The notes below the pieces were generated by a model that was not told the origin of the DNA, did no database searches, and worked only from the letters and a program-made list of their open reading frames with translations. A DNA stretch of 64,000 bases from Nitrososphaerota archaeon (GTDB lineage Archaea > Thermoproteota > Nitrososphaeria_A > Caldarchaeales > Calditenuaceae): NCBI GenBank assembly GCA_009889515.1, contig WUQR01000139.1:744001-808000 (forward strand). Reading direction: 5' to 3'. Every line of letters begins with the position of its first letter. Position 1 is the first letter of the stretch. Positions 1-64,000 of the stretch are shown piece by piece. Made by a program: the position numbers and the translations under genes.

Positions 1-8
1 TACCCCCG

Positions 9-284
9 TTAGGAGCGTTTAAGCCAGTTATGCCTAATCCGTTTAAGATTCTGTGCAGGTCTTCCCACCAGATCCTCCCCATTAGCGATAAACTTCACAC
101 CCCCAACCACGACCTCGAAAAGATGCTCCCTCTTAGGGATCCGCTTCAGGCCCTTCCAAGTTTGTAATAAAACAGTGTTAGCGGTCTCCCCTACTATAAG
201 GCCCTCGAAACGACTACTGCCAGACTTTTTAATCACTGTGCAGTGGTATCCGATAAGCGAAACTATTCTTTTACTTCTTTTCAA
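9..284 (-). CDS. rnp1: Ribonuclease P protein component 1 (Rpp29/Pop4)
   Basis: Protein subunit of archaeal RNase P, which removes 5' leaders from pre-tRNA. The 91-residue product matches the small Sm-like barrel of Rpp29: an early I-G-x-x-x-x-V-x-x-S segment, then E-G-L-I-V-G-E-T-x-N-T, and a basic C-terminus. Its TTG start lies inside the end of the L29 gene (14-base overlap), so translation is probably coupled. Its place after S3-L29 is the usual archaeal context for this gene. Identification is by remembered family pattern and conserved position. Confidence 0.9.
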   Translation of the reverse strand: MKRSKRIVSLIGYHCTVIKKSGSSRFEGLIVGETANTVLLQTWKGLKRIPKREHLFEVVVGGVKFIANGEDLVGRPAQNLKRIRHNWLKRS

Positions 285-483
285 GCTGTTTTTCCTTGAG
301 TATTGTCAGTATCCTCGCTATTCTCCTCTTGAGATTTCGGATGTTTGAAGTGTTTTCTCCTTGTCCCGCCATAGATAGCTTGACTTTGAGGTTACGGAGT
401 TCTGTACGCGCAGCCTCAAGCTCCTCCCTCAGCTCATCAACACTCTTCTCCCTCAGCTCCCTAACCTCCCTCACCATACTCAC
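271..483 (-). CDS. rpl29: Large ribosomal subunit protein L29
   Basis: A 70-residue, two-helix ribosomal protein of the peptide exit-tunnel rim. The sequence shows the L29 pattern of an E-L-R-E-K-S-V-D-E-L-like first helix, a short loop with N-x-x-N-I-R-N-L-K-R-x-I-A-R, and a lysine-rich tail. The start is GTG at 481-483, overlapping the S3 stop codon in a GTGA arrangement; an ATG lies two codons further in. It sits between S3 and RNase P component 1, as in most archaeal S10 clusters. Confidence 0.95.
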   Translation of the reverse strand: MSMVREVRELREKSVDELREELEAARTELRNLKVKLSMAGQGENTSNIRNLKRRIARILTILKEKQLEKK

Positions 484-1103
484 CCACCACCGGATTCCTC
501 TGCTTCCTTTTTCACAGATACAGATACTTGTTCAGGCAGGGGGGCGTCAGGCGGATATATTTTAACCTTCACGCCGTATATTCCTGTAGCAAGCTGGACA
601 TGAGCTACCCCCACCCGAACATATTTTGCAAACTCGCCGGACTTGGGCATAAGCCCGGCGGTGAATTTCTCCGACCTTGAACGGGCCGAGGTTAGCTTAC
701 CAGATATTATCGTCTCTGCGCCTATCGCCCCAGCGTCCATTATCCTCCTTAGAGCCCAGAAGGCAACTCTCCTCCACCGAACCCCGCTCGCAATGGCCTG
801 AGCTATCCTCTGAGCCATAACCTCAGGGTTAAGCTCAGGGACCTCAATCTCAGAGACAGAAATCTGAACATTCTCGAGACCAAACCTCTTCTCAACCTCC
901 TCTTGGAGAGACTTTATCGTTTTACCTCGTGTCCCTATAACGAGGCCGGGCTTCATGCAGTAGATTATAATGTTTGTCCCAATCGGTGAGGTTGTTATCG
1001 ACACGTCGCCAATAAGGGCGTCCTTCAGACGATTCTTGATAAACTCTATTACCTCAGCACGCTTGATATTCTTCTGAAGGATCTTCGCCGTTGTAGTGAC
1101 CAA
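480..1103 (-). CDS. rps3: Small ribosomal subunit protein S3
   Basis: A 207-residue S3 protein of the 30S head at the mRNA entry site. A type II KH domain is visible around residues 20-90, with the loop G-L-V-I-G-T-R-G-K and I-K-S-L-Q-E-E-V following. The C-terminal S3 domain contains G-V-R-W-R-R-V-A-F-W-A-L-R-R-I-M and the A-G-L-M-P-K-S-G-E-F-A-K stretch. The start is TTG (GTC is the second codon). It lies 55 bases after L22 and overlaps L29 by 4 bases, so the three are one operon. Confidence 0.96.
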   Translation of the reverse strand: MVTTTAKILQKNIKRAEVIEFIKNRLKDALIGDVSITTSPIGTNIIIYCMKPGLVIGTRGKTIKSLQEEVEKRFGLENVQISVSEIEVPELNPEVMAQRIAQAIASGVRWRRVAFWALRRIMDAGAIGAETIISGKLTSARSRSEKFTAGLMPKSGEFAKYVRVGVAHVQLATGIYGVKVKIYPPDAPLPEQVSVSVKKEAEESGGG

Positions 1104-1158
1104 TCTACATCATTGTGCATTTCCTACTCTATTTAAGGATTGATCCCGGGGAAAAGGT

Positions 1159-1617
1159 TCAAGGCGCTTGGACCGCCGCAACCTCGATGTGAACAAATGT
1201 CCTGTTATGTGGTGTCGCCCTGCCGAAGGCCCTCGGGAAAAACTTCTTGATCACCCTGGCCTTATGAGCCTGAGCGTGCACCAGCACTAGCCTGTCAGTG
1301 TCTAGGCCTTTGAACTCGGCGTTAGCTTCTAGAGAGTCTAAGAGCTTTAGTAGATGCTTGGCAACCTTGACGGGATATCCGCCAGGCCCTTTTGTCTGGG
1401 AGTGATGCGCCCTCAGCTTCCTATATCGCCGGTATGGTATCATCCTCTTCCTCTTCACCACGTCCTCAAGAAGCCTCCTGGCTTCTTTGAGCTTCAGCCC
1501 CTTTATTGCGGCACAGACCTCCCGACTCCACTTAGGAGATAAATCAACCTCCCTAAGAGAGGCTTTGACCGACGTAGCTGGGTCAAGTCCTTTCACAGAG
1601 TACTCCCAGTGAGGCAT
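1159..1617 (-). CDS. rpl22: Large ribosomal subunit protein L22
   Basis: A 152-residue L22 protein, archaeal/eukaryal L17 type, lining the exit tunnel. The archaeal signature is clear: H-W-E-Y-S at the N-terminus, V-C-A-A-I-K-G-L-K-L-K-E-A, and a C-terminal beta-hairpin segment with F-F-P-R-A-F-G-R-A-T-P. It starts with ATG and is the first gene of this ribosomal operon. The usual upstream partners (S19, L2, L23, L4, L3) are absent, because the next gene upstream is a divergent iron-transport gene. A shared AT-rich promoter lies between them. Confidence 0.95.
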   Translation of the reverse strand: MPHWEYSVKGLDPATSVKASLREVDLSPKWSREVCAAIKGLKLKEARRLLEDVVKRKRMIPYRRYRKLRAHHSQTKGPGGYPVKVAKHLLKLLDSLEANAEFKGLDTDRLVLVHAQAHKARVIKKFFPRAFGRATPHNRTFVHIEVAAVQAP

Positions 1618-1642
1618 CTTCTGAGCAGCTCATCTGTGGAAG

Positions 1643-1660
1643 CAATATAAAAATTATACC
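1643..1660. promoter_or_regulatory. Bidirectional TATA-like element between L22 and the Er-VIT gene
   Basis: The 63-base gap between the two divergent starts contains an AT-rich block, ATATAAAAATTATA, which reads as a TATA box on both strands. It lies about 25-30 bases from the plus-strand TTG at 1681 and from the minus-strand ATG at 1617. That distance suggests leaderless or very short-leader transcripts in both directions. No transcript data are available. Confidence 0.55.
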
Positions 1661-1680
1661 TCGCATCTTTTCAGAAATAG

Positions 1681-2571
1681 TTGAAGTCAGAGCTTAAGAA
1701 GTATGTTGTAGACGAATTCAAAGACTACGTCATATATAGGTCTCTCGCGGATGCAGAGAGGGATACTACCCGTAGAGAGATACTCTCAAACCTCTCCAAA
1801 AAAGAATACGAGCACTACATGTTCTGGCTTCAACTCACAAATTATCAGCCTAAGCCCCCTTCAAGGCTTAGGATCGGACTAATGATAACACTCAGAAGAC
1901 TGCTGGGCCTAGTCTTCATAACAAGGCTCTTGGAAAGGCACGAGAGGTCGGTTGTAAGATGGTATCGCGAGCTCAGCGACGCCCTCCCCCCTAAGGAGAG
2001 GGAGACACTCTTCCACATAATGAGGGAAGAAGAGGAGCATGAAAAAATGCTCATCGGACAGATTGAAGAGAATATCATCAAATACTTGGGCTACGTGGTT
2101 TTAGGACTCGCAGACGCCATAATCGAGATCAGCGGGGTTCATGCAGGCTTTTTGGGCGCCACCAATGTGACCATTCTGGCGGGCATGGCCGGTCTTGTCG
2201 TCGGGTTTGCAGCCTCAATATCAATGGGGGTAGCTGTCTACCTTCAAGCAAAACAAACACCAGCTATAGTTCCTTTTAGGGCGGCATTACTAACTGGGAT
2301 AACCTACATCTCAACCGTCATTCTCCAAGCCCTGCCATTCTTCTTGACATCCGACATATTCATCGCCTTTACAGCCTCTATAGCCGTTTCAATAACTCTA
2401 ATAGCCGGCTTTACGTATTACGGGGCTGTTGTACGAGACGTAGATTCTCGTAAGGAAATCATAACGAATATCGCGCTAACACTCGGGACTGCCGCGGCAA
2501 CATATCTATTCGGGGAACTATTATCGACTTGGTTGGGAATAAAAACACTTTACGGAAGACTTACAGCATGA
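1681..2571 (+). CDS. Er-VIT (MbfA-like) ferritin-like/VIT1-CCC1 fusion, probable iron or manganese transporter
   Basis: A 296-residue membrane protein with two parts. Residues 1-130 form a rubrerythrin-like four-helix region with two ExxH metal-ligand motifs (E42-x2-H45 and E117-x2-H120). Residues 135-290 are a VIT1/CCC1 transporter domain with about five membrane segments and the D-A-I-I-E-I-S-G-V-H-A-G-F start of helix 1. Proteins of this architecture (MbfA in alphaproteobacteria) export iron and are linked to peroxide tolerance; here the role is inferred. The start is TTG, about 30 bases after a TATA-like box. It diverges from the L22 operon. Confidence 0.82.
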   Translation: MKSELKKYVVDEFKDYVIYRSLADAERDTTRREILSNLSKKEYEHYMFWLQLTNYQPKPPSRLRIGLMITLRRLLGLVFITRLLERHERSVVRWYRELSDALPPKERETLFHIMREEEEHEKMLIGQIEENIIKYLGYVVLGLADAIIEISGVHAGFLGATNVTILAGMAGLVVGFAASISMGVAVYLQAKQTPAIVPFRAALLTGITYISTVILQALPFFLTSDIFIAFTASIAVSITLIAGFTYYGAVVRDVDSRKEIITNIALTLGTAAATYLFGELLSTWLGIKTLYGRLTA

Positions 2572-2591
2572 GAAATACGCTCTAAGCCGTT

Positions 2592-3431
2592 TTAGTTGGT
2601 TCCATAGGAGTCGATCTCGATTCTACTCCTTTCAACACCACCTTTCTCAATCTTCTGCATCATCCCGTCCTGCCCCAGCTGTCTATCACCCGCGATAAAC
2701 TTTGCTCCTCCGCATATCCCGTACCATGCATCCCTCCACTTATCAACCCTCGATGCGATATCGCTAAACTCTAGCCGCCTACCAAGCAGGAAATCAACCC
2801 TGTCCCTTATCTCATCCCTCACATTACAGACCGATTCGTAGAGCTCTGTTTTAGCGATCTCATGCTCCCTAGTGAAGTTTAATAGCAGCCTGAGTCTCGG
2901 GTACTGCTCCATTAGGGTAGGTAATAGGCGGCGGTAGATCAAGTCATTACGTGTGCGGTTTACGTAGAATAGCCAAATGTCTACGTCTAGCCCGGTATCG
3001 ATTGCGTATTCTATGAAGCAGCGGAAGGGAACTATGCCGCTCGAGGACGCGAGGAACACTAGTGTGTCGAGCTCCTTGTTCTCAATCATTTTGAGTGGTT
3101 TGCTCAGAAAACGGCCGTATGGGCCCTCGATAACATACTGGTCGCCTACCTTCGCTTGGGATAGAAAGTAGGGTGCAAACTGTCCTTGCTCGCTCTTAAT
3201 TGTCAGCTCCATGTATCCTTTCCTGGTGGGCGGGGACGCTATCGAGTAGAGTCTAAAGTCGTTCTTCTTGAGTGGGGTGTCGAAGTATAGTTTTACGTCT
3301 TGGCCTGGCAGGTAGGGGAAGATGTCTTGGTTGAGCGCGCTCACAAACTTGTAGGTTTTGCACACGTCTGTCTCATCCCTAATCTCTACGACGGCCATAA
3401 CTAGCCTGGTTGTCTTTAAGGAAGACTCCAA
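2592..3431 (-). CDS. Ferredoxin-NADP reductase-like FAD/NAD(P) oxidoreductase
   Basis: A 279-residue flavoprotein of the ferredoxin reductase superfamily. The FAD-binding R-L-Y-S motif is at residues 60-63, G-P-Y-G-R-F follows near 104, and the nucleotide-binding region has F-L-A-S-S-S-G-I-V-P-F near 127-137. The C-terminal C-G-G motif is present. It lacks an obvious iron-sulfur domain, so an external electron carrier is likely. It starts at TTG 3431, with a TATA-like CTAAAATAA about 30 bases upstream; ATG at 3398 is an alternative. It diverges from the succinate dehydrogenase genes. The physiological partner is unknown. Confidence 0.75.
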   Translation of the reverse strand: MESSLKTTRLVMAVVEIRDETDVCKTYKFVSALNQDIFPYLPGQDVKLYFDTPLKKNDFRLYSIASPPTRKGYMELTIKSEQGQFAPYFLSQAKVGDQYVIEGPYGRFLSKPLKMIENKELDTLVFLASSSGIVPFRCFIEYAIDTGLDVDIWLFYVNRTRNDLIYRRLLPTLMEQYPRLRLLLNFTREHEIAKTELYESVCNVRDEIRDRVDFLLGRRLEFSDIASRVDKWRDAWYGICGGAKFIAGDRQLGQDGMMQKIEKGGVERSRIEIDSYGTN

Positions 3432-3522
3432 CTCCCCATTAAGAGTGTGAGGTAGTGTTATTTTAGCTATTCAGCGCTGCGTGTTGGAAAAATATTTTTG
3501 AAGCCTTAGATACGAACTAGGA

Positions 3523-4014
3523 ATGTTGGCTCGGGGTGTGAGTAGATCCTCAGTCATCCAATCACTGAGGGTAATGCTGATCCCTGGAAGATACGGTCTT
3601 GAACGGTGGAGTTATGTATTGCAAAGGGTGAGCGGGGTGGTGGTCTCTCTGTATTTCATCGCCCATGTGTTAGAGACTGGTAATTTTATCGGCGGAATTA
3701 CAGTCTGGAGTGTCCCTGAATATAGTTTTGCTGAGAGGGCTTATGAGGAGACCGTCAAACTACTGAAAAACCCGATATTTGATGTGGGCCTTGCCGTGAT
3801 TGGATTTTTAGTGGGTTTCCACACGATAAACGGCATCCGCCTAATACTGGCCCATTTTGGTTTTTCGCTGGGCCGCCCAAAGAGGCCGGAGCCCTTCACA
3901 CCTCCTCCTTCCTTCAGCTCCAAGCAGAGGGCCCTTTTCTGGCTAAGCATATCCCTGGCCGTCTTCGCTCTACTTTACACTCTGGACGCACTCACGAGGG
4001 TGTTTAGACCATGA
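3523..4014 (+). CDS. sdhC: Succinate dehydrogenase membrane subunit (cytochrome b556, SdhC-like)
   Basis: A 163-residue membrane anchor with three hydrophobic segments. It shows the SdhC signature: R-W-S-Y-V-L-Q-R-V-S-G at the start of helix 1, a histidine in Y-F-I-A-H-V-L, and G-F-H-T-I-N-G-I-R in helix 2 as the likely heme b ligand. The ATG at 3523 is about 30 bases after AAATATTTTT, so the mRNA is probably leaderless. It overlaps the next gene by 4 bases (ATGA). Together with the next two genes it forms three of the four complex II subunits. Confidence 0.85.
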   Translation: MLARGVSRSSVIQSLRVMLIPGRYGLERWSYVLQRVSGVVVSLYFIAHVLETGNFIGGITVWSVPEYSFAERAYEETVKLLKNPIFDVGLAVIGFLVGFHTINGIRLILAHFGFSLGRPKRPEPFTPPPSFSSKQRALFWLSISLAVFALLYTLDALTRVFRP

Positions 4015-4376
4015 AAGAGCGCGATCTGATGCTACTCCACTACATCACTGGGATAGGGATTCTCGTCTTCGGCTCGATACACATCGCCACGGTCTTCTTC
4101 ACATATCCCCTCCAAGACACTATTTGGGAGACAACCCTCAGGTTTGACTCAATCCCCTACGCAGTATTGCCCGTGTATAGGAATGCCTTATTGGCGGCCT
4201 CACTATTCGGCCTCCTACTCTGCACTACGGTCCACGCAATGAATGGTCTGAGAACGATCATCGCCGAGCTGATCGGCGCTAGGAAGAGGTGGGTAGAGGC
4301 CCTCTTAGTCGCGGTTGGCGTTTTCTTAATGGTATATGGTACAAGGACTATACTGATAGCACATGCGCTGGTGTGA
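4011..4376 (+). CDS. sdhD: Succinate dehydrogenase membrane subunit (SdhD-like)
   Basis: A 121-residue protein with three membrane helices. It resembles a shortened copy of the preceding subunit: L-H-Y-I-T-G-I-G in helix 1 with a second histidine in S-I-H-I-A-T-V-F-F, and T-V-H-A-M-N-G-L-R in helix 2. These histidines are candidate heme ligands. The ATG overlaps the sdhC stop and the 3' end overlaps the GTG of sdhB by 4 bases (GTGA), indicating a tight operon. Confidence 0.8.
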   Translation: MKERDLMLLHYITGIGILVFGSIHIATVFFTYPLQDTIWETTLRFDSIPYAVLPVYRNALLAASLFGLLLCTTVHAMNGLRTIIAELIGARKRWVEALLVAVGVFLMVYGTRTILIAHALV

Positions 4377-5095
4377 GGGAGTTGGTGGAGAAGGTTAAGT
4401 TTAGGGTGTTTAGGTACCGGCCAGAGGACGGGGGAAGAGGCTTCTACAAGGAGTATGAAGTCCCGGTAAAGAAAGGCATGACAATTCTCGACGGCCTCAT
4501 CTACATAAAAGAGAATATAGACCCCACGCTTTCGGTAAGATACTCTTGTAGGATGGCGATATGCGGTTCATGCGGCGTGAGGGTTAACGGAGTGGAGACA
4601 CTGGCATGCCACACGCAGGTTCTAGAGCTTAGGCGAAGAACGATAAGGGTTGAGCCTATGCGTAACTACCCCCTCGTAAAAGACCTTGTAACCGATATGA
4701 CGCCTCTATTCAGAAAGCAAAAGGCCTTGATGACTTGGCTTATTAGACGTGATACCGTAGAGCAGGAGAATCCAACTAAGCAGTATCTTCAAAGTGAGGA
4801 GGAGCTGGAGAGATACCTCCAATTCACATACTGTATCCAGTGTGGGCTCTGCTACTCGGCCTGCCCAGTAGTCTCTACTTTCCCAGATTTCTACGGGCCA
4901 CAGCCCCTCATGAAAGCCTACAGATATTACGCCGACAGCAGAGACGAAGGTGGTGAAGAGAGGGTCCGACTCGTAGACAGGTTTGAAGGCGTTTGGAGAT
5001 GCCACTTCGCAGGTTCTTGCAGCGCAGTATGCCCAAAAGGAGTTGACCCCGCCCTCGCGATACAGCTTTTGAGACGGTCCGCGTTGAAGGGCTAA
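4373..5095 (+). CDS. sdhB: Succinate dehydrogenase/fumarate reductase iron-sulfur subunit
   Basis: Electron-transfer subunit of complex II, about 240 residues from the GTG at 4373. The open frame extends upstream to 4289, but GTG 4373 is preferred because it forms a GTGA overlap with sdhD. It contains a plant-type [2Fe-2S] motif (S-C-R-M-A-I-C-G-S-C-G plus a later L-A-C-H), a [4Fe-4S] motif C-I-Q-C-G-L-C-Y-S-A-C-P, and a C-terminal [3Fe-4S]-type motif C-H-F-A-G-S-C-S-A-V-C-P. The flavoprotein SdhA is not next to it. Confidence 0.93.
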   Translation: MRELVEKVKFRVFRYRPEDGGRGFYKEYEVPVKKGMTILDGLIYIKENIDPTLSVRYSCRMAICGSCGVRVNGVETLACHTQVLELRRRTIRVEPMRNYPLVKDLVTDMTPLFRKQKALMTWLIRRDTVEQENPTKQYLQSEEELERYLQFTYCIQCGLCYSACPVVSTFPDFYGPQPLMKAYRYYADSRDEGGEERVRLVDRFEGVWRCHFAGSCSAVCPKGVDPALAIQLLRRSALKG

Positions 5096-5139
5096 GTTCA
5101 GAAAGTCTTTAAGCAGGTAGATGGGTTTAGTCTCTGGCA

Positions 5140-5589
5140 TTGAGGCAGATTTATGTGGGGGACAAGCCTGTAGCTTATCGTGAGGCGATAGCAGAGGGCT
5201 ATATCAGGCTTCGTAGGGAGACTATTGAGAAGATTCTCTCAGGCCAGGTTGAGAAGGGTGATCCCCTCACCATAGCTAGGCTCGCCGGGGTTATGGGTGC
5301 GAAAACTACTCCACAGCTACTACCACTCTGCCATAATATCCGGATAGAGGCAGTCGAGTTAGATGCATGGGTCGAGAAGGAGGCTCAACGAATCGGTGTC
5401 AGGGCAAGGGTGAAGACTCATGAAAAAACTGGTGTGGAAATGGAGGCCCTTACCGCAGTGGCAACAGCCCTACTCAACATCTGGGACGTGGTTAAGCAAT
5501 ATGAGAAGGATGAGAATGGACAGTATCCAACCACCTTCATCGAAGGTATAAGAGTGGTCTCAAAAATAAAGGGTGAAGTGGACGGTTGA
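5140..5589 (+). CDS. moaC: Cyclic pyranopterin monophosphate synthase
   Basis: Second step of molybdenum/tungsten cofactor synthesis, forming cPMP from the MoaA product. The 149-residue protein has the MoaC landmarks D-K-P-V-A-Y-R-E-A, L-P-L-C-H-N-I and G-V-E-M-E-A-L-T-A-V. The start is TTG, 44 bases after sdhB, and the stop overlaps the next start in a TTGA arrangement. A cofactor need is consistent with the molybdenum hydroxylase gene near 48 kb. The stretch between the conserved E-A-L-T-A-V helix and the C-terminal strand is a little longer than usual (K-Q-Y-E-K-D-E-N-G-Q-Y-P). Confidence 0.92.
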   Translation: MRQIYVGDKPVAYREAIAEGYIRLRRETIEKILSGQVEKGDPLTIARLAGVMGAKTTPQLLPLCHNIRIEAVELDAWVEKEAQRIGVRARVKTHEKTGVEMEALTAVATALLNIWDVVKQYEKDENGQYPTTFIEGIRVVSKIKGEVDG

Positions 5590-6368
5590 AGCTCATCGTA
5601 TTGGGGGCAGGCTCAATAGTTCCTACCCCTAGCAGATTTGGCTCCGGACACTATGTCGAGGCTGGAGAGAGCAGGCTCCTACTTGATTGCGGGCCGGGAG
5701 TCCTCGAGAAGATGAGGAACTTGTCACTGTCCCCCTTTAAGCTGACGGCCGTTCTTCTCACACACTTCCACATCGACCACGTATCAGACATCTTCCCCCT
5801 GTTGAAGCTCCGCGCATTCACCCCAGAGGGGCTCCCCAATAAATCCCCGCAGAAGTTAAGAATCTTCGGGCCGAGGGGGCTTAAAAGGTTCTTAGAGATC
5901 CTCATAGACAACAACGAGTTCTTCTCGTATTTGAAGACGCTGATGAGGTATGAGTCGTATGTTGATATAGAGGAGGTTGAGCCGTGGCGAGTTTTCGAGT
6001 TTGAAGGAATTCGCCTAACCTCGGCGCCGGTCGCCCATGATGGCGGGGTAGCCTATCGGCTAGAATACCAAGGAGCCTCACTCGTCTTTTCAGGTGATAC
6101 TAAATTCAGCGAGAATTTGGTTAAACTTGCTGATGGAGTGGACGTGCTTGTTCACGAGTGTTCGTTCCCCCATGAAAGGCTGGTGGGGCAGCATGTATCT
6201 GAACTGGAGCTTGCGCAAATAGTGGCTCGCGTGAAGCCTAAGACCGTAGTTGTGACACATCTCTACCCTGTCTGGGATCATGAGGAGTATAGGATAGTGC
6301 AGGCGCTGGAGCAGAGTTATAGGTGTAAGGTGGTAGTCGCGAGGGACTGCACCGAGTTAACTATCTAG
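5586..6368 (+). CDS. Metallo-beta-lactamase fold hydrolase, RNase Z-like
   Basis: A 260-residue metal-dependent hydrolase. The N-terminus G-A-G-S-I-V-P-T-P resembles tRNase Z-type proteins, and the metal site has L-T-H-F-H-I-D-H (HxHxDH), a later F-S-G-D-T-K, and T-H-L near residue 225. It lacks an evident exosite flexible arm, so it may be a tRNase Z relative or another phosphodiesterase. The TTG start overlaps the moaC stop by 4 bases. The 3' end overlaps dcd on the opposite strand by 8 bases. Confidence 0.8.
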
Positions 6369-6897
6369 GAGGCGCCAGCCTGTCAAACTGTGGCAGCCTT
6401 ACACCCCGCTGACCCTGGTACTTGCCCCTGTAGGGCTTCTCCACCTCTGAAGTAAGCTTGGCGAATACAAGGTGGATGAACCTCTCCCCGGCTCTTAGCT
6501 TTACTGGGAACTCGCTCCCTATCATCTCGATCGTCAACTGCCCCTCGAAATTAGCGTCAACAATTGTGGGTGGGAGTGACAGTCCTAGACGCGCATAGCT
6601 ACTCCTCAAGTTTACGAACCCCATGATATCCTTGGGAAGGGACAGATATTCGATTGTGTGTAACAAGACGTGCTCGTGGGGGTTTATCAGGAACGTGTCC
6701 CCCCTCTCTATTATGTAGAAGTCTTCGGGGCTATTTTCTTGGGGGTCTAAGACCATCTGAGTCTTCTTCAACCTCCCAATCTCAAAGCCGATGCGTAGGT
6801 CGAGCCCATTCTCTCTCACGATGTCTTCGCTGAGAGGCTCCACCCTAAGCCTCCCACTACGTATATAGTTCCAGAGATCAAAGTCGGAGAGTATCAT
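6361..6897 (-). CDS. dcd: dCTP deaminase
   Basis: Deaminates dCTP to dUTP for thymidylate supply. The 178-residue protein begins M-I-L-S-D and contains the family segments [19 protein letters not shown] (nucleotide and catalytic site) and [13 protein letters not shown] bifunctional dCTP deaminase/dUTPase cannot be excluded from sequence alone. The gene is monocistronic and convergent with the beta-lactamase-fold gene. Confidence 0.92.
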
Positions 6898-6960
6898 GCA
6901 AAACCCAATACATCGCTCCTAAATTAACCCTAAGCCCACATCCGACGGGCAATACACTCC

Positions 6961-7359
6961 TCAAGGAACGGCTGCTTGCTGCCTATCTGAAGACCGGTCA
7001 GCATAGTGCTTAGAGACACTGCCAGGCTTAAGAGCCTCACATAGGTAATCAAAGGCCTTGAAGGGGTCGCTTTTATCTCCACATGTGAATATGTCCAGCG
7101 TAGCATACCTATAGCCCGGCCACGTGTGGAGGGCTAGGTGGCTCTCCACCACCAAGGCTATCACGGAGACTCCCCCCTTCTCACCGCCAAACCTCCACCC
7201 CCTCAACTCGACCAGCGTCATTTTGGCAATCTTGGAGGCCTCAGATACCAGCTTCTTCAACAGCTTAAGGTCGCCCAATACTTCTGGATCGCAGTCATAT
7301 AAGTTACCGTAGACGTGCTTCCCTACTACTCCAACTTCCGATTTTTGCTCTACCTGCAT
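6961..7359 (-). CDS. speD: S-adenosylmethionine decarboxylase proenzyme (pyruvoyl)
   Basis: Makes decarboxylated AdoMet for polyamine synthesis. In this family the chain cleaves itself before a serine to form the pyruvoyl group. The 132-residue protein has the cleavage motif [11 protein letters not shown], with the serine as the future pyruvoyl residue, and the following T-L-D-I-F-T-C-G with the catalytic cysteine. Some archaeal homologues are arginine decarboxylases, so the substrate is not certain. Polyamines would also supply the spermidine used by deoxyhypusine synthase at 16-18 kb. A TATA-like TTTATCAATATG lies upstream near 7390. Confidence 0.88.
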
Positions 7360-7580
7360 TTCTCAAGGATTCGCTGTAAAACATATTGATAAAGTTGTTG
7401 AACCCACGTATCAGGCCAGACATTGAGCCCGCCGAGGCGCCCGCACATGAAGCCGATTTTTATCAAAAAAATACGTTAATCACCTAAAAAATACGGTTTT
7501 CACTCCCACCTCCACACACCTAAAGAGCCCCCACAAGGATTGGCCATAAAAAAGCAAGAATGTTAAAACATAAACCTTAC

Positions 7581-7592
7581 AAGGTAAACCTT
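7581..7592. repeat. Palindromic element AAGGTAAACCTT, upstream copy
   Basis: The arms AAGGT/ACCTT are inverted around a 2-base centre. A further ACCTT lies directly before it (ACCTTACAAGGTAAACCTT, 7574-7592), giving three alternating half-sites. The same 12-mer recurs at 7855-7866, overlapping the promoter of the next gene. A protein-binding site is inferred. Confidence 0.5.
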
Positions 7593-7676
7593 ACACCAAT
7601 CACAACCAATCTCTCAGAACAACAAAGCCTGCCCAACAATTCAGAAATAATTGAAAACACCTGATAACCCATCCCC

Positions 7677-7684
7677 TTTATATA
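7677..7684 (+). promoter_or_regulatory. TATA box TTTATATA without a recognised gene downstream
   Basis: A near-consensus archaeal TATA box preceded by a C-rich stretch. Transcription would start near 7705-7710, about 190 bases ahead of the next coding gene. This suggests either a small RNA or a long leader. Confidence 0.45.
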
Positions 7685-7854
7685 CAGGTCAACCGCCAAC
7701 ATCTCAGAACTTTTTGATTTACCACCCACTCAATCTGGAAAACTGGGTCTATTCGGCGCATCTCCGAGACAAAAAGTGTGCCACAAAACGGATCGGTGGT
7801 GGAATATGTACATGGAATCGTATCTCAAATTTTTCTGTGATTGTTTTATCTTGT

Positions 7855-7866
7855 AAGGTAAACCTT
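7855..7866. promoter_or_regulatory. Palindromic operator candidate AAGGTAAACCTT overlapping a TATA element
   Basis: The second copy of the 12-base palindrome. Its right arm runs into CTTTTAA (7864-7870), a TATA-like box placed about 26-30 bases before the GTG/ATG start at 7896/7902. A protein bound here would compete with TBP/TFB, so repression of the downstream gene is the simplest reading. This is inference from position. Confidence 0.5.
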
Positions 7867-7895
7867 TTAACCGGGTTTGCTGTGTTTGTTGGTGA

Positions 7896-8171
7896 GTGGC
7901 TATGGTGGGGAAGGGTCGGGTTGCCCAGAAGAGGAGGATTGTGGTGGATAAGAAGGCTCTTGTTTTGGCGAGGCAGGCTGCGAGGCGTCAGCCGAGGATT
8001 ACTTTTTATTCGCCGCTGAGCTCTCTTGTGCTTAACTATCTGAAGAACGTGACCCCTAGGTTTAGCATTAGCGATGAGGTTGCGAGGATTGTTGAGTCTG
8101 AGCTGGCTAGGCGTTATCCTGAGCTTGTGAGTGCGGGTAAGAGGTCTCTTAGACTTTCAGGGACTGGTTAA
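7896..8171 (+). CDS. Small basic protein with ribbon-helix-helix-like C-terminal half
   Basis: A 91-residue protein of unknown function. Residues 1-33 are rich in Arg/Lys. Residues 34-39 (R-I-T-F-Y-S) look like the beta-strand of a ribbon-helix-helix fold, followed by a helix at about 41-51 and, after T-P-R-F-S, a second helix at about 57-74 (S-D-E-V-A-R-I-V-E-S-E-L). This spacing fits RHH DNA-binding proteins, but no family was recognised. The start is GTG 7896 or ATG 7902. The promoter carries a palindrome that could be its own operator. A short gap (29 bases) separates it from the IMPase gene. Confidence 0.6.
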   Translation: MAMVGKGRVAQKRRIVVDKKALVLARQAARRQPRITFYSPLSSLVLNYLKNVTPRFSISDEVARIVESELARRYPELVSAGKRSLRLSGTG

Positions 8172-8200
8172 GGGTATAATAGCTGCTATCTGGTGTTGAG

Positions 8201-9040
8201 TTGCTGGGGGGTTTGCTGAGGGGTGTCGTAAGCGAGGCGCTGCGGGCTGCGAGGGATGCGCTGCTGGACACGGTTGGCAGAGGGGTCGTAGGTGAGCCGA
8301 TGGGGCGGGGATACTATGGCGACATCTCCTATAGGGGTGACTTGGTATGCGAGAGGGCGATTGTCGAGGTGTTAAAGTCTCGTCTAGGCAGTGTAGCCAT
8401 TGTCTCGGAGGAGATGGGCCTCTCTTGGGAGGGGGTAGGCGAGCCTGAGTACTGGGCCCTCATTGACCCCGTTGATGGTAGCGCAAACATGTCGAGAGGT
8501 ATCAGCTTTTACTCCTCTGGGATTGCAATAGCGCGGGGGCCCTTTGCGAGGGATGTTGTCTCATCAGGGGTGATAGACCATGCCACCGGAGAGATCTTCA
8601 TAAGGGAAGAGGAGTACGTGTCTCACAGGGAATCCTCAGACCTTTCAAAGGCTGCTCAAGGGGATAAAGGCAGGGCTGCTGTTTTCTTTCACCACGCATC
8701 TTTTAAGAGGAATGTGAGGTCGCAAGAATTATCGATCAGGATAGCTGAGCGGCTTCGATTCTTTAGGGTGATGGGCTCGGCGCTTCTTGAAATGTGCTAC
8801 GCATCGGTGGGGCGCGTCGATGGATACCTGTGTCTGACACCGGAGCTGAGGATGATGGACATTATGCCTGCGCTGTATTTTGCCATGGGTATGGGCTGTA
8901 GGAGCGCCTCATGCCCCAAACCTCTACTCGACGAGAGGCTGGATAGCCAGTCGCGTTACGGAATCATCATCTGGAGGAATCAGGCCATGTTTGAGGAGGT
9001 CGTATCGATGCTTGGTGATGGCTGGAGCATACTAGTTTAG
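8201..9040 (+). CDS. Inositol monophosphatase/fructose-1,6-bisphosphatase family protein
   Basis: A 279-residue Mg-dependent sugar phosphatase of the IMPase fold. The metal site is visible as S-E-E-M-G (residues about 67-71) and the signature I-D-P-V-D-G-S-A-N, with a C-terminal D near M-M-D-I-M-P-A. Archaeal members often act on both inositol monophosphate and fructose-1,6-bisphosphate, so the substrate cannot be assigned. The start is TTG at 8201. It could be co-transcribed with the small upstream gene. Confidence 0.82.
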   Translation: MLGGLLRGVVSEALRAARDALLDTVGRGVVGEPMGRGYYGDISYRGDLVCERAIVEVLKSRLGSVAIVSEEMGLSWEGVGEPEYWALIDPVDGSANMSRGISFYSSGIAIARGPFARDVVSSGVIDHATGEIFIREEEYVSHRESSDLSKAAQGDKGRAAVFFHHASFKRNVRSQELSIRIAERLRFFRVMGSALLEMCYASVGRVDGYLCLTPELRMMDIMPALYFAMGMGCRSASCPKPLLDERLDSQSRYGIIIWRNQAMFEEVVSMLGDGWSILV

Positions 9041-9145
9041 TTCCCCGCCGTTAAAGGTTTTAAAAAGATCTCTAAACACGCTTCATCTACATAGTGTGGG
9101 GCCTACAACATCCTTAATAGCCCAATTGCACAGGCTCTTTAAAGG

Positions 9146-9925
9146 TTGAGCGATAGGTCCTTCGTGGCGCTCGACGAGAAGACATGGGCTGCCATAAAAA
9201 GGCTGGGGCTTTCCGAGTACGAGGTCAAGGCGTATATCGCACTTCTCAAGCGGCGTAGCGGGTCTGCAAGCGAGATTAGTGCCGCAGCCCAAATCCCTAT
9301 CTCAAAGATATACGAGACCCTCAAGTCTCTCGAGCGGAAGGGCCTTGTAAAGGTTGAGAGAGGGCGCCCCATGAGATATATTCCTGAGCATCCACAGGTC
9401 GCCTCCGAGGCTATCAGGGCGTCAATTGAGAATGATCTCAAGTCAGACCTAGAGGTATTCGTCTCAGCCCTGACCCAAATATATGAGGGAACGGGACCTG
9501 AGCGTCCCGACCTATGGATAATCAGGGGAGAGGCCTCACTCTGGAGGAGCGTAAAAGATGTTATGGGACGGGCCAACAAGCAGCTCTCAATTGTCCTACC
9601 CATAATCCCTCCAGAAATACAGCAGCTCTTGATCTCTACCGCCTCACTGATAAAGGAGAGGCGAGGGGTGGTGAGAGTGCTGGTGGGGCCTCAGGCGGTG
9701 GGGAAGGTTGTGAAGACGCTGTCCTCGTTGGCGGAGGTTAGAGTGAGGGAGATCTCATTCGCGGGTGGGGTGATTAACGATGTGTCGGAGGCTGTGCTGC
9801 TGCTCCTAGCGAGTGGAGAGAACCGTCCCCAAGTAGCGATTTACTCAGCGCACCTCTCCCTGACAGCCATTGCACAGCTCTACTTCAACATGCTCTGGGA
9901 GCACTCTGAGGAGCTTAAGAGCTGA
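9146..9925 (+). CDS. TrmB-family transcriptional regulator
   Basis: A 259-residue archaeal regulator. The N-terminal winged helix (about residues 12-80) has the TrmB pattern L-G-L-S-E-Y-E-V-K-A-Y-I-A-L-L, A-A-Q-I-P-I-S-K-I-Y-E-T-L-K-S-L and R-G-R-P-M-R-Y. The C-terminal part resembles the effector domain with a PLD-like fold (L-W-I-I-R-G-E-A). TrmB proteins often sense sugars, so the preceding IMPase may be related in function, but this is inference. The TTG start is used; GTG at 9164 is an alternative. A TATA-like TTTTAAAAA lies near 9060. Confidence 0.88.
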   Translation: MSDRSFVALDEKTWAAIKRLGLSEYEVKAYIALLKRRSGSASEISAAAQIPISKIYETLKSLERKGLVKVERGRPMRYIPEHPQVASEAIRASIENDLKSDLEVFVSALTQIYEGTGPERPDLWIIRGEASLWRSVKDVMGRANKQLSIVLPIIPPEIQQLLISTASLIKERRGVVRVLVGPQAVGKVVKTLSSLAEVRVREISFAGGVINDVSEAVLLLLASGENRPQVAIYSAHLSLTAIAQLYFNMLWEHSEELKS

Positions 9926-10643
9926 GGACAAGTTTCATGAAGCGTTTAGAGTCCCTCTCCATGCTAACGTTGTTAAATAACACATAGATCACATCGCCAT
10001 CATACCCCTTAATCTTCCTGTATAGAGCTGCCAAGTCGTCGTCGGTATAAGAGTAGTTGTACATGGATTTCCCAGGCGGGCTACCGTGAAGCCTCAGATA
10101 CACTGTCCTATGTTTACCTAGGGTAACCGGGTCTTGGAGGAATGGATCAGTCACATGGACGAGTCTAGCCTTTTTACATATCTTAGCTATTGCGTCTAGC
10201 GACCATCCCCTAGCCTCAAACCCGATGTCAAACGCCCCTCGCTCCACATTCGAGAAGAAAGTCTCGGCATTCCGCACATTCTCTGGAGTATCCCTGAACG
10301 AGCTAGGGGTCTGAATAAGGCAGAAGGGCGACCTCAACTCGTCGCAAATGGTCTTCGTAATCTTCCAAGACTCGTAGACTTCTTTGGTGGGTTGCAGGCT
10401 GCCGTGATTTTTTGTTGGCTTGATATTTGATCGACGCCAAGTTGGGCTTGAGGGTGGGTGAGTTATGCCTTGAAACGCCTTAACGGTGAAGAGGAAGTCT
10501 TCGGGGGCTTGGTTTCGCCACTTTCGGGCTGTCTCGAGTTTCACGACTCTGTAAAAAGTTGTCTGGAGCTCGACAAGCCTGTACTCCTTCATGTATGCGG
10601 TCATGGACTTTGTAAATCCACAACACCCCACCAATATCTTCAA
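9915..10643 (-). CDS. DUF72 (YecE-like) TIM-barrel protein
   Basis: A 242-residue protein of the DUF72 family, biochemical role unknown. Recognisable parts are the start K-I-L-V-G-C-C-G-F, Y-R-L-V-E-L-Q-T-T-F-Y-R near residue 25, F-L-F-T-V-K-A-F-Q-G near 50, and V-Y-L-R-L-H-G-S-P and Y-V-L-F-N-N in the C-terminal half. It starts 3 bases after the stop of the HTH regulator gene, so the two form an operon. Its 3' end overlaps the TrmB gene by 11 bases. Confidence 0.85.
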   Translation of the reverse strand: MKILVGCCGFTKSMTAYMKEYRLVELQTTFYRVVKLETARKWRNQAPEDFLFTVKAFQGITHPPSSPTWRRSNIKPTKNHGSLQPTKEVYESWKITKTICDELRSPFCLIQTPSSFRDTPENVRNAETFFSNVERGAFDIGFEARGWSLDAIAKICKKARLVHVTDPFLQDPVTLGKHRTVYLRLHGSPPGKSMYNYSYTDDDLAALYRKIKGYDGDVIYVLFNNVSMERDSKRFMKLVLSS

Positions 10644-10646
10644 TCC

Positions 10647-11378
10647 TCACCCCAGCCTCCTCAAGGCCTCAATCATGTCTTTCACAGACTTAGACCTACT
10701 CAGTATTAGTGGGACCCTAGAAAGCTCCGCGAGCTCCACGGCTAGTTTATCAACCTGTTCGGGTGAGGGCGGGCCATGTAATGCAACTGCAACGGGTTTC
10801 AGGGGATAGACCCTGACAGCCACTAGCGGTGATCTTCCTGTAGAGACATTCGTGAAGACTAGGACTCTCATCGAGGTTAATCCGAAGATCTGGATGAACT
10901 CGGTAGAGTCCATGTATCTTATCGCTGCTATGCTGTCAACAACCGTGTATCCGTAGACCTCCGGCTCACGCCCCCTACTCCTCCACAGATACTCCCCCTC
11001 CATAGCATCAACTATCTTGTCAAGGGTTACTGGGGTGGAGAATTCTCGCAAATCCAAGATAGCCCTGTGGCGTGAGCGCGAGGGGTCTGAGAAATGCCTG
11101 ATATTCGCCCCTCCTTTCTCAAGGTCTAAAGCTATCAAACTCTCGACATACCTGCTCACGAACTTAATACCAGGAGACCTCTTGCCCTGCTCGTAGTCGC
11201 TAAGGACTGAGGGGGAGACGCCCATACGGGCTGCAACTTCACGCTGCTTCTCGCCAAACAATTGCCGCCACTTCTTCATGGCCACTCCAGGAGACTTGGA
11301 CATGGCAATCTCGCCCGCAATCCTAACCTTCACAGCCTCTATATCCTCGGCGCTAACAACTCTCTCTTGGCTATCCAC
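10647..11378 (-). CDS. Archaeal HTH (XRE-type) transcriptional regulator, COG1395-like
   Basis: About 243 residues from the GTG at 11378. The open frame extends further to 11495, but GTG 11378 is preceded by GGAGGGG and the upstream part looks non-coding and would run over the promoter of the L10e gene. A Cro/XRE helix-turn-helix is visible: R-E-V-A-A-R-M-G-V-S-P-S-V-L-S-D-Y-E-Q-G-K-R-S-P-G in two halves. The C-terminal 150 residues look like the conserved COG1395 effector region. It is followed after 3 bases by the DUF72 gene. Confidence 0.8.
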   Translation of the reverse strand: MDSQERVVSAEDIEAVKVRIAGEIAMSKSPGVAMKKWRQLFGEKQREVAARMGVSPSVLSDYEQGKRSPGIKFVSRYVESLIALDLEKGGANIRHFSDPSRSRHRAILDLREFSTPVTLDKIVDAMEGEYLWRSRGREPEVYGYTVVDSIAAIRYMDSTEFIQIFGLTSMRVLVFTNVSTGRSPLVAVRVYPLKPVAVALHGPPSPEQVDKLAVELAELSRVPLILSRSKSVKDMIEALRRLG

Positions 11379-11458
11379 TTCCCCTCCACGCCTAGCATAT
11401 CGTGAGAACTCTCTCGAAAATAGGTTTTTAGCATGCCACCCCGACAAGATACTTAGAA

Positions 11459-11980
11459 TTGAAGGCGAAGAACTACCGGTCATTAGAGAGGCCATTCACT
11501 AGAGTGGACTATATTCACGGCGCCCCGCAAGCTAGGCTAGCTAAATACGACTACGGGGCATGGCAAGGAGACTACGAATATAGGTTGAGACTGGTGGCTA
11601 AGGAGTCTGTTCAGATAAGAGATGTGGCGCTTGAGGCGGCTAGAGTCGCAGCGGGGAAGATGCTCTCTCAGAAAATAGGCACAAACTTTTACCTGACTGT
11701 AAAAGCCCACCCGCACCACGTGCTTAGGGAGAACAAAATGATTTTCGGAGCCCATGCAGATAGGCTCCAAGAGGGGATGAGCAGGGCTTTTGGACGGCCT
11801 GTGGGCAGGGCTGCCCAGGTAGAGGCAGGCGAGGATGTTCTCGAACTATATGTCTATGGGAGGGATATTGAATTGGCTAAGCAGGCAATAAAAGTTGCCG
11901 CCTCTAAGCTGCCCAAGTCTTACAACATTATAATCGAGCGGCTGGAAAAGAGTGTGCAGGAGCCCCAAACCGCTAGCTAG
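11459..11980 (+). CDS. rpl10e: Large ribosomal subunit protein L10e (L16 family)
   Basis: A 173-residue archaeal/eukaryal L10e (uL16) protein at the A-site region of the large subunit. Characteristic segments are M-K-A-K-N-Y-R-S-L, A-L-E-A-A-R-V-A-A-G-K-M-L, V-K-A-H-P-H-H-V-L-R-E-N-K-M and D-R-L-Q-E-G-M-S-R-A-F-G-R-P. The start is TTG. It is divergent from the HTH regulator and its end overlaps argF by 8 bases. Confidence 0.96.
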   Translation: MKAKNYRSLERPFTRVDYIHGAPQARLAKYDYGAWQGDYEYRLRLVAKESVQIRDVALEAARVAAGKMLSQKIGTNFYLTVKAHPHHVLRENKMIFGAHADRLQEGMSRAFGRPVGRAAQVEAGEDVLELYVYGRDIELAKQAIKVAASKLPKSYNIIIERLEKSVQEPQTAS

Positions 11981-12890
11981 GCTCTCCCAGTAGGGAGAAG
12001 AGAAGAGCGGCAGACGTATGCATCCTATACTCGGCCTGTAGGAATATTATAGAGCGGCTCGACTCGACGACATCCTCCTCCACCTCCTCTCCCCGCCTGA
12101 TAGGCATACAGTGCATAAACTTGGCGCCAGGCTTCGCCTTCTCGAAGAGCCTCATGCTCACGCGGTAGCGGGGGAGGAAGTCTCGGAGCCTAGCCTCATA
12201 CTCGCTCTCCATTCCCATTGATACGAAGACGTCCGTGTAGATGAAGTCGGAGCCCGCCACAGCTTCCTCAGGGTCTTCGGTAAACTCTACCGCGCTGCCT
12301 GCCGACGATGCAACCTCCTTATACAGCTGAATCTCGTCTGATGGGAACCAATATTTGCGAGGGGAGGCAACGGAGATTGATATACCCAGCGATGCGCATA
12401 TCTGCACCAAGGACCTGCAGACATTCCCACAGTCTCCAATGTATGAAACCTTGAACCCCCATCCCCCCGCTTCCTCATACATCGTAGCAACATCCGCTAA
12501 GGCTTGGCACGGGTGGTGTAGATTGGTGAGAGCGTTTATCACAGGCTTCTCCGAGTACTTTGCAATCTCCTCCAGCGAGGAGTGAGATGAAAGCCGCGCG
12601 ACTATCGCATCAACGTATCTGTTTAGAACCCGGGCAGTGTCTTTTAATGGCTCACCCCGCGCTAGCTGGAGTTCAGAGGCTGGGAGATAGATTACCTCGC
12701 CTCCAAGCCTTAAGACGGCGGAGCTAAACGAGACTCTAGTCCGCGTAGAGGGTTTTTCGAAGAGCATGGCGATAACCTTGCCACGCAAGGGATGTCCGGT
12801 ATAACCATCCCGCCTAAACCTCAGGGCAAGCTCTATAATATTCAGGAGCTCGCTCCTAGAGGCGTCAAATACTTGGAGAAAGTGTTTCAA
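11973..12890 (-). CDS. argF: Ornithine carbamoyltransferase
   Basis: Forms citrulline from ornithine and carbamoyl phosphate in arginine synthesis. The 305-residue protein carries the carbamoyl phosphate motif S-T-R-T-R-V-S-F, the H-P-C-Q-A-L-A-D motif and M-H-C-M-P-I-R-R-G, where most members have H-C-L-P. D-V-F-V-S-M-G-M-E fits the ornithine-binding SMG loop. Its carbamoyl phosphate would come from CarAB at 41.7-46.1 kb. TTG start, single gene, promoter in the 47-base gap to aRF1. Confidence 0.9.
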   Translation of the reverse strand: MKHFLQVFDASRSELLNIIELALRFRRDGYTGHPLRGKVIAMLFEKPSTRTRVSFSSAVLRLGGEVIYLPASELQLARGEPLKDTARVLNRYVDAIVARLSSHSSLEEIAKYSEKPVINALTNLHHPCQALADVATMYEEAGGWGFKVSYIGDCGNVCRSLVQICASLGISISVASPRKYWFPSDEIQLYKEVASSAGSAVEFTEDPEEAVAGSDFIYTDVFVSMGMESEYEARLRDFLPRYRVSMRLFEKAKPGAKFMHCMPIRRGEEVEEDVVESSRSIIFLQAEYRMHTSAALLFSLLGEPS

Positions 12891-12937
12891 ACCTCCTCCT
12901 CAAAGTGATTGGCTCTTTTTAAAATTTAGCGCTAGTT

Positions 12938-14209
12938 TTACCTGCTAGAGCCCTTCAACAGCCCCGCCACTCCTCCAAACGTCTTCAGAAACATTTCTCC
13001 AGACTCGTGGGATGCTGAGATTAGCTCTATCTTCGTGTTTGCCTCCTCGGCCTGCTTTATGAGTATGTCAACGAGCTTCTCTTGGCTGTTCAGCTTGAAG
13101 CCTTGGACCCCGCACTTTGGACATTTTTGAGAGAGCTTTTCCGGAAGCAAGGAGACGAGGTCACCCTCACTGAGGGTCTCGGTAACAGTGTAGCCGCAGT
13201 TTGAGCAGCTATAAGTGACTTCGAAGAGGTCCAGTTCTTCGCTAATGAGGAGGAGTTCGAGCTGCCTCCCTTGCAAGGCCTGTCTGACCGAATCTAGGCC
13301 GTAGATCACGGTGTTCTGTGTTGCGACCCTTCTCATCAAGTCCTCAACCAGTCTCCTCTCTTTCACCAGTCTGAGGTTGGATAGTATATCGGCTGCCCTA
13401 TCGATTGCCTCCCTCACACCCTCTTCACCAGCATACGATGTGTCAATCACGTGTATTTTGTCGCGCAGGGTGTAGTGGAGTTTTCCCTCCTTCGCAAATA
13501 CCTCCTTAGTTGGGCCAGGGCCAGCTATGATTATCGCCTTGAGGTCAGGATAGTTGAGAAATATCTCGTTTGCGTGTTCTGCGAGCCGTGAATAGTAGTC
13601 TTGGAGCGCCTGCTCCCTTAGCCGCTCAAATCTCCTAGAAGACTGGCCGCCCGCTCTATGTTTGCCTGGAATGCCACTGGTATATGTTCTAAGTTCAATA
13701 ATCATCTTTCCGCGGAGAACTGCTATCGCCGCATCCTCATTATCCATAGCGATTATACCGTAAGTCTCCTTCTCTTTTAGCAGGTCCTTCAGTGGGTCGA
13801 GGTAGAATTTCGAGTCGCAGCGGTAGAGGAAGAAGTTGATTGGCTGTGGTGGGTGGAGGTGGTATACCTCGATCTTCTCCGTACCCTCTCCGTTCTGAGG
13901 TATAGCTCCACTGAATATGATTAGGCCATTAGGGCCGCTGTCGTTAAAGAGCTTGAGCCGCTGGATGGCACTCTCTATCGCATCCATTACCGCCTTCCTA
14001 GTCCCTTTGGACTTTATGTTAGAGGCGGTCGAGAGCTCCTGCCTCAAATACCCTATAACCTCGTCAATCCTCTTCCCAGGCGGTATGTAGAGCGTTACCA
14101 GCTCAGTTCCGCGACCCTGCCGAGACTCTAAAAACTCCACGAAACGCCTGAACTTGTATCGATCCACACTTCCCCATTTGGCTATTCCATTCTCAGTCCC
14201 GACACCCAT
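12938..14209 (-). CDS. prf1: Peptide chain release factor aRF1
   Basis: Recognises all three stop codons and releases the chain. The 423-residue protein has the stop-codon-reading N-I-K-S motif (T-A-S-N-I-K-S-K-G-T-R), the GGQ motif in H-R-A-G-G-Q-S-S-R-R-F, and two C-x2-C pairs of the C-terminal minidomain (C-S-N-C-G and C-P-K-C-G). Length and order match archaeal aRF1. ATG start. Confidence 0.97.
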   Translation of the reverse strand: MGVGTENGIAKWGSVDRYKFRRFVEFLESRQGRGTELVTLYIPPGKRIDEVIGYLRQELSTASNIKSKGTRKAVMDAIESAIQRLKLFNDSGPNGLIIFSGAIPQNGEGTEKIEVYHLHPPQPINFFLYRCDSKFYLDPLKDLLKEKETYGIIAMDNEDAAIAVLRGKMIIELRTYTSGIPGKHRAGGQSSRRFERLREQALQDYYSRLAEHANEIFLNYPDLKAIIIAGPGPTKEVFAKEGKLHYTLRDKIHVIDTSYAGEEGVREAIDRAADILSNLRLVKERRLVEDLMRRVATQNTVIYGLDSVRQALQGRQLELLLISEELDLFEVTYSCSNCGYTVTETLSEGDLVSLLPEKLSQKCPKCGVQGFKLNSQEKLVDILIKQAEEANTKIELISASHESGEMFLKTFGGVAGLLKGSSR

Positions 14210-14283
14210 ATTCCACTGGGCTGAATTTAACTATTAGTCAACCTGCGCCGACATTATCAGGGGATATTTTAATTAGGGGATGG

Positions 14284-14985
14284 GTGATATTTTTCCACGA
14301 TTTGCGGCTGGTAATAAAGATTGGCGGGCATCTCTTCTCGACAAAAGATGGGGTCTCTGTGGAGTGGATAAAACAGGCGGCAGACATTTTGAGGGAGGCC
14401 CATTCTGAGAATGATAAATGGGTTGTCGTGGTTGGAGGAGGGGTTGGGGCGCGGGCCTTCATAGAAGCGGCCAAAAGACTAGGGGCCGATGAGACGAGGT
14501 GCGACGAAATCGCCACAGAGGTCACGAGGATACACGCAGCCCTCTTTATCCAAGCCCTGGGGGAAAAAGCATACCCACTAGTCGTCAAGAACGTAGATGA
14601 CCTCAGAGCCGCCCTAGTTGGAAAAGGCATAGCTGTTGCCGGCGGGTTCTGGCCCGGGCAATCCACCTTCGCGGTAGCAACCTATTGCGCAGAGACGATA
14701 AGGGCGGAGAGACTAATCGTCGCCTCAAACGTTGAGGGTATCTACAACAAAGACCCCAAGATACACAGTGACGCCCGGATACTACCGCGGCTAAGCTACG
14801 CGGAGCTTAGAAAAATAATGGCCGGGAGCCCGCAGCTAGCGGGCGAGTACAGGCTTATAGATAATGTTGGCCTATCAATCCTAGAGCGGAGCAGGATCAA
14901 ACTATCCATAATCGATGGACGGGATGTGCGAAATATACGGCGGGCTATACTTGAGGGTTATGCCGGTACAGTCGTTGAGGGCTGA
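14284..14985 (+). CDS. pyrH: UMP kinase, archaeal type
   Basis: Phosphorylates UMP to UDP. The 233-residue amino acid kinase-fold protein shows V-I-K-I-G-G-H-L-F, V-V-V-G-G-G-V-G-A-R, and A-S-N-V-E-G-I-Y-N-K-D-P-K, the usual archaeal UMP kinase blocks. The start may be GTG 14284 or TTG 14302; a TATA-like ATATTTTAATTA ends near 14275, so the mRNA is leaderless or nearly so. Confidence 0.87.
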   Translation: MIFFHDLRLVIKIGGHLFSTKDGVSVEWIKQAADILREAHSENDKWVVVVGGGVGARAFIEAAKRLGADETRCDEIATEVTRIHAALFIQALGEKAYPLVVKNVDDLRAALVGKGIAVAGGFWPGQSTFAVATYCAETIRAERLIVASNVEGIYNKDPKIHSDARILPRLSYAELRKIMAGSPQLAGEYRLIDNVGLSILERSRIKLSIIDGRDVRNIRRAILEGYAGTVVEG

Positions 14986-15039
14986 AACGTCCCGTGTAGC
15001 TGGTGATGCTTAAAAAATGACGGCCCCGGTGTATGTAGT

Positions 15040-16077
15040 GTGAGGGTCGCGGTCGCGGGCGGGGGAGTGGCTGGAAGCTACTTCGCAAACCTCATCAAGG
15101 GTGACCACGAAGTCGTGGTTTTTGAGCGGCAGAAAGCCGAAAACTTCAGGGCAATATGTGCCTGGGGGACGAGTAAACATGAGATGAGGCGCCTAGCCGG
15201 ACGTATAGGCCTGAATTTCGACGAATACATTCTCCATGAGGGGAAAGAGATGATCGTTAAGCTACCCGATGAGAGTGAATTCTCCATCAAGCTTAAAGGG
15301 CTCTGCACATTTAACAAGAAGCAGTTCATACTAGACATGCACAGCAGACTGAAAGTATATTATAGCATTGACGTGAAAAAAGTAAAGATAACAGGCTTTG
15401 ACTTGATAGTGGACGCCACGGGGTTCCACAGGGCCCTCCTACCAAGAATAGCCCGCGACTACTACATCCCGACTGTGGAGTATCTTGTGAAGTATGATAG
15501 CCCACCCATCGATGACTTCTACCTGATGCCACTAACCCACCTAGGCGGATATCTCTGGTACTTTCCCCTATCCAACAACCTAGCCCACGTGGGAGTTGGC
15601 GACTACTTCAATAGGCATAAAGAGGCTCTAGACGAGTTCATCAGAAAAAACCCCGGCGAGGTCATTGATGTTGTGGGGCGTCCTGTGAGGATCGCCCCAC
15701 CCCACCTCTGCGCACCCATTATCAGCAATGGCGTGGTTGGGCTTGGGGAGAGTATAGGTACTGTCCACCCCGTTATTGGAGAGGGGATAATTCCGGGTAT
15801 GCAGTGTGCCGAGCTGCTTTCACAGAGTGTAGACGGGAGGATTGAGCAATACCCACAAAAGGTCCTTAAGAGCTTTTCAGTCTTCTACACGATATTCCAG
15901 TTCATCAAGAAGGTCCACAACTCAAGCTTCAACTACCTCAGAGACTTTAGGCTACTCATGACCCCCTACATATACATGAAGCTACGGGAGGACAGGTTCG
16001 GAATGGAAATCAGGTTAAAGGATTGGCTGAGGATTGTTGAGTCCTACCGTAAGGGAAGGACAGCCACTAAAATATGA
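15040..16077 (+). CDS. Geranylgeranyl reductase family FAD-dependent oxidoreductase
   Basis: Probably saturates the isoprenoid chains of ether lipids or of a quinone. The 345-residue protein has an N-terminal dinucleotide-binding motif V-A-G-G-G-V-A-G-S-Y with F-E-R-Q at the end of the Rossmann strand, a central D-A-T-G-F-H, and the second FAD motif in G-V-V-G-L-G-E-S-I-G-T-V-H-P-V-I-G-E-G-I. The CxxGxxx region reads C-A-W-G-T-S-K-H-E-M. Other lipid genes in the window are the DGGGP synthase at 30.7 kb and a MenA-like fusion at 22.3 kb. GTG start, TATA-like TTAAAAAATG about 25 bases upstream. Confidence 0.8.
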   Translation: MRVAVAGGGVAGSYFANLIKGDHEVVVFERQKAENFRAICAWGTSKHEMRRLAGRIGLNFDEYILHEGKEMIVKLPDESEFSIKLKGLCTFNKKQFILDMHSRLKVYYSIDVKKVKITGFDLIVDATGFHRALLPRIARDYYIPTVEYLVKYDSPPIDDFYLMPLTHLGGYLWYFPLSNNLAHVGVGDYFNRHKEALDEFIRKNPGEVIDVVGRPVRIAPPHLCAPIISNGVVGLGESIGTVHPVIGEGIIPGMQCAELLSQSVDGRIEQYPQKVLKSFSVFYTIFQFIKKVHNSSFNYLRDFRLLMTPYIYMKLREDRFGMEIRLKDWLRIVESYRKGRTATKI

Positions 16078-16096
16078 GCGGGCATAGACTATTTAC

Positions 16097-17050
16097 GTGA
16101 GATATAAGGATAGGAGGGGCGGTTTCAAAGGAGAGGAGCCTGTTAAGGACTACACCCTCTCAGCCGACACAACGATAAGCAATCTAGTGGAGCATTTCGC
16201 AGCCTCGGGAGGATTTATGGCCAGTTACCTTGCTGAAGGGTGCAGAATACTTAGAGAGATGGTTAGTGACCGGGAATGTGTGCGATGGCTCTCTTTCGTA
16301 GGCTCCCTCACAGCCACCGGTCTAAGAGGCGTCTTGGCCAGCATCATAAGGCGAGGAATCTTCAAATACGTGGTGACTACCTGCGGGACCATTGACCATG
16401 ACATTGCAAGGAGTCTGGGCAACTATTACAAGGGCGCCTTCGAGTTGGATGATGGGGAGCTCCGTGAGCATGGACTACACCGTGTCGGCTCGGTCATTGT
16501 GCCTGAGGAGAACTACGGGCTCGCGATTGAGCGCTTCATGCTCGGTCTACTGAACGAGCTTTACGACAAGGGGGTGAGAGAGATTGGGACTATCGAGCTT
16601 GCTAGGGAGATAGGGAGGCGTCTTCCAGAGGGGTCGATTTTAAGGGCTGCCGCTGAGGCTAACGTGGACGTGGTAGTCCCCGGTATAATGGATGGTGCCG
16701 CTGGAACCCAGCTCTGGATGTTTCACACAACGCATCGAGACTTTAGGCTAAATCTCTTCAGGGACTATGACAGGCTCTCCGATAACCTCTTCAAAGAGGT
16801 CAGGAGGGGCGGCCTCATAATAGGGGGTGGAATAAGCAAGCATCACCTCTTGTGGCTGAACCAGTTTGGGGGTGGCCTAGACTATGCAGTCTACGTCACG
16901 ACCGGGAACGAGTGGGATGGAAGCCTGACAGGGGCGCCACTGAAGGAGGCCATAAGCTGGGGCAAACTGAAAACCCACGCTAGAAAAGTCACAATCTACG
17001 GAGACGCCACCTTGATTCTTCCCCTATTAGCGTCTGTCCTCCTCGGTTAG
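16097..17050 (+). CDS. dys: Deoxyhypusine synthase
   Basis: Transfers the aminobutyl group of spermidine to a lysine of aIF5A. The 317-residue protein keeps the hallmark residues: the NAD-site segment F-V-G-S-L-T-A-T-G-L, E-L-D-D-G-E near residue 115, the I-S-K-H-H-L-L histidine pair, and the active lysine in A-I-S-W-G-K. The GTG start lies 19 bases after the reductase gene. It faces a second DHS-family gene and the two stops overlap by 4 bases. Because it keeps the HH and SWGK motifs, this copy is the likelier true deoxyhypusine synthase. Confidence 0.92.
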   Translation: MRYKDRRGGFKGEEPVKDYTLSADTTISNLVEHFAASGGFMASYLAEGCRILREMVSDRECVRWLSFVGSLTATGLRGVLASIIRRGIFKYVVTTCGTIDHDIARSLGNYYKGAFELDDGELREHGLHRVGSVIVPEENYGLAIERFMLGLLNELYDKGVREIGTIELAREIGRRLPEGSILRAAAEANVDVVVPGIMDGAAGTQLWMFHTTHRDFRLNLFRDYDRLSDNLFKEVRRGGLIIGGGISKHHLLWLNQFGGGLDYAVYVTTGNEWDGSLTGAPLKEAISWGKLKTHARKVTIYGDATLILPLLASVLLG

Positions 17051-18138
17051 CCTTCCTTAAACACCCAGCTGAGGTCAGGCGGGTCTTTTCTTCGCCCTAG
17101 CTTCTCGTAGAGGGCATGAGCCACGAGTGGGAGCCCGATTGTGGCGTCGCAGAAGCACTGAACGGTCATGCTGTCCGGGCTCTCTTTCCCCCAGCTCTTA
17201 GCCTCATCCAATGTGGCGCCGGAGAGGCCTCCCCAGTGGGGGCTGTCTGTGGTTATCTGTGCTGCGAACCTGTGAGGCCTGTATTTGGATAAGTCGCCGG
17301 AGAGTAGAACATCGACTGCCACAGCTGCAAGCTGTATGAAGTCCTTGGGAACACCACCCCCGATAAAGATCGCTGCACTGTCGGCAAATTTCGCCTTTAT
17401 CTTGACGATTAATTCATAATCGGCGAAATGGTCTATCAAGAGTTTGAAACCCTCACCATGCCGATACTTGTTTAGAAGGTATGCTACCCCCATACCCGAG
17501 TCTACAAGTGCCGGTGAGAAGACGGGAACACCACTTCTCCACGCTTCTGTCAGAATACCATTAACCCCCTTTCCGTCAAGCCAAGCCCCAAGCTGATTCA
17601 GAAACTTGGCTGAAGAATAGACCTTGGTACGGTCAAGCTGCGCCATGAAATCCGCGAGCATCTTTTCCATCTTAAAGTAGTCTACATCCCTTACCAAGAC
17701 GTCGTGGAATCTATAGATGCCTGCCTTAAACAGCTCGGAATCGTCGAGGTTTGGCTCTCCCATGTAATAGTTGGCGCCAAGTGCTTCCACTAGGTCTTCC
17801 GTTATGTTTGCACCGGTTGAGACAAGTACGTCGATGAACCTGTTTCTTATGAGGAATTTTACTATCTCGCTCTGCCCCGTCGTGCTTAGAGAACCCGCGA
17901 GCCCTAGGAATATCACGGTATTCTCTGTTCTACATGCCGTTTCCCAAACCTTCACAACCTCTCCGAGCCTACGGCCTTGAAAGCCCGTCATAGCCATCGA
18001 GTCCAGCAATTGACTAATACTTTTCTCACCTATTTCAATCGGCCTCAACTTCCTAACAAGGAATTTTTTGGCAAGTTCTTCTCTGCTGCTCATTACTTTC
18101 AAAATTCTATCCCACACTTCAAATAAATATTTATTCAC
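17047..18138 (-). CDS. Deoxyhypusine synthase-like protein (paralogue)
   Basis: A 363-residue member of the DHS superfamily. It retains the NAD region (F-L-G-L-A-G-S-L-S-T-T-G), E-P-N-L-D-D-S-E and the lysine motif A-K-S-W-G-K, but the histidine-pair segment reads G-V-P-K-D-F-I-Q in place of S-K-H-H. Proteins with the V-P-K-x-F pattern form the DHS-like group found in bacteria and some archaea, and some act on other polyamine substrates. A role in homospermidine-type or agmatine chemistry is possible but unproven. GTG start; convergent with the other dys gene. Confidence 0.8.
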   Translation of the reverse strand: MNKYLFEVWDRILKVMSSREELAKKFLVRKLRPIEIGEKSISQLLDSMAMTGFQGRRLGEVVKVWETACRTENTVIFLGLAGSLSTTGQSEIVKFLIRNRFIDVLVSTGANITEDLVEALGANYYMGEPNLDDSELFKAGIYRFHDVLVRDVDYFKMEKMLADFMAQLDRTKVYSSAKFLNQLGAWLDGKGVNGILTEAWRSGVPVFSPALVDSGMGVAYLLNKYRHGEGFKLLIDHFADYELIVKIKAKFADSAAIFIGGGVPKDFIQLAAVAVDVLLSGDLSKYRPHRFAAQITTDSPHWGGLSGATLDEAKSWGKESPDSMTVQCFCDATIGLPLVAHALYEKLGRRKDPPDLSWVFKEG

Positions 18139-18188
18139 GCGCCCTCAGCTACAAATCTTTTGCGCGGCCTGTCCAAGTTTTCTGGGGG

Positions 18189-18280
18189 TGGGGCCGGTGG
18201 GATTTGAACCCACGTCCTCCAGCGCTCAGGACCGTGTAGTTCCCCAGGCTGGCGTCATAGCCATGCTAGACCACGGCCCC
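18189..18280 (-). tRNA. tRNA-Pro (GGG) with a 17-base intron
   Basis: A complete cloverleaf reads on the minus strand: acceptor GGGGCCG/CGGCCCC with discriminator A at 18189, D-stem GTC/GAC, anticodon stem CCAGC/GCTGG, T arm GTGGG-TTCAAAT-CCCAC. CCA is not encoded. The anticodon loop region is 24 bases, 17 more than normal. Removing 18225-18241 after position 37 leaves loop CTGGGGC with anticodon GGG. The intron and exons fold into a bulge-helix-bulge motif: 3-base bulges GGA and AGC flank a 4-pair central helix with one U-U mismatch. A TATA-like ATAAATTAATAT lies upstream near 18315. Confidence 0.92.
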
Positions 18281-18351
18281 TTCAACCAACTCATCCAGAA
18301 GATCCCCATATTAATTTATGTGTGCTGAATAGTTAGTGGGAGGGGAGGGTA

Positions 18352-18525
18352 TTGGGGGATGAGAAGTGTAGGCATGAAGATCTCGAGTTCTTGGGCGGCC
18401 AGAGGACGGAGGGGGGTGAGAATCTGTATTTCAGGTGTAAGAGGTGTGGGGACGTCTTAATTATCCTACCCGGAGGTAAGAGTGGATACATTGTTCGCGG
18501 GGTTAAGCCTAATGCTCCTCAATGA
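18352..18525 (+). CDS. Small zinc-ribbon protein, 57 residues
   Basis: A short gene of unknown function. The translation has C6-x-H8 near the start and C29-x2-C32-G in F-R-C-K-R-C-G-D-V-L, giving four likely zinc ligands, followed by a hydrophobic strand L-I-I-L. The start is TTG at 18352, 2-4 bases after the purine-rich GGGGAGGG. The last 17 bases overlap the homoserine kinase gene on the other strand. Cysteine spacing and reading-frame composition support a real protein; function is not known. Confidence 0.72.
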   Translation: MGDEKCRHEDLEFLGGQRTEGGENLYFRCKRCGDVLIILPGGKSGYIVRGVKPNAPQ

Positions 18526-19510
18526 TCTTTGCACCTTGGGTTGTAGGCCTCGTGTATATAACTTTCTCGAGGCCTCCAGCCAATCTTTCAATACGCTCAG
18601 AGAGGTACTCGACTGCACGCTCAATCTTCTCTACTCCTCTTCGCACGTCGTAAATTAAGAGTCGTGAGGGCCCCGAGCCGCTGATACAAAGGGCGACGCC
18701 ATATTCGCTCAGTAATTTCTTTTTCTCTTCGAGTAGGTGTTCCCACCTGTATCCAGGGCCGTATAGGCCGGCGTTAGCTCTGACCTTCTCGATGAAGGGG
18801 TCAAACGGAATAAGTTTCAAGAGTAGGTCCATCCTGCCCAATGCCAGTGCTGCTGAGATGAGGGATGACCTCGAGAGGGCTTGTGAATATTCTGTCAGGG
18901 TTGGAGGACTTGTGAGGATTTTGCGCGCCTCGTCGGTAGACTTCTTCTCAACGACTGGGACCAGTATAACCAATCCGATGTAGTCTGGGGGCTTGATGTT
19001 AAGGTAGGTCAGCCCTGCGGGAGAGTTGTCAATTATGTTGAACCCTCCGAGGAGGGATGCTATCACGTTGTCGGCATGCGACCCGGGCTCGGCTGAAGCC
19101 GCAATCCTAATCCTCTCCTCTTCGTTAAGAACCATTTCGAGAATTCGCTCACCCGCCACAACTGCGCCTGCCGCCTCAGCTCCCGAGGACCCGAGACCCT
19201 TAGCCACCGGAATCGAAGCGTCTATAACAACTCTCAAACCCTGTGTGCCGCCGCTCTTCTCGGCCAGCTTAAGGAGAACTTTTGCCGCCGCGTTTCGGTG
19301 TGGGTCGGTGGGGACGCGGTGGCGATAGGGGCCATAAACATCAACCACTACACCCTCTCCCCCCTCAACCCTCTCCACCACAAGTTCCAAATGTGGCTCC
19401 TCGAGAGCCATGGAGAAGGCGTCGAAGCCTGGACCTAGATTAGCCGTGCTTGATGGAACTCGAACCGAGACCCTCTTGACCAACCTGTGTAACATCTTCC
19501 CAGCTATCAT
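18509..19510 (-). CDS. thrB: Homoserine kinase
   Basis: ATP-dependent phosphorylation of homoserine on the threonine pathway. The 333-residue GHMP kinase has V-P-S-S-T-A-N-L-G-P-G-F-D at the N-terminus, the phosphate-binding P-V-A-K-G-L-G-S-S-G-A near residue 108, and a C-terminal C-I-S-G-S-G-P-S-R glycine loop. ATG at 19510 is used; ATG at 19495 is also possible. It converges on the small zinc-ribbon gene. Confidence 0.92.
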   Translation of the reverse strand: MIAGKMLHRLVKRVSVRVPSSTANLGPGFDAFSMALEEPHLELVVERVEGGEGVVVDVYGPYRHRVPTDPHRNAAAKVLLKLAEKSGGTQGLRVVIDASIPVAKGLGSSGAEAAGAVVAGERILEMVLNEEERIRIAASAEPGSHADNVIASLLGGFNIIDNSPAGLTYLNIKPPDYIGLVILVPVVEKKSTDEARKILTSPPTLTEYSQALSRSSLISAALALGRMDLLLKLIPFDPFIEKVRANAGLYGPGYRWEHLLEEKKKLLSEYGVALCISGSGPSRLLIYDVRRGVEKIERAVEYLSERIERLAGGLEKVIYTRPTTQGAKIIEEH

Positions 19511-19558
19511 TAAGATTTATCCGCGGCGAGGGCCTGATTTATCTCTGGGCGGGGAGAC

Positions 19559-19999
19559 TTGGCTAGTGGTATGAGGGGTAGGCGCTTCCTCGAGCATACC
19601 AGCGACATATACGTCGAGGCATTTGGCTCGGATTTGAAGGAGGCGTTTGAAGAGGCTGGAATGGCATTATTCGAGACCCTAGTGAGCAATCTCGAGTCGA
19701 TATCACCCGCATCAAAGAGAGTTGTAGAGGCTGAGGGGTACGACCACCTATCCCTCCTCTACGAGTGGCTTGAGAAGCTACTTCTCCTCTTTGAGATTGA
19801 CCGGTTTGTAGGCTGTAAGGTTAGGGTGGAAGAGCTGGTCGAATCGGATGTCTTTAAGGTGAGGGGAGAGGTTTGGGGTGAGCAGTATGATGAGGGTAGG
19901 CACAGGCCTGGGACCCATGTGAAGTCGCCGACATACTGGCTGATGGAGGTGAAGAAGGAGGATGGAAGGGCGTTCGTCAGATTCGTCCTCGACATTTAG
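19559..19999 (+). CDS. Archease
   Basis: Small cofactor that accelerates guanylylation and turnover of the RtcB tRNA ligase. The 146-residue protein has the archease hallmarks R-F-L-E-H-T-S-D-I-Y-V-E-A-F-G near the start, L-L-Y-E-W-L-E-K-L-L-L-L-F-E in the middle, and H-V-K-S-P-T-Y toward the end. TTG start. It overlaps the next gene by 38 bases. The link to tRNA splicing fits the intron-bearing tRNA-Pro and the endonuclease subunit in this window. Confidence 0.93.
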   Translation: MASGMRGRRFLEHTSDIYVEAFGSDLKEAFEEAGMALFETLVSNLESISPASKRVVEAEGYDHLSLLYEWLEKLLLLFEIDRFVGCKVRVEELVESDVFKVRGEVWGEQYDEGRHRPGTHVKSPTYWLMEVKKEDGRAFVRFVLDI

Positions 20000-20861
20000 C
20001 GTCAGGGCCCCGCCAGCTGCGGTCCCTGAGATACATGTCCTGATACCCAGCACCTACGCCGAGGATGCGGCACATCTTCGAGAGAAGACGATGCGTATAG
20101 GGTTCCTCTTCAGGGCGATGACAATATTCAGGGTAAGCCAAATGATTATCTACGAGGAGGAGCCTGAAAAGCCCAGCAAAAACTCGGAGCTGATAAAACT
20201 AATATGTGAATATCTATCAACACCGCCCTACCTTAGAAAAAAGCTTTTCAGACTTAGACCTGAGCTGAGATATGCTGGGCTATTACCACCACTCAACATC
20301 CCCACGCACCCTCCATCACCCATCCCACCCAGCGATGCATGGGAGCTCAGAGAAGGCCTATTTGAGAGGAGGGGAGAATTAACTATACTGCACGCGGGTC
20401 TAAAGAAGCCCATCGTCTTAGAAGCGCCGAGAAGGCACGGGTCTAGGGTACTGCTGCTGGTCAAGTCGCATGGAAAGAAGATAAGGTTCAAGATAAAGCG
20501 CCGCGACGAGCTCCCCTACTACCTCGGGACAAAAATCTCAACCCACAAGGGAACGCTAAAAGAGATAGTCAAGAATTATAGATACTCGATCGCAACTGAC
20601 AGGGATGGTGAGCCTGTAGTAGAGGTTTGGGATAGGCTCAGCAAGGCACTTAAGACGGTTAGAGGCCCGGTATGTGTGGCTTTCGGCTCCTATAAGCGAG
20701 GATTAGCAGAGATTGCTGAGCTTCAAAACTCCAGACTGGAGGAGATATTTGACATCTGTGTGAATTTTATACCATATCAAGGTGTAAGAAGTGTGAGGAC
20801 AGAGGAGGCAGTCTACTCTGTCTTAGCACTACTCAATATAATCTCCCTCTGGAAAGGATAG
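19962..20861 (+). CDS. SPOUT-superfamily RNA methyltransferase, DUF171/COG2106-like
   Basis: A 299-residue protein of the archaeal/eukaryal family related to C9orf114, thought to methylate RNA. Matching features: I-H-V-L-I-P-S-T at the start, K-T-M-R-I-G-F-L-F-R-A-M, an inserted beta-barrel region after Y-L-R-K-K-L-F, and near the end V-C-V-A-F-G-S-Y-K-R-G-L plus F-I-P-Y-Q-G-V-R-S-V-R-T-E-E-A, the knotted SAM site. No usable start exists downstream of ATG 19962 for about 40 codons, so the overlap with archease is real. Confidence 0.82.
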   Translation: MEGRSSDSSSTFSVRAPPAAVPEIHVLIPSTYAEDAAHLREKTMRIGFLFRAMTIFRVSQMIIYEEEPEKPSKNSELIKLICEYLSTPPYLRKKLFRLRPELRYAGLLPPLNIPTHPPSPIPPSDAWELREGLFERRGELTILHAGLKKPIVLEAPRRHGSRVLLLVKSHGKKIRFKIKRRDELPYYLGTKISTHKGTLKEIVKNYRYSIATDRDGEPVVEVWDRLSKALKTVRGPVCVAFGSYKRGLAEIAELQNSRLEEIFDICVNFIPYQGVRSVRTEEAVYSVLALLNIISLWKG

Positions 20862-20889
20862 ACTCCTCTTCTCACACATAACGTTTAAA

Positions 20890-22320
20890 TTGGCTATAAC
20901 TGCCTCAAATTGCGTGGCTGATGGCCCCCTAAATAAGTGGCGCATTCTGATTGGTCTTATCACGGGCCTATTCATGGCCTCATTAGAGGGTACTATCGTT
21001 CCCATCGCGATGCCCCGGGCTGTCCTCGAGCTCGGAGGCCAAGCACTCTACAACTGGCCTATCACGATCTTCATCTTCTCGTCTACAATCTCGATACCGG
21101 TTTGGGGCAGGCTATCAGACCTGTATGGGAGGCGGCTGATCTATAACACCGGCCTAGTGGTTTTCCTAGTTGCCTCTCTCCTGTGTGGGATATCGTGGAG
21201 CATGGAGACGCTCGTGCTTTTCAGACTATTGCAGGGTATAGGGTCGGGGGCTATATTCGCCTTAACGTTCACCATTATTGGGGACCTGTTCACGCTTGAG
21301 GAAAGGGGACGTGTAACAGGATATACTTCAACTGTCTGGGCTGTTGGTAGCATTCTCGGCCCGCCGATGGGTGGGATGATAGTAGACGCGCTTGGGTGGC
21401 GTTGGGTCTATCTCATTAACATCCCGCCCGCGCTGGTTGCCCTTGTAATGGGGATGAAGAGCCTAAAGGGGCTGGGGTCAAGGCAGAGGGACAGAAGCCT
21501 CGACACAAAAGGGTTCATACTATTTACAATAATCGCGACCTGCCTCCTCCTGCTAATCGACGCCCCACTACTCGGCTGGCAGGCAGTATCGCTTACAGCA
21601 ATTGTAGCTCTTATCGCTACCCCCCTCTTCATACGCGTTGAAAGGGCGGAGAGAACACCTTTCATACCGTTCAGACTCTTATCAGACAGACTGAATTTCA
21701 CATTGTTCGCAATCAATGGAGTGATAGGCTTCTCATTCTTCGGCACAGTAACCGTAATACCCCCTATTCTTCAATGGTTCTATGGTTTACCCCCTACAGC
21801 GGCTGGTCTACTTATGGCCCCCACAACCCTAGGATGGGTTCTCGCTGCAAACATTTCTTCACGCCTCATAGTCAAGTATGGGCCAGGCCCCATGATCAAG
21901 ACAGGAGTCGGCCTTTTTCTTGCAGCGCTCACGCTCCTAATAGCTACAAACATTCTTGCCCCGAGCTATTGGCTCCTGATACCGCCGCTCATAATGGTGG
22001 GCACCTCCATGGGCTTAACCGTCCCCACGACATTGATCACGATTCAGACTTTAGCCACCTCAGCAGAGCTTGGCTTTCTAACCTCTATTCTGACCTTCTT
22101 CAGAAGCTTCGGCGGATCTCTCGGCTCACAGACCATGTGGGCCCCCTTCGCCAACGCTCCCATAGCACTCGGCTCCCTTGAGACGATTTATTACCCCAGC
22201 ATTATTTCCTTCGGCATCGCATGGGCCCTATCAATCATTAACATTCCACTTGCCCTCAGAATTAAGTGGCCTGACCTTAGGGTGGTAGAGATGCAGCGGC
22301 GAAATAGTCGCGGGTTATAG
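20890..22320 (+). CDS. MFS drug-exporter-like transporter (DHA2/EmrB type)
   Basis: A 476-residue major facilitator protein with 14 predicted membrane segments by eye. Motif A is present as G-R-L-S-D-L-Y-G-R-R after helix 2, and motif C-like G-P-P-M-G-G in helix 5. D-x-T-I-V-like signature near the start reads E-G-T-I-V-P-I-A-M-P. Members export drugs or metabolites by proton antiport; the substrate cannot be inferred. TTG start about 28 bases after the previous gene. Convergent with the prenyltransferase fusion, 6-base overlap. Confidence 0.85.
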   Translation: MAITASNCVADGPLNKWRILIGLITGLFMASLEGTIVPIAMPRAVLELGGQALYNWPITIFIFSSTISIPVWGRLSDLYGRRLIYNTGLVVFLVASLLCGISWSMETLVLFRLLQGIGSGAIFALTFTIIGDLFTLEERGRVTGYTSTVWAVGSILGPPMGGMIVDALGWRWVYLINIPPALVALVMGMKSLKGLGSRQRDRSLDTKGFILFTIIATCLLLLIDAPLLGWQAVSLTAIVALIATPLFIRVERAERTPFIPFRLLSDRLNFTLFAINGVIGFSFFGTVTVIPPILQWFYGLPPTAAGLLMAPTTLGWVLAANISSRLIVKYGPGPMIKTGVGLFLAALTLLIATNILAPSYWLLIPPLIMVGTSMGLTVPTTLITIQTLATSAELGFLTSILTFFRSFGGSLGSQTMWAPFANAPIALGSLETIYYPSIISFGIAWALSIINIPLALRIKWPDLRVVEMQRRNSRGL

Positions 22321-23634
22321 GGCTGCACCGATAAAGTAGCCTGCTGCTAGGAGAGAACCTGTTATCGCAGCGGTCTTCACGTTTAGAGACATGACACCAA
22401 TCATCCGGTAGGGGTCGCCGTAGTTCTGTTTAACACCCCTATAGACGCGATAGGCGAGAGGGGCTCCGGCAAGAGCTATCATCACGGATGCTGGCCCTAA
22501 ATTGAGTAGGGGTATCAGGGAGATGCTTAGATACGTGGCTGTGAACGAGGCGGCGAGAAAGAATAATGCCTGCGCCTTCGTGAACCTTGTAAGGAGGGTC
22601 ATCTTCCCCGCCTCCCTGTCATATGGCGCGTCCGGTATCTCGTTAACGTAGAGTATCAGCATAATCAAGAGGCCTATAGGTATCGAGGCGGCTACAGCAT
22701 CTAGGCCTATGCTCTGGGTCTGGACGAAATATGTTCCAAGGACGATTATTGGGCCGAAGCCGAGGAATACTGCAACTTCACCAAGCCCCCTATAGGCCAG
22801 CTTAAGCGGTGGCGCAGTATAGAAGTATGAGAGAAACAATCCGAGACCGGTGAGTATTGCAATCTCTAACAAGCCTCTAGTGACCGCCAAATATGCGCCT
22901 GTAACCACACCACCTACGAAAAGGGATGTATAGATCAATCTAGCCTCCTGCATGTTGACGATGCCGTATATTATCGCTCTTGACCCTCCGCTGAATGGTG
23001 TGGGTCTCCTGTTGGCTGTGTCGGCGCCCAAGATAGTATCGAAATAATCGTTTGCCACATTCAGTGCCAAATGTATGCATGAGAGGCCCAGGAGCGTTAG
23101 GAGTAGGAGTATCGGGTCGAAGAACCCTCTATAAAATGCAGCACCCGCTCCAATCGCGACCGGTACAGCCGTCGCAATTAGGAATGGTAGCCGCACCGTC
23201 CTGAAAAAGCTCCAGAAGGCACCTATGCTTGGTCTAAAAGTTTCTCCAAGCCTCTTCCCGATCCCCTCAAGATATCGCCTAGCCCTCGATGTCGAGACCT
23301 CAACATATTCTGGAAATGGTGTCGTTCTCTCGTCCCAGGTATAGACTTTCTCCATCTCTACACTGAGGGTGTCGTCCCTCACTCGGGATAGGCCTCTGAA
23401 GACTATGTACCGCCGGTCTGTATATCCGCCCGCGGGAAGTGGCGTAATGTGATTTAATATGAGATTGACCTTTTTGCCCTCAACCTTGCCACCCTCTATG
23501 CCTCTTGGCAGCTTAAGCTTAACGTCCCCGTCCAGTCTACTGGTGACCAGAGGTATCGTCGAGGGGTATCCGTCTTCGTCGATGAAAGCCATCGCAACCT
23601 GCTCAAACTTCCTCAAATCGTCGATCTGGATCAT
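22315..23634 (-). CDS. Fusion of a PNPOx-like split-barrel domain with a MenA/UbiA prenyltransferase
   Basis: A 439-residue protein in two parts. Residues 1-130 resemble a pyridoxamine 5'-phosphate oxidase-type split barrel: V-A-M-A-F-I-D-E-D-G-Y-P-S, V-E-G-K-K-V-N-L-I-L-N-H, then R-Y-I-V-F-R-G-L-S-R-V. Residues 150-439 are a UbiA prenyltransferase with N-D-Y-F-D-T-x2-G-A-D and N-R-R-P-T-P-F-S-G-G-S-R, the MenA-type first motif, and E-I-P-D-A-P-Y-D-R-E-A-G-K as the second aspartate motif. Menaquinone synthesis is the likeliest role. The upstream neighbour, 2 bases away, is a stand-alone PNPOx-like protein. Confidence 0.82.
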   Translation of the reverse strand: MIQIDDLRKFEQVAMAFIDEDGYPSTIPLVTSRLDGDVKLKLPRGIEGGKVEGKKVNLILNHITPLPAGGYTDRRYIVFRGLSRVRDDTLSVEMEKVYTWDERTTPFPEYVEVSTSRARRYLEGIGKRLGETFRPSIGAFWSFFRTVRLPFLIATAVPVAIGAGAAFYRGFFDPILLLLTLLGLSCIHLALNVANDYFDTILGADTANRRPTPFSGGSRAIIYGIVNMQEARLIYTSLFVGGVVTGAYLAVTRGLLEIAILTGLGLFLSYFYTAPPLKLAYRGLGEVAVFLGFGPIIVLGTYFVQTQSIGLDAVAASIPIGLLIMLILYVNEIPDAPYDREAGKMTLLTRFTKAQALFFLAASFTATYLSISLIPLLNLGPASVMIALAGAPLAYRVYRGVKQNYGDPYRMIGVMSLNVKTAAITGSLLAAGYFIGAAL

Positions 23635-23636
23635 CC

Positions 23637-24125
23637 CTACCCACCAAGGCTATAATGTTCGGGCTCCCTCTCTAGGTCGCCGTCGCGCCAGACCCTTACT
23701 TTTCTCGGCTGAACCTCTATGATGGCCCTCTCCCAGAAGAGGGGCAGGGCAAACCTCTGCTTAACGTATGCGTCGATATAAGGCTCTTTCTTCCTCCAAA
23801 GGGGTAATAGCCTCTGCCACTCACGGCTTAAGTCTCGGTCTAGTACCCTTGCATCACCTTTAATCTCGACAGCGTGGTATTGCTCAGACTTCACATATTC
23901 ACGCTGAGATATTAGTACAGAGACTCGCGGGTTTTTCTTGATGTGTTCGAGCTTCTTGCTGAACAGAATGCTCGAGGTGAAGTAGAGCACGCCTTTCTCG
24001 CGGTCATATAGTGGTAGCATGGGATGTGAGACAGGCTCATTCCTCTCGTTAATGACGGTTAAAATCGCGACGAGCGCTCCCTCTAAAACAGCCTCAACCT
24101 CTTGCGGCAGCCTAGAGAGGTTCAT
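23637..24125 (-). CDS. Pyridoxamine 5'-phosphate oxidase-like FMN-binding protein
   Basis: A 162-residue split-barrel protein. Typical features are V-A-I-L-T-V-I-N-E-R-N-E-P-V-S-H-P-M, Y-F-T-S-S-I-L-F-S-K-K-L-E-H-I-K-K-N-P-R-V-S-V in two parts, and V-E-I-K-G-D-A-R-V in the barrel. Proteins of this class bind FMN, F420 or heme. It precedes the split-barrel/prenyltransferase fusion by 2 bases, so both are co-translated or co-transcribed. ATG start; a TATA-like AATAAATATT lies near 24150. Confidence 0.8.
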   Translation of the reverse strand: MNLSRLPQEVEAVLEGALVAILTVINERNEPVSHPMLPLYDREKGVLYFTSSILFSKKLEHIKKNPRVSVLISQREYVKSEQYHAVEIKGDARVLDRDLSREWQRLLPLWRKKEPYIDAYVKQRFALPLFWERAIIEVQPRKVRVWRDGDLEREPEHYSLGG

Positions 24126-24260
24126 TGGAATGACCTGTCCTCTCCCAATATTTATTTCTCAGGGGCCTACAACAATGGGTCATCAAACCCCTTGAGGCGC
24201 CCAAGTAGAGTCCACCACTATAAATAATGGGATGGGCGGGTGATTTTCTGAGACCGAGAC

Positions 24261-25043
24261 TTGCCGGTTATTCACGTATTTGTAAAGCAGGTTCCCGACA
24301 TCTCAACCTTAGAATATGACCCCTCTACGCTGGCTCCGAGGCTTGAGAAGGCCACACTCAGGCTGGGTGAGGCGGACTTAGTTGCATTAGAGGCTGCCCT
24401 AAGGATTAAGGAGGGCTGGGGCGGTGAAGTGGTAGTACTCTCGGCCGGCGACGCCGTGAACGAGCTTGTCCTCCGCGAAGCCCTCGCCATGGGTGCTGAT
24501 AGGTGTTTCTACGTCAGCGATCCTAGGCTCTCTATGGCCGATGCATGGGTTACTGCAAACGTCCTCTCAAGGCTCTCAAAAAAGGCGGGAGGGGCGGACA
24601 TACTCTTTTGCGGTGAGGCATCCTCAGACGCTGGGAACTACCAGCTCGGCCCCAGACTCTCAGAGGCGATGGGAATACCATGCATAACACATGCAGTCAG
24701 CGTCGAGTTGAGTGGGAACATAGTACGGGTAAGACGCAGCCTAGAGGATAGGACAGAGACCCTCGAGTCTGAGCTGCCGCTAATAATAACAGCCAGCCTA
24801 GAGCTGGCTTCTCCGAGGCTTCCAAGCCTACTCATGATAAGGGCCGCGTCTAAGAAGCCGATAACGCGGGTTGACCTCTCAGAGCTGGGACTAGAAAGGG
24901 ATCTTGTGGAGCCGCTTGTCGAGAGGCTCTCGGTCCGGGCTTTGAAGACTGCGCGCAGAAACATTGTGTTGGAGGGTGATCCTCTCGAGTGTGCTGAGAG
25001 GCTTGTGGAGAGTCTGGTTCGGGAGGGGGTGCTTAGGGTTTGA
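24261..25043 (+). CDS. etfB: Electron transfer flavoprotein, beta subunit
   Basis: A 260-residue EtfB/FixA protein: V-F-V-K-Q-V-P-D near the start, L-R-L-G-E-A-D-L-V-A-L-E-A-A-L, and D-I-L-F-C-G-E-A-S-S-D with N-Y-Q-L-G-P-R-L-S-E-A-M-G-I-P, the usual AMP/FAD-side motifs. TTG start about 35 bases after CTATAAATAA (24220s). It overlaps etfA by 4 bases (TTGA). No FixC/FixX or acyl-CoA dehydrogenase lies nearby, so the electron donor and acceptor are open. Confidence 0.92.
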   Translation: MPVIHVFVKQVPDISTLEYDPSTLAPRLEKATLRLGEADLVALEAALRIKEGWGGEVVVLSAGDAVNELVLREALAMGADRCFYVSDPRLSMADAWVTANVLSRLSKKAGGADILFCGEASSDAGNYQLGPRLSEAMGIPCITHAVSVELSGNIVRVRRSLEDRTETLESELPLIITASLELASPRLPSLLMIRAASKKPITRVDLSELGLERDLVEPLVERLSVRALKTARRNIVLEGDPLECAERLVESLVREGVLRV

Positions 25044-25990
25044 TTTCTGTGTTGATTTTGGCAGGTGAGCTTGACGAGCTACTGGAGATGAGGGCTGTCG
25101 CAGACCAGATTGGAGCTTCGGTCGTGGAGGCGCTTATCCCAGAGGCCGTGATTGACGGGGAGTCTCTCGCATCGCTTGGTTTGAAGCGAGCCTATCTGCT
25201 AGAGGGTTTTGACGAGATTCCACCCGAGGGACTTGAAAAAATTGTTATCGACCTAGTGAGAAATAGTGAGCCGGGACTAGTTATCGGACCATCTAAGAAG
25301 ATCTATAGAGAGCTCTTCGCGAGAACAGCCCAGAACCTTTCATCACCATGCCTGACGGACTGCACCAATCTAGAGTTTAATGATGGGAGGCTCGTAGTTG
25401 AGAGACCATTCCTCGGGGGAGGCTATGTTGAGAGAGTAGCCATTAAGAAGTTTCCAGCACTTCTGACAATTCAGTTGACAGGAAGGCGGCCACAAGCGAG
25501 GGAGGGCGGCAGCTTTGAGACTGTGAGGGTCAGTAGGCCGTCTATAGAGAATTTGAGGCTGAGGCGCGTCTCAGTTGAAAAGATTGAGAGGAAAGGGGCC
25601 GACCTCTCTAAGGCCCGTGTTGTGGTCTCTGTCGGCCGCGGATTTAAGAGGCGGGAGGACTTGAAGATGGCGGAGGATCTTGCCCAGCTTCTAGGCGCGG
25701 AGCTGGCGTGTAGCAGGCCGATAGCAAGCGACTTGGGCTGGATGCCTGAGGAAAAGCATGTAGGTCTGTCTGGTAAGTGGATTAGCCCCCAGCTCTACAT
25801 CGCAATAGGAATATCGGGGCAGGTGCAACACATGGTGGGGGTCAGGAATTCGAGGATAATTGTTGCAGTGAATAATGACACCTCGGCGCCCATCCATAGG
25901 GAGGCGGACTACTCGGTCCCCATTGACTTATACCAGTTCATTCCAGCTCTTATCAAGGTGTTAAAAGAGAAAGGGGCGCGGGCTGCGTGA
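25040..25990 (+). CDS. etfA: Electron transfer flavoprotein, alpha subunit
   Basis: A 316-residue FAD-binding partner of EtfB. The C-terminal FAD domain has V-V-V-S-V-G-R-G, C-S-R-P-I-A-S-D-L-G-W, Q-L-Y-I-A-I-G-I-S-G-Q-V-Q-H-M and V-A-V-N-N-D-T-S-A-P-I. The N-terminal domain is shorter and divergent but has P-C-L-T-D-C near residue 112. TTG start in a TTGA overlap with etfB. There is no added ferredoxin domain. Confidence 0.92.
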   Translation: MISVLILAGELDELLEMRAVADQIGASVVEALIPEAVIDGESLASLGLKRAYLLEGFDEIPPEGLEKIVIDLVRNSEPGLVIGPSKKIYRELFARTAQNLSSPCLTDCTNLEFNDGRLVVERPFLGGGYVERVAIKKFPALLTIQLTGRRPQAREGGSFETVRVSRPSIENLRLRRVSVEKIERKGADLSKARVVVSVGRGFKRREDLKMAEDLAQLLGAELACSRPIASDLGWMPEEKHVGLSGKWISPQLYIAIGISGQVQHMVGVRNSRIIVAVNNDTSAPIHREADYSVPIDLYQFIPALIKVLKEKGARAA

Positions 25991-26025
25991 ATGGATATTA
26001 GGCCGAGTTGTGGTGTTGGCGTGGG

Positions 26026-26853
26026 TTGAAGGTGGCGTTTCAAGGCGAGAGGGGGGCTTACAGCGAGGAGGCGGTTATACGGTACTTCGGCGAGAGGGCT
26101 GAGCCCCAGCCGCGAAAAACCATCTCCGCAGTCTTTATGAGCGTGGAGGCGGGCGAGGTGGAGGCCGGCGTTGTACCAGTAGAGAACAGTATTGAGGGGA
26201 GCGTCGGCGAGACCTATGACGCCCTCCTAACCACGAGCCTAAAAGTTATAGGCGAGTTGAATCTGAGAATCTCCCACTGCCTAATCGGGCTGCCTGGAGC
26301 AACCATCGCCGGCCTTAAGAAGGTTGTATCACATCCCCAGGCCCTCGCCCAATGCAGGGCCTACATCGCCTCGCTCGGCCTAGAGTCGATCAGCCACTAC
26401 GACACGGCGGCTGCAGTCCGGCTCGTCAAGGAGCTAGGAGACAAAACCGTCGCAGCGATTGCAAGCGCCAGGGCCGCCGAGATATACTCAATGGAGATTT
26501 TGGCGCGAGGGATTGAAGACTACGGGAGAAACTACACCAGGTTCTTGGTGATAGGTCGCGGAGAGCCGGAGAGGGCTGAAAAGGAGAAGACAAGCATAAT
26601 CTTCTCCCTTCCCCACAGGCCTGGCGCTCTCTACGAGGCTCTCGGCGCCTTCGCGAGACGGGAGATAAATCTGACAAAGATAGAGTCCAGACCCACTAGG
26701 GCGAGGCCCTGGCAATACCACTTTTACGTAGACTTCGAGGGCCACATAAGCGATGAGAGGGTTCGTGAAGCTTTGTCTGAGCTGGCGGCTAAATCTATTC
26801 TGCTGAAGGTTCTCGGCTCATATCCTGCTTGGAAGGAGAGCTACTCCGACTAG
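26026..26853 (+). CDS. pheA: Prephenate dehydratase
   Basis: Converts prephenate to phenylpyruvate. About 275 residues from TTG 26026 (K-V-A-F-Q-G-E-R-G-A-Y-S-E); the frame is open from TTG 26008, but the extra W-C-W-R-G residues do not fit the family. The catalytic T-R-F motif is in N-Y-T-R-F-L-V-I, and V-P-V-E-N-S-I-E-G-S-V is the substrate segment. A C-terminal ACT domain (from about residue 195, with H-R-P-G-A-L-Y and I-E-S-R-P) suggests feedback by phenylalanine. It ends 9 bases before the convergent pheT. Confidence 0.93.
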   Translation: MKVAFQGERGAYSEEAVIRYFGERAEPQPRKTISAVFMSVEAGEVEAGVVPVENSIEGSVGETYDALLTTSLKVIGELNLRISHCLIGLPGATIAGLKKVVSHPQALAQCRAYIASLGLESISHYDTAAAVRLVKELGDKTVAAIASARAAEIYSMEILARGIEDYGRNYTRFLVIGRGEPERAEKEKTSIIFSLPHRPGALYEALGAFARREINLTKIESRPTRARPWQYHFYVDFEGHISDERVREALSELAAKSILLKVLGSYPAWKESYSD

Positions 26854-26862
26854 GCTAAGAGT

Positions 26863-28524
26863 CTATGCTATGCCTAGTAGTGAGAGGTTGAGTTCGCAGC
26901 CTACAACGGGCATGTAGAGGCCGAAGTTCTCCAAGACGGAGGGATGTACCTCGCCTATGAAGCCGACCTCCACCCCCTCCTTAACCACTGCTGCTCCGCG
27001 ACCAGGGATGAAGAAGGGATAGTCCTTCGCGGACAGACTGTTCTCCATCTCGAATAGGCGGAGAACTTCCTCCAACACCGCCTTTAACTCGGAGAAAGAC
27101 GCAGTAGAGTGGCAGGCAACGAAGGCTAGGTGTTTCTCTCTTCCAGCCTTCTCCGGTAGCGCGTCATTCCTGACTATCACGTCTCCGAGCTCGAATAGGC
27201 GCTGGGGATACGGGTTCTTCGAGTTGGCGGCTAGGTTTGAGAGGAGGCCGGGGAGTAGCAGCTCTCTAAGACAGTCGTACATTATGGAGACCGGGTTCAA
27301 TATCTTTATTCCAGGCTCCCGGTTGATGAGCATCCAGTTAAAGTCCCTCTCCGTGTTGGAGAGTGTCGTGTTTACCACCTCTGTGAAGCCCATACCGAGC
27401 ATAAACTGTCTCAGAACGTCTAGGGCCTTCGAGACCGGCAGTAGAGCCCCTATTCCTGCCGTCTCTGGCAACACGGGCTCGAGGTTCTGGTAGCCGAGGC
27501 CTATCGCAACCTCCTCGACTAGGTCGACGGGGTGTAGAATATCGACCCTGTAGGGCGGTACACCCACGACCACCTTCCCGCGCGACGCTTTAGCATCAAG
27601 CCTCATTCTACGCAAAGCCTTCACAATATCTCTCATCGATAGTTCTAGGCCGATGAGGGACGATGCGAGGCTCGGGTCCAAGACCCACTTGGTGGTTGAG
27701 AGGTTGGGGGTGTAGACTTGTCTCCTCCTGTACTTGTATTTTATAAGGGTCTTGTATGCGACACCACCAAGGTCTATCAGTGTGGTGACCAGTATGTTTA
27801 GTGCTTGGTTTACAGCTTTCTCGTCTGTGCCTGTAACGTCTATGAATAGTTCTCGCGCGCCGGGTCTCAGCTCCGTGAGGGAGGAGTTGATTATTGGTGG
27901 GAATGAGAGGACGTTCCCACGGCTATCCAGTATTATTGGCGCTAAGTCCTTTCCTTGGAGTATCCAAGCATATTTTCTCCCGGTGGGATGCTCGGCTAGT
28001 ATTTGCTGTGGGGTCATTTCTTGGTAGGAGCCGAGCGGGATGAAGCGTATCTCCGAGAGGCCGACTGCACGGTAGGTGAATGGTGGCCGGATCTTAGAGT
28101 AGTCGTGTATGCCGATGGCGACTTTACGGCGGTCGCGGCCCAAAATCCAGTGGAGGTCCTCCTGCAATACTATGAGGTCCGCTATATCCTCCTCGTCTAG
28201 GTTTAATGAGCGAACCAGTGCACATGCGATGTAAGGTCTCACAGATTGGACGCTTCTCTCGACTTCTACGACGATCCCGGAGGCTCTCGCAGAATATTTC
28301 CCAGCTCCTAGCTCGATCTCGAGCAGGCCCTTAAAGGCCCTTGCGATAGAGGCTTGGCTTCCAAAGTCTGGGCGATTGGGGTTATACTCGACCTTGACCT
28401 CAGTCTCTCCCACCTCCTCGACAGACATTCCCAACGCGGCCGCCAGCTCCGCTATCTGGTTGGAGGATAGATTGATGCCCACAAATCTGGATACCCTGTC
28501 AACCCTCAATGTGATGGCAGGCAT
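26863..28524 (-). CDS. pheT: Phenylalanyl-tRNA synthetase beta subunit
   Basis: Beta subunit of the heterotetrameric PheRS, archaeal length (553 residues from ATG 28524). The open frame begins at 28581, but ATG 28524 follows the pheS stop directly and gives the family N-terminus M-P-A-I-T-L. Visible blocks: V-E-Y-N-P-N-R-P-D near residue 45, the B5 region D-L-V-E-E-V-A-I-G-L-G-Y, and the catalytic-like core with V-N-T-T-L-S-N and N-P-V-S-I. Follows pheS by 2 bases. Confidence 0.95.
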   Translation of the reverse strand: MPAITLRVDRVSRFVGINLSSNQIAELAAALGMSVEEVGETEVKVEYNPNRPDFGSQASIARAFKGLLEIELGAGKYSARASGIVVEVERSVQSVRPYIACALVRSLNLDEEDIADLIVLQEDLHWILGRDRRKVAIGIHDYSKIRPPFTYRAVGLSEIRFIPLGSYQEMTPQQILAEHPTGRKYAWILQGKDLAPIILDSRGNVLSFPPIINSSLTELRPGARELFIDVTGTDEKAVNQALNILVTTLIDLGGVAYKTLIKYKYRRRQVYTPNLSTTKWVLDPSLASSLIGLELSMRDIVKALRRMRLDAKASRGKVVVGVPPYRVDILHPVDLVEEVAIGLGYQNLEPVLPETAGIGALLPVSKALDVLRQFMLGMGFTEVVNTTLSNTERDFNWMLINREPGIKILNPVSIMYDCLRELLLPGLLSNLAANSKNPYPQRLFELGDVIVRNDALPEKAGREKHLAFVACHSTASFSELKAVLEEVLRLFEMENSLSAKDYPFFIPGRGAAVVKEGVEVGFIGEVHPSVLENFGLYMPVVGCELNLSLLGIA

Positions 28525-28526
28525 AA

Positions 28527-30083
28527 CTAGCCACTCACCCTGAGCTTCTCGAGCTTTAGAGGGTTGAAGCTGAGGAGCCACCTGAGATCATTCTGGTAGA
28601 GTATCCGCGCGTCATCCACGTCGAGTAGTAGGAGGGCGAGACGCTCGAGACCCAGTCCCCAAGCGAGGACCGGCTCCCTGACCCCAAGAGGCAAAGTCAC
28701 TTCAGGCCTGAAGATGCCCATGCCGCCGAGCTCAACCCAGCTACCCTTAGTCTCCACGTAGACATCTACCTCTGCCGAAGGCTCTGTGTAGGGGAAGTAG
28801 CTGGGCCTGAATCTGACTTTTTTAAGCCCCATCCGCGCGTAGAACTCCTTTATTACCCCCATCAGCTGTCTCAAGTTTGCGTTCTTATCTACGAGTATGC
28901 CTTCCACCTGGTGGAACTCGGCCAGCCTCCGCCAGTCAACCTTCTCGTTACGGTAGACCCTGTCTATTGTGAAGACTTTCAGGGGCCTCTTCGGAGATTG
29001 GGCGAGATGCCGTATAGTGGTTGCTGTAGTGTGTGTTCTCAGAACTAGGCGTGAAGCCTCTTCGATGCTCCATTCATATCCCCAGCCCCTTGAGCCTGTC
29101 GCCCCACCATCCCGATGGACTCTGCCAACCTTGGCGGCGAGCTCTCTTGGCGGCTCACCTGTGGCTGGGCTTGAAAGATAGAAGGTGTCGTGCATTTCTC
29201 TGGCCGGGTGGTCCTGCGGCTGGAAGAGTGCGTCGAAGTTCCAGAAGGCGAGCTCCACCAGCGGCCCCTGAATCTCCTCAAACCCCAGCTCAACAAAGAT
29301 GGACTTGATTAGCTGGATGAGGTGTGTTAGCGGGTGTGGCCTAGGCGCCAGTACAGGCTTAACAGGAGCATACACGTCATACCGTCTAAACCTCTTCTCC
29401 CTCCACGCCCCACTGATAAGCAGCTCCGGGGTCAACTGAGTAATCTCCTCCCTCTCAGCCAACACCTCGGGAGGTAGGCTTAGAGCCCTCTTGGTAGGTG
29501 TCAGAACATATCTGGCAACTTCATTAATCCTCAACACCCGGGGTCTGCGGCTTAACCTCTCACAGGCGGCCTGGAGCGGGCCCATATCTTCGAGCCTCGC
29601 CGCCCCCCTCTTCAATATCTCAAGGACCAGCTCGTCGTCAGACTTTGAGTCCGGATACCTCTCAATCTTGAGCTTGACCTCGCCATCAGATTTAGAGACC
29701 GATATCCATCCATTCCTCTTAGCCCAGATGATGCCGATGTTTAGCTCATCTTTGCCGAGGATGCCTGCAGATTCCAACTGGCTGAGCGTTGCCTCACCCC
29801 CCATAGATCTGAGGACCTCAACAAGCCTCCTCTCAGGAAGACCTTTCTCAACGTATATCAGCCCCTCCTCTCCAAGCGTCAACACATGCGTCACAGAGGC
29901 CTTTGAGGGCTCTGCAAGCCCCTTACTTGCCAACCACTCTGCCGCCTTAGCCACGGCACCCACGTTCACGGAAAGCTTCGCGGCCACCTCGTCGAAACCA
30001 AGAGGCCCCTCAGAGAGGATAAGGCTCAGTACACGCCTCTCCAAGGGGTGCAGCTCCAACTCCTCCCTCCCCTGCTCCGACAT
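28527..30083 (-). CDS. pheS: Phenylalanyl-tRNA synthetase alpha subunit
   Basis: Catalytic subunit of PheRS, 518 residues. The N-terminal third has winged-helix DNA-binding-like repeats typical of archaeal/eukaryal PheS. The class II core shows H-P-L-T-H-L-I (motif 1 region), F-D-A-L-F-Q-P-Q-D-H-P-A-R, R-V-Y-R-N-E-K-V-D (motif 2) and G-L-G-L-E-R-L-A-L-L (motif 3). The first gene of the pheST unit; the promoter lies in the 73-base gap to the divergent endA. Confidence 0.96.
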   Translation of the reverse strand: MSEQGREELELHPLERRVLSLILSEGPLGFDEVAAKLSVNVGAVAKAAEWLASKGLAEPSKASVTHVLTLGEEGLIYVEKGLPERRLVEVLRSMGGEATLSQLESAGILGKDELNIGIIWAKRNGWISVSKSDGEVKLKIERYPDSKSDDELVLEILKRGAARLEDMGPLQAACERLSRRPRVLRINEVARYVLTPTKRALSLPPEVLAEREEITQLTPELLISGAWREKRFRRYDVYAPVKPVLAPRPHPLTHLIQLIKSIFVELGFEEIQGPLVELAFWNFDALFQPQDHPAREMHDTFYLSSPATGEPPRELAAKVGRVHRDGGATGSRGWGYEWSIEEASRLVLRTHTTATTIRHLAQSPKRPLKVFTIDRVYRNEKVDWRRLAEFHQVEGILVDKNANLRQLMGVIKEFYARMGLKKVRFRPSYFPYTEPSAEVDVYVETKGSWVELGGMGIFRPEVTLPLGVREPVLAWGLGLERLALLLLDVDDARILYQNDLRWLLSFNPLKLEKLRVSG

Positions 30084-30156
30084 GAAACCAAAAACAAACG
30101 TCTCAGCCTCTTAACATAGTTTATTCGATACATGTTTTTACCTGACTCACATATTA

Positions 30157-30696
30157 TTGGGCGGTGGGTTGGAGAGAGGGGGGCTAAAAGCTGTCCTAGC
30201 TGAAGACTACAGGTGCAGAGTGGTTGAGGGGGATATAGAGGGGATGATGGCGAGGGGGTATGGAGATCTTTCTGAGGGCCAGCTGGTGCTTTGGCCCGAG
30301 GAGGTGCTATATCTCCTCGAGAAGAAGGCGCTCAGCCTCACAGACAGAGAGGGCAACCCTCTAGACTTCAAGGCCTACCTTGACCAGCTCTCTAAAGAAC
30401 AGCCCCATCTCTGGCCCCGATACATAGTATACCGAGACCTGAGAAGCAGTGGTAGGATAGTGAAGATGGGGTTTGGCGGCATGCTAACCTATAGACTCTA
30501 CGAACCCTCCAACAGGGAGACCTCAAAGTATCTCATTTTCCCTTTCCCCGAAGGCTCGACACTTAAGATGGAGGAACTCCTCAAGGCAACAAAGCAGGTT
30601 ATGAGGAAGGGGAAGATCCTAATTATCGCAGTCCTGGAGCGGAGGGGAGAGGTGATCTACTACTCATGCACAGACACGAACCTCTCAAATCTCTGA
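30157..30696 (+). CDS. endA: tRNA-splicing endonuclease subunit, probably the non-catalytic partner
   Basis: A 179-residue EndA-fold protein: P-R-Y-I-V-Y-R-D-L-R-S-S-G-R-I-V-K-M-G-F-G matches the start of the catalytic domain. Tyr115 in T-Y-R-L-Y corresponds to the catalytic tyrosine and Lys151 or Lys153 to the lysine, but where catalytic subunits read G-H-S-K/E-Y-L this protein has E-T-S-K-Y-L, so the catalytic histidine is Thr122. This fits a structural subunit of an (alpha-beta)2 enzyme. TTG start at 30157 or 30169. It overlaps the lipid synthase gene by 31 bases. Confidence 0.83.
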   Translation: MGGGLERGGLKAVLAEDYRCRVVEGDIEGMMARGYGDLSEGQLVLWPEEVLYLLEKKALSLTDREGNPLDFKAYLDQLSKEQPHLWPRYIVYRDLRSSGRIVKMGFGGMLTYRLYEPSNRETSKYLIFPFPEGSTLKMEELLKATKQVMRKGKILIIAVLERRGEVIYYSCTDTNLSNL

Positions 30697-31529
30697 GGAT
30701 CAGGGGATTCGTAGAGATAACACGTCCCCCAAACGGCTTGATGATGATCTTCGCGGTTTACGTGGGATATTTTGTCCAGAGCGGCAGAATTCCCACACTT
30801 TTAGAGGGGGTTTTCGCAGCGGTTACCGCCTATGGTCTAACGGCTTCATCCATGGTTGTGAACGACATCATAGACAGGGAAATAGATGCCGTCAACAATC
30901 CCAGTCGACCCATACCCTCAGGACTGGTCAAAGTCTCCGAGGCAGTCCCATTCTCAATCCTCCTCGGACTCGCCGGGTTGGCGTCATCGGCTCTCTTGGG
31001 TCCTAGCCCCCTGTTGGTGGCGGCTATATTCTACGCCCTCGCACTCGCCTACAATACCTTCCTAAAGAAGACGGGACTGGTCGGCAACGCGGCAGTGAGT
31101 GCCACAATATCCGCTCCCTACATCTACGGCGCAATACTTGCTGAAGGCGCGGTAGGCGTACCAGTCGCCATTATATCCTCTATGTCCTTCCTCGCCGGGA
31201 TGGGGAGGGAGGTCGTCAAAGGGATCTCCGATGTGGAGGGTGATAGAAGTCGCGGAGTCAAGACATATGCAATTACACATGGCAAACATGCTGCGGCGAG
31301 ACTAGGTGCAGGCCTCGTCTTCACCGCCGTTGCTCTAAGTCCGCTTCCCATAGCCATCGGAGCTATGAGCCCCCTCTACATACCGCCAGTCACAATAGCG
31401 TGCGCAGGTTTCACATACTCCAGCATTAGATTGCTTCGAGACCCTGATACAAGCAGAAAGACCAAGTCAGAATATCTAGTCTGGATGCTCATAGGCTTAG
31501 TAGGGTTCCTCCTAGGGGCGCTCAAATAA
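30666..31529 (+). CDS. Digeranylgeranylglyceryl phosphate synthase (UbiA family)
   Basis: Adds the second geranylgeranyl chain in archaeal ether-lipid synthesis. The 287-residue membrane protein has the UbiA first aspartate motif N-D-I-I-D-R-E-I-D with N-N-P-S-R-P-I-P-S-G, and the second motif K-G-I-S-D-V-E-G-D-R-S-R-G. About eight hydrophobic segments are visible, and the N-terminus R-G-F-V-E-I-T-R-P-P-N is typical. No other start is available before residue 25, so the overlap with endA is needed. Confidence 0.9.
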   Translation: MHRHEPLKSLRIRGFVEITRPPNGLMMIFAVYVGYFVQSGRIPTLLEGVFAAVTAYGLTASSMVVNDIIDREIDAVNNPSRPIPSGLVKVSEAVPFSILLGLAGLASSALLGPSPLLVAAIFYALALAYNTFLKKTGLVGNAAVSATISAPYIYGAILAEGAVGVPVAIISSMSFLAGMGREVVKGISDVEGDRSRGVKTYAITHGKHAAARLGAGLVFTAVALSPLPIAIGAMSPLYIPPVTIACAGFTYSSIRLLRDPDTSRKTKSEYLVWMLIGLVGFLLGALK

Positions 31530-31580
31530 AGACACGGGAAACCATGATATATCGGCGGCTAGAAGTGGAGGGTAGCGGTT

Positions 31581-32774
31581 TTGAAGCTGATTAAGGACCC
31601 GGTCCACGGCTATATCACACTCTCAGACTGGGAGCTTAGAATCGTGGACACGTTTGCGTTTCAGAGGCTGAGGAGAATTGGGCAACTCCCCCTAGCATAC
31701 CTTGTATACCCCGGAGCACGCCACACGCGCTTCGACCACTCCCTAGGATCCATGGTCCTAGCAGAAGAGTTTGCAAAGAGTTTAGGCCTGCAGGAGGACG
31801 ATGCACGCGTCTTCAAGGCAGCAGCCCTCCTACACGACATAGGACACACCCCTTTTTCACACTTATTTGAGGAGTTCCTCATCGAGAGGGGCTATACACA
31901 CGAGGAGATAGGTAGGAGGATAATCTCGGGCAACGACGAGCTGAGACTAGCCGTTGAGGGGGCTGGCATAGACATAGGCGAACTCATAGGACTTCTGGAA
32001 GGTAAGCACAGGCTAAGCAAGCTGGTATCGGGACCTATAGACGTGGACAGGCTGGACTTCCTACTAAGAGACTCATACTTCACAGGGGCGACCTACGGGG
32101 TGATTGACGTGAGGCGTCTCATCTACCTGACAAAGATCGAGGATGGTGAGATATGTATTGATGAGAGGGGGCGGGGGGTGTTGGAGGAGCTTGCAGTAGC
32201 ACGGCTCCACTCCTTCCTCAACATATATTTCCACCACGCCGTCCGGGCAGCCCAGCTCCAGCTCCTCAGGGCGGCGGAGGAGTATGGCGGAGAGCTAACA
32301 GGAATAGCTGAGCTGCCAATTGAAGACTACCTAAACCTCGACGACTTCGCAGTCTGGTGCATGCTCAAAAACAACCCGAAATCCAGGGGCAGAATGGACG
32401 CACTTTCAAGAAGGATTCTTCCGAAGATGATCTTTGAGGGTAGGGCTGAGGGCCCACACACAGCCTCTTGGTCTAGCGAGAAGAAGAGAGAGATTGAAGC
32501 GGAGCTTGCCGAAACACTCCACCTGCCCGCAGAGAATGTCTACATCGACTCGTCAGTCGTACCTCCACTCACAAAGTATGGCCCAGCAGAGCTGACGATA
32601 AGGGTGAGTGGAAGCCATGAGAGGCGCGAGGCGAGGTCTTGGATCCTCGAGATGACGGCGAAACCAATCTATATCGTCAGGGCCTATGTCGACCGGGGTG
32701 TTGGCGGATATAATGCACTGAGGGAGATGGCTCAGAAGTTTTTCACAAGCCGAGGGCTCGTTGACGGTGTCTAA
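31581..32774 (+). CDS. HD-domain phosphohydrolase, dNTPase/SAMHD1-like
   Basis: A 397-residue protein of the dGTPase-related HD family. The start D-P-V-H-G-Y-I, the segment R-L-R-R-I-G-Q-L, R-H-T-R-F-D-H-S-L-G and L-L-H-D-I-G-H-T-P-F-S-H give the full H...HD...D metal site, with D-V-D-R-L-D-F-L as the last aspartate. Members hydrolyse dNTPs; the exact substrate is unknown. TTG start. The 3' end overlaps the epimerase gene by 32 bases. Confidence 0.87.
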   Translation: MKLIKDPVHGYITLSDWELRIVDTFAFQRLRRIGQLPLAYLVYPGARHTRFDHSLGSMVLAEEFAKSLGLQEDDARVFKAAALLHDIGHTPFSHLFEEFLIERGYTHEEIGRRIISGNDELRLAVEGAGIDIGELIGLLEGKHRLSKLVSGPIDVDRLDFLLRDSYFTGATYGVIDVRRLIYLTKIEDGEICIDERGRGVLEELAVARLHSFLNIYFHHAVRAAQLQLLRAAEEYGGELTGIAELPIEDYLNLDDFAVWCMLKNNPKSRGRMDALSRRILPKMIFEGRAEGPHTASWSSEKKREIEAELAETLHLPAENVYIDSSVVPPLTKYGPAELTIRVSGSHERREARSWILEMTAKPIYIVRAYVDRGVGGYNALREMAQKFFTSRGLVDGV

Positions 32775-33651
32775 TCTGCCTCTTGAGACCCTCTTCAAGG
32801 CTTACTATCGGCCTGTAACCAAGTAGCCTCACGATCTTTTCGATTGATGGATAGCTTATCATGGGCTCCGACTCCTCCGCACTCCGCGGTGGCGCATCCT
32901 TAAGAGCTGCGTTTGAGGAAGTCAGCCTCTTTATAAGCTCCGCAAGCTCTCTAATCGAGACGGCATTTCCAGTCCCCACGTTGAAGACTTCTCCGACAGC
33001 CTTCTCGCTCCTCAAAGCCAGCTCAATCGCATGGCACAGGTTATCTACGTGGTAGGGGTCTGTAACGTCTCTACCGCCGTTGTACAGCGTTATTTCGCCG
33101 CCCCTCAGGCAAGCGTCTATAAACCGAGATATTGCACTCTGGGGCGAGTCGTATTCTCCGAAGACCTTCCAAGACCTGAAAATCACTGCGGGAACACCAT
33201 ACACGCGACTGTAGGCCTCGACACATTTTTCCGCCATGACTTTAGAGTAGTCGTATACTGTGCGTGGCTGGAGAGGGGTTTCCTCCACGACTGGGAGAGG
33301 AGGGTGTGGCCCATAAACGTTGGCTGAAGAGAGATACACAAACCTGTCAACACCTAGTCGACGGGCTACTTCAAGCATATTGACTGTGCCGAGGACGTTT
33401 GTGTTTAGACAGTTGTGCGGGTCGGACCTACATGCAGGGGGGTTTGATATCGCTGCCAGATGGACTATGTGGCTCGGCCTGTAGTCTCGGAGGGATGATA
33501 ACAGCTCATCCAGCGAGAGGATGTTAGCCTTTATCTCCGCACCTTCACAAACATCCAAGCCTAAAACCGAATACCCCTCCCTCACAAGATATTCCCGGAG
33601 ACTTCTACCAATGAATCCCTGAGAGCCAGTAATAAGTACCTGAGCCACCAA
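32743..33651 (-). CDS. NAD-dependent sugar epimerase/dehydratase (GalE-like)
   Basis: A 302-residue extended short-chain dehydrogenase. The NAD motif is V-L-I-T-G-S-Q-G-F-I-G, the catalytic triad shows S-S-A-N-V-Y-G and Y-D-Y-S-K (YxxxK), and the C-terminal half has D-V-T-D-P-Y-H-V-D-N-L and V-F-N-V-G-T-G. Likely acts on a UDP- or dTDP-sugar for surface glycans or glycoproteins. No glycosyltransferase lies next to it. Confidence 0.87.
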   Translation of the reverse strand: MVAQVLITGSQGFIGRSLREYLVREGYSVLGLDVCEGAEIKANILSLDELLSSLRDYRPSHIVHLAAISNPPACRSDPHNCLNTNVLGTVNMLEVARRLGVDRFVYLSSANVYGPHPPLPVVEETPLQPRTVYDYSKVMAEKCVEAYSRVYGVPAVIFRSWKVFGEYDSPQSAISRFIDACLRGGEITLYNGGRDVTDPYHVDNLCHAIELALRSEKAVGEVFNVGTGNAVSIRELAELIKRLTSSNAALKDAPPRSAEESEPMISYPSIEKIVRLLGYRPIVSLEEGLKRQIRHRQRALGL

Positions 33652-33700
33652 AAACTCGAGACCGATTCTTGATAAATACCTATTCCGATTCTGAGAACGT

Positions 33701-36376
33701 CTAAGAAATCACGCAGCTGGTCCAGCCGCAGTCAATGCACTTCACACAGCCCTCCTGCCACACTAGGTTCCTGCTTTTGCAGTCTGGACAAACATCGTAC
33801 TTCTCTTCACCGCTCCCCGTCTCGATGTTTAAGATTGGCTCTTCTCGCGGCTCTGTTAGCGATACTTGAAGAGGTATGGCAGTCCTCCGAGCCTTCTCAG
33901 GCGATGGAACCTTGATTTCAATGCCCAACCCCCTCATAATGTTCAGCGTATTATTCTCCACGACTGTAACGTACCTCGACTCCCTCTGGCTCGGAGTTAC
34001 CAAGACTTGCGTAGACTTTGAGAGGTCCCTGTAGATTGTAATGCCCTTCAACCCGAGTTTGTAGGCGAATAGGTACGCGTTCTTGACATCCTCGACAGTA
34101 ACCCAGCTGGGCATGTTAATCGTCTTACTGACTGCCGCGTCTACCCAGAGGCCCACATGATACTGGGCCCTCACATGATCCCACCATGGCACGTCATACG
34201 CCACCACGAAGACCCTCCTAGCCTCCTCTGGAAAGACGTCTAGACCCTGTATTGAGCCTCCGTTGTCAGCAACCATCTTGAAGATCTGCTCGTTATAGAG
34301 GCCTGCTTCCTTCAAGTAGTTCTCAAACTCCGGGTCTATGTAGTGAAAAACGCCGACGGTCACGTGCTTCTCGTAAATCAGTGCGAAGACAGGCTCTAGA
34401 CCCGAACTCGTATCTACCAGCATGGATATGCTGCCGGTGGGTGCGATTGACATTAGGAAGCTGTTGCGGATGCCGTAGCGCTTTACATCCTCAGCGATTC
34501 TGTCCCAATCCATTGTCCAGAGCTCCCTCTTATAGAAGCCCTCCAGTGGGAGCTGGCCATTTACGTAAGAGCTTTCCCAATAGAGTGGGAAGACTCCCCT
34601 CTCCTTGGCACGCTCAATGCTCTCACTGTAGGCGTGATACGCTATGAACTCTGTTATCCTCTGCATGAGGCTGAACCCCTCCTCACTGTTGTATGGGATA
34701 CGCAGTGCGAAGAGGAGGTCTGCAAGCCCCATAAATCCGAGCCCGATTCTCCGCGTCTTCTTCGACATCTCGTCTATGCTCTGTAGTGGATAGTTGTTCA
34801 CATCTATCACGTTGTCTAGGAACCTGTAGGCGATTTTCACAGCCTCCCGGAGAGCATCCCAGTCAATCTCTTTCCCCTTCTCAGTAGACCTCACGAATGC
34901 ATACAAGTTGATGGAGCCTAGGTTGCAGGACTCATACTCGTATAGGGGCTCCTCCCCACAGGGGTTGGTGGAAGTAATGTTGCCGAGGGCCTTCCGAAGC
35001 GGGTTTCTTCTATTGATGTTCTCGAGGAATAGGACTCCGGGGTCAGCGGTCTTCCATGCCATTTCAGCTATGAGGTGGAAGAGGTGTGAGGGGCTCTTCG
35101 TCCCCCAAACCTTACCGTCTCGCGGGTTCCTGAGCTCGTAAGGAGTGTCGTTTTCGAGACACTCCATAAACTTGTCATCTATGAGTACGCTGATGTTGAA
35201 GTTCTCTAAGAATCCCTCCTTCTCCTTTGCCCGGATAAACTTCTCAATGTCCGGATGCCAGACCTCCAAGATACCCATATTCGCCCCCCTCCTCTTCCCA
35301 CCCTGCTTCACCACTTCGGTTACTGTGTCTATAATCCGCATGAAGGTTACCGGCCCCGAAGCGACTCCTGAGGTGGAGAAGACAACATCGCCCTCAGGCC
35401 TCAGCTTGGAGTAGTTGATCCCTATGCCTCCGCCACTCTTGAAGATGATGGCCGCCTCCGTCGCAGCCCTCATTATCGACTCGATATTATCCTCGATGGG
35501 TAGGACGAAGCAGGCTGAGAGCTGACCCAGCCTAGCTCCTGCGTTAAAGAGGGTTGGGCTGTTGGGCATGAACTTCTTCTCAACCATGAGGTTATAGTAG
35601 TTGAGGTAGTCGCTGTAATGGTGGTCAAAGGCGCCTGAGAGAAGCATCTCCCAGAAAACGCTCCACGGGTATTTCATCATGCCTTGGGAGTTGAGGTTGT
35701 CGTAGAGCTTTTTCATCCTCTCAAGGTGCCATCTATTCCAGTAAACCTGGTAGCCCTCGCCGTTCTTGCCGAGGCCGATCTTCCCAGCCCAGAACTCCGG
35801 GTTGAAGGATTCTTGGGGGTGTACCCCCTGTTTAGCCTCCTTGTCGAAGATTAGCGGGTCGTAGAGTATGTCGGGAATCACTATTAGCGCAGCCACCCTT
35901 TGAAACAGCTGTTTAGGCCGCTCTGCAAGCTTCCCCTCCTCATTCTTGAGGAGGTATCTACTCGCCATGAGTCTCAAAGCGTTTACCGAGAACCTCTTAT
36001 CAACCTCGTCAAGATAGTCTGTTTCAAGGATTAGCATCTTCTCCTTCCTGATGCGCTCCCTCTGCTTCCTATACAGGATATAGGACTTAGCGACCTCATA
36101 GAGGTCAAATCTAACTAGGGCGAGCTCAACTATATCCTGAACATTCTCCACATGCGGCGTCCGCTCCGCGCCATACTTCTCCGCTATGACCTGAAGGACA
36201 TACTCGACCACTTGGTCGAGGAGGGCTTCATCATATTTGTCCACCGAGATCATAGCCTTCTTGATGGCCTCGCGGATGCGCCGATAGTCAAAATCCACTA
36301 CGCGTCCGTCCCTCTTGACGATCTTCTTGACCGGATACCCTTCAAGTTTTATACCCACTCCCAAGCCACCGAGCAA
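33701..36376 (-). CDS. nrdJ: Adenosylcobalamin-dependent ribonucleotide reductase (class II)
   Basis: Makes deoxyribonucleotides using vitamin B12. The 891-residue protein has an N-terminal ATP-cone (K-R-D-G-R-V-V-D-F-D), the S-A-C-F-V-L-P first active-site cysteine region, F-K-S-G-G-G-I-G, the active loop N-P-C-G-E-E-P-L with C-N-L-G-S-I-N, and A-P-T-G-S-I-S. The C-terminus is a zinc ribbon (C-P-D-C and C-I-D-C-G-W). The start is uncertain: TTG 36376, TTG 36364 or GTG 36358. A perfect palindrome touches the first of these. A CobY-like B12 gene lies at 60.9 kb. Confidence 0.94.
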   Translation of the reverse strand: MLGGLGVGIKLEGYPVKKIVKRDGRVVDFDYRRIREAIKKAMISVDKYDEALLDQVVEYVLQVIAEKYGAERTPHVENVQDIVELALVRFDLYEVAKSYILYRKQRERIRKEKMLILETDYLDEVDKRFSVNALRLMASRYLLKNEEGKLAERPKQLFQRVAALIVIPDILYDPLIFDKEAKQGVHPQESFNPEFWAGKIGLGKNGEGYQVYWNRWHLERMKKLYDNLNSQGMMKYPWSVFWEMLLSGAFDHHYSDYLNYYNLMVEKKFMPNSPTLFNAGARLGQLSACFVLPIEDNIESIMRAATEAAIIFKSGGGIGINYSKLRPEGDVVFSTSGVASGPVTFMRIIDTVTEVVKQGGKRRGANMGILEVWHPDIEKFIRAKEKEGFLENFNISVLIDDKFMECLENDTPYELRNPRDGKVWGTKSPSHLFHLIAEMAWKTADPGVLFLENINRRNPLRKALGNITSTNPCGEEPLYEYESCNLGSINLYAFVRSTEKGKEIDWDALREAVKIAYRFLDNVIDVNNYPLQSIDEMSKKTRRIGLGFMGLADLLFALRIPYNSEEGFSLMQRITEFIAYHAYSESIERAKERGVFPLYWESSYVNGQLPLEGFYKRELWTMDWDRIAEDVKRYGIRNSFLMSIAPTGSISMLVDTSSGLEPVFALIYEKHVTVGVFHYIDPEFENYLKEAGLYNEQIFKMVADNGGSIQGLDVFPEEARRVFVVAYDVPWWDHVRAQYHVGLWVDAAVSKTINMPSWVTVEDVKNAYLFAYKLGLKGITIYRDLSKSTQVLVTPSQRESRYVTVVENNTLNIMRGLGIEIKVPSPEKARRTAIPLQVSLTEPREEPILNIETGSGEEKYDVCPDCKSRNLVWQEGCVKCIDCGWTSCVIS

Positions 36377-36393
36377 GGCCCACTACGTGGGCC
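36377..36393. promoter_or_regulatory. Perfect inverted repeat in the nrdJ leader
   Basis: GGCCCAC-TAC-GTGGGCC, 7-base arms with a 3-base centre. A TATA-like CTTAAAAAT for nrdJ lies at about 36419-36427, so transcription should begin near 36397 and the palindrome would be the first part of the mRNA, ending directly at the TTG at 36376. It could be a repressor site just inside the transcript or an RNA hairpin over the start region. Confidence 0.5.
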
Positions 36394-36585
36394 TCATATA
36401 ACTCGTTTGTCGGAACACATTTTTAAGAGTTTTCACACACCTCCCCGAAAGAGAGAATACCGTTGTCTGGTCGGCTGTTGGCCATGAGCTTGTCAGTGTG
36501 TCCTCCACATCCGAAAGTGAGGGCTGAGACCCCGGCACCGGGTGGATATTAGAATATATAGCCGCCGGAAAGAGCTAAGGCTGGA

Positions 36586-37545
36586 ATGACAGCTAGGGCA
36601 ACGCCGGAGGAGGTCGCCAAGTCCATAAGCAGCGTATCTGTGGAGGTCTTAACCTTGGAAGAATTTAACAGCATTCTTGAGACCGGTAAGGTTCAGGCCT
36701 ACATCGGGATCGAGCCAAGCAATATTCTACACTTGGGTACACTGGTGGCCTGTGAGCCGCTAATCCGGCTTGCCAAAGCAGGTTTTAAGACAAAGTTTCT
36801 TCTAGCAGATATTCACGGATGGCTTAACGACAAGGGCGAGCTGGAACATCTTAAGGAGGTTGCGAGGCAGAACCAGGAGCTCCTCTCAAAGGTGGTTAAG
36901 TCTCGAGGTGTGGAGAGCTTAAACGTCGAGTTTGTCTACGGTTCAAGTTACCAGCTCAGTGAAGGCTATGTTAAAGAGTTGATGCGTCTAGCCAAGCTGG
37001 TTACAGCATCAGAGGCTAGAAAAGCCATGGACATGATTAGCAAGAAGGATGTCATGTATAAGGTCGGGTCTGAGATTTACGCGCTTATGCAATGTCTAGA
37101 CATAGGCTATTTAGGGGTAAATGTCGCCGTGGGAGGCATGGATCAGAGAAAGATCCACGTTATGGCGCGGGAGTATCTTAGAAAGCTCGGATATCCTAAA
37201 CCTGTGGCAATTCATACACCTATTATCCTAGGGCTTGACGGCGGGGCGAAAATGTCGAAGAGCCTTGACAACGCCATATTCCTCGATGATGGGGAGGAAG
37301 AGGTCTCAAGAAAGGTTTTCCAGGCCTTTTGCCCTGAACGAGAACTGGAGAACAATCCTTTGACAATGATTGTGGAGCGTGTTGTTTTCCCTTGGCTTGG
37401 CGTTTTCGAGGCGGGCGGGAAGACATATAGCGATTATAGCGAGTTTGTCCAAGACTGGAGGAGTGGCGTGCTGACGGCTAAAAAGTTGAAGGAAGCCCTG
37501 ACAGAAGCCCTAAACAACATACTGCGGAGAATTCAGACCGCGTAG
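36586..37545 (+). CDS. tyrS: Tyrosyl-tRNA synthetase
   Basis: A 319-residue archaeal TyrRS, a class I enzyme. The HIGH-like motif is in G-I-E-P-S-N-I-L-H-L-G-T, the KMSKS loop is A-K-M-S-K-S, and the tyrosine/tRNA segments M-D-M-I-S-K-K-D and V-G-G-M-D-Q-R-K-I-H are present. Lacks the bacterial C-terminal RNA-binding domain, as expected for archaea. ATG start with TATA-like GAATATATAG about 30 bases upstream. Confidence 0.95.
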   Translation: MTARATPEEVAKSISSVSVEVLTLEEFNSILETGKVQAYIGIEPSNILHLGTLVACEPLIRLAKAGFKTKFLLADIHGWLNDKGELEHLKEVARQNQELLSKVVKSRGVESLNVEFVYGSSYQLSEGYVKELMRLAKLVTASEARKAMDMISKKDVMYKVGSEIYALMQCLDIGYLGVNVAVGGMDQRKIHVMAREYLRKLGYPKPVAIHTPIILGLDGGAKMSKSLDNAIFLDDGEEEVSRKVFQAFCPERELENNPLTMIVERVVFPWLGVFEAGGKTYSDYSEFVQDWRSGVLTAKKLKEALTEALNNILRRIQTA

Positions 37546-37562
37546 CATAGCAGGCGCAAATC

Positions 37563-38501
37563 TTAAGACCCAGACTCTTTCAGCTGTCTCGCTATGCTGC
37601 AGGCCTTGTTTACAACTTCTATGGGGGTTCTTCCGAAAACATAGATGGCTGGCTCCAACCCCACACCCCCCTCATCAAGCACCACATCCGCCGCGGGATT
37701 CCTCTTCAATGCCTCAATCACGTCAAAGACCACTTCTTCCTCACTCCTCACCCTCTCATTAGGTTTGGTGCTGACCGCTACGAGGCCGGCCTTCTTTATC
37801 ACCTCTTCCACCCCCTTGACCATCTTCAGATTCATGATACTCTTCTTATCGGCGTTGATCCTGATGCTGCCGAGGAGGATGGAGGCCAAGTGTTTTGAGG
37901 CACCGAATGCAGGCTTGCTGACTGGGACCATCCTTGCACCGATCCTAACTATTCTGCCTGGAAAAGCAGCTATGTCGTTAAGACTCGAAGCGTTATCCAA
38001 AGCAGTTGCAATGTTTATCGAGACCTCAGGATATAGGAGTAAGAGTTCGGGGGAGCGCTCCACCAACTCGGCTGCGAGTCTAAGATCCTCCAGAATTCTC
38101 TCCCTCTCGAGAGGCAACCTCACCTCGATGCCGATGCAGACCTCGCAATCTGCTAGTTCGGGATAGAGTCTCCTGTGTAGCCTGCAGATGTGGCCGTTGG
38201 AGAGTAGTCTTCTCCAAGCCATGTGGAGTACTTGGGTTAATCTGGGAGCCCCCTCCGCTGCCGCGCTGGCCAAAGAGTTAGCCAAGGCATCTATTTCCTC
38301 GTCCGGTATTCCGAAGCTCCTAAGTCTGTCGGAATATGTGGATGCGCTTCGCGAGAGATAGCCACTTACCGCGGCCTGGCTTACACCCAGCACTGCAGAT
38401 ATTCTTGATTGGCTGTAGCCTCTCCTCCTCAGTGTGTGTGCCAGCAGGCCCCTAATGTTTGGAAGGATATACTTGAGGAGGACCTCCTCGGGCGGCCTCA
38501 T
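37563..38501 (-). CDS. thiR: ThiR-type regulator: HTH plus ThiN domain
   Basis: A 312-residue protein. The N-terminal helix-turn-helix has Y-S-Q-S-R-I-S-A-V-L-G-V-S-Q-A-A-V-S-G-Y. The C-terminal ThiN-like domain carries V-P-V-S-K-P-A-F-G-A-S-K-H-L-A and ends with D-V-V-L-D-E-G-G-V-G-L-E-P-A-I-Y-V-F-G. Archaeal HTH-ThiN proteins without a kinase domain act as thiamine-responsive repressors (ThiR). The gene overlaps the DUF2258 gene by 4 bases. thiL is in the window at 52.7 kb but no other thiamine gene is near. Confidence 0.85.
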   Translation of the reverse strand: MRPPEEVLLKYILPNIRGLLAHTLRRRGYSQSRISAVLGVSQAAVSGYLSRSASTYSDRLRSFGIPDEEIDALANSLASAAAEGAPRLTQVLHMAWRRLLSNGHICRLHRRLYPELADCEVCIGIEVRLPLERERILEDLRLAAELVERSPELLLLYPEVSINIATALDNASSLNDIAAFPGRIVRIGARMVPVSKPAFGASKHLASILLGSIRINADKKSIMNLKMVKGVEEVIKKAGLVAVSTKPNERVRSEEEVVFDVIEALKRNPAADVVLDEGGVGLEPAIYVFGRTPIEVVNKACSIARQLKESGS

Positions 38502-38854
38502 CCATCAGCCTCTACCTGCAGCTTCTCTTGTCGTATAGCCCTTAGAGCGGCCTCAACCGTGTCCGGGTCTACCCGCCTGTATACACTTACCTTCAGTGTG
38601 TCAAAATTCCAAACGATCTTGGAGTTCTCTACTGCGTACTCTATCTCGATCCTCACGATGTCCCCTTTTGAAAGCACTAGCTTCTCGACTAGTGCTGTGT
38701 AGAGCTTCTGGTTCAGCTCTCCCGCTGCTCTAGCTATCTCGCTGGCCTCGAGCTGGCCAGTCTTTAGCAGTTCTCTGTTCTGTGCGAAGAGTGTCCGGCG
38801 AATCTTAGTGGCATAGTATCCCACTATTACGGTGCCGGTCTGGAGCTTAGGCAT
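38498..38854 (-). CDS. DUF2258-like conserved archaeal protein
   Basis: A 118-residue protein of unknown function, rich in charged helices with an alternating beta-strand stretch in the C-terminal half (V-R-I-E-I-E-Y, I-V-W-N-F-D-T-L-K-V-S-V-Y). The N-terminus L-x-T-G-x-V-I-V-G-Y-Y-A-x-K-I-R-R-T-L-F recalls DUF2258 proteins of Thermoproteota; this assignment is from memory and moderate. It is the first gene of the unit with thiR. TATA element at 38869-38880. Confidence 0.65.
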   Translation of the reverse strand: MPKLQTGTVIVGYYATKIRRTLFAQNRELLKTGQLEASEIARAAGELNQKLYTALVEKLVLSKGDIVRIEIEYAVENSKIVWNFDTLKVSVYRRVDPDTVEAALRAIRQEKLQVEADG

Positions 38855-38868
38855 GGTCAGTCACCCTG

Positions 38869-38880
38869 CTATAAATATAG
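38869..38880 (-). promoter_or_regulatory. TATA box of the DUF2258-thiR unit
   Basis: CTATATTTATAG on the minus strand, nearly symmetric, 15-26 bases before the ATG at 38854. The short distance implies a leaderless transcript. Confidence 0.5.
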
Positions 38881-38979
38881 TAAAAGGAGCCGATATATGT
38901 TATTACCAGTCCTTCCACTGGAGATTATCCCAGTTAGGCCAAACCTCAAGACTTATCGGCGGGCGCGAACCCCATAGCC

Positions 38980-40374
38980 ATGATGAGCGGGATAACAGGG
39001 GAGCTTTGGCATAGAATAAACGAGAAGCGGGGGGAGTATCTCCAGCTTTTAAAGAGTCTGCTGAGCTTTCCAAGCGTCTCGGCCACGGGCGAAGGGATGG
39101 AGGAGGCGGCAGGCCGTGTAGCGGAGGTGTTGGAGAAGGTAGGGCTTAGAAGCGACATTTTCACAGATCATGGAGGCTATCCAATTGTGTGGGGGGAGCT
39201 TAGGGAGGAGCGGCACGGCACCCTCCTAATTTACAACCACTACGACGTCCAGCCACCTGACCCACTCGAGAAGTGGACCTCACCACCATTCCAGCCAACC
39301 ATCAGAAATGAAAGAGTATACGCTAGAGGTGCTTGCGACAATAAGGGTAACCTTGCCGCAAGGCTATGTGCTATAGACCTGCTACTAGACACCATCGGCG
39401 AAGTCCCTCTGAACATCAAGTTTCTAATAGAGGGTGAGGAGGAGATCGGAAGTCCACACCTTAGCAAATTCTTCCAAAATCATAGAGAGATTCTAAGCGC
39501 CGATGCCTGCCTATGGGAGATGGGAGGGGCCAGCCCCGACGGTAGACCACACATCTACCTAGGAGCGAAAGGCATACTATACCTTGAGCTCCACGCCTCT
39601 GAGAAGAGGCCTGACCTCCACTCATCTTGGGGGGCTATCGTGAGGAACCCCGCATTCGAGCTAGTCCACCTTCTCTCCTCTATGAGGGACAGGAGTGGGC
39701 GCGTATTGATTGAAGGATTCTACGACGACGTTCAGATGCCAGATAGCGAGACAGTCGCGCTACTGGAGGAGCTGAGTGGTTTCGAGTCCGAGGTTAGAGC
39801 CATCGTCGGGGATGAAGGACTCTTATCAAATAAATCGGCTAAGGAGCTGCTCTTCGACCTCACACTCATGCCGTGCATCAACATCTGCGGCATACAGTCA
39901 GGCTATACTGGGCATGGTTCAAAGACAGTCCTACCAAGCTCAGCCTTCGCCAAGATCGACATAAGGCTTGTTCCAGGGATGAGGCCTGAGAGAGTATTGG
40001 AGCTGGTCAAGAGGCATGTGGAGAGGGTGAGTGGTGGTAGAGTCTCGGTTGTGCCTTTGGACATGGGTTATCCGGCGGCTAGGACGCATCCGAGCGAGCC
40101 CTTTGTCCAGCTCATAGCTAGGACCGCGGAATCTGCGTACGGGATGAAGCCAATCATCTACCCATCCTCAGCAGGCTCCGGTCCAATGTACCTAGTCACA
40201 GAACTCCTCCAGATGCCATGTGTAGCCGCAGGTATTGGAGACCACCAGTCAAACGTCCACGCACCAGACGAGAGCATCTCGATAGAGAACTATCTGAAAG
40301 GAATACTCCACGTCGCCCTCACCATCGTAAACTTCGTGCCGTTCATGAGGGGCGGCGTTACGCCATATCTATAA
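38980..40374 (+). CDS. M20-family metallopeptidase (dipeptidase-like)
   Basis: A 464-residue zinc peptidase. The catalytic segments are visible: Y-N-H-Y-D-V-Q-P-P-D-P (first zinc His and catalytic Asp), R-G-A-C-D-N-K-G-N (bridging Asp), L-I-E-G-E-E-E-I-G-S (general base and zinc Glu), and a C-terminal H near D-H-Q-S-N-V-H-A-P-D-E-S. Similar to carnosinase/DapE-type dipeptidases; substrate unknown. ATG start. Confidence 0.88.
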   Translation: MMSGITGELWHRINEKRGEYLQLLKSLLSFPSVSATGEGMEEAAGRVAEVLEKVGLRSDIFTDHGGYPIVWGELREERHGTLLIYNHYDVQPPDPLEKWTSPPFQPTIRNERVYARGACDNKGNLAARLCAIDLLLDTIGEVPLNIKFLIEGEEEIGSPHLSKFFQNHREILSADACLWEMGGASPDGRPHIYLGAKGILYLELHASEKRPDLHSSWGAIVRNPAFELVHLLSSMRDRSGRVLIEGFYDDVQMPDSETVALLEELSGFESEVRAIVGDEGLLSNKSAKELLFDLTLMPCINICGIQSGYTGHGSKTVLPSSAFAKIDIRLVPGMRPERVLELVKRHVERVSGGRVSVVPLDMGYPAARTHPSEPFVQLIARTAESAYGMKPIIYPSSAGSGPMYLVTELLQMPCVAAGIGDHQSNVHAPDESISIENYLKGILHVALTIVNFVPFMRGGVTPYL

Positions 40375-40445
40375 ATCCCAGAGACACGCCGCAGGAAACA
40401 AATATATATCATGCGCCAGACTGATAAGTTCACCGGTGCTTAGCA

Positions 40446-40838
40446 ATGACACCCGAGCTAAGCTTCTTTGTCAAGTTTAAGACGCCGCCAGAGCTGGCTA
40501 ACGCAACACTCGAGATAGTGAAGATGGCTAGAGAGACTGGAAAGATCAGGAAGGGCGTGAACGAGGTTATCAAGTCGATTGAGCGGGGACAGGCCAAGCT
40601 GGTTGTCATAGCTGAAAATGTTGACCCACCCGAGATCGTCGCCTTCCTACCGTCCCTCTGCGAAGAGAAGAAGATACCATACATCTATGTTCCTAAGAAG
40701 GAGGACCTAGGAAGGGCTGCGGGGCTCGAGGTCTCTGCCAGCTCGGTCTCGATAATAGATGTCGGGGAGGCCAAGACATATTTTGAGGAGATTCTGAAGC
40801 AGCTCGAGACGATTAGGCGGCAGGTTAGCGTTAAATAG
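40446..40838 (+). CDS. rpl7ae: Large ribosomal subunit protein L7Ae
   Basis: A 130-residue K-turn-binding protein of the ribosome and of box C/D, H/ACA and RNase P RNPs. Signature: [19 protein letters not shown] in two parts, [11 protein letters not shown], and [15 protein letters not shown] start. It leads the L7Ae-S28e-L24e unit. Confidence 0.96.
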
Positions 40839-40873
40839 TTTCTACCCTATTCTTTGAGGCTGGCTAAGAAGCC

Positions 40874-41077
40874 ATGAGCAGCCAAGGAGTCCCTGCGGTT
40901 GTGGAGCAGGTCGTCGGGAGGACAGGCGTTAGGGGTGATGTTACTCAGGTTAGGGTCCGGATACTCGAGGGCCCCGATGCTGGAAGAGTGATTACGAGGA
41001 ATGTGAAGGGGCCCGTGCGGATTGGAGACGTCTTGATATTGATGGACACTGAGAGGGAAGCCGAGAAGATTAAGTGA
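40874..41077 (+). CDS. rps28e: Small ribosomal subunit protein S28e
   Basis: A 67-residue OB-fold protein near the mRNA exit. Signature: [28 protein letters not shown] and the acid/basic ending [11 protein letters not shown] start, 35 bases after L7Ae. Standard archaeal neighbour order with L24e next. Confidence 0.96.
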
Positions 41078-41088
41078 GGGGAGGGTGC

Positions 41089-41280
41089 GTGCCTACCATG
41101 CATACATGCAGCTTTTGCGGGAGGAGTTTTGTCCACGGCACGGGCCTATTGTTGGTGCGTAGGGATGGGGCTCTCAACTGGTTTTGCAGCAGGAGGTGCT
41201 TCGTCTACATGACGAAGCACAAGAAGGATCCGAGAAAGATTAAGTGGACTGCCTATTACGGTAAGGAGAGGCGGGCCTAG
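41089..41280 (+). CDS. rpl24e: Large ribosomal subunit protein L24e
   Basis: A 63-residue zinc-ribbon ribosomal protein. C-S-F-C-G near the start and C-S-R-R-C-F-V give the four zinc cysteines. The frame is open from a GTG at 41074 that overlaps the S28e stop, but GTG 41089 is chosen because GGGGAGGG lies 5-6 bases before it and the product then begins V-P-T, like the family. ATG 41098 is the other option. Confidence 0.93.
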   Translation: MPTMHTCSFCGRSFVHGTGLLLVRRDGALNWFCSRRCFVYMTKHKKDPRKIKWTAYYGKERRA

Positions 41281-41700
41281 CTAGTCGAGAATCTCTTCTT
41301 GGGAGAAGAATATCCTGTGCTCATATTCGTATGAGTCTGGACTGTCGGAGGCGTGTATTATGTTGTTTGTTATGTCTAGGCCGTAGTCGCCGCGGATTGT
41401 CCCCGGACTTGCCTTTACAGGGTCAGTCGCCCCTATCATGAGCCTCACAACCTCGATGGCGCTCCTACCCTCGAGTATAGCCACAACGACATCTTTACCA
41501 CTGATTGAGTCTATGAGCGATTGGTAGAATGGTTTTCCGAAGTGGACGGCGTAGAGTTTCTCAGCCATCTCTCTCTTAACTCTCACGAGTTTGAGAGCGG
41601 CTATCCTCAGCCCCTTCGCCTCGAACCGAGAAATGATGCTTCCAACCAACCCCCTCGAGACCGCACTGGGCTTCAACATGATGAATGTCCGCTCAACCAT
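41281..41700 (-). CDS. ndk: Nucleoside diphosphate kinase
   Basis: Balances NTP and dNTP pools. About 139 residues from ATG 41700 (the frame opens at 41709). Features: E-R-T-F-I-M-L-K-P near the start, the P-loop-like R-G-D-Y-G-L, and the phosphorylated histidine in N-N-I-I-H-A-S-D-S, where most members have H-G-S-D-S. Ndk usually follows L24e on the same strand in archaea; here it is convergent with it, with no gap. Confidence 0.94.
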   Translation of the reverse strand: MVERTFIMLKPSAVSRGLVGSIISRFEAKGLRIAALKLVRVKREMAEKLYAVHFGKPFYQSLIDSISGKDVVVAILEGRSAIEVVRLMIGATDPVKASPGTIRGDYGLDITNNIIHASDSPDSYEYEHRIFFSQEEILD

Positions 41701-41733
41701 ATCAATCACGGCCTGTTAGCCGCTTGATAAATA

Positions 41734-44700
41734 CTATTTGAGGACCTCTGTATCCCTCCTGCGCTCAAGTAGGAGGGGTAAGATTCTTTGGCGGTTAATC
41801 TCCCAAAGCTCTCCCAGCTCCATGACGGTCAGCTTCAGTGTCTCATCGGATAGCCTCTTTAATGCCTTTGAAATCTCCAGGGCTAGCTCGGCGTTAAGAA
41901 TGACAGGTATGTTATGGTCGACCGCAGCCCGCCTTACGTCATAGTCTATCTGGGGTATGTACCCGGAGCTGATCAGCATGCCGATCCGCCTCATCCTAAT
42001 TGCCTTCACAGCAGTCTCTCCCCGAATCTCCGGAACACCCGGAATAGGCGACTCCTCCAGAGTTAAAACCTCGTAGCCAGCCTCTCTCAATACCTCGGCC
42101 ACCGACTTTAGCCGAGGCGTAGTCCTCTGCGAGTCTGGGTAGATAAGTATAGGTGTATCTTTCGGAGGAATTGTGTTAGGTGTGGCGGAGAGCCAGCTCT
42201 TGAGCAGGGCCTCGTGGAACTCAAGCCCAAGCGCGGCAACTTCACCAGTACTCCTCATTTCGGGGCCCAAGAACGGGTATGACCCCCGGATCTGTGCCCA
42301 CGAGAACTGCGGAGACTTCACTCCCCAGATAAGCTGCAGTGGCGCAAACACCCTGTCAGATATCTCCTCCAATCTATCGTCGGTAAGAGATAGTCTCTCA
42401 CCAAGTATGCACCTAGTCCCATAGCCCAGAAGGTCTATGTTGTAGACTTTGCTGCTAAAGGGCATTGAACGGCTGCACCTCAGATTACACTCGATCACAT
42501 AGACTTCGCCGTCTTTGACTAGGTACTGTATGTTGAATGGCCCCTTAACTTGGAGGGCATTCGCGATTAGGCCTGTATATTCCGCTATCTTGGCTAACGT
42601 CCTCTCACTGGTCCTATAGGGCGGGATGGAAATTGTCGCGTCGCCGCTATGGACACCCGCATATTCTACGTGATCCATTGGAAGCATAAGCACTTCAGAG
42701 CCGTCTGAGATACAGTCAACCTCAGCCTCCACCGCGTCTTCGATGAAGTGGCTAACAACTACGGGTTTGTCGGTATGTCTTGAGAGTTTTCCCATGAGGT
42801 CTTTCAGCTCGTCTTCGTCATAGGCTATGAAGACGGATGTCCCGCTGAGGATGTAGCTGGGGCGCAGGATGACTGGGTATCCGACCTCCTCCGCTATCTT
42901 GGGGAGTCTCGCCAAGTCTGTGACTGTGGCCCAGCGCGGCTGCTTTATTCCGAGCTCCTCTAGGAGCTTGCTAAATTTCGAGCGGTTCTCCGCACGCCCG
43001 ACAGAAGAGGGCTGGCTCCCTAGGATTGGTACACCCCTCCTGTCCAACTCTTCCGCGACGTTGTTCCCTATCTGCCCCGCCGATGAGATAATTACGCCGC
43101 CGCAGCTCTGTATCGAAGCTATATCCTGTATTGCCTCCGGGGTGAGCTCGGAGTTTATGAGGAAGTCGACTATGTCCCAGTCCGTAGAGACTGTCTCGGG
43201 ATTGTAATTTATTATGGCCGCACGCTTTCCCATTTCCTTCAAATTCTTGTAAATGTTAACAGTGCCCCAGTCAAACTCCACAGACACTCCAATCCTGAAG
43301 CACCCGGCGCCAAGCACGAGGAGTAGGCCGTCAGGGCCCTGACTTAAGACGTCGTGAGTCATCCCCGAATATGTTGTGTAGGAGTAGTTGGTTACTGCGG
43401 GCTTCTCACCGGCCAGGGTATCGATATTCTTGAGCCAAGGATTCCAGCCATTAGTCCGAAAGGCCTCCTTAACCTCCTCATATCTCTTCCCAGAAATTGC
43501 GGCTATCTGTTCTGCAGTAAATCCTGCCTTCAGAGCCTCTCTAAAGAGGACTTCCCTAGACTCCTGCTTGAGTGAGTCGGCCTTTCTAATGAGTTTGGCA
43601 ATGTTGACTATTTTCTCCACGGGTTTGAGGAAGAACTTGTCAACACCGGTTATACTGGATATCTGATCAATCGTCGCACCGAGGTATAGGGCTTTAGCAA
43701 CGTCCCGGAGCCAGTAGGGTCTAAACTGTTTGAGCCGCTCCATGACTGCTGATAGGTCCTCAGGAGTGAATGTGTCGTTGTCAACCAGTCCCAAAACTCC
43801 AATGTCTAGCATCCTGAAAGCCTTCTGGTAGACCTCCTCCATGTTTCTGCCAATAGCCATCACTTCCCCTATGCTCATCATCTCTGAACCCAAGATCTCG
43901 TCTCTTGGCCAGAACTTGTCTAGGTCCCAGCGGGGTGCCTTCAACACGACATAGTCAAGGCTTGGCTCGAAGAATGCCGTAGTGCTCCCCGTAATCATGT
44001 TGAGTAGCTCGTCGAGTAGGTATCCAAGGCATAGTTTTGCAGCTATGTATGCGAGGGGGTAGCCTGTTGCCTTACTCGCCAGCGCGCTGCTCCGCGACAT
44101 ACGGGGGTTTGTCTCTATCACATAGTATTCTCCTGTCATCTGCTGGAGTGCAAGCTGGACGTTACACTCACCCACCAGCTTTATCGCAGATGCGACCCCA
44201 AAGGAGGCTGATCTGAGTGTCTGGTATTCGCTGTCCGTCAATGTTTGGCTGGGTGCCACGACTAGCGACTCGCCCGTGTGAACACCCATTGGGTCGATGT
44301 TCTCAAGACAGGCAACCGCCACCATATTACCAGCCCTATCCCTCATCACCTCATACTCTATCTCCTTCCACTTCTCCAAGTACTTCTCAACCAGTACATT
44401 ACCAACTATGCTGTGGGAGAATGCCCTAGTAAGCTTTGCTTCCAGCTCCTCTCTCCTATACGCTACGAAGGACCCCCTACCGCCCAAGTTAAAGCTTACA
44501 CGAACTATTACCGGGTATCCAACCTCATCCGCCGCCGCCACCGCTTCTTTAATGCTGTTTGCAGGCTTTGATGGTGGTACTGGGAGGCCAGCCTTAAGCA
44601 TTGTTTCACGGAATATTGACCGAGTTAATGCCGCTTCAATCCCTTCTATAGGAGTGCCCAAGACTTTTACACCATACTTGTCCAGCACTCCCTTCCGGTA

Positions 44701-44997
44701 GAGCTGGACGCCTGCGCTGAGGGCGCTCTGGCCGCCGAAGCCTACCATAATACCGTCGGGCTGCTCCCTCTCAATTATCTTCTCCAGATACTCTACAGTG
44801 ATTGGGGTCAGGTATACTCGGTCTGCGAGGAGGTGTGTGGTCTGGATTGTGGCTATGTTGGGGTTGACGAGGATTGTAGTTATTCCCTCGCCCTTGAGCG
44901 CCTTTAACGCTTGGCTTCCACTGTAGTCGAACTCGGCAGCCTCTGCGATTTTAATTCCGCCGGAGCCTATTAGAAGGACCTTTCTAACTGTCTCCAT
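41734..44997 (-). CDS. carB: Carbamoyl-phosphate synthase large subunit
   Basis: A 1087-residue synthetase with two homologous ATP-grasp halves, each with a biotin-carboxylase-like core. L-I-G-S-G-G-I-K-I-A-E-A-A-E-F-D-Y-S-G-S-Q begins the first half and L-V-L-G-A-G-C-F-R-I-G-V-S-V-E-F-D-W begins the second; Y-Y-V-I-E-T-N-P-R-M-S-R-S and V-Y-V-I-E-C-N-L-R-C-S-R-S are the matching metal loops. The C-terminal MGS-like allosteric domain is present. Overlaps carA by 14 bases. Confidence 0.97.
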   Translation of the reverse strand: METVRKVLLIGSGGIKIAEAAEFDYSGSQALKALKGEGITTILVNPNIATIQTTHLLADRVYLTPITVEYLEKIIEREQPDGIMVGFGGQSALSAGVQLYRKGVLDKYGVKVLGTPIEGIEAALTRSIFRETMLKAGLPVPPSKPANSIKEAVAAADEVGYPVIVRVSFNLGGRGSFVAYRREELEAKLTRAFSHSIVGNVLVEKYLEKWKEIEYEVMRDRAGNMVAVACLENIDPMGVHTGESLVVAPSQTLTDSEYQTLRSASFGVASAIKLVGECNVQLALQQMTGEYYVIETNPRMSRSSALASKATGYPLAYIAAKLCLGYLLDELLNMITGSTTAFFEPSLDYVVLKAPRWDLDKFWPRDEILGSEMMSIGEVMAIGRNMEEVYQKAFRMLDIGVLGLVDNDTFTPEDLSAVMERLKQFRPYWLRDVAKALYLGATIDQISSITGVDKFFLKPVEKIVNIAKLIRKADSLKQESREVLFREALKAGFTAEQIAAISGKRYEEVKEAFRTNGWNPWLKNIDTLAGEKPAVTNYSYTTYSGMTHDVLSQGPDGLLLVLGAGCFRIGVSVEFDWGTVNIYKNLKEMGKRAAIINYNPETVSTDWDIVDFLINSELTPEAIQDIASIQSCGGVIISSAGQIGNNVAEELDRRGVPILGSQPSSVGRAENRSKFSKLLEELGIKQPRWATVTDLARLPKIAEEVGYPVILRPSYILSGTSVFIAYDEDELKDLMGKLSRHTDKPVVVSHFIEDAVEAEVDCISDGSEVLMLPMDHVEYAGVHSGDATISIPPYRTSERTLAKIAEYTGLIANALQVKGPFNIQYLVKDGEVYVIECNLRCSRSMPFSSKVYNIDLLGYGTRCILGERLSLTDDRLEEISDRVFAPLQLIWGVKSPQFSWAQIRGSYPFLGPEMRSTGEVAALGLEFHEALLKSWLSATPNTIPPKDTPILIYPDSQRTTPRLKSVAEVLREAGYEVLTLEESPIPGVPEIRGETAVKAIRMRRIGMLISSGYIPQIDYDVRRAAVDHNIPVILNAELALEISKALKRLSDETLKLTVMELGELWEINRQRILPLLLERRRDTEVLK

Positions 44998-46117
44998 TTC
45001 TTCTCACCATCTTCTCGAAGAATTCGAAAACATAGTTAGCATCCCTTGGCCCCGGCCTCCCCTCCGGGTGAAACTGTACAGAAATCACTGGCAGGGACTC
45101 GTGAATGAGGCCCTCAATTGTACCATCATCGCAGTCGACGAACCAGGGCTTGAGACCTGTCCCAGAGAGGCTCTCCTCAGAAACAGCATAGCCGTGATTC
45201 TGCAGGGTTATTACTCGCTTTCCCGTGACGAGGTCTCTGCAGGCCTTGTTTATCCCTCTATGACCGTATTTCATCTTGTAGGTCTCGGCACCTAGGGCCA
45301 GAGCAATTAGCTGGTGCCCTAAACATACGCCAAGAGTTGGAGTTCCGCTCTCTATAACCTCTTTAACAAGCCTGATAGCGTGATGCATATTTGCTGGGTT
45401 CCCGGGACCGTTACTGATTACAATTCCCTTCGGGTTGTAGGAGAAGACGGCATCCGACCCAAGCCTTCCCGGGACGACAACAACCCTGTATCCCAGCCCC
45501 ATAAGCCTGTTTATTATCCCGTCCTTAACGCCATAGTCAACTACAACTATCGTTGAGCTTTTTCCTTCGTTAAAAATCGTGGGCTCCTTGTAGGCAGAGT
45601 ATTCGAAGACGAGGGAGTCGTAGTCAACTTCTCGCGCCTTTCTTATTAATTTCTCACGGCTAATATCCTCAAGCGATTCGGCTACCTGTACTGCGCCGCC
45701 CATAACGCCCATCTCTCTTATCTGCTGAACCAGCATCCTCGTATCAACATCCATTATTCCTGGGACTGAGTTCTCTTTGAGCCAGTCGCTAAGAGACTTC
45801 ATTGAACGCGGGTGGCTCGGCTCAGTCGCCTGCGACACAACCAATGCCTCAATCTTTATTCCGTCCGACTCGAAGTCAGGTGGTACGCCATAATTCCCAA
45901 TCAGAGGATAGGTGAGTATGAGTATCTGACCCACGTAGGAGGGGTCTGTCAGGGATTCGGTGTAGCCATTCATTGCAGTGCTAAATACAACTTCTCCATT
46001 TCTTTCCCCAAGAGCGCCGAAGCCTTTGCCGACAATGAAGGTGCCATCCTCGAGGGCAAGGGCGGCGACATAGGCGCCCGCGATGCGCTTCACGAGCCCA
46101 TCCAAGCATTCATCCAT
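44984..46117 (-). CDS. carA: Carbamoyl-phosphate synthase small (glutaminase) subunit
   Basis: A 377-residue amidotransferase subunit. Its N-terminal domain has E-V-V-F-S-T-A-M-N-G-Y-T-E-S-L-T-D-P-S-Y, and the class I glutaminase domain has the catalytic cysteine in L-G-V-C-L-G-H-Q and H/E in Q-F-H-P-E-G-R-P-G-P. ATG start. Carbamoyl phosphate serves both arginine (argF at 12 kb) and pyrimidine synthesis. It diverges from an ACT-domain regulator with which it shares a TATA element. Confidence 0.96.
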   Translation of the reverse strand: MDECLDGLVKRIAGAYVAALALEDGTFIVGKGFGALGERNGEVVFSTAMNGYTESLTDPSYVGQILILTYPLIGNYGVPPDFESDGIKIEALVVSQATEPSHPRSMKSLSDWLKENSVPGIMDVDTRMLVQQIREMGVMGGAVQVAESLEDISREKLIRKAREVDYDSLVFEYSAYKEPTIFNEGKSSTIVVVDYGVKDGIINRLMGLGYRVVVVPGRLGSDAVFSYNPKGIVISNGPGNPANMHHAIRLVKEVIESGTPTLGVCLGHQLIALALGAETYKMKYGHRGINKACRDLVTGKRVITLQNHGYAVSEESLSGTGLKPWFVDCDDGTIEGLIHESLPVISVQFHPEGRPGPRDANYVFEFFEKMVRRNGDS

Positions 46118-46154
46118 TTGGTCTCTATGATATTAGACATGTGATGCTTCAGGG

Positions 46155-46160
46155 TATATA
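46155..46160. promoter_or_regulatory. Shared TATA element between carA and the ACT-domain gene
   Basis: TATATA within GGTATATACTT is readable on both strands. It lies about 25 bases before the plus-strand ATG (leaderless) and about 38 bases before the carA ATG. No other TATA-like sequence is present in the 63-base gap. Confidence 0.6.
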
Positions 46161-46165
46161 CTTAT

Positions 46166-46181
46166 TGACCGGTTTCGGTCA
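46166..46181. promoter_or_regulatory. Inverted repeat TGACCG-N4-CGGTCA at the ACT-regulator start
   Basis: Perfect 6-base arms with GTTT between, ending on the A of the ATG at 46181 and lying directly beside the shared TATA box. Its position between divergent carAB and a regulator with an amino-acid- or metabolite-binding ACT domain makes it a good operator candidate. Function is inferred. Confidence 0.55.
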
Positions 46182-46870
46182 TGTTGGGGCAGGGATTGTA
46201 CCGGGACTGGTCTGTGAGTAGGGCTGTCCGCTACCTAATCGGTTTGGAAAAGGGCTATAAGTCGGCATTGGACGGCGGGTACGCTAACCTCTCTGCCCTT
46301 GCGAAGCTCCTAAAACCGACTTTAGACGCCCTACTCGGTCAGGAAGTCAAGCACTCCACCATCGTGACGGCGCTAAAACGGGTTAGAGGCCGGTTTCATG
46401 GGAGGAGATTGGCCACAGCCCAAGTCATAGCGAGAAGCAAGCTGGAGGCCAAGACGGGTTTGGCCAAGATTATACTGAAACGTAACAGGACCACCCTGAG
46501 GATCGCCCGCGACCTTGCTATTAGGGTCAGGGGGTTCTTCCAACTGCTCGACGGAATAACATCCATAACCTTGATATGCAGTCAAGAGAAGCTGGAAGAG
46601 ATTAGAAGCGAGTTTCCACGCTCCCTCATCATCGGCGAGTCCGGTAGTATTGCAGCCCTAGTAATCGTAAGCCCCTCCATCATAGAGAAGACCCACGGTG
46701 TAGTCTCGCATATATTGGAGTGGCTTGCCCACAGGGAGATAAATGTCGAGGAAGTAATAAGCTGTTACAAGGATACCATAATATTCGTGGCCACCGAGGA
46801 TGGTGGGAAGGCGTTCGACGCGATTAATGAGCTGATCATGAATTGTAGACGGATAGTATCGCGGGCTTAA
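46181..46870 (+). CDS. ACT-domain protein with N-terminal winged-helix-like region, probable regulator
   Basis: A 229-residue protein. Residues about 12-70 look like a helix-turn-helix (Y-A-N-L-S-A-L-A-K-L-L, H-S-T-I-V-T-A-L-K-R-V-R). Residues about 125-229 resemble two ACT-type beta-alpha-beta units (I-T-S-I-T-L-I-C-S, I-A-A-L-V-I-V-S, H-R-E-I-N-V-E-E-V-I-S-C, T-I-I-F-V-A-T-E-D). Similar proteins are found in many Thermoproteota and are thought to sense amino acids. Leaderless ATG. It may regulate carAB by binding the palindrome at its own start; this is inferred. Confidence 0.68.
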   Translation: MLGQGLYRDWSVSRAVRYLIGLEKGYKSALDGGYANLSALAKLLKPTLDALLGQEVKHSTIVTALKRVRGRFHGRRLATAQVIARSKLEAKTGLAKIILKRNRTTLRIARDLAIRVRGFFQLLDGITSITLICSQEKLEEIRSEFPRSLIIGESGSIAALVIVSPSIIEKTHGVVSHILEWLAHREINVEEVISCYKDTIIFVATEDGGKAFDAINELIMNCRRIVSRA

Positions 46871-46876
46871 ACTTGT

Positions 46877-49180
46877 TTACCTCGCCTTCTCCTTAGCCTT
46901 CCTCACAGCCTCCGCTACTTTTTCTGAAGTTATAGGTAGCTCTGTAATCCTGACCCCCAACGCTCTCGAGACAGCATTTGCAATGGCTGCTGCCATTCCT
47001 ATTATTGGAGGCTCACCAAGACCCTTAGCACCCAAGTTGTTAGCCTGAGTGTCCAGCGGCTCGACGAAAACTGCTGTAACCTCCGGCGTCTCGAGGCTTG
47101 AGGGGAGGAGATAGTCTAGCAGGTTAGGATTGACTACAGTACCAGTGGATGGGTCGACAAGCCTCTGCTCTAGGAGGGCGTATCCTAATCCCTGGACTAC
47201 CCCACCAATCACCTGCCCCTCCGCCGTAAGCCTATTGATGATTCTCCCAGAATCGTGGGCTGAAACAACCCTCAAAACCCTAACAGACCCCGTCTCTAAA
47301 TCCACCTCAACCTCGGCGAACTGAGCCGCGAATGTCTCAATAGCATATCCATCAGGATTAGGCCCCCTCGCACCCTTACCAACTAGTGTGAAATCTCCCA
47401 ACTGTGCTAGGAGTTCCTCAAGCGGTATCGACTTTTCACCCTCCTTTGTCCTTATCACGCCATCCCTCAGTTCAAGTATCTCTCTCGGAGCGTCCAGAAA
47501 CTGTGAGGCTATATCTAGGAGTTGGTTTCGCGCATCTATTGCAGCAGCCCTCACTGCAGGACCCATGGAGGCGAGGGTCCCACTCCCACCACTCCCTGGT
47601 GAGAAGAGCTCCAGTGAAGTATCGCCGATCACCACTTGGACACGCTCAATTGGCACCGAGAGTTCTTCTGCCACTATCTGGGCTAGTATCGTCCTTGTCC
47701 CAGTGCCTATATCCTGAGTCGATGTCAAGACCTGGACTGTGCCGTCCCTGTTGAGCTTAACCTCAGCATATGCTGGCGGTCCACCGCCTCCCCACCAGAC
47801 CACACTAGCCATGCCTACTGCCCGAACCCTGTTATTCTCCCTTCTAACCGACCTTGCATAGTCCCATCCAAACAGCTCCGCCCCTATCAGGTAAGCATCC
47901 CTCAATCCCTTTGACGTGTAGTTCACACCGCTCTCAGGCTCCCTTTCGGCGTAGTTTCTAAGCCTTATTTCGAGCGGGTCTAATCCCAGCTCCTCAGCAG
48001 CCATATCCATCACCGACTCTAGCCCGAAGATACCCTCTGTGAACCCGGGCGCCCTCATGGCGGTGTGAGGTGTGGTGTTGGTATAGACTCCCCACTCTAT
48101 AGTCTCAAGATTGGGTATTTGGTATAACATCCTGTAAGGTCCGGATACAAGTGGAACCCACTCGGCATATGCACCCAGATTAATGATGGCCTCCAGCCGC
48201 ATGGCTGAGATCCTTCCATCCCTCTTAAACCCAGCCTTAACCTTCTGTATCGTCTGGGCCCTGCAGCCCGCGGATAGATTCTCCTCGCTCCTCGAAAGAA
48301 CAACCTTCACGGGCCTCCCCGTCTGTTTTGAGGCAAGGGCAGCCATGATTGTGTGTTTTCCCGGGTCAAACTTCGCGCCGAAACCACCACCCATATACTC
48401 GCATATCACTCTCACCTTTGAGAGCGGGATTGAGAATATCTGGCTCAGCCGCTGCCTCACGTTGTTCACCGCTTGGGTGGACTCCCAGACCGTTAGGCCT
48501 GCAGTGGTCCAATAGGCTACTGTCGAGTGTGTCTCAAGAGAGTTGTGTAAGGCCGCGCTTGTCCTAAATGTTTCCTCTAGGACCAAGTCTGCATCCTCAA
48601 ACCCTTGAGAAGGGTTGCCTCTCACAACCCTCGACGGGCCGCCTCGGAATACGTTACCCTCGCTGTGGACTTTTGGCGCATCCTCTCTCAAAGCCTCTAA
48701 GGGGTCGACAACAAAAGGCAGCCTCTCGTAATCCACAACTATCGCCTCGAGCGCGTCCTCAGCTATACCCTCGTCTTCGGCTACGACAAAGGCAACCTCT
48801 TCACCCTGGAATTTCAGGACATTGTTGAAGACGGTGGAAGCGCCTCCGTAGAAGGGTATTTTCGGCGTGTTCAAATGGGTGAACACTGCCCTAACCCCTT
48901 TAATTCTCTCCGCATCCGAGGTGTCTATGTGGATGATTCGGGCGTGGGGGTAGGGGCATCTCAAGAATTTCCCCACGAGCATGCCCTTGAGGGAGACATC
49001 TACTGTGTATGTCGCCGCTCCAGTAACCTTTGCGACACCATCTACCGTCTTCACCCGCCCACCAATGTATCTAAAACTCGCTCCAGAGGGCCAGGGGGTT
49101 ATCTTCTCCTCCTCTTCCACTACAAACTCTTCTCTCCACCGCCCCTCAATCTCGGCCCGGGTCTTCCTAATCCTGACCAT
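46877..49180 (-). CDS. Xanthine/aldehyde/CO dehydrogenase-family molybdenum hydroxylase, large subunit
   Basis: A 767-residue molybdopterin subunit. N-terminal domain: Y-I-G-G-R-V-K-T-V-D-G-x3-V-T-G-A-A-T-Y-T; Mo-site segments G-G-G-F-G-A-K-F-D, T-A-M-R-A-P-G-F-T-E and the catalytic glutamate region K-G-L-G-E-P-P-I. It lacks the A-Y-R-C-S-F-R loop of CO dehydrogenases, so an aldehyde or purine-type substrate is likelier. No FAD (medium) or 2Fe-2S (small) subunit gene lies within the window. MoaC at 5 kb serves the cofactor pathway. Confidence 0.85.
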   Translation of the reverse strand: MVRIRKTRAEIEGRWREEFVVEEEEKITPWPSGASFRYIGGRVKTVDGVAKVTGAATYTVDVSLKGMLVGKFLRCPYPHARIIHIDTSDAERIKGVRAVFTHLNTPKIPFYGGASTVFNNVLKFQGEEVAFVVAEDEGIAEDALEAIVVDYERLPFVVDPLEALREDAPKVHSEGNVFRGGPSRVVRGNPSQGFEDADLVLEETFRTSAALHNSLETHSTVAYWTTAGLTVWESTQAVNNVRQRLSQIFSIPLSKVRVICEYMGGGFGAKFDPGKHTIMAALASKQTGRPVKVVLSRSEENLSAGCRAQTIQKVKAGFKRDGRISAMRLEAIINLGAYAEWVPLVSGPYRMLYQIPNLETIEWGVYTNTTPHTAMRAPGFTEGIFGLESVMDMAAEELGLDPLEIRLRNYAEREPESGVNYTSKGLRDAYLIGAELFGWDYARSVRRENNRVRAVGMASVVWWGGGGPPAYAEVKLNRDGTVQVLTSTQDIGTGTRTILAQIVAEELSVPIERVQVVIGDTSLELFSPGSGGSGTLASMGPAVRAAAIDARNQLLDIASQFLDAPREILELRDGVIRTKEGEKSIPLEELLAQLGDFTLVGKGARGPNPDGYAIETFAAQFAEVEVDLETGSVRVLRVVSAHDSGRIINRLTAEGQVIGGVVQGLGYALLEQRLVDPSTGTVVNPNLLDYLLPSSLETPEVTAVFVEPLDTQANNLGAKGLGEPPIIGMAAAIANAVSRALGVRITELPITSEKVAEAVRKAKEKAR

Positions 49181-49225
49181 GCGACAAACACTCTACGCCC
49201 ATTCTAAATAAATGTTAAGGAACCC

Positions 49226-50170
49226 TTGCAAAAACGTGAATATTTACCCGCAACACCTGGCTATGGAGTGAGACACAAAGCTAGATACCGCAGTCGTGGA
49301 GATGGCTTCGAGTTTGAGGTCCCCCTCCACTTGACAGGCTTTTTCTACCCTGTCTACAGGGAGAGCTGGGAGTTGACAGGCTCACTTGGCGCAGGCTTAG
49401 TCATACGTCCTGGCTTGAAATGCGTTGTGAGTGAAGGAGAGGGGGTATGGTTCAACAGTGAGCCTATAAGCTGGGGACCAGCACTGGAGATCTATAACGA
49501 GATGGGAGGAGGCTCCTCAGTGCATTTAAGCGGAAACTGTCTCCCAGGGGCTGGATATGCCTTCAGCGCCGCCTCAGGCTTGGCGGTAGCTGCCTGCTAC
49601 GCCTTGGCCGGGAAGATGAGTGCGGGTGAAGCAGCGATGAAGGCTCATGTCTCTGAGGTGAGGTGTAAGACTGGGTTGGGAGACGTTCTCGCCATCTGGG
49701 ATGGGGTAGGGCTTGTCTTGAGGAAGCGGCCCGGAGGGCCTGGTGTGGGCGAGGTCGAGAACATCAGGATAAGTGATAAGATAGCGATAGTGACCTCCGA
49801 GCTCGGAAGACTGTCCACCGAGAGCCTACTCACAACACATCACGAGAAGATAATGGAGGCTGGAGAACGGTCCTATAGAGAGTTCCTGAAAAACCCAAGC
49901 CTAGCTAATTTCCTCGAAATCTCGAACAGATTTTCGAAGGAGCTGGGCCTAGTGGATAGGAGCGTTGAAGAGATTGTAAGACCAGTCTCCCCTAGGCTTT
50001 TGGGATGGTATGTGAAAAAGAGGGTGCTGGTTATGGTTGTCGAGGAGGCTGAAATTGAAGAGGTTGCCGTAAATATAGGGGCTTCACTACCCATAGTTAG
50101 GGTTTTCAAGCCGGGTGAGGTGGAGTGGAGGAGATACCTCGAGACCATCCTCGATACGTCTCCCTCATGA
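49226..50170 (+). CDS. Pantoate kinase
   Basis: First enzyme of the archaeal branch to CoA, phosphorylating pantoate. The 314-residue GHMP-fold protein has the family pattern L-H-L-T-G-F-F-Y-P-V-Y, G-S-L-G-A-G-L, G-N-C-L-P-G-A-G-Y-A-F-S-A-A-S-G and C-K-T-G-L-G-D-V. TTG 49226 is taken as start; GTG 49268 is possible and would give a length closer to the family. It starts a five-gene operon with 4-base overlaps. Confidence 0.87.
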   Translation: MQKREYLPATPGYGVRHKARYRSRGDGFEFEVPLHLTGFFYPVYRESWELTGSLGAGLVIRPGLKCVVSEGEGVWFNSEPISWGPALEIYNEMGGGSSVHLSGNCLPGAGYAFSAASGLAVAACYALAGKMSAGEAAMKAHVSEVRCKTGLGDVLAIWDGVGLVLRKRPGGPGVGEVENIRISDKIAIVTSELGRLSTESLLTTHHEKIMEAGERSYREFLKNPSLANFLEISNRFSKELGLVDRSVEEIVRPVSPRLLGWYVKKRVLVMVVEEAEIEEVAVNIGASLPIVRVFKPGEVEWRRYLETILDTSPS

Positions 50171-50892
50171 TCAGGGAGAGGATTGTGAAGGGGTTTGAGG
50201 CGGGGATAGTTGTTCCACACGGGTTATTGGCCCACGGGAGGGGGGAGGCACTAGACTACATTTTAGGCGAGGAGACTCACCCGCCTGCCCTAGAGGCTAC
50301 AAGGGCCGCGGCGGCACTACTCCTCCTCTCAAAACACCCAGTAATCTCCGTGAACGGCAACACGGCTGCACTTGTCCCAGACGAGGTGGTCAGACTCGCA
50401 AAAACTCTCAACGCGAGAATCGAGGTAAACCTGTTCCACCGCTCACCCGAGAGAATCAGAAGGATTAAGGAGTTTCTCGAGGGTAGAGGGGCTGAAAACG
50501 TGTTGGGAGATTCAGATCTTGTGGAGATCCCTGGCCTAAGCAGTCAGAGACGGTTCGTCTCGAGGAATGGGATATACTCTGCAGACACGGTACTAGTACC
50601 ATTGGAGGATGGGGACCGAGCCGAGAAGCTGGTGGCCCTTGGGAAGAGGATCGTGGCCATTGATCTTAACCCGCTTTCGCGGACGTCGAGGGCCGCTACA
50701 ATCTCGATAGTTGACAACGTTGTTAGGGCTATGCCAAACCTCTGCAGGGCCGTCGAGGAGTTGAAGGGTTATACAGCCAAAGAGCTGGAGGAGATATACC
50801 ACTCCTTCAACAACGAGGAAAACCTCAGAAGGATGATAGAACTCATATTGAGGCATCTGACACGCCTAGCGGGGTTGGAGGAGCTGCCTTGA
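50167..50892 (+). CDS. 4-Phosphopantoate-beta-alanine ligase (phosphopantothenate synthetase)
   Basis: Joins 4-phosphopantoate and beta-alanine. About 241 residues from ATG 50167, chosen over the upstream frame start at 50125 because it overlaps the pantoate kinase stop in an ATGA arrangement. The archaeal signature is present: H-G-L-L-A-H-G-R-G-E-A-L-D-Y-I-L-G-E, V-N-G-N-T-A-A-L, N-L-F-H-R-S-P-E-R and A-I-D-L-N-P-L-S-R-T-S-R. Confidence 0.9.
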   Translation: MIRERIVKGFEAGIVVPHGLLAHGRGEALDYILGEETHPPALEATRAAAALLLLSKHPVISVNGNTAALVPDEVVRLAKTLNARIEVNLFHRSPERIRRIKEFLEGRGAENVLGDSDLVEIPGLSSQRRFVSRNGIYSADTVLVPLEDGDRAEKLVALGKRIVAIDLNPLSRTSRAATISIVDNVVRAMPNLCRAVEELKGYTAKELEEIYHSFNNEENLRRMIELILRHLTRLAGLEELP

Positions 50893-51737
50893 ACGAGAAA
50901 CTAACCGCAAGGGACATAATCCAGCTGAAGAAGAAGGGGAGGAAAATAGTCATGATAACGGCGTATGACTATGCTTTTGCCCGACTCGTAGACCAAGTTG
51001 GCGTCGACATAGTGCTTGTAGGCGATTCGGCCTCCATGGTCATGATGGGGTATAAGGACACCCGGTTTGTGACGCTCAGAGACATGATAACTTTTTGCAA
51101 GTCTGTATCGCGGGGTGTTGAGAGGGCTCTTGTAGTGGGAGATATGCCGTTCATGTCGTTCCAAGTATCGAAGGAGGAGGCTGTCAGAAATGCCGGCCGG
51201 CTTGTTAAGGAGGGGATGGTTGACGCAGTCAAGCTTGAAGGAGGAGTCGAGTACGCGGAGGTTGTCAGGGCTATTGTTAATGCCGGTATACCAGTTGTGG
51301 GTCATATCGGCTTAACACCGCAGAGCGCCGCCTCGACCACCGGATACAGACTGACGGCAAAAGATGTTGACGACGCCCTCAAAATAGTCGAGGATGCAAA
51401 GGCCATAGAGGAGGCGGGCGCCTTTGCCATAGTCGCCGAATACGTTACAGCCGAGGTTGCTGAGTACATCTCTAAACAGCTAAAGATACCTGTAATCGGA
51501 ATAGGTTCCGGACCCGGGTGCGACGGCCAAGTACTCGTACTCCACGACATCCTAGGACTATACGACAGGTCTCCACCCTTCTCTAAGAGGTACGTAGATC
51601 TTGCGTCGATCGTAAAGGATGCAATCTCAAGATATAAGTCAGAGGTTCTCGAAGGAGTATTCCCATCCGAGGAGCATACAAGGCACATGAAGAAGGAGAC
51701 GTTTGAGGAATTCCTCAGTAAAGTAAGAAGGCCGTGA
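50889..51737 (+). CDS. panB: 3-Methyl-2-oxobutanoate hydroxymethyltransferase
   Basis: Makes ketopantoate from 2-oxoisovalerate. A 282-residue TIM barrel: M-I-T-A-Y-D-Y-A-F-A, V-G-D-S-A-S-M-V-M-M-G-Y, D-A-V-K-L-E-G-G, G-H-I-G-L-T-P-Q and G-I-G-S-G-P-G-C-D-G-Q-V-L-V. TTG start in a TTGA overlap with the previous gene; its own stop overlaps panE in a GTGA. Confidence 0.95.
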   Translation: MNEKLTARDIIQLKKKGRKIVMITAYDYAFARLVDQVGVDIVLVGDSASMVMMGYKDTRFVTLRDMITFCKSVSRGVERALVVGDMPFMSFQVSKEEAVRNAGRLVKEGMVDAVKLEGGVEYAEVVRAIVNAGIPVVGHIGLTPQSAASTTGYRLTAKDVDDALKIVEDAKAIEEAGAFAIVAEYVTAEVAEYISKQLKIPVIGIGSGPGCDGQVLVLHDILGLYDRSPPFSKRYVDLASIVKDAISRYKSEVLEGVFPSEEHTRHMKKETFEEFLSKVRRP

Positions 51738-52669
51738 TGAGGATACTGGTCGTAGGTGCAGGAGCCCTCGGAATATTGTTTGCCGGAGTTATAAGTCGCC
51801 ATGGCGGAGATGTTGTGATCCTAACGCGGAGGCGGGAAGCGGCTGAAGCGATTAGCTCTGACGGAGTGATCATCAGCGAGGGGGGTTCTTCTTGGAGGGC
51901 TTGGCCTGAGTGTACAACAGATCCCAGAAAGGCATCCAGAGCCGACCTCTGTCTGATTTGTGTCAAGTCATATGACACTGAGGCCGCTGCGCGGATGGTT
52001 TCACCCTACTTAAGTGGGCAGTGCCTAGTAGCCACAGTACAGAATGGGCTTAACAACGTGGAGCGGCTTGCCGAGGTGTTCGGCCCAGAGAGGGTTGTTG
52101 CGGGCTACACCCTTCAGGCCTCCACACTTACAGGTCTGAACAGCGTCTTCCACGCCTATGACGGCGAAACAGTACTCGGCTCCCACCCCTCCACCAAAAC
52201 ACCTGTAGAAAAGATAAGACAAGTAGCCGACGAGTTGACGAAAATGGGTGTGAAGACCGCGGCGGTAGAAAACGTCTACCCCGAGGTACTGACTAAGTTA
52301 ATCATCAACTCTGTGATAAACCCCCTGACGGCTATTCTTGGCGTGAAGAATGGTGTGCTGCTGGAGGTGCAGGAGTTATCATGGGTGATTGATGAGTTGG
52401 TGCTGGAGGGTGTGGAGGCAAGCTCCCTACTAGGGGCTAGGCTATCACCTGAGCATGTGAAAAATAGGGTCTATGAGGCGATTAGAGCAACATACGAGAA
52501 CAAGTCCTCCATGCTTCAGGATATAGAGAGGGGTAGGAGGACAGAAATAGAGTTCATCAACGGAGCCCTGTCGAGGGTCCTAAGGTCAGCAGGAAAGCCG
52601 GCCCCTGCCAATACATTATTGACCCAGCTCGTCCTTGCTCTGGAGAGGAAGGGTCGTCGCTCATGGTAG
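51734..52669 (+). CDS. panE: Ketopantoate reductase
   Basis: NAD(P)H-dependent reduction of ketopantoate. A 311-residue protein with the nucleotide motif I-L-V-V-G-A-G-A-L-G, V-Q-N-G-L-N-N near residue 98, and the catalytic lysine in V-L-T-K-L-I-I-N-S-V-I-N-P-L-T-A in two parts. GTG 51734 or the directly following ATG 51737. Overlaps thiL by 7 bases. Confidence 0.93.
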   Translation: MMRILVVGAGALGILFAGVISRHGGDVVILTRRREAAEAISSDGVIISEGGSSWRAWPECTTDPRKASRADLCLICVKSYDTEAAARMVSPYLSGQCLVATVQNGLNNVERLAEVFGPERVVAGYTLQASTLTGLNSVFHAYDGETVLGSHPSTKTPVEKIRQVADELTKMGVKTAAVENVYPEVLTKLIINSVINPLTAILGVKNGVLLEVQELSWVIDELVLEGVEASSLLGARLSPEHVKNRVYEAIRATYENKSSMLQDIERGRRTEIEFINGALSRVLRSAGKPAPANTLLTQLVLALERKGRRSW

Positions 52670-53661
52670 AGGAGACGCATAAGAGTTCTTTATCGGAGCT
52701 AGGTGAGGATTGGATACTGTCTGTGATTCTGAACTCGCTCAAGCCGGTTCAGAAGGGTCGGCTGCAAATTGGCGACGACGCGGTGGAGTTAAGCGTCAAC
52801 GGGCAGATAATAGTATCGGGGGATATGCTAGTGGCCTCCACTGACGTTCCTCCGGGCATGACGCACCGTCAAACAGGCTCTAAAGCAGTGGTGAGCGTTG
52901 TCAGCGACTTTGCGGCAAAGGCTGCGCAGCCCCTCTTCTTTGTTGTTGAGCTGGGACTCCCTAGGGAGATGCGTGGAAACGAGTTTCTCGAGCTCTGGTC
53001 GGGCATACTCGAGACGGCGCGGAGTTTTGGCGGCGAGGTGGTTGCGGGCGACACAAACCAGGCCGGTGAGGTCTCTATAGGTGTGGTAGGGATAGGGTAT
53101 TCAGAGGCCCCTATACCCCGTAGTGGGGCGCGGCCGGGCGATATACTTGCAGTTACAGGCGAGTTCGGGAAGACATACACCGGTCTACACGCCGCATTAA
53201 ACTCAAACACGGAAGAGAAGTGGCGGCCACTCCTTGATGCTGTCTTTAACCCAAAGCCTAGGCTGAGAGAGGGGCTAGCGCTTGGGAGAGCTAGGCTTGT
53301 GACGGCTTCTATAGACTCTAGTGACGGGCTGGAGGCCTGTCTCTCCGAGCTCTCCCAGTGGAGTGGTGTGGGCTTCAGGGTGACAGATCCGCCCATAGAC
53401 TCAGTAGCCGCAGAATATGCAACAACCTACAACCTCGACATGTTTGAGGCTATTTTCAGGGGTGGGGAGGAATACGAACTCGTCCTGACGATACCTAGAG
53501 AGAGTCTTGACGACGCCGCAGCCGTTCTGAGAGGACTGGGCTGTAGGCTCATCCCCATAGGCGAGGCTACGAGGGAGAAATCCATCGTCGCGTGGCTTGA
53601 CGGGAAACGCTACGAGCTCAGTGGTAGGGGTTGGAGACACTTCAGCAGCCACCGTATATGA
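52663..53661 (+). CDS. thiL: Thiamine-monophosphate kinase
   Basis: Phosphorylates thiamine phosphate to the active diphosphate. The 332-residue PurM-like protein shows L-G-E-D-W-I-L at the start, I-G-D-D-A-V, D-M-L-V-A-S-T-D-V-P-P-G-M-T, V-S-D-F-A-A-K-A, V-A-G-D-T-N-Q-A and S-I-D-S-S-D-G-L. It is the last gene of the CoA operon, joined by a 7-base overlap. A ThiR-type regulator is encoded 14 kb away. Confidence 0.9.
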   Translation: MVEETHKSSLSELGEDWILSVILNSLKPVQKGRLQIGDDAVELSVNGQIIVSGDMLVASTDVPPGMTHRQTGSKAVVSVVSDFAAKAAQPLFFVVELGLPREMRGNEFLELWSGILETARSFGGEVVAGDTNQAGEVSIGVVGIGYSEAPIPRSGARPGDILAVTGEFGKTYTGLHAALNSNTEEKWRPLLDAVFNPKPRLREGLALGRARLVTASIDSSDGLEACLSELSQWSGVGFRVTDPPIDSVAAEYATTYNLDMFEAIFRGGEEYELVLTIPRESLDDAAAVLRGLGCRLIPIGEATREKSIVAWLDGKRYELSGRGWRHFSSHRI

Positions 53662-53735
53662 ACCCAGCTAGAGTTGCCCTCAAGTAGACAGCCCCGCTCA
53701 AGATATATGAGCACCATCTTACTGCAATAAGGAGG

Positions 53736-56630
53736 ATGCCTACCCGCTCAGCCGTAGCATATGAGGAGAAATGGGCTAAGAAGATTTATGAGGATAGGGT
53801 CTTCGAGGCAGACCCTGACCCTAGTAGGCCAAAGGTCTTCGTCACTTTCCCTTACTCCTACCAGAATGGGCCACTGCACGTCGGCCACTGTTTCACGGCA
53901 ACTAGGGTTGACATGTATGCCCGATACATGCGGATGAAGGGCTACAACGTCCTCTTTCCTTGGGCTTGGCACTGGACAGGCGAGGCGGTTGCAGGGACTG
54001 CTGAGAGGCTGAGGCGCGGCGACCCCGCTGTCTTAAAGATGCTCAGGGAGATTGACAAGGTTCCTGAAGACCTGCTCCCACGGTTCACAGACCCCGCCTT
54101 CATCAGCAGATACTACACAGAGGAGAATAGGGAGACGGTTAAGATGATGGGGTTCTCCATAGACTGGAGGAGGGAGTTCTACACCTCAGACCTACACCCA
54201 TACTACAGCAGGTTCATAGAATGGCAGTATAGGACGCTATACGAGCTAGGTAGGCTTAGAAAGGGCTCACACCCAGTGGTATGGTGCCCGGTCTGTGAGA
54301 GCCCAACAGGGGACCATGACAGGCTGGTGGGTGAGGGTGTATCCCCGGTCGAGTTTACCCTCGTATTTTTCAAGCTTGAGGGTGAGGAGGTTTATCTAGC
54401 AGCATCCACTCTACGCCCGGAGACAATCTTTGGCGCTACTAACGTCTGGGTCAAGCCGGAGGCCGAGTATGTTGAGATTGTCCTCTCGGGTGCGCGGGTC
54501 ATTGTGAGTCGCGAGGCTGTAGTTAAGCTGAAGGAGCAGCATAAGGGCGTGGCCGGTACTGGGAGGATAATCGATGGACGCGCGCTGATTGGCAAATACT
54601 GCATCGCACCCATAACAGGCAAGAGGCTGATCATACTGCCGGCTGATTTTGTTGACCCCAACCTAGGCACGGGCGTGGTCTACAGTGTACCCAGCCACGC
54701 TCCCTACGACTATGCCGGGCTGAAAGAGTTGAGGATGAAGCCACAGAGGCTTGAGGAATATGGAATAGATCGCTCAATAATAGAGAGCCTACAACCCATC
54801 AGTATCATCTCGACACCGGGCCTATCTCCTCACCCCGCTGTCGAAATTGTGGATAAGGCAGGAGTAACCTCCTCGACAGACCCTAGACTAGAAGACTTTA
54901 CCCAGGAGATCTATTCCAAGGAATTCTATGGTGGCGAGCTCAACGAGCTTTGCGGCGAGTATAAGGGTATGACGGTAAAAGAGGCACGCGACACGGTCAA
55001 GTCACGCCTCATCTCTGAGAAGCTGGCCACTATCATGTATGAGCTGCCCCAGCCCGTAGTCTGCAGGAGCGGAGACAGATGCATAGTCAAGGTCGTGGAG
55101 GACCAGTGGTTCGTCACCTATGGCGACGAGGACTGGAAGGAGCAGGTGAGAAAACACATCAATGAAATGGAGATTTATCCGGAGGGGGCTAGGCAATGGT
55201 TCTTGAACGTAGTAGACTGGCTTAAAGACTGGCCATGCACCCGTAAGACGGGGCTTGGAACCAGGTTTCCATTCGATAATGCATGGATCGTTGAGACGCT
55301 GAGCGACTCAACCATATACCAGGCACTATACACCATTAGCAAATACGTTAACACCGGCCTCGTGAAGCCTGAGCAGCTTAGGCACGAGTTATTCGACTAC
55401 GTTTTTAGAGGCAGAGGGGACAGGGATGAGGTATCGAGAAAGACAGGGGTTAACCCAGAGCTGCTAGAAGCAATGAAGAGGGAGTTTGACTACTGGTACC
55501 CCGTCAACCTCAGAGTGTCCGCTAAGGAACTACTCCCAAACCACCTCACATTCTACATCTTCCAGCACGTAGCGATCTTCCCACCAGACAAGTGGCCGCG
55601 CGCAGTAGGCATTAACGGAATGGTTAGGATTGAGGGGGAGGAGATGCATAAGAGTCGAGGCATATTCGTGTCGCTGAAAGAGGCTATATCACGTGTAGGC
55701 GCCGATGCGACGAGGCTTGCCATAATACTTTCGGCAGAGGATATGGATGACCCAGACTGGAAATGGAAGAACGCAGAGAGCGTCAGGAGATTTCTCGACA
55801 ACTTCCTTAGAATTATCGGCGAGTACCGTTCATCCATTGCAGATGATGCTTGGTTGGAGGCTGACGGGTGGGCTCTGGCGCGGCTAAGACAAGTGGTTGA
55901 GGAGGTGGAGCAGAGTATGAAAGTGTTAAAGACCCGTACAGCCGCCTCTAAAATCCTCTACGACATGGACAATCTGTGGCGGAAATACTTGAGGAGGCGG
56001 GGAGGCCGTATGGGGCCAGCCGCAAAGACGTTAATAGAGTCTTGGATAAAGATGCTCTCCATAGCCGCCCCATTCACCGCAGAGGAGGCTTGGAGCATGA
56101 TAGGCGGCAAAGGATACGTGTCGCTCTCAAGCTGGCCTAGCGTAGAGAAAGCAAACACAGAGCTACTGCTCAGGGACGAGGTCTTAGATAGCATTATAGA
56201 AGACATCAAAAGCATAGCACAGACAACGAAGAAGAGGCCGTCTAAAATCTACATATACGTCTCCAAGAAATCAATGATACCCGTCATTAAAAGAATGGCA
56301 GAGAACTGGGAAGTAATAACCCAGAGAGGATACAGCAGCATAATAGGCGAGATAGTGAAGATCGAAAACATAGAGAGGAGCAAGCTACCCACGATTGCCA
56401 AAAGACTGTTCGAGATGATGCAGAGCTACGTCCAGAGATACAGCGTCGAAACCATCTTAAGCGTCGCGGACCAAGAGTATGACCTGTATCGGGAAAATCG
56501 CGAATACCTTGAGAATGAGTGTGGAGGTGCCATACAGGTTCTGAGGGCTGAAGAGGCAGAATACGACCCGATGGGGAAGGCTGCGACCGCAGTGCCTCTA
56601 CGCCCTGGAATCTATACGGAGTTCGTCTAA
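53736..56630 (+). CDS. leuS: Leucyl-tRNA synthetase
   Basis: A 964-residue archaeal/eukaryal-type LeuRS. The class I motifs are P-Y-S-Y-Q-N-G-P-L-H-V-G-H with H-W-T-G further on, an editing domain (T-L-R-P-E-T-I-F-G-A-T-N), and the KMSKS equivalent E-M-H-K-S-R-G. The C-terminal archaeal extension after the anticodon domain is complete. ATG start after TATA-like ATATATG. Confidence 0.96.
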   Translation: MPTRSAVAYEEKWAKKIYEDRVFEADPDPSRPKVFVTFPYSYQNGPLHVGHCFTATRVDMYARYMRMKGYNVLFPWAWHWTGEAVAGTAERLRRGDPAVLKMLREIDKVPEDLLPRFTDPAFISRYYTEENRETVKMMGFSIDWRREFYTSDLHPYYSRFIEWQYRTLYELGRLRKGSHPVVWCPVCESPTGDHDRLVGEGVSPVEFTLVFFKLEGEEVYLAASTLRPETIFGATNVWVKPEAEYVEIVLSGARVIVSREAVVKLKEQHKGVAGTGRIIDGRALIGKYCIAPITGKRLIILPADFVDPNLGTGVVYSVPSHAPYDYAGLKELRMKPQRLEEYGIDRSIIESLQPISIISTPGLSPHPAVEIVDKAGVTSSTDPRLEDFTQEIYSKEFYGGELNELCGEYKGMTVKEARDTVKSRLISEKLATIMYELPQPVVCRSGDRCIVKVVEDQWFVTYGDEDWKEQVRKHINEMEIYPEGARQWFLNVVDWLKDWPCTRKTGLGTRFPFDNAWIVETLSDSTIYQALYTISKYVNTGLVKPEQLRHELFDYVFRGRGDRDEVSRKTGVNPELLEAMKREFDYWYPVNLRVSAKELLPNHLTFYIFQHVAIFPPDKWPRAVGINGMVRIEGEEMHKSRGIFVSLKEAISRVGADATRLAIILSAEDMDDPDWKWKNAESVRRFLDNFLRIIGEYRSSIADDAWLEADGWALARLRQVVEEVEQSMKVLKTRTAASKILYDMDNLWRKYLRRRGGRMGPAAKTLIESWIKMLSIAAPFTAEEAWSMIGGKGYVSLSSWPSVEKANTELLLRDEVLDSIIEDIKSIAQTTKKRPSKIYIYVSKKSMIPVIKRMAENWEVITQRGYSSIIGEIVKIENIERSKLPTIAKRLFEMMQSYVQRYSVETILSVADQEYDLYRENREYLENECGGAIQVLRAEEAEYDPMGKAATAVPLRPGIYTEFV

Positions 56631-56664
56631 GCTGGTGTGTACGTCGAAGGGAAAATTATAAATC

Positions 56665-58074
56665 GTGAGTGGGAGGATTATTCGTATGATTCGCTACCGG
56701 TTACTTGCATGGATTTTGGGGGTTATACTTGCCTACGCCTTCATTAGCTTTACAGGCTTATTCACTAGTACGCAAGTCATATCTTTCACGGTATTTTTAG
56801 GCATTATCCTGAGTATTCTACTCTTCTGGAGGCTTAGGGTGGCGTTCGCATTTATCGGTATTTTCGCACTGCTTTCCACAGGACTATTAGATGTTACTCA
56901 CTTAGTCGAGTTCGCAGGACTGGATATTATAATATTCCTGATCGGCATGATGATCGTGGTTGGATATCTCGAGGAGAGGCACTTCTTCGAATACCTGCTA
57001 AACCGGATAATGGGTGCTGCCCGGACAGCCCGATCATCGATGGTTTTGTTGATGGGGATGGCGGCATTCTCAGCCGCTCTTGTAGACGAGGTTACATCAA
57101 TTTTGTTCATGACAGCGTTGGTCTTGCGCTTGACAAGCCGGCTGGCGATTAATTTCATACCCTTGCTGATATTGGTTATCTTCGCCACTAATATTGGGAG
57201 CAGTGCAACAGTTGTTGGCAACCCAGTCGGCGTAATGATAGCTCTCAGGGCGGGTCTGAGCTTTGCAGAGTTCCTTAGATGGGCAACGCCGATCTCTATA
57301 GCGGCACTCCTAGTTACGATGCTTGTCGGATATACGTACTATAGGAAGTACTTTAAGCTGATGGATGAAAGGCTCGCAGAATACAGGCTCGTAGCCGCGA
57401 AAGCACAGCCGGATAATGGAGGGCCTGACAAGCTGGATAAGAAGGCTCTATTTCTCTTCCTATTCACCATGTCCCTCCTAATCGGGCATACGGCGATAGA
57501 AAATGCCCTCTCACTCGAGAAGAATACAATGCTTATCGCCGCACCCCTCATAGGGGCTTCTGCTGCACTCTTCCTCCAAGGAGAGCATGCGAGGGAGCTC
57601 TTGGAGAAGCGTGTTGACTGGTGGACCCTGACTTTCTTCCTAATGTTCTTCGCGACCGTGGGGACGCTTAAGTATGTGGGAGTTACCAGCGTCTTCGGCT
57701 CAATATTTGCTAACTTAACTGGCGGAAATATAGCGCTCGCCATCCCGCTACTAGGGTTCATTTCAGGAATGATGACCGCATTCATGGATAACATATTGGC
57801 GGTAGCAGTCTTGATTCCGATTTTCCAAGAGCTGGGACAGACAGGCCTGCCGATTTACCCCCTCTGGTGGGTCCTTCTCTTCGCGGGTACGCTCATGGGG
57901 AATATGACGATGATCGGAAGCACCGCCAACATAGTCGCCATAGGTATGGTCGAGAGGCAGAGGCTTGGACATATTACCTTCATGGAGTGGTTTAAGATTG
58001 GCGCAATAGTCAGCCTACTCACCCTCTCACTAGCCCTCCTACTGATATATCTGCAGATCCCACTAATGCCCTAG
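56665..58074 (+). CDS. ArsB/NhaD-type ion transporter (IT superfamily)
   Basis: A 469-residue membrane protein with about eleven hydrophobic segments. Family segments: D-I-I-I-F-L-I-G-M-M-I-V-V-G-Y-L-E near residue 90, A-L-V-D-E-V-T-S-I-L-F-M in the first half, N-I-G-S-S-A-T-V-V-G-N-P-V-G in the first half and F-M-D-N-I-L-A-V and M-G-N-M-T-M-I-G-S-T-A-N-I in the second, matching the inverted-repeat hairpins. Could export arsenite, move Na+/H+ or carry dicarboxylate. GTG start. Confidence 0.85.
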   Translation: MSGRIIRMIRYRLLAWILGVILAYAFISFTGLFTSTQVISFTVFLGIILSILLFWRLRVAFAFIGIFALLSTGLLDVTHLVEFAGLDIIIFLIGMMIVVGYLEERHFFEYLLNRIMGAARTARSSMVLLMGMAAFSAALVDEVTSILFMTALVLRLTSRLAINFIPLLILVIFATNIGSSATVVGNPVGVMIALRAGLSFAEFLRWATPISIAALLVTMLVGYTYYRKYFKLMDERLAEYRLVAAKAQPDNGGPDKLDKKALFLFLFTMSLLIGHTAIENALSLEKNTMLIAAPLIGASAALFLQGEHARELLEKRVDWWTLTFFLMFFATVGTLKYVGVTSVFGSIFANLTGGNIALAIPLLGFISGMMTAFMDNILAVAVLIPIFQELGQTGLPIYPLWWVLLFAGTLMGNMTMIGSTANIVAIGMVERQRLGHITFMEWFKIGAIVSLLTLSLALLLIYLQIPLMP

Positions 58075-58259
58075 TCAGCTAGGGGCTTAGACACTATGTA
58101 CATATCCTCTCCGCGCCGCTCAATCCATATCTCATGATTTATCCTGAGGAGCAGTTCGCAAATTCTACTCCAGGGTAGTTTAGCCCCATTGACTACTTTA
58201 ATGGCATAGCCGCCATACTCCTCCTCAACCTCACCCCACCCATCCACAATCCTCCTCAA
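58071..58259 (-). CDS. Small hypothetical protein, frame extends upstream without a standard start
   Basis: Unknown function. From TTG 58259 the product has 62 residues with a mixed charged/hydrophobic pattern (Y-A-I-K-V-V-N-G, C-E-L-L-L-R-I-N-H-E-I-W-I-E-R). The frame stays open for 29 more codons to TTA at 58346 and reads plausibly there (K-V-L-I-G-E-E-S-G), but contains no ATG, GTG or TTG. It lies downstream of cytochrome b on the same strand and overlaps the permease stop by 4 bases. GTG 58247, after AGGAGG, is another start. Translation is not certain. Confidence 0.45.
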   Translation of the reverse strand: MRRIVDGWGEVEEEYGGYAIKVVNGAKLPWSRICELLLRINHEIWIERRGEDMYIVSKPLAD

Positions 58260-58359
58260 CTCCTCTAAGACGTCCGTAACCTCTTCCAGCCCTATCCCAC
58301 CCGCTAGGCGGCCAGACTCTTCTCCGATTAAAACCTTCGGCTTTAAAAATGATCAGGAG

Positions 58360-59736
58360 CTACTGGCTGGCTGCTTCGGCTTTTTGCTGCTGTTTTTGGG
58401 CCTTGAGCCGCTCCTCAACCGAAAGTGAGTGCCTATATATATGCAGTAGCAGCCCGAATAGGAAGAAGGCGATACCTAGATAGAACATGGAGTGGTTGGG
58501 CAGGTTTATCGAGTAGGTGTAAAATGTCGCCGCCACCGCTGCCGCGATGAATATGAGGAGTGTTATCATCAGGCTGGTGGAGGCCTTGGGGCTGAGCATG
58601 ATCGGCCTTGTCGGTGTAGGCCTAGCACCTCTCTTCTGCCTAGACATGTAAAAATATGTGGCGTAGAAGCTGGCCACTGTCACACCGCCTATCGTGCCGT
58701 AAAATAGCGTCGGCTCAATATACAGCTGGTCGAAGGCCGTCTCCTTTGAGAAGTCTACATAGAAGCCCCAGACAGTGGTGATGGCAATTAACGCGATGCT
58801 TGCAACACCGAGGCCAGTGAAGAATGGCCTATCCTTCCAGGACAACCTCCTAGACTTGTCTACGAATGGGACTATGAGGAAGAGTATTACGAAGAGCAAA
58901 GGAAGTAGGGCCCCGGCTGTGAACCGCTCCGTACCAGCCCTAAGGAAGGCGTATATTGCCGTAAGATACCATTCGGGAACCTCTACTATCCCACGCGTCA
59001 GGTCGAATTTGATGCCGAGCTCAGCTGGGAAGAGGCCTGCCGAGATGAATATTACACCGACTACCGCTGATATGACCGGGAAGTCGATGATTAGAGCCCT
59101 CGGAAAATGGACAGCCGCCAGCAGCAACATGAGCAGAGGGAGTATGAAGACGTGGAGGGCATAGAACCTTATGATTAGATCGAACAGGCCACCACCTAGG
59201 AAGATGGGAGCTACCGAGGGGCCGAGAACAGGCGCAGAGAATGTCAACCCCATCCCTATATTTACCGCCAGCATAGCCCTCTGATTCATTATGAGGTTGT
59301 AACCAGTATAGGCCTCCAAGACTGTCAAAACCCCTAGGATTACGCCCGTAACCCAAAGAACCTCGTTTTTTATCTTATAGCGGCCTGAGAAGTATTGGTA
59401 GTAGAGGTGTAGAACTGCGAGGAGAACCATTAGATTCGAGGCATGGTAGTGTATGTTTCTCATTATGAAGCCAAACGGGACTTTCTCCTGAATCTCCTGT
59501 ACACTCAGGAATGCGAGCTCAACGTCTGGCCTGTAGTAGAACATGAGGAAGGCCCCTGATACTCCTAGAATCGCGAAGACAATCGCTGTGAGGGTGCCGA
59601 GATAACCAAAGGGGCTAACATACTGCTTAGGCACAGTAAACTTGTACACCACGATGGTTGTCCTTTCAAGCCTATCGACTGTCCACTTCCAAAGATTATT
59701 GACGAGCTCACGCATAGTCTTAGCACTAGAGGACAT
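58360..59736 (-). CDS. Cytochrome b of a bc-type quinol oxidising complex
   Basis: A 458-residue membrane subunit, long enough to contain both cytochrome b6 and subunit IV parts. Two histidine pairs for the b hemes are visible: I-H-Y-H-A-S-N with A-V-L-H-L-Y, and A-L-H-V-F-I with A-V-H-F-P-R. The quinol-site motif is P-E-W-Y. An extra hydrophobic pair of segments with a basic linker follows the core (T-P-T-R-P near residue 375), ending in a Gln/Ala-rich tail. It follows the Rieske gene by 5 bases. Confidence 0.92.
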   Translation of the reverse strand: MSSSAKTMRELVNNLWKWTVDRLERTTIVVYKFTVPKQYVSPFGYLGTLTAIVFAILGVSGAFLMFYYRPDVELAFLSVQEIQEKVPFGFIMRNIHYHASNLMVLLAVLHLYYQYFSGRYKIKNEVLWVTGVILGVLTVLEAYTGYNLIMNQRAMLAVNIGMGLTFSAPVLGPSVAPIFLGGGLFDLIIRFYALHVFILPLLMLLLAAVHFPRALIIDFPVISAVVGVIFISAGLFPAELGIKFDLTRGIVEVPEWYLTAIYAFLRAGTERFTAGALLPLLFVILFLIVPFVDKSRRLSWKDRPFFTGLGVASIALIAITTVWGFYVDFSKETAFDQLYIEPTLFYGTIGGVTVASFYATYFYMSRQKRGARPTPTRPIMLSPKASTSLMITLLIFIAAAVAATFYTYSINLPNHSMFYLGIAFFLFGLLLHIYRHSLSVEERLKAQKQQQKAEAASQ

Positions 59737-59741
59737 AATAG

Positions 59742-60281
59742 CTACACCCGCTTAACTAGGTCCTCAGGCTTAACATTACGCCACTCTCTACCATACCCTA
59801 TCCTACCCTCAACGCCGACCATCCAGATATCCCCATTATTGTCAACCTCTATCCTACCCATCGGCAGGGCATTTGTTGGATAGGGCTGATAGGCGGCCGG
59901 ACCTCCTATAGCCACTCCATCCGAGTTCCGGTAGATTGAGCCGTGGCAGGGGCAGATGAGCTGGCCTCTAGAGGGGATGTAGGAGGGGAGGCACCAGAGG
60001 TGGACACAGACCCTGCTGTACACTCTCAACTGGCCGTCACTCGTCATTATGAGGACGAATTGTCTGAACGGGTCATTATCAACCTTCGGGTCGCCAGTCT
60101 GGGGGTATGAGAAGTAGATGTAGGAGCCTGGGGACAGGTCCTTCAAATTAGCTATCTTTTGTCGCTGCGCTTTTCCTTCCTCCTTCCTGTAGAAGAAATT
60201 GATGAGTTGGGTGAATGGGGATACCACGACTATGGCAGCTGTCGCCAATATCCCCTGCAGTAGTCGTCTCCGGGCCGTCAA
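59742..60281 (-). CDS. Rieske [2Fe-2S] protein
   Basis: A 179-residue iron-sulfur subunit of the bc-type complex. The cluster boxes are C-V-H-L-W-C (with Trp where Gly is usual in C-T-H-L-G-C) and C-P-C-H-G-S. The N-terminus R-R-R-L-L-Q-G followed by a hydrophobic stretch at about 10-28 resembles a twin-arginine signal anchor. It precedes cytochrome b. Divergent from the Ig-like membrane protein across 75 bases. Confidence 0.9.
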   Translation of the reverse strand: MTARRRLLQGILATAAIVVVSPFTQLINFFYRKEEGKAQRQKIANLKDLSPGSYIYFSYPQTGDPKVDNDPFRQFVLIMTSDGQLRVYSRVCVHLWCLPSYIPSRGQLICPCHGSIYRNSDGVAIGGPAAYQPYPTNALPMGRIEVDNNGDIWMVGVEGRIGYGREWRNVKPEDLVKRV

Positions 60282-60356
60282 TCCGGCTCTCAGGATATAA
60301 CTTGGTGCCTGTTCTTAAAGCTAATTTCGCTCTGGAATACCTTCTATAGTGGCCGC

Positions 60357-60938
60357 ATGTTTAAATCCCCAAAAATAGAGACGGCCGGTAGGGACTTGTT
60401 AAGGGGCGTTAGAGTTGCTATACTAGCGCTCTCACTATTAATGGCAGTATCAGCTGGAGCTTTAGTTTACGTTAATTCTTTTGCATTTCCTGAGGGGCCG
60501 GCTAGAGCCATATGTACGCCCACCAGAGTGGGAGGTTATCTTTTTGAGGCCTACGTAATCCCTGCCACACCTAGAGTCGGCGAGGAGTTCCAAATAACAG
60601 CCTCGATACAGGGGGCCTCACTCGGCTCGACCCCAATCAATTTCACGCTGATATTATTAAAGCCGGGGCGTCTCTCGATAGTTGGGGGCCCTGAGGCGAC
60701 CCACCTCGGCATCAAGACTTGGTCCTACAGAATTGATGAAGCCGGGGTCTATGACGTATATTTCATAATCTCGGGACCGGAGGGCTCTGGAAGAGTTGAA
60801 GGCAGCCTCCAAATAGTATCGGAGAACGAGGCTGAAACCTACTCACTCATCAGAATCCTATCCTACACTTCACTATGGATAGGCATCCCCACACTCATCG
60901 CCATAATCGTCTACTCAAAAATGAGAGGAGGTGAATAA
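60357..60938 (+). CDS. Membrane protein with external beta-domain, unknown function
   Basis: A 193-residue protein. Hydrophobic segments at about 17-42 and 168-186 flank a beta-rich domain (P-R-V-G-E-E-F-Q-I-T-A-S, W-S-Y-R-I-D-E-A-G-V-Y-D-V-Y-F) that resembles an immunoglobulin-like/cupredoxin-like fold; one cysteine (Cys52) and no obvious copper or heme motif. It is divergent from the Rieske gene and might be an accessory to that complex, by position only. ATG start; overlaps the next gene by 8 bases. Confidence 0.6.
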   Translation: MFKSPKIETAGRDLLRGVRVAILALSLLMAVSAGALVYVNSFAFPEGPARAICTPTRVGGYLFEAYVIPATPRVGEEFQITASIQGASLGSTPINFTLILLKPGRLSIVGGPEATHLGIKTWSYRIDEAGVYDVYFIISGPEGSGRVEGSLQIVSENEAETYSLIRILSYTSLWIGIPTLIAIIVYSKMRGGE

Positions 60939-61596
60939 CAGGATAATGGATACGCCGCATACTCCAAGCTTCTATAATGAAAAGGCATGGAAAGTAATCG
61001 CCGTCGTTATGTGTGGGGGCAGGGGAGCGAGAATGGGCGGGCGAGAAAAGCCCCTAGTCAAGGTCTTAGGAAAGCCACTCATCAGCTATACCCTAGGCGC
61101 CATACAGGGCTGCAGCGCCATAAAAAGCGTCGACTTCGTGACGAGCATACACACTCCCCAGACCACAAAATACCTCCAAGAGATGGGGTACGAGCCGTAT
61201 ATAGCCCAGGGCGCAGGCTTCCTAAACGACCTCTCAGAATACCTAACACCGCGGCAAAAAGCCACCTATCTGATAGTATCCTGCGACATCCCAACCCTGA
61301 AGCCACACCACATCCAAACTGCATTAGACATTTCGCAACAACATGAGGTTAAGTACATTGTCTATGTATTGCCCTATGACAGTGTTAAGGGTCTGTCTAG
61401 AGTCCCGACAATCATCCGACACGGTGGTGTGGAATATCAGCCAGCCGGCCTTAGGATCTTCAGGAAAGATAGCGAGGGTCCGCCAGACTTCTCAACCCCC
61501 AATTTAATATCACTGGAGTTTAGAGAGTTGGGAATAAATATAAACACGTTAGAAGACATCCATATCGCTGAGGACTTTCTAAAAAAAGATGGATAA
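60931..61596 (+). CDS. cobY: Nucleotidyltransferase, CobY-like (adenosylcobinamide-phosphate guanylyltransferase)
   Basis: A 221-residue nucleotidyltransferase. The sugar-nucleotide-type loop V-V-M-C-G-G-R-G-A-R-M-G-G-R-E-K-P-L and V-S-C-D-I-P near residue 115 fit the archaeal CobY group, which activates adenosylcobinamide phosphate with GTP in B12 synthesis. MobA or other MobA-like transferases are alternatives. A B12 role would fit the B12-dependent reductase at 33.7-36.4 kb. GTG start at 60931, or ATG at 60946. Confidence 0.68.
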   Translation: MNNRIMDTPHTPSFYNEKAWKVIAVVMCGGRGARMGGREKPLVKVLGKPLISYTLGAIQGCSAIKSVDFVTSIHTPQTTKYLQEMGYEPYIAQGAGFLNDLSEYLTPRQKATYLIVSCDIPTLKPHHIQTALDISQQHEVKYIVYVLPYDSVKGLSRVPTIIRHGGVEYQPAGLRIFRKDSEGPPDFSTPNLISLEFRELGININTLEDIHIAEDFLKKDG

Positions 61597-61641
61597 TTCG
61601 GCGAAGAGTTAAATCATCACTACAGGGCCCATCTAGGCGAC

Positions 61642-62274
61642 ATGGAACTTAGTACCGAGCAATTACTTAAGATGATCGAGGGTAGGAGTTCTTCAAAACT
61701 GTTAACCCCAGGGGAAGTGGAGTTCTCAAAGATAATTAGGGCGCTAGAGACCGCAATCTCGGCTCCGAGCGCGCACAACTCCCAGCCATGGCGTGTCGTG
61801 GTTATCGATGATAGAGTCGTTTTGGAGAGGCTGCTTGAAGAGATGGCTGCTGAGTGGAGGCGCGACCTGAAGGGGGACGGCCTCCCTGACTGGAAGGTGG
61901 AGATAATAATAGAGGAGTCGAAGAAGAGGACCTTGAGGGCCTCTGTGGTGATAGTTGTCTGCCTAACGATGGAAGAGATGGACAAGTACCCTGACGAGAG
62001 AAGGCAGAGGTGCGAATATGTAATGGCAGTCCAGTCCATAGGCGCCTTCATCGAGAACCTACTACTTGCACTCCACATCCAAGGCCTAGGCGCCTGCTGG
62101 CGCTGCGGCCCCCTCTTCGCACCAGAAGCCGTACGCAGGGTCCTAAAACTACCCCCACACCTAGAACCCCAAGCCCTAATCGAGATAGCACACCCAGGAG
62201 GCACACGCCCCAAAACCCGGAAACCAGTTAAGGAGATAGCTTACAGAAACATGTGGGGTGAGCCGATATCATAA
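61642..62274 (+). CDS. Nitroreductase-family FMN protein, probably F420 biosynthesis (FbiB C-terminal-like)
   Basis: A 210-residue nitroreductase-fold protein: A-P-S-A-H-N-S-Q-P-W-R-V-V-V, S-I-G-A-F-I-E-N-L-L-L-A-L-H-I-Q-G-L-G-A-C-W in two parts, and A-L-I-E-I-A-H-P-G. The A-P-S-A-H-N-x-Q-P-W pattern resembles the C-terminal domain of mycobacterial FbiB, which reduces dehydro-F420-0. The gene is joined to cofD by a 4-base overlap (ATAA). ATG start. Other nitroreductase roles cannot be excluded. Confidence 0.8.
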   Translation: MELSTEQLLKMIEGRSSSKLLTPGEVEFSKIIRALETAISAPSAHNSQPWRVVVIDDRVVLERLLEEMAAEWRRDLKGDGLPDWKVEIIIEESKKRTLRASVVIVVCLTMEEMDKYPDERRQRCEYVMAVQSIGAFIENLLLALHIQGLGACWRCGPLFAPEAVRRVLKLPPHLEPQALIEIAHPGGTRPKTRKPVKEIAYRNMWGEPIS

Positions 62275-63209
62275 CAATACTTTCTGGCGGTGTTGGCGGT
62301 GCGAGGTTCGCCGCCGGAGTCCTCGACGAGACACCGGAAAGCGAGGAGGTCGTAGTTATAGTCAATACTGCTGACGATGAGGAGTTCTACGGCCTCCATG
62401 TCTCCCCAGACATAGACACCGTCCTCTACACTCTGGCGGGGGTCGGGGACTGGGAGCGTGGATGGGGGATAAGAAACGATACTTTCAACTGCAACGAAAT
62501 GCTAGGAAAGCTCGGCATAGAAAACTGGTTCAAGATAGGCGACAAAGACCTAGCATTAAACCTGATAAGGACCAAGATGTTAAAAGAAGGTTTCACACTC
62601 TCGCAGGCAACTGAAAGGCTTAGAAAAGCCCTAGGGGTGAGGGCGAGAATATTGCCGATGACTAACGACCGTGTGAGGACCATGGTCGAGACTGAGCTAG
62701 GCGTGCTGCGATTCCAAGAATACTTCGTCAAACATGGATACAGTGTAGATGTGAGGCGTATATGGTTTGAGGGCATTGAGAAGGCTGAGCCCCTCCATGA
62801 GGCAATCCAAGCAGTCCTCGAGTCGGACATAATAGCTATCGCCCCCAGCAACCCGATCGTGAGTATAGGACCTATACTGGGCCTCAAAGGCTTCAGAGAC
62901 GCGCTAAAAAGAAGCCCGGCGAAGAAAATAGCAGTCAGCCCCATAATCGGCGGCAAGACAATAAAGGGCCCAGCCGATAAGATGCTCCAAATGATCGGAG
63001 TCGAGCCCACAGCATACGGTGTCTACTCACTCTACAGAGACATAATAGACGTAATGGTAATTGACGTAGAAGACGCTGAACTGGCAAGTAAAATCGAGGC
63101 GGAGGGTAGACAATGCCTAGTCCTAGACACACGCATGAATAGCCGCGGAGACGCGCGTAGACTCGCATCACAGATACTCAAGAGTATAGCAAAGCAGCGG
63201 ACTGCTTAG
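62271..63209 (+). CDS. cofD: 2-Phospho-L-lactate transferase (F420 biosynthesis), non-standard start
   Basis: A 312-residue protein if read from ATA at 62271: I-T-I-L-S-G-G-V-G-G-A-R-F-A-A-G, then I-V-N-T-A-D-D-E-E-F-Y-G-L, S-P-D-I-D-T-V-L-Y-T-L-A-G and A-P-S-N-P-I-V-S-I-G-P-I, all CofD hallmarks. The frame has no ATG, GTG or TTG between an in-frame stop (62259-62261) and ATG 62499, and starting at 62499 would delete the whole GTP/phosphate site. ATA 62271 overlaps the upstream TAA as ATAA, like an ATGA overlap with one changed base. ATC 62268 is the other candidate. Confidence 0.85.
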   Translation: MTILSGGVGGARFAAGVLDETPESEEVVVIVNTADDEEFYGLHVSPDIDTVLYTLAGVGDWERGWGIRNDTFNCNEMLGKLGIENWFKIGDKDLALNLIRTKMLKEGFTLSQATERLRKALGVRARILPMTNDRVRTMVETELGVLRFQEYFVKHGYSVDVRRIWFEGIEKAEPLHEAIQAVLESDIIAIAPSNPIVSIGPILGLKGFRDALKRSPAKKIAVSPIIGGKTIKGPADKMLQMIGVEPTAYGVYSLYRDIIDVMVIDVEDAELASKIEAEGRQCLVLDTRMNSRGDARRLASQILKSIAKQRTA

Positions 63210-63303
63210 AATAATGGAAATGGGCGGGTCAAAGAGCTCCTTTTCCCGTGGCAGAATTTCAATGGGGATGGGGTAAAATGTATAAAGAAGCGGGCTATGC
63301 CTG

Positions 63304-64000
63304 ATGCCTGAGGGATTGGCTACGAGGCTTAGCCCACCGTTAATAGATTTGCACGAGGACATCTCGCTATACTACTTTCTTGGAGGCTATGGGTTAAAAT
63401 TTAAGCCGGAGAGCTTCGACGTCGACTTAAAAGGAAGGCATGGCGACATCCCCAAGTTCAAGAGAGCCGATGTCAGGATCGTCTTCTCCTCCATAGCCCA
63501 CATCATCCCTACGCAGAATCCGTCCAGGCTTAGACAGCAGGTAACGGGTTATGGTGTAAAGGTCGGAGCGATGAGGATACGCTCACCCACGATGGTAACC
63601 CTAGAACATGTCAAGACGTACTATAATCTCCTGTCAGCACATAAAAACGATTTAGGGCTTTTAAGGACTTCCTCAGACCTCGGTGAAGCGCGGAGAGGTG
63701 GAAAGACGTGGTTCTTAATGGCTATAGAGGGTGCCGAGCCGCTTGAGGATGTTGAGGACATAGACCTGTTCTACATGCTAGGTATTAGGTCTCTCCAGCT
63801 CACCTGGAACTTCGACAACAAGTATGCCGCCTCATGCATGTCTAAGCGGGACTACGGCTTAACAGGCGACGGAGAAGACCTAGTTGAAAGGTGTAACGAG
63901 CTCGGCGTCATAATAGACTTGGCCCACGCAAGCAAGAAGAGCACCATCGAAGCGCTGAGCCTCTCCAAGCTGCCAGCAATTGTTAGTCACGCAAACGCTG
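63304..64000 (+). CDS. Membrane dipeptidase family (peptidase M19), 5' part, cut by window end
   Basis: A partial frame of 232 residues from ATG 63304 to the edge. Family features: I-D-L-H-E-D near residue 14 (H-x-D/E zinc ligand), A-I-E-G-A-E-P-L (zinc glutamate, usually E-G), G-I-R-S-L-Q-L-T-W-N, and I-I-D-L-A-H-A-S with S-H-A-N-A at the edge. In this family two zinc ions hydrolyse dipeptides or the enzyme processes related amides. The C-terminal part is missing. Confidence 0.85.
   Translation, partial: MPEGLATRLSPPLIDLHEDISLYYFLGGYGLKFKPESFDVDLKGRHGDIPKFKRADVRIVFSSIAHIIPTQNPSRLRQQVTGYGVKVGAMRIRSPTMVTLEHVKTYYNLLSAHKNDLGLLRTSSDLGEARRGGKTWFLMAIEGAEPLEDVEDIDLFYMLGIRSLQLTWNFDNKYAASCMSKRDYGLTGDGEDLVERCNELGVIIDLAHASKKSTIEALSLSKLPAIVSHANA

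What the first reader, a model, noticed from the sequence alone, without database searches (positions are those of the whole stretch)
62259..62285. cofD lacks any standard start codon and seems to use ATA in an ATAA stop-start overlap
The CofD frame is complete and strongly conserved from I-T-I-L-S-G-G onward, but the region after the in-frame TGA at 62259 has only GCC, GAT, ATC and ATA codons before it. ATA at 62271 overlaps the nitroreductase TAA by the geometry of a normal ATGA overlap, so a single G-to-A change would have produced both codons. Either AUA initiation is used here, coupled to termination, or there is a base error.
Basis: partly seen in the sequence, partly recalled or inferred. 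Interest (0 to 1): 0.72.

Follow-up and report, generated by a model that had tools for sequence, protein, structure and literature searches.

The report
cofD gene starting at AUC codon
A gene for making the coenzyme F420 in a heat-loving archaeon has no normal start codon, the same gap recurs in all six sequenced species of its genus, and protein synthesis most likely begins at an AUC (or AUU) codon placed by the ribosome-binding signal, which would be unusual but not unprecedented.

Summary
cofD (2-phospho-L-lactate transferase, TIGR01819) has no in-frame ATG/GTG/TTG between the TGA at 62259 and 62499, 77 codons into conserved protein. It is not a base error: all six species of the genus (Caldarchaeales, family Calditenuaceae, separate assemblies) lack a standard start and keep the in-frame TGA. 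The position matching the ATG/GTG/TTG start of other archaea is ATC at 62268 (ATT in the closest relative), not ATA at 62271. ATC lies 6 nt after GGTGA, the spacing this genome prefers for ordinary starts; ATA lies at 9. Relatives carry NTGATAA, where the nitroreductase TGA overlaps the cofD start and a TAA follows. Changing a shared base removed start and stop together; TAA now ends the nitroreductase. ACG at the same site in four other species points to repeated losses. Best reading: Shine-Dalgarno-placed, termination-coupled initiation at a near-cognate codon. AUA initiation is not excluded. Conserved AUU/AUA starts are known in bacteria, so this is a variant of a known kind. Following the lead turned up something stranger: archaeal trpE appears to need a +1 frameshift at a tryptophan codon.

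The parts
60931..61596 (+). NTP-transferase (MobA/CobY-like, TIGR00454-type) gene upstream in the same cluster
   Evidence: PF12804, TIGR00454 below its curated cut-off
61642..62274 (+). nitroreductase-family gene, related to the FbiB C-terminal domain; ends at TAA 62272-62274
   Evidence: PF00881 above cut-off; TIGR03553 below cut-off
62257..62261 (+). GGTGA, Shine-Dalgarno-like motif inside the nitroreductase gene; contains the in-frame TGA 62259-62261
   Evidence: sequence; preferred 6-nt spacing to NTG starts in this genome
62268..62270 (+). ATC, most likely start codon of cofD
   Evidence: homologous to ATG/GTG/TTG/ACG/ATT of relatives; spacing; invariant first base
62271..62273 (+).
   Evidence: homology and 9-nt spacing; not excluded
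62272..62274 (+). TAA, nitroreductase stop; the second stop of the ancestral NTGATAA
62268..63209 (+). cofD, 313 codons plus stop
   Evidence: TIGR01819 324.4 bits, cut-off 257.45; PF01933

Best explanation
cofD is an intact gene translated from a near-cognate start codon, AUC at 62268 (AUU in the nearest species). Ancestrally the nitroreductase and cofD overlapped as NTGATAA: the nitroreductase stopped at TGA, which shared bases with the cofD NTG start, with a second stop TAA 3 nt on. In the lineage of this genus the shared G became C or T. That one change destroyed the standard start and the TGA stop together, and the tandem TAA took over, lengthening the nitroreductase by one residue. Initiator Met-tRNA is then placed on AUC by GGUGA pairing with 16S rRNA at the preferred 6-nt spacing, and/or by ribosomes terminating at the UAA that begins 4 nt after the first base of AUC. 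Output is presumably low. Shown by sequence: no NTG start, conservation, homologous position, spacing, overlap geometry. Inferred: the direction of the mutation, initiation at AUC, use of Met, coupling, low output.
For: No NTG start in any of 6 congeners, with AT[C/T]-ATA and the in-frame TGA kept. ATG/GTG/TTG sits at exactly this codon in other genera and outside the order. GGTGA-to-NTG spacing in this genome peaks at 6 nt: 24 of 55 in-frame codons are NTG (0.44), against 0.07-0.22 at other spacings. Relatives keep NTGATAA, and every species with ATC/ATT/ACG has a nitroreductase that runs on to the TAA. The A at 62268 is a wobble base of a nitroreductase codon (ATA/CTA/TTA) yet identical in 6 of 6, as is the T of GGT; only 7 of 111 degenerate nitroreductase columns are identical. 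A is also the first base in the four ACG species. Non-NTG starts need 4 changes on the cofD tree, at least 3 by well-supported branches (L026, too short, left out). The protein scores as a true CofD, and cofE is present in the genome. Precedent: conserved AUU/AUA starts with extended SD in S. aureus give ~10-30% of AUG (PMC13009471).
Against: In all ten species with ATC, ATT or ACG the next codon is ATA overlapping the stop as ATAA, the -4 geometry of the commonest coupled overlap, so AUA could be the start. GGTGA encodes part of a conserved nitroreductase C-terminus (Trp-Gly-Glu), so it may be an SD by accident; two ACG species (L022, L024) lack it. ATT is only about 0.3% as efficient as ATG in E. 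coli (Hecht et al. as cited in PMC10666635), and Sulfolobus aIF1 discriminates against non-canonical starts (PMC6237735); aIF1 is present in this genome. No expression data.
Confidence: 0.6

Rival explanations
1. Translation starts at AUA 62271, in the -4 overlap AUAA, by termination-reinitiation.
For: ATA is invariant in the genus and follows every ATC/ATT/ACG in the order; ATAA copies NTGA geometry.
Against: Relatives with ATG-ATA or TTG-ATA start one codon earlier. GGTGA spacing would be 9, not 6. ATA is already explained by the TAA stop and the Met-Ile-Thr N-terminus. The first base of the preceding codon stays A at a free wobble site.
Confidence: 0.22
2. CofD is made as a nitroreductase-CofD fusion by -1 frameshifting near the end of the nitroreductase gene.
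For: The genes overlap in different frames, and a fusion would need no start codon.
Against: The shift would have to occur within 62262-62274, and the six species share no slippery sequence there. Relatives have a plain ATG.
Confidence: 0.05
3. The start lies upstream (GTG 62253) and the TGA at 62259 is read through.
For: GTG GGG TGA is conserved in the genus.
Against: It is the Trp-Gly-Glu codons of the nitroreductase in another frame. The codons after TGA vary freely between species (GCC GAT, GTC CAT, GAC CCT, ACC GTT).
Confidence: 0.03
4. Assembly error or decayed gene.
For: Single-genome evidence alone could not exclude it.
Against: Six assemblies agree. The frame is intact, and changes in the 67 N-terminal codons before the first NTG of either genome are mostly at third positions (7, 4, 38 at positions 1, 2, 3 against G005).
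Confidence: 0.02

Closest known systems
Conserved AUU/AUA start codons with extended SD: S. aureus cvfC1, ccpN, infC (PMC13009471)
   Same: Third-position near-cognate of AUG, conserved across related species, with a well-placed SD
   Different: Bacterial and shown by retapamulin profiling; there the SD is extended. Here: archaeal, inside an overlapping gene pair, inferred from sequence only, and AUC
E. coli infC / pcnB AUU starts (own knowledge; infC autocontrol is cited in PMC9845219)
   Same: Near-cognate start that limits expression
   Different: infC is autoregulated through IF3; no such link is known for CofD
Termination-reinitiation at NTGA overlaps in archaea (PMC6728339, PMC10666635)
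   Same: Upstream stop and cofD start overlap; SD motif inside the upstream gene
   Different: The start is not NTG, and the overlap is 7 nt if ATC is the start

Membership tests
CofD (2-phospho-L-lactate transferase) | score above the curated equivalog cut-off | tested here: met
   TIGR01819 324.4 bits, cut-off 257.45; PF01933
Near-cognate (non-NTG) start codon | no NTG codon in frame between the preceding stop and conserved protein | tested here: met
Near-cognate (non-NTG) start codon | codon one base from AUG at the homologous start position | tested here: met
   ATC/ATT in the genus, ACG in four other species
Near-cognate (non-NTG) start codon | initiation with Met shown by N-terminal peptide or profiling | not testable with these tools
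   no proteome or ribosome profile available
SD-led initiation | anti-SD-complementary motif at the genome's usual spacing | tested here: met
   GGTGA-N6; the 16S rRNA 3' end of this genome was not identified, so the anti-SD is assumed from the archaeal consensus (PMC7531240)
Termination-reinitiation coupling | stop and start overlap or lie within a few nt | tested here: met
Termination-reinitiation coupling | translation of cofD depends on translation of the nitroreductase | not testable with these tools
   needs a reporter assay
Programmed -1 frameshift (fusion) | shared slippery site between TGA 62259 and TAA 62274 | tested here: not met
   six species compared by eye, none shared

The most novel reading that the evidence does not exclude
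Ribosomes that terminate at the overlapping stop restart on whatever codon the SD puts in the P site, so the cofD start codon in this order has been largely freed from the NTG rule (ATC, ATT, ACG, CTG, TTG, GTG and ATG all occur at one site). That would be a natural archaeal example of position-defined rather than codon-defined initiation.
Probability: 0.25. Interest if true: 0.75.

Novelty: new variant of a known kind. Interest (0 to 1): 0.55.

Why it matters
Archaeal initiation factors are thought to reject non-NTG starts. A genus-wide AUC/AUU start, with ACG at the same site in relatives, is a natural test of how far SD pairing and termination coupling can replace codon identity. It also shows a simple route to such starts: at NTGATAA overlaps one mutation kills start and stop together, and the spare stop rescues the upstream gene. 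Gene finders that require NTG would truncate such proteins; here the first NTG in frame is 77 codons in.

Tried and rejected
Base error: rejected by six assemblies. Frameshift fusion: no shared slippery site. Loss of aIF1 as the cause of relaxed starts: aIF1 (PF01253) is present in this genome and in 39 of 41 searched. Altered initiator tRNA: three CAT tRNA genes, one of them (L162) with A1 and the GGG/CCC anticodon stem typical of archaeal initiators (typical features from my own knowledge). Genome-wide use of AUH starts: among 618 non-overlapping conserved ORFs compared with two congeners, cofD was the only clear ATH start found; the screen misses genes with an NTG soon after the true start. 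A first screen by ORF extension alone was swamped by antisense frames and needed an overlap and coding-signature filter. Hecht et al. 2017 is not in the paper library; its figure for ATT is cited through PMC10666635. CofH was not found in this genome, so how the lineage obtains the Fo part of F420 is open.

Full report
Observation. The cofD frame opens after TGA 62259-62261 with GCC GAT ATC ATA ACA ATA CTT TCT GGC GGT. The first ATG/GTG/TTG in frame is ATG 62499, far inside conserved protein. The protein scores as true 2-phospho-L-lactate transferase (TIGR01819, 324.4 bits, cut-off 257.45). The preceding gene is a nitroreductase related to the C-terminal domain of FbiB, whose TAA overlaps the cofD start region.

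Not an error. The window lies in a 2.1-Mb MAG (G000). Five other species of the genus, in separate assemblies, have the same arrangement: GTGGGGTGA-N6-AT[C/T]-ATA-AC. One is JANXDI010000029.1, Candidatus Calditenuaceae archaeon SKYB103, placing the genus in Caldarchaeales. The nearest relative (86% identical) has ATT instead of ATC. Of 80 cofD loci drawn from the public genome collection, only this genus, Benthortus lauensis (ACG) and a frameshifted MAG lack a standard start. All 39 loci from other orders in which the N-terminal motif was found have an in-frame NTG.

Which codon. Aligning the overlap across the order gives ATG, GTG, TTG or CTG at the position of 62268 in most genera, mostly followed by ATA or another codon that supplies the nitroreductase stop. 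In ATG-ATA and TTG-ATA species the nitroreductase stops at the TGA that overlaps this start (NTGA), with TAA as a tandem stop: NTGATAA. In the genus it reads AT[C/T]ATAA, and in four other species ACGATAA; in all ten the TGA is gone and the TAA ends the nitroreductase one residue later. So one substitution in the shared bases explains the loss of both signals. In codon-agnostic counts for this genome, GGTGA lies 6 nt before NTG codons far more often than at any other spacing (24/55, 0.44; others 0.07-0.22). GGTGA is 6 nt before ATC 62268 and 9 nt before ATA 62271.

Constraint. Across the six species only 7 of 111 degenerate nitroreductase codon columns have the same wobble base throughout. Among them are the T of GGTGA and the A of 62268, where the nitroreductase codon switches between ATA, CTA and TTA but keeps A. 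CTA and TTA together are a quarter of leucine codons here. This supports a functional A at 62268, though six related species are few independent trials. At species level GGTGA goes with ATC/ATT/ACG (8 of 10 against 3 of 16 others, Fisher p=0.004); relatedness is not corrected, so this is only suggestive of a strong SD compensating for a weak codon.

Recurrence. On the cofD tree the non-NTG label needs 4 changes, 3 forced by well-supported branches, so NTG was lost at this site repeatedly within one order. This is the most unusual feature, and it fits the idea that an SD inside the upstream gene and ribosomes terminating a few nt away relax the need for a good codon. Termination-reinitiation at such overlaps is established in Haloferax and E. 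coli (PMC6728339, PMC10666635). Conserved AUU and AUA starts with good SDs, giving about 10-30% of AUG, are established in S. aureus (PMC13009471). I found no report of a conserved AUC start in archaea in the papers searched, a limited library.

How common in this genome. Comparing 1.26 Mb of G000 with parts of two congeners left 618 non-overlapping conserved ORFs. Besides cofD, the genes with conserved protein upstream of every NTG were few. A large class II amidotransferase (GGGTGA-N6-CTG in 6 of 6 species) and an SdhA-like flavoprotein (CTG, but TTG in G005) look like CTG starts. A SRPBCC/CoxG-like gene shows CTG against TTG in G005. metS and trpE behave differently and are described below. 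cofD is the only ATH start seen.

Side finding. trpE has no NTG in its frame in 14 of 25 Caldarchaeales genomes, and in three Calditenuaceae genera a TAG sits one codon before an invariant TTT-GG. In all 25 a short out-of-frame ORF with a standard start ends in NTT-TGG over that site (for example ATG TGC CTT TGG CAG TAA; TTG AGT AGA GGG GGT TTA GTT TGG), so a +1 slip from CTT or GTT onto TTT at the tryptophan codon would enter trpE. TTT is 31% of Phe codons in this genome but invariant here. Other families of the phylum show the same layout (MRDNVW, MGDLVW, MRNCIW leaders). It resembles the RF2 CUU-UGA shift with a Trp codon in place of the stop (comparison from my own knowledge). A 2021 review lists only one programmed frameshift in archaea, a -1 case (PMC8211752). 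This is a lead, not a result, but it may be worth more than the finding I was given.

Verdict. Function as a start is inferred from sequence alone. It is a new variant of a known kind.

Noticed in passing
G000:C139:417420-418821 (+), loci L313-L337 and L377-L392: trpE seems to need a programmed +1 frameshift at a tryptophan codon: a short out-of-frame leader ORF (M..GG.[LV]W) ends in NTT-TGG over the invariant TTT-GG of the trpE frame in 25 of 25 Caldarchaeales genomes, and a similar layout occurs in other families of the phylum. 14 of 25 have no NTG start in the trpE frame. Possibly a tryptophan-sensing switch; untested experimentally.
   Followed up: partly
G000:C139:603049-603057 (-), loci L283-L312: Methionyl-tRNA synthetase has no NTG start in most Caldarchaeales: GGTG[A/G]-N6-CTC or CTA (never CTG or ATG), with TAA two codons before CTA in L310. 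Either an SD-placed CUC/CUA start or an early +1 shift from the GTG inside GGTGA (GTG-N7-CTM; genus g13 has GTG-N6-CTA in frame). Unexplained.
   Followed up: partly
G000:C139:~613679 (-), loci L338-L343: Large class II glutamine-amidotransferase-like gene with GGGTGA-N6-CTG GAG and no NTG before the conserved region in nearly all of 6 of 6 congeners, overlapping an upstream gene: probable CTG start.
   Followed up: partly
G000:C139:~618082 (+) and ORF 460188-460659 (-): SdhA-like flavoprotein and a SRPBCC/CoxG-like gene have CTG where congener G005 has TTG: probable CTG starts.
   Followed up: no
cofD loci L022, L024, L008, L026: ACG at the cofD start position in four species of other genera, two of which (L008 Benthortus lauensis, L026) also have an in-frame TGA three codons upstream and therefore no NTG start.
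   Followed up: yes
G000 (whole genome): cofE is present (C139:582106-582843 -) but no CofH-family match was found, so the source of the Fo deazaflavin is unclear.
   Followed up: no
L160:11247-11340 (+) and L166:6375-6468 (+): Two tRNA-like genes that ARAGORN cannot name (four-base anticodons cccg and atag), possibly intron-containing tRNAs.
   Followed up: no
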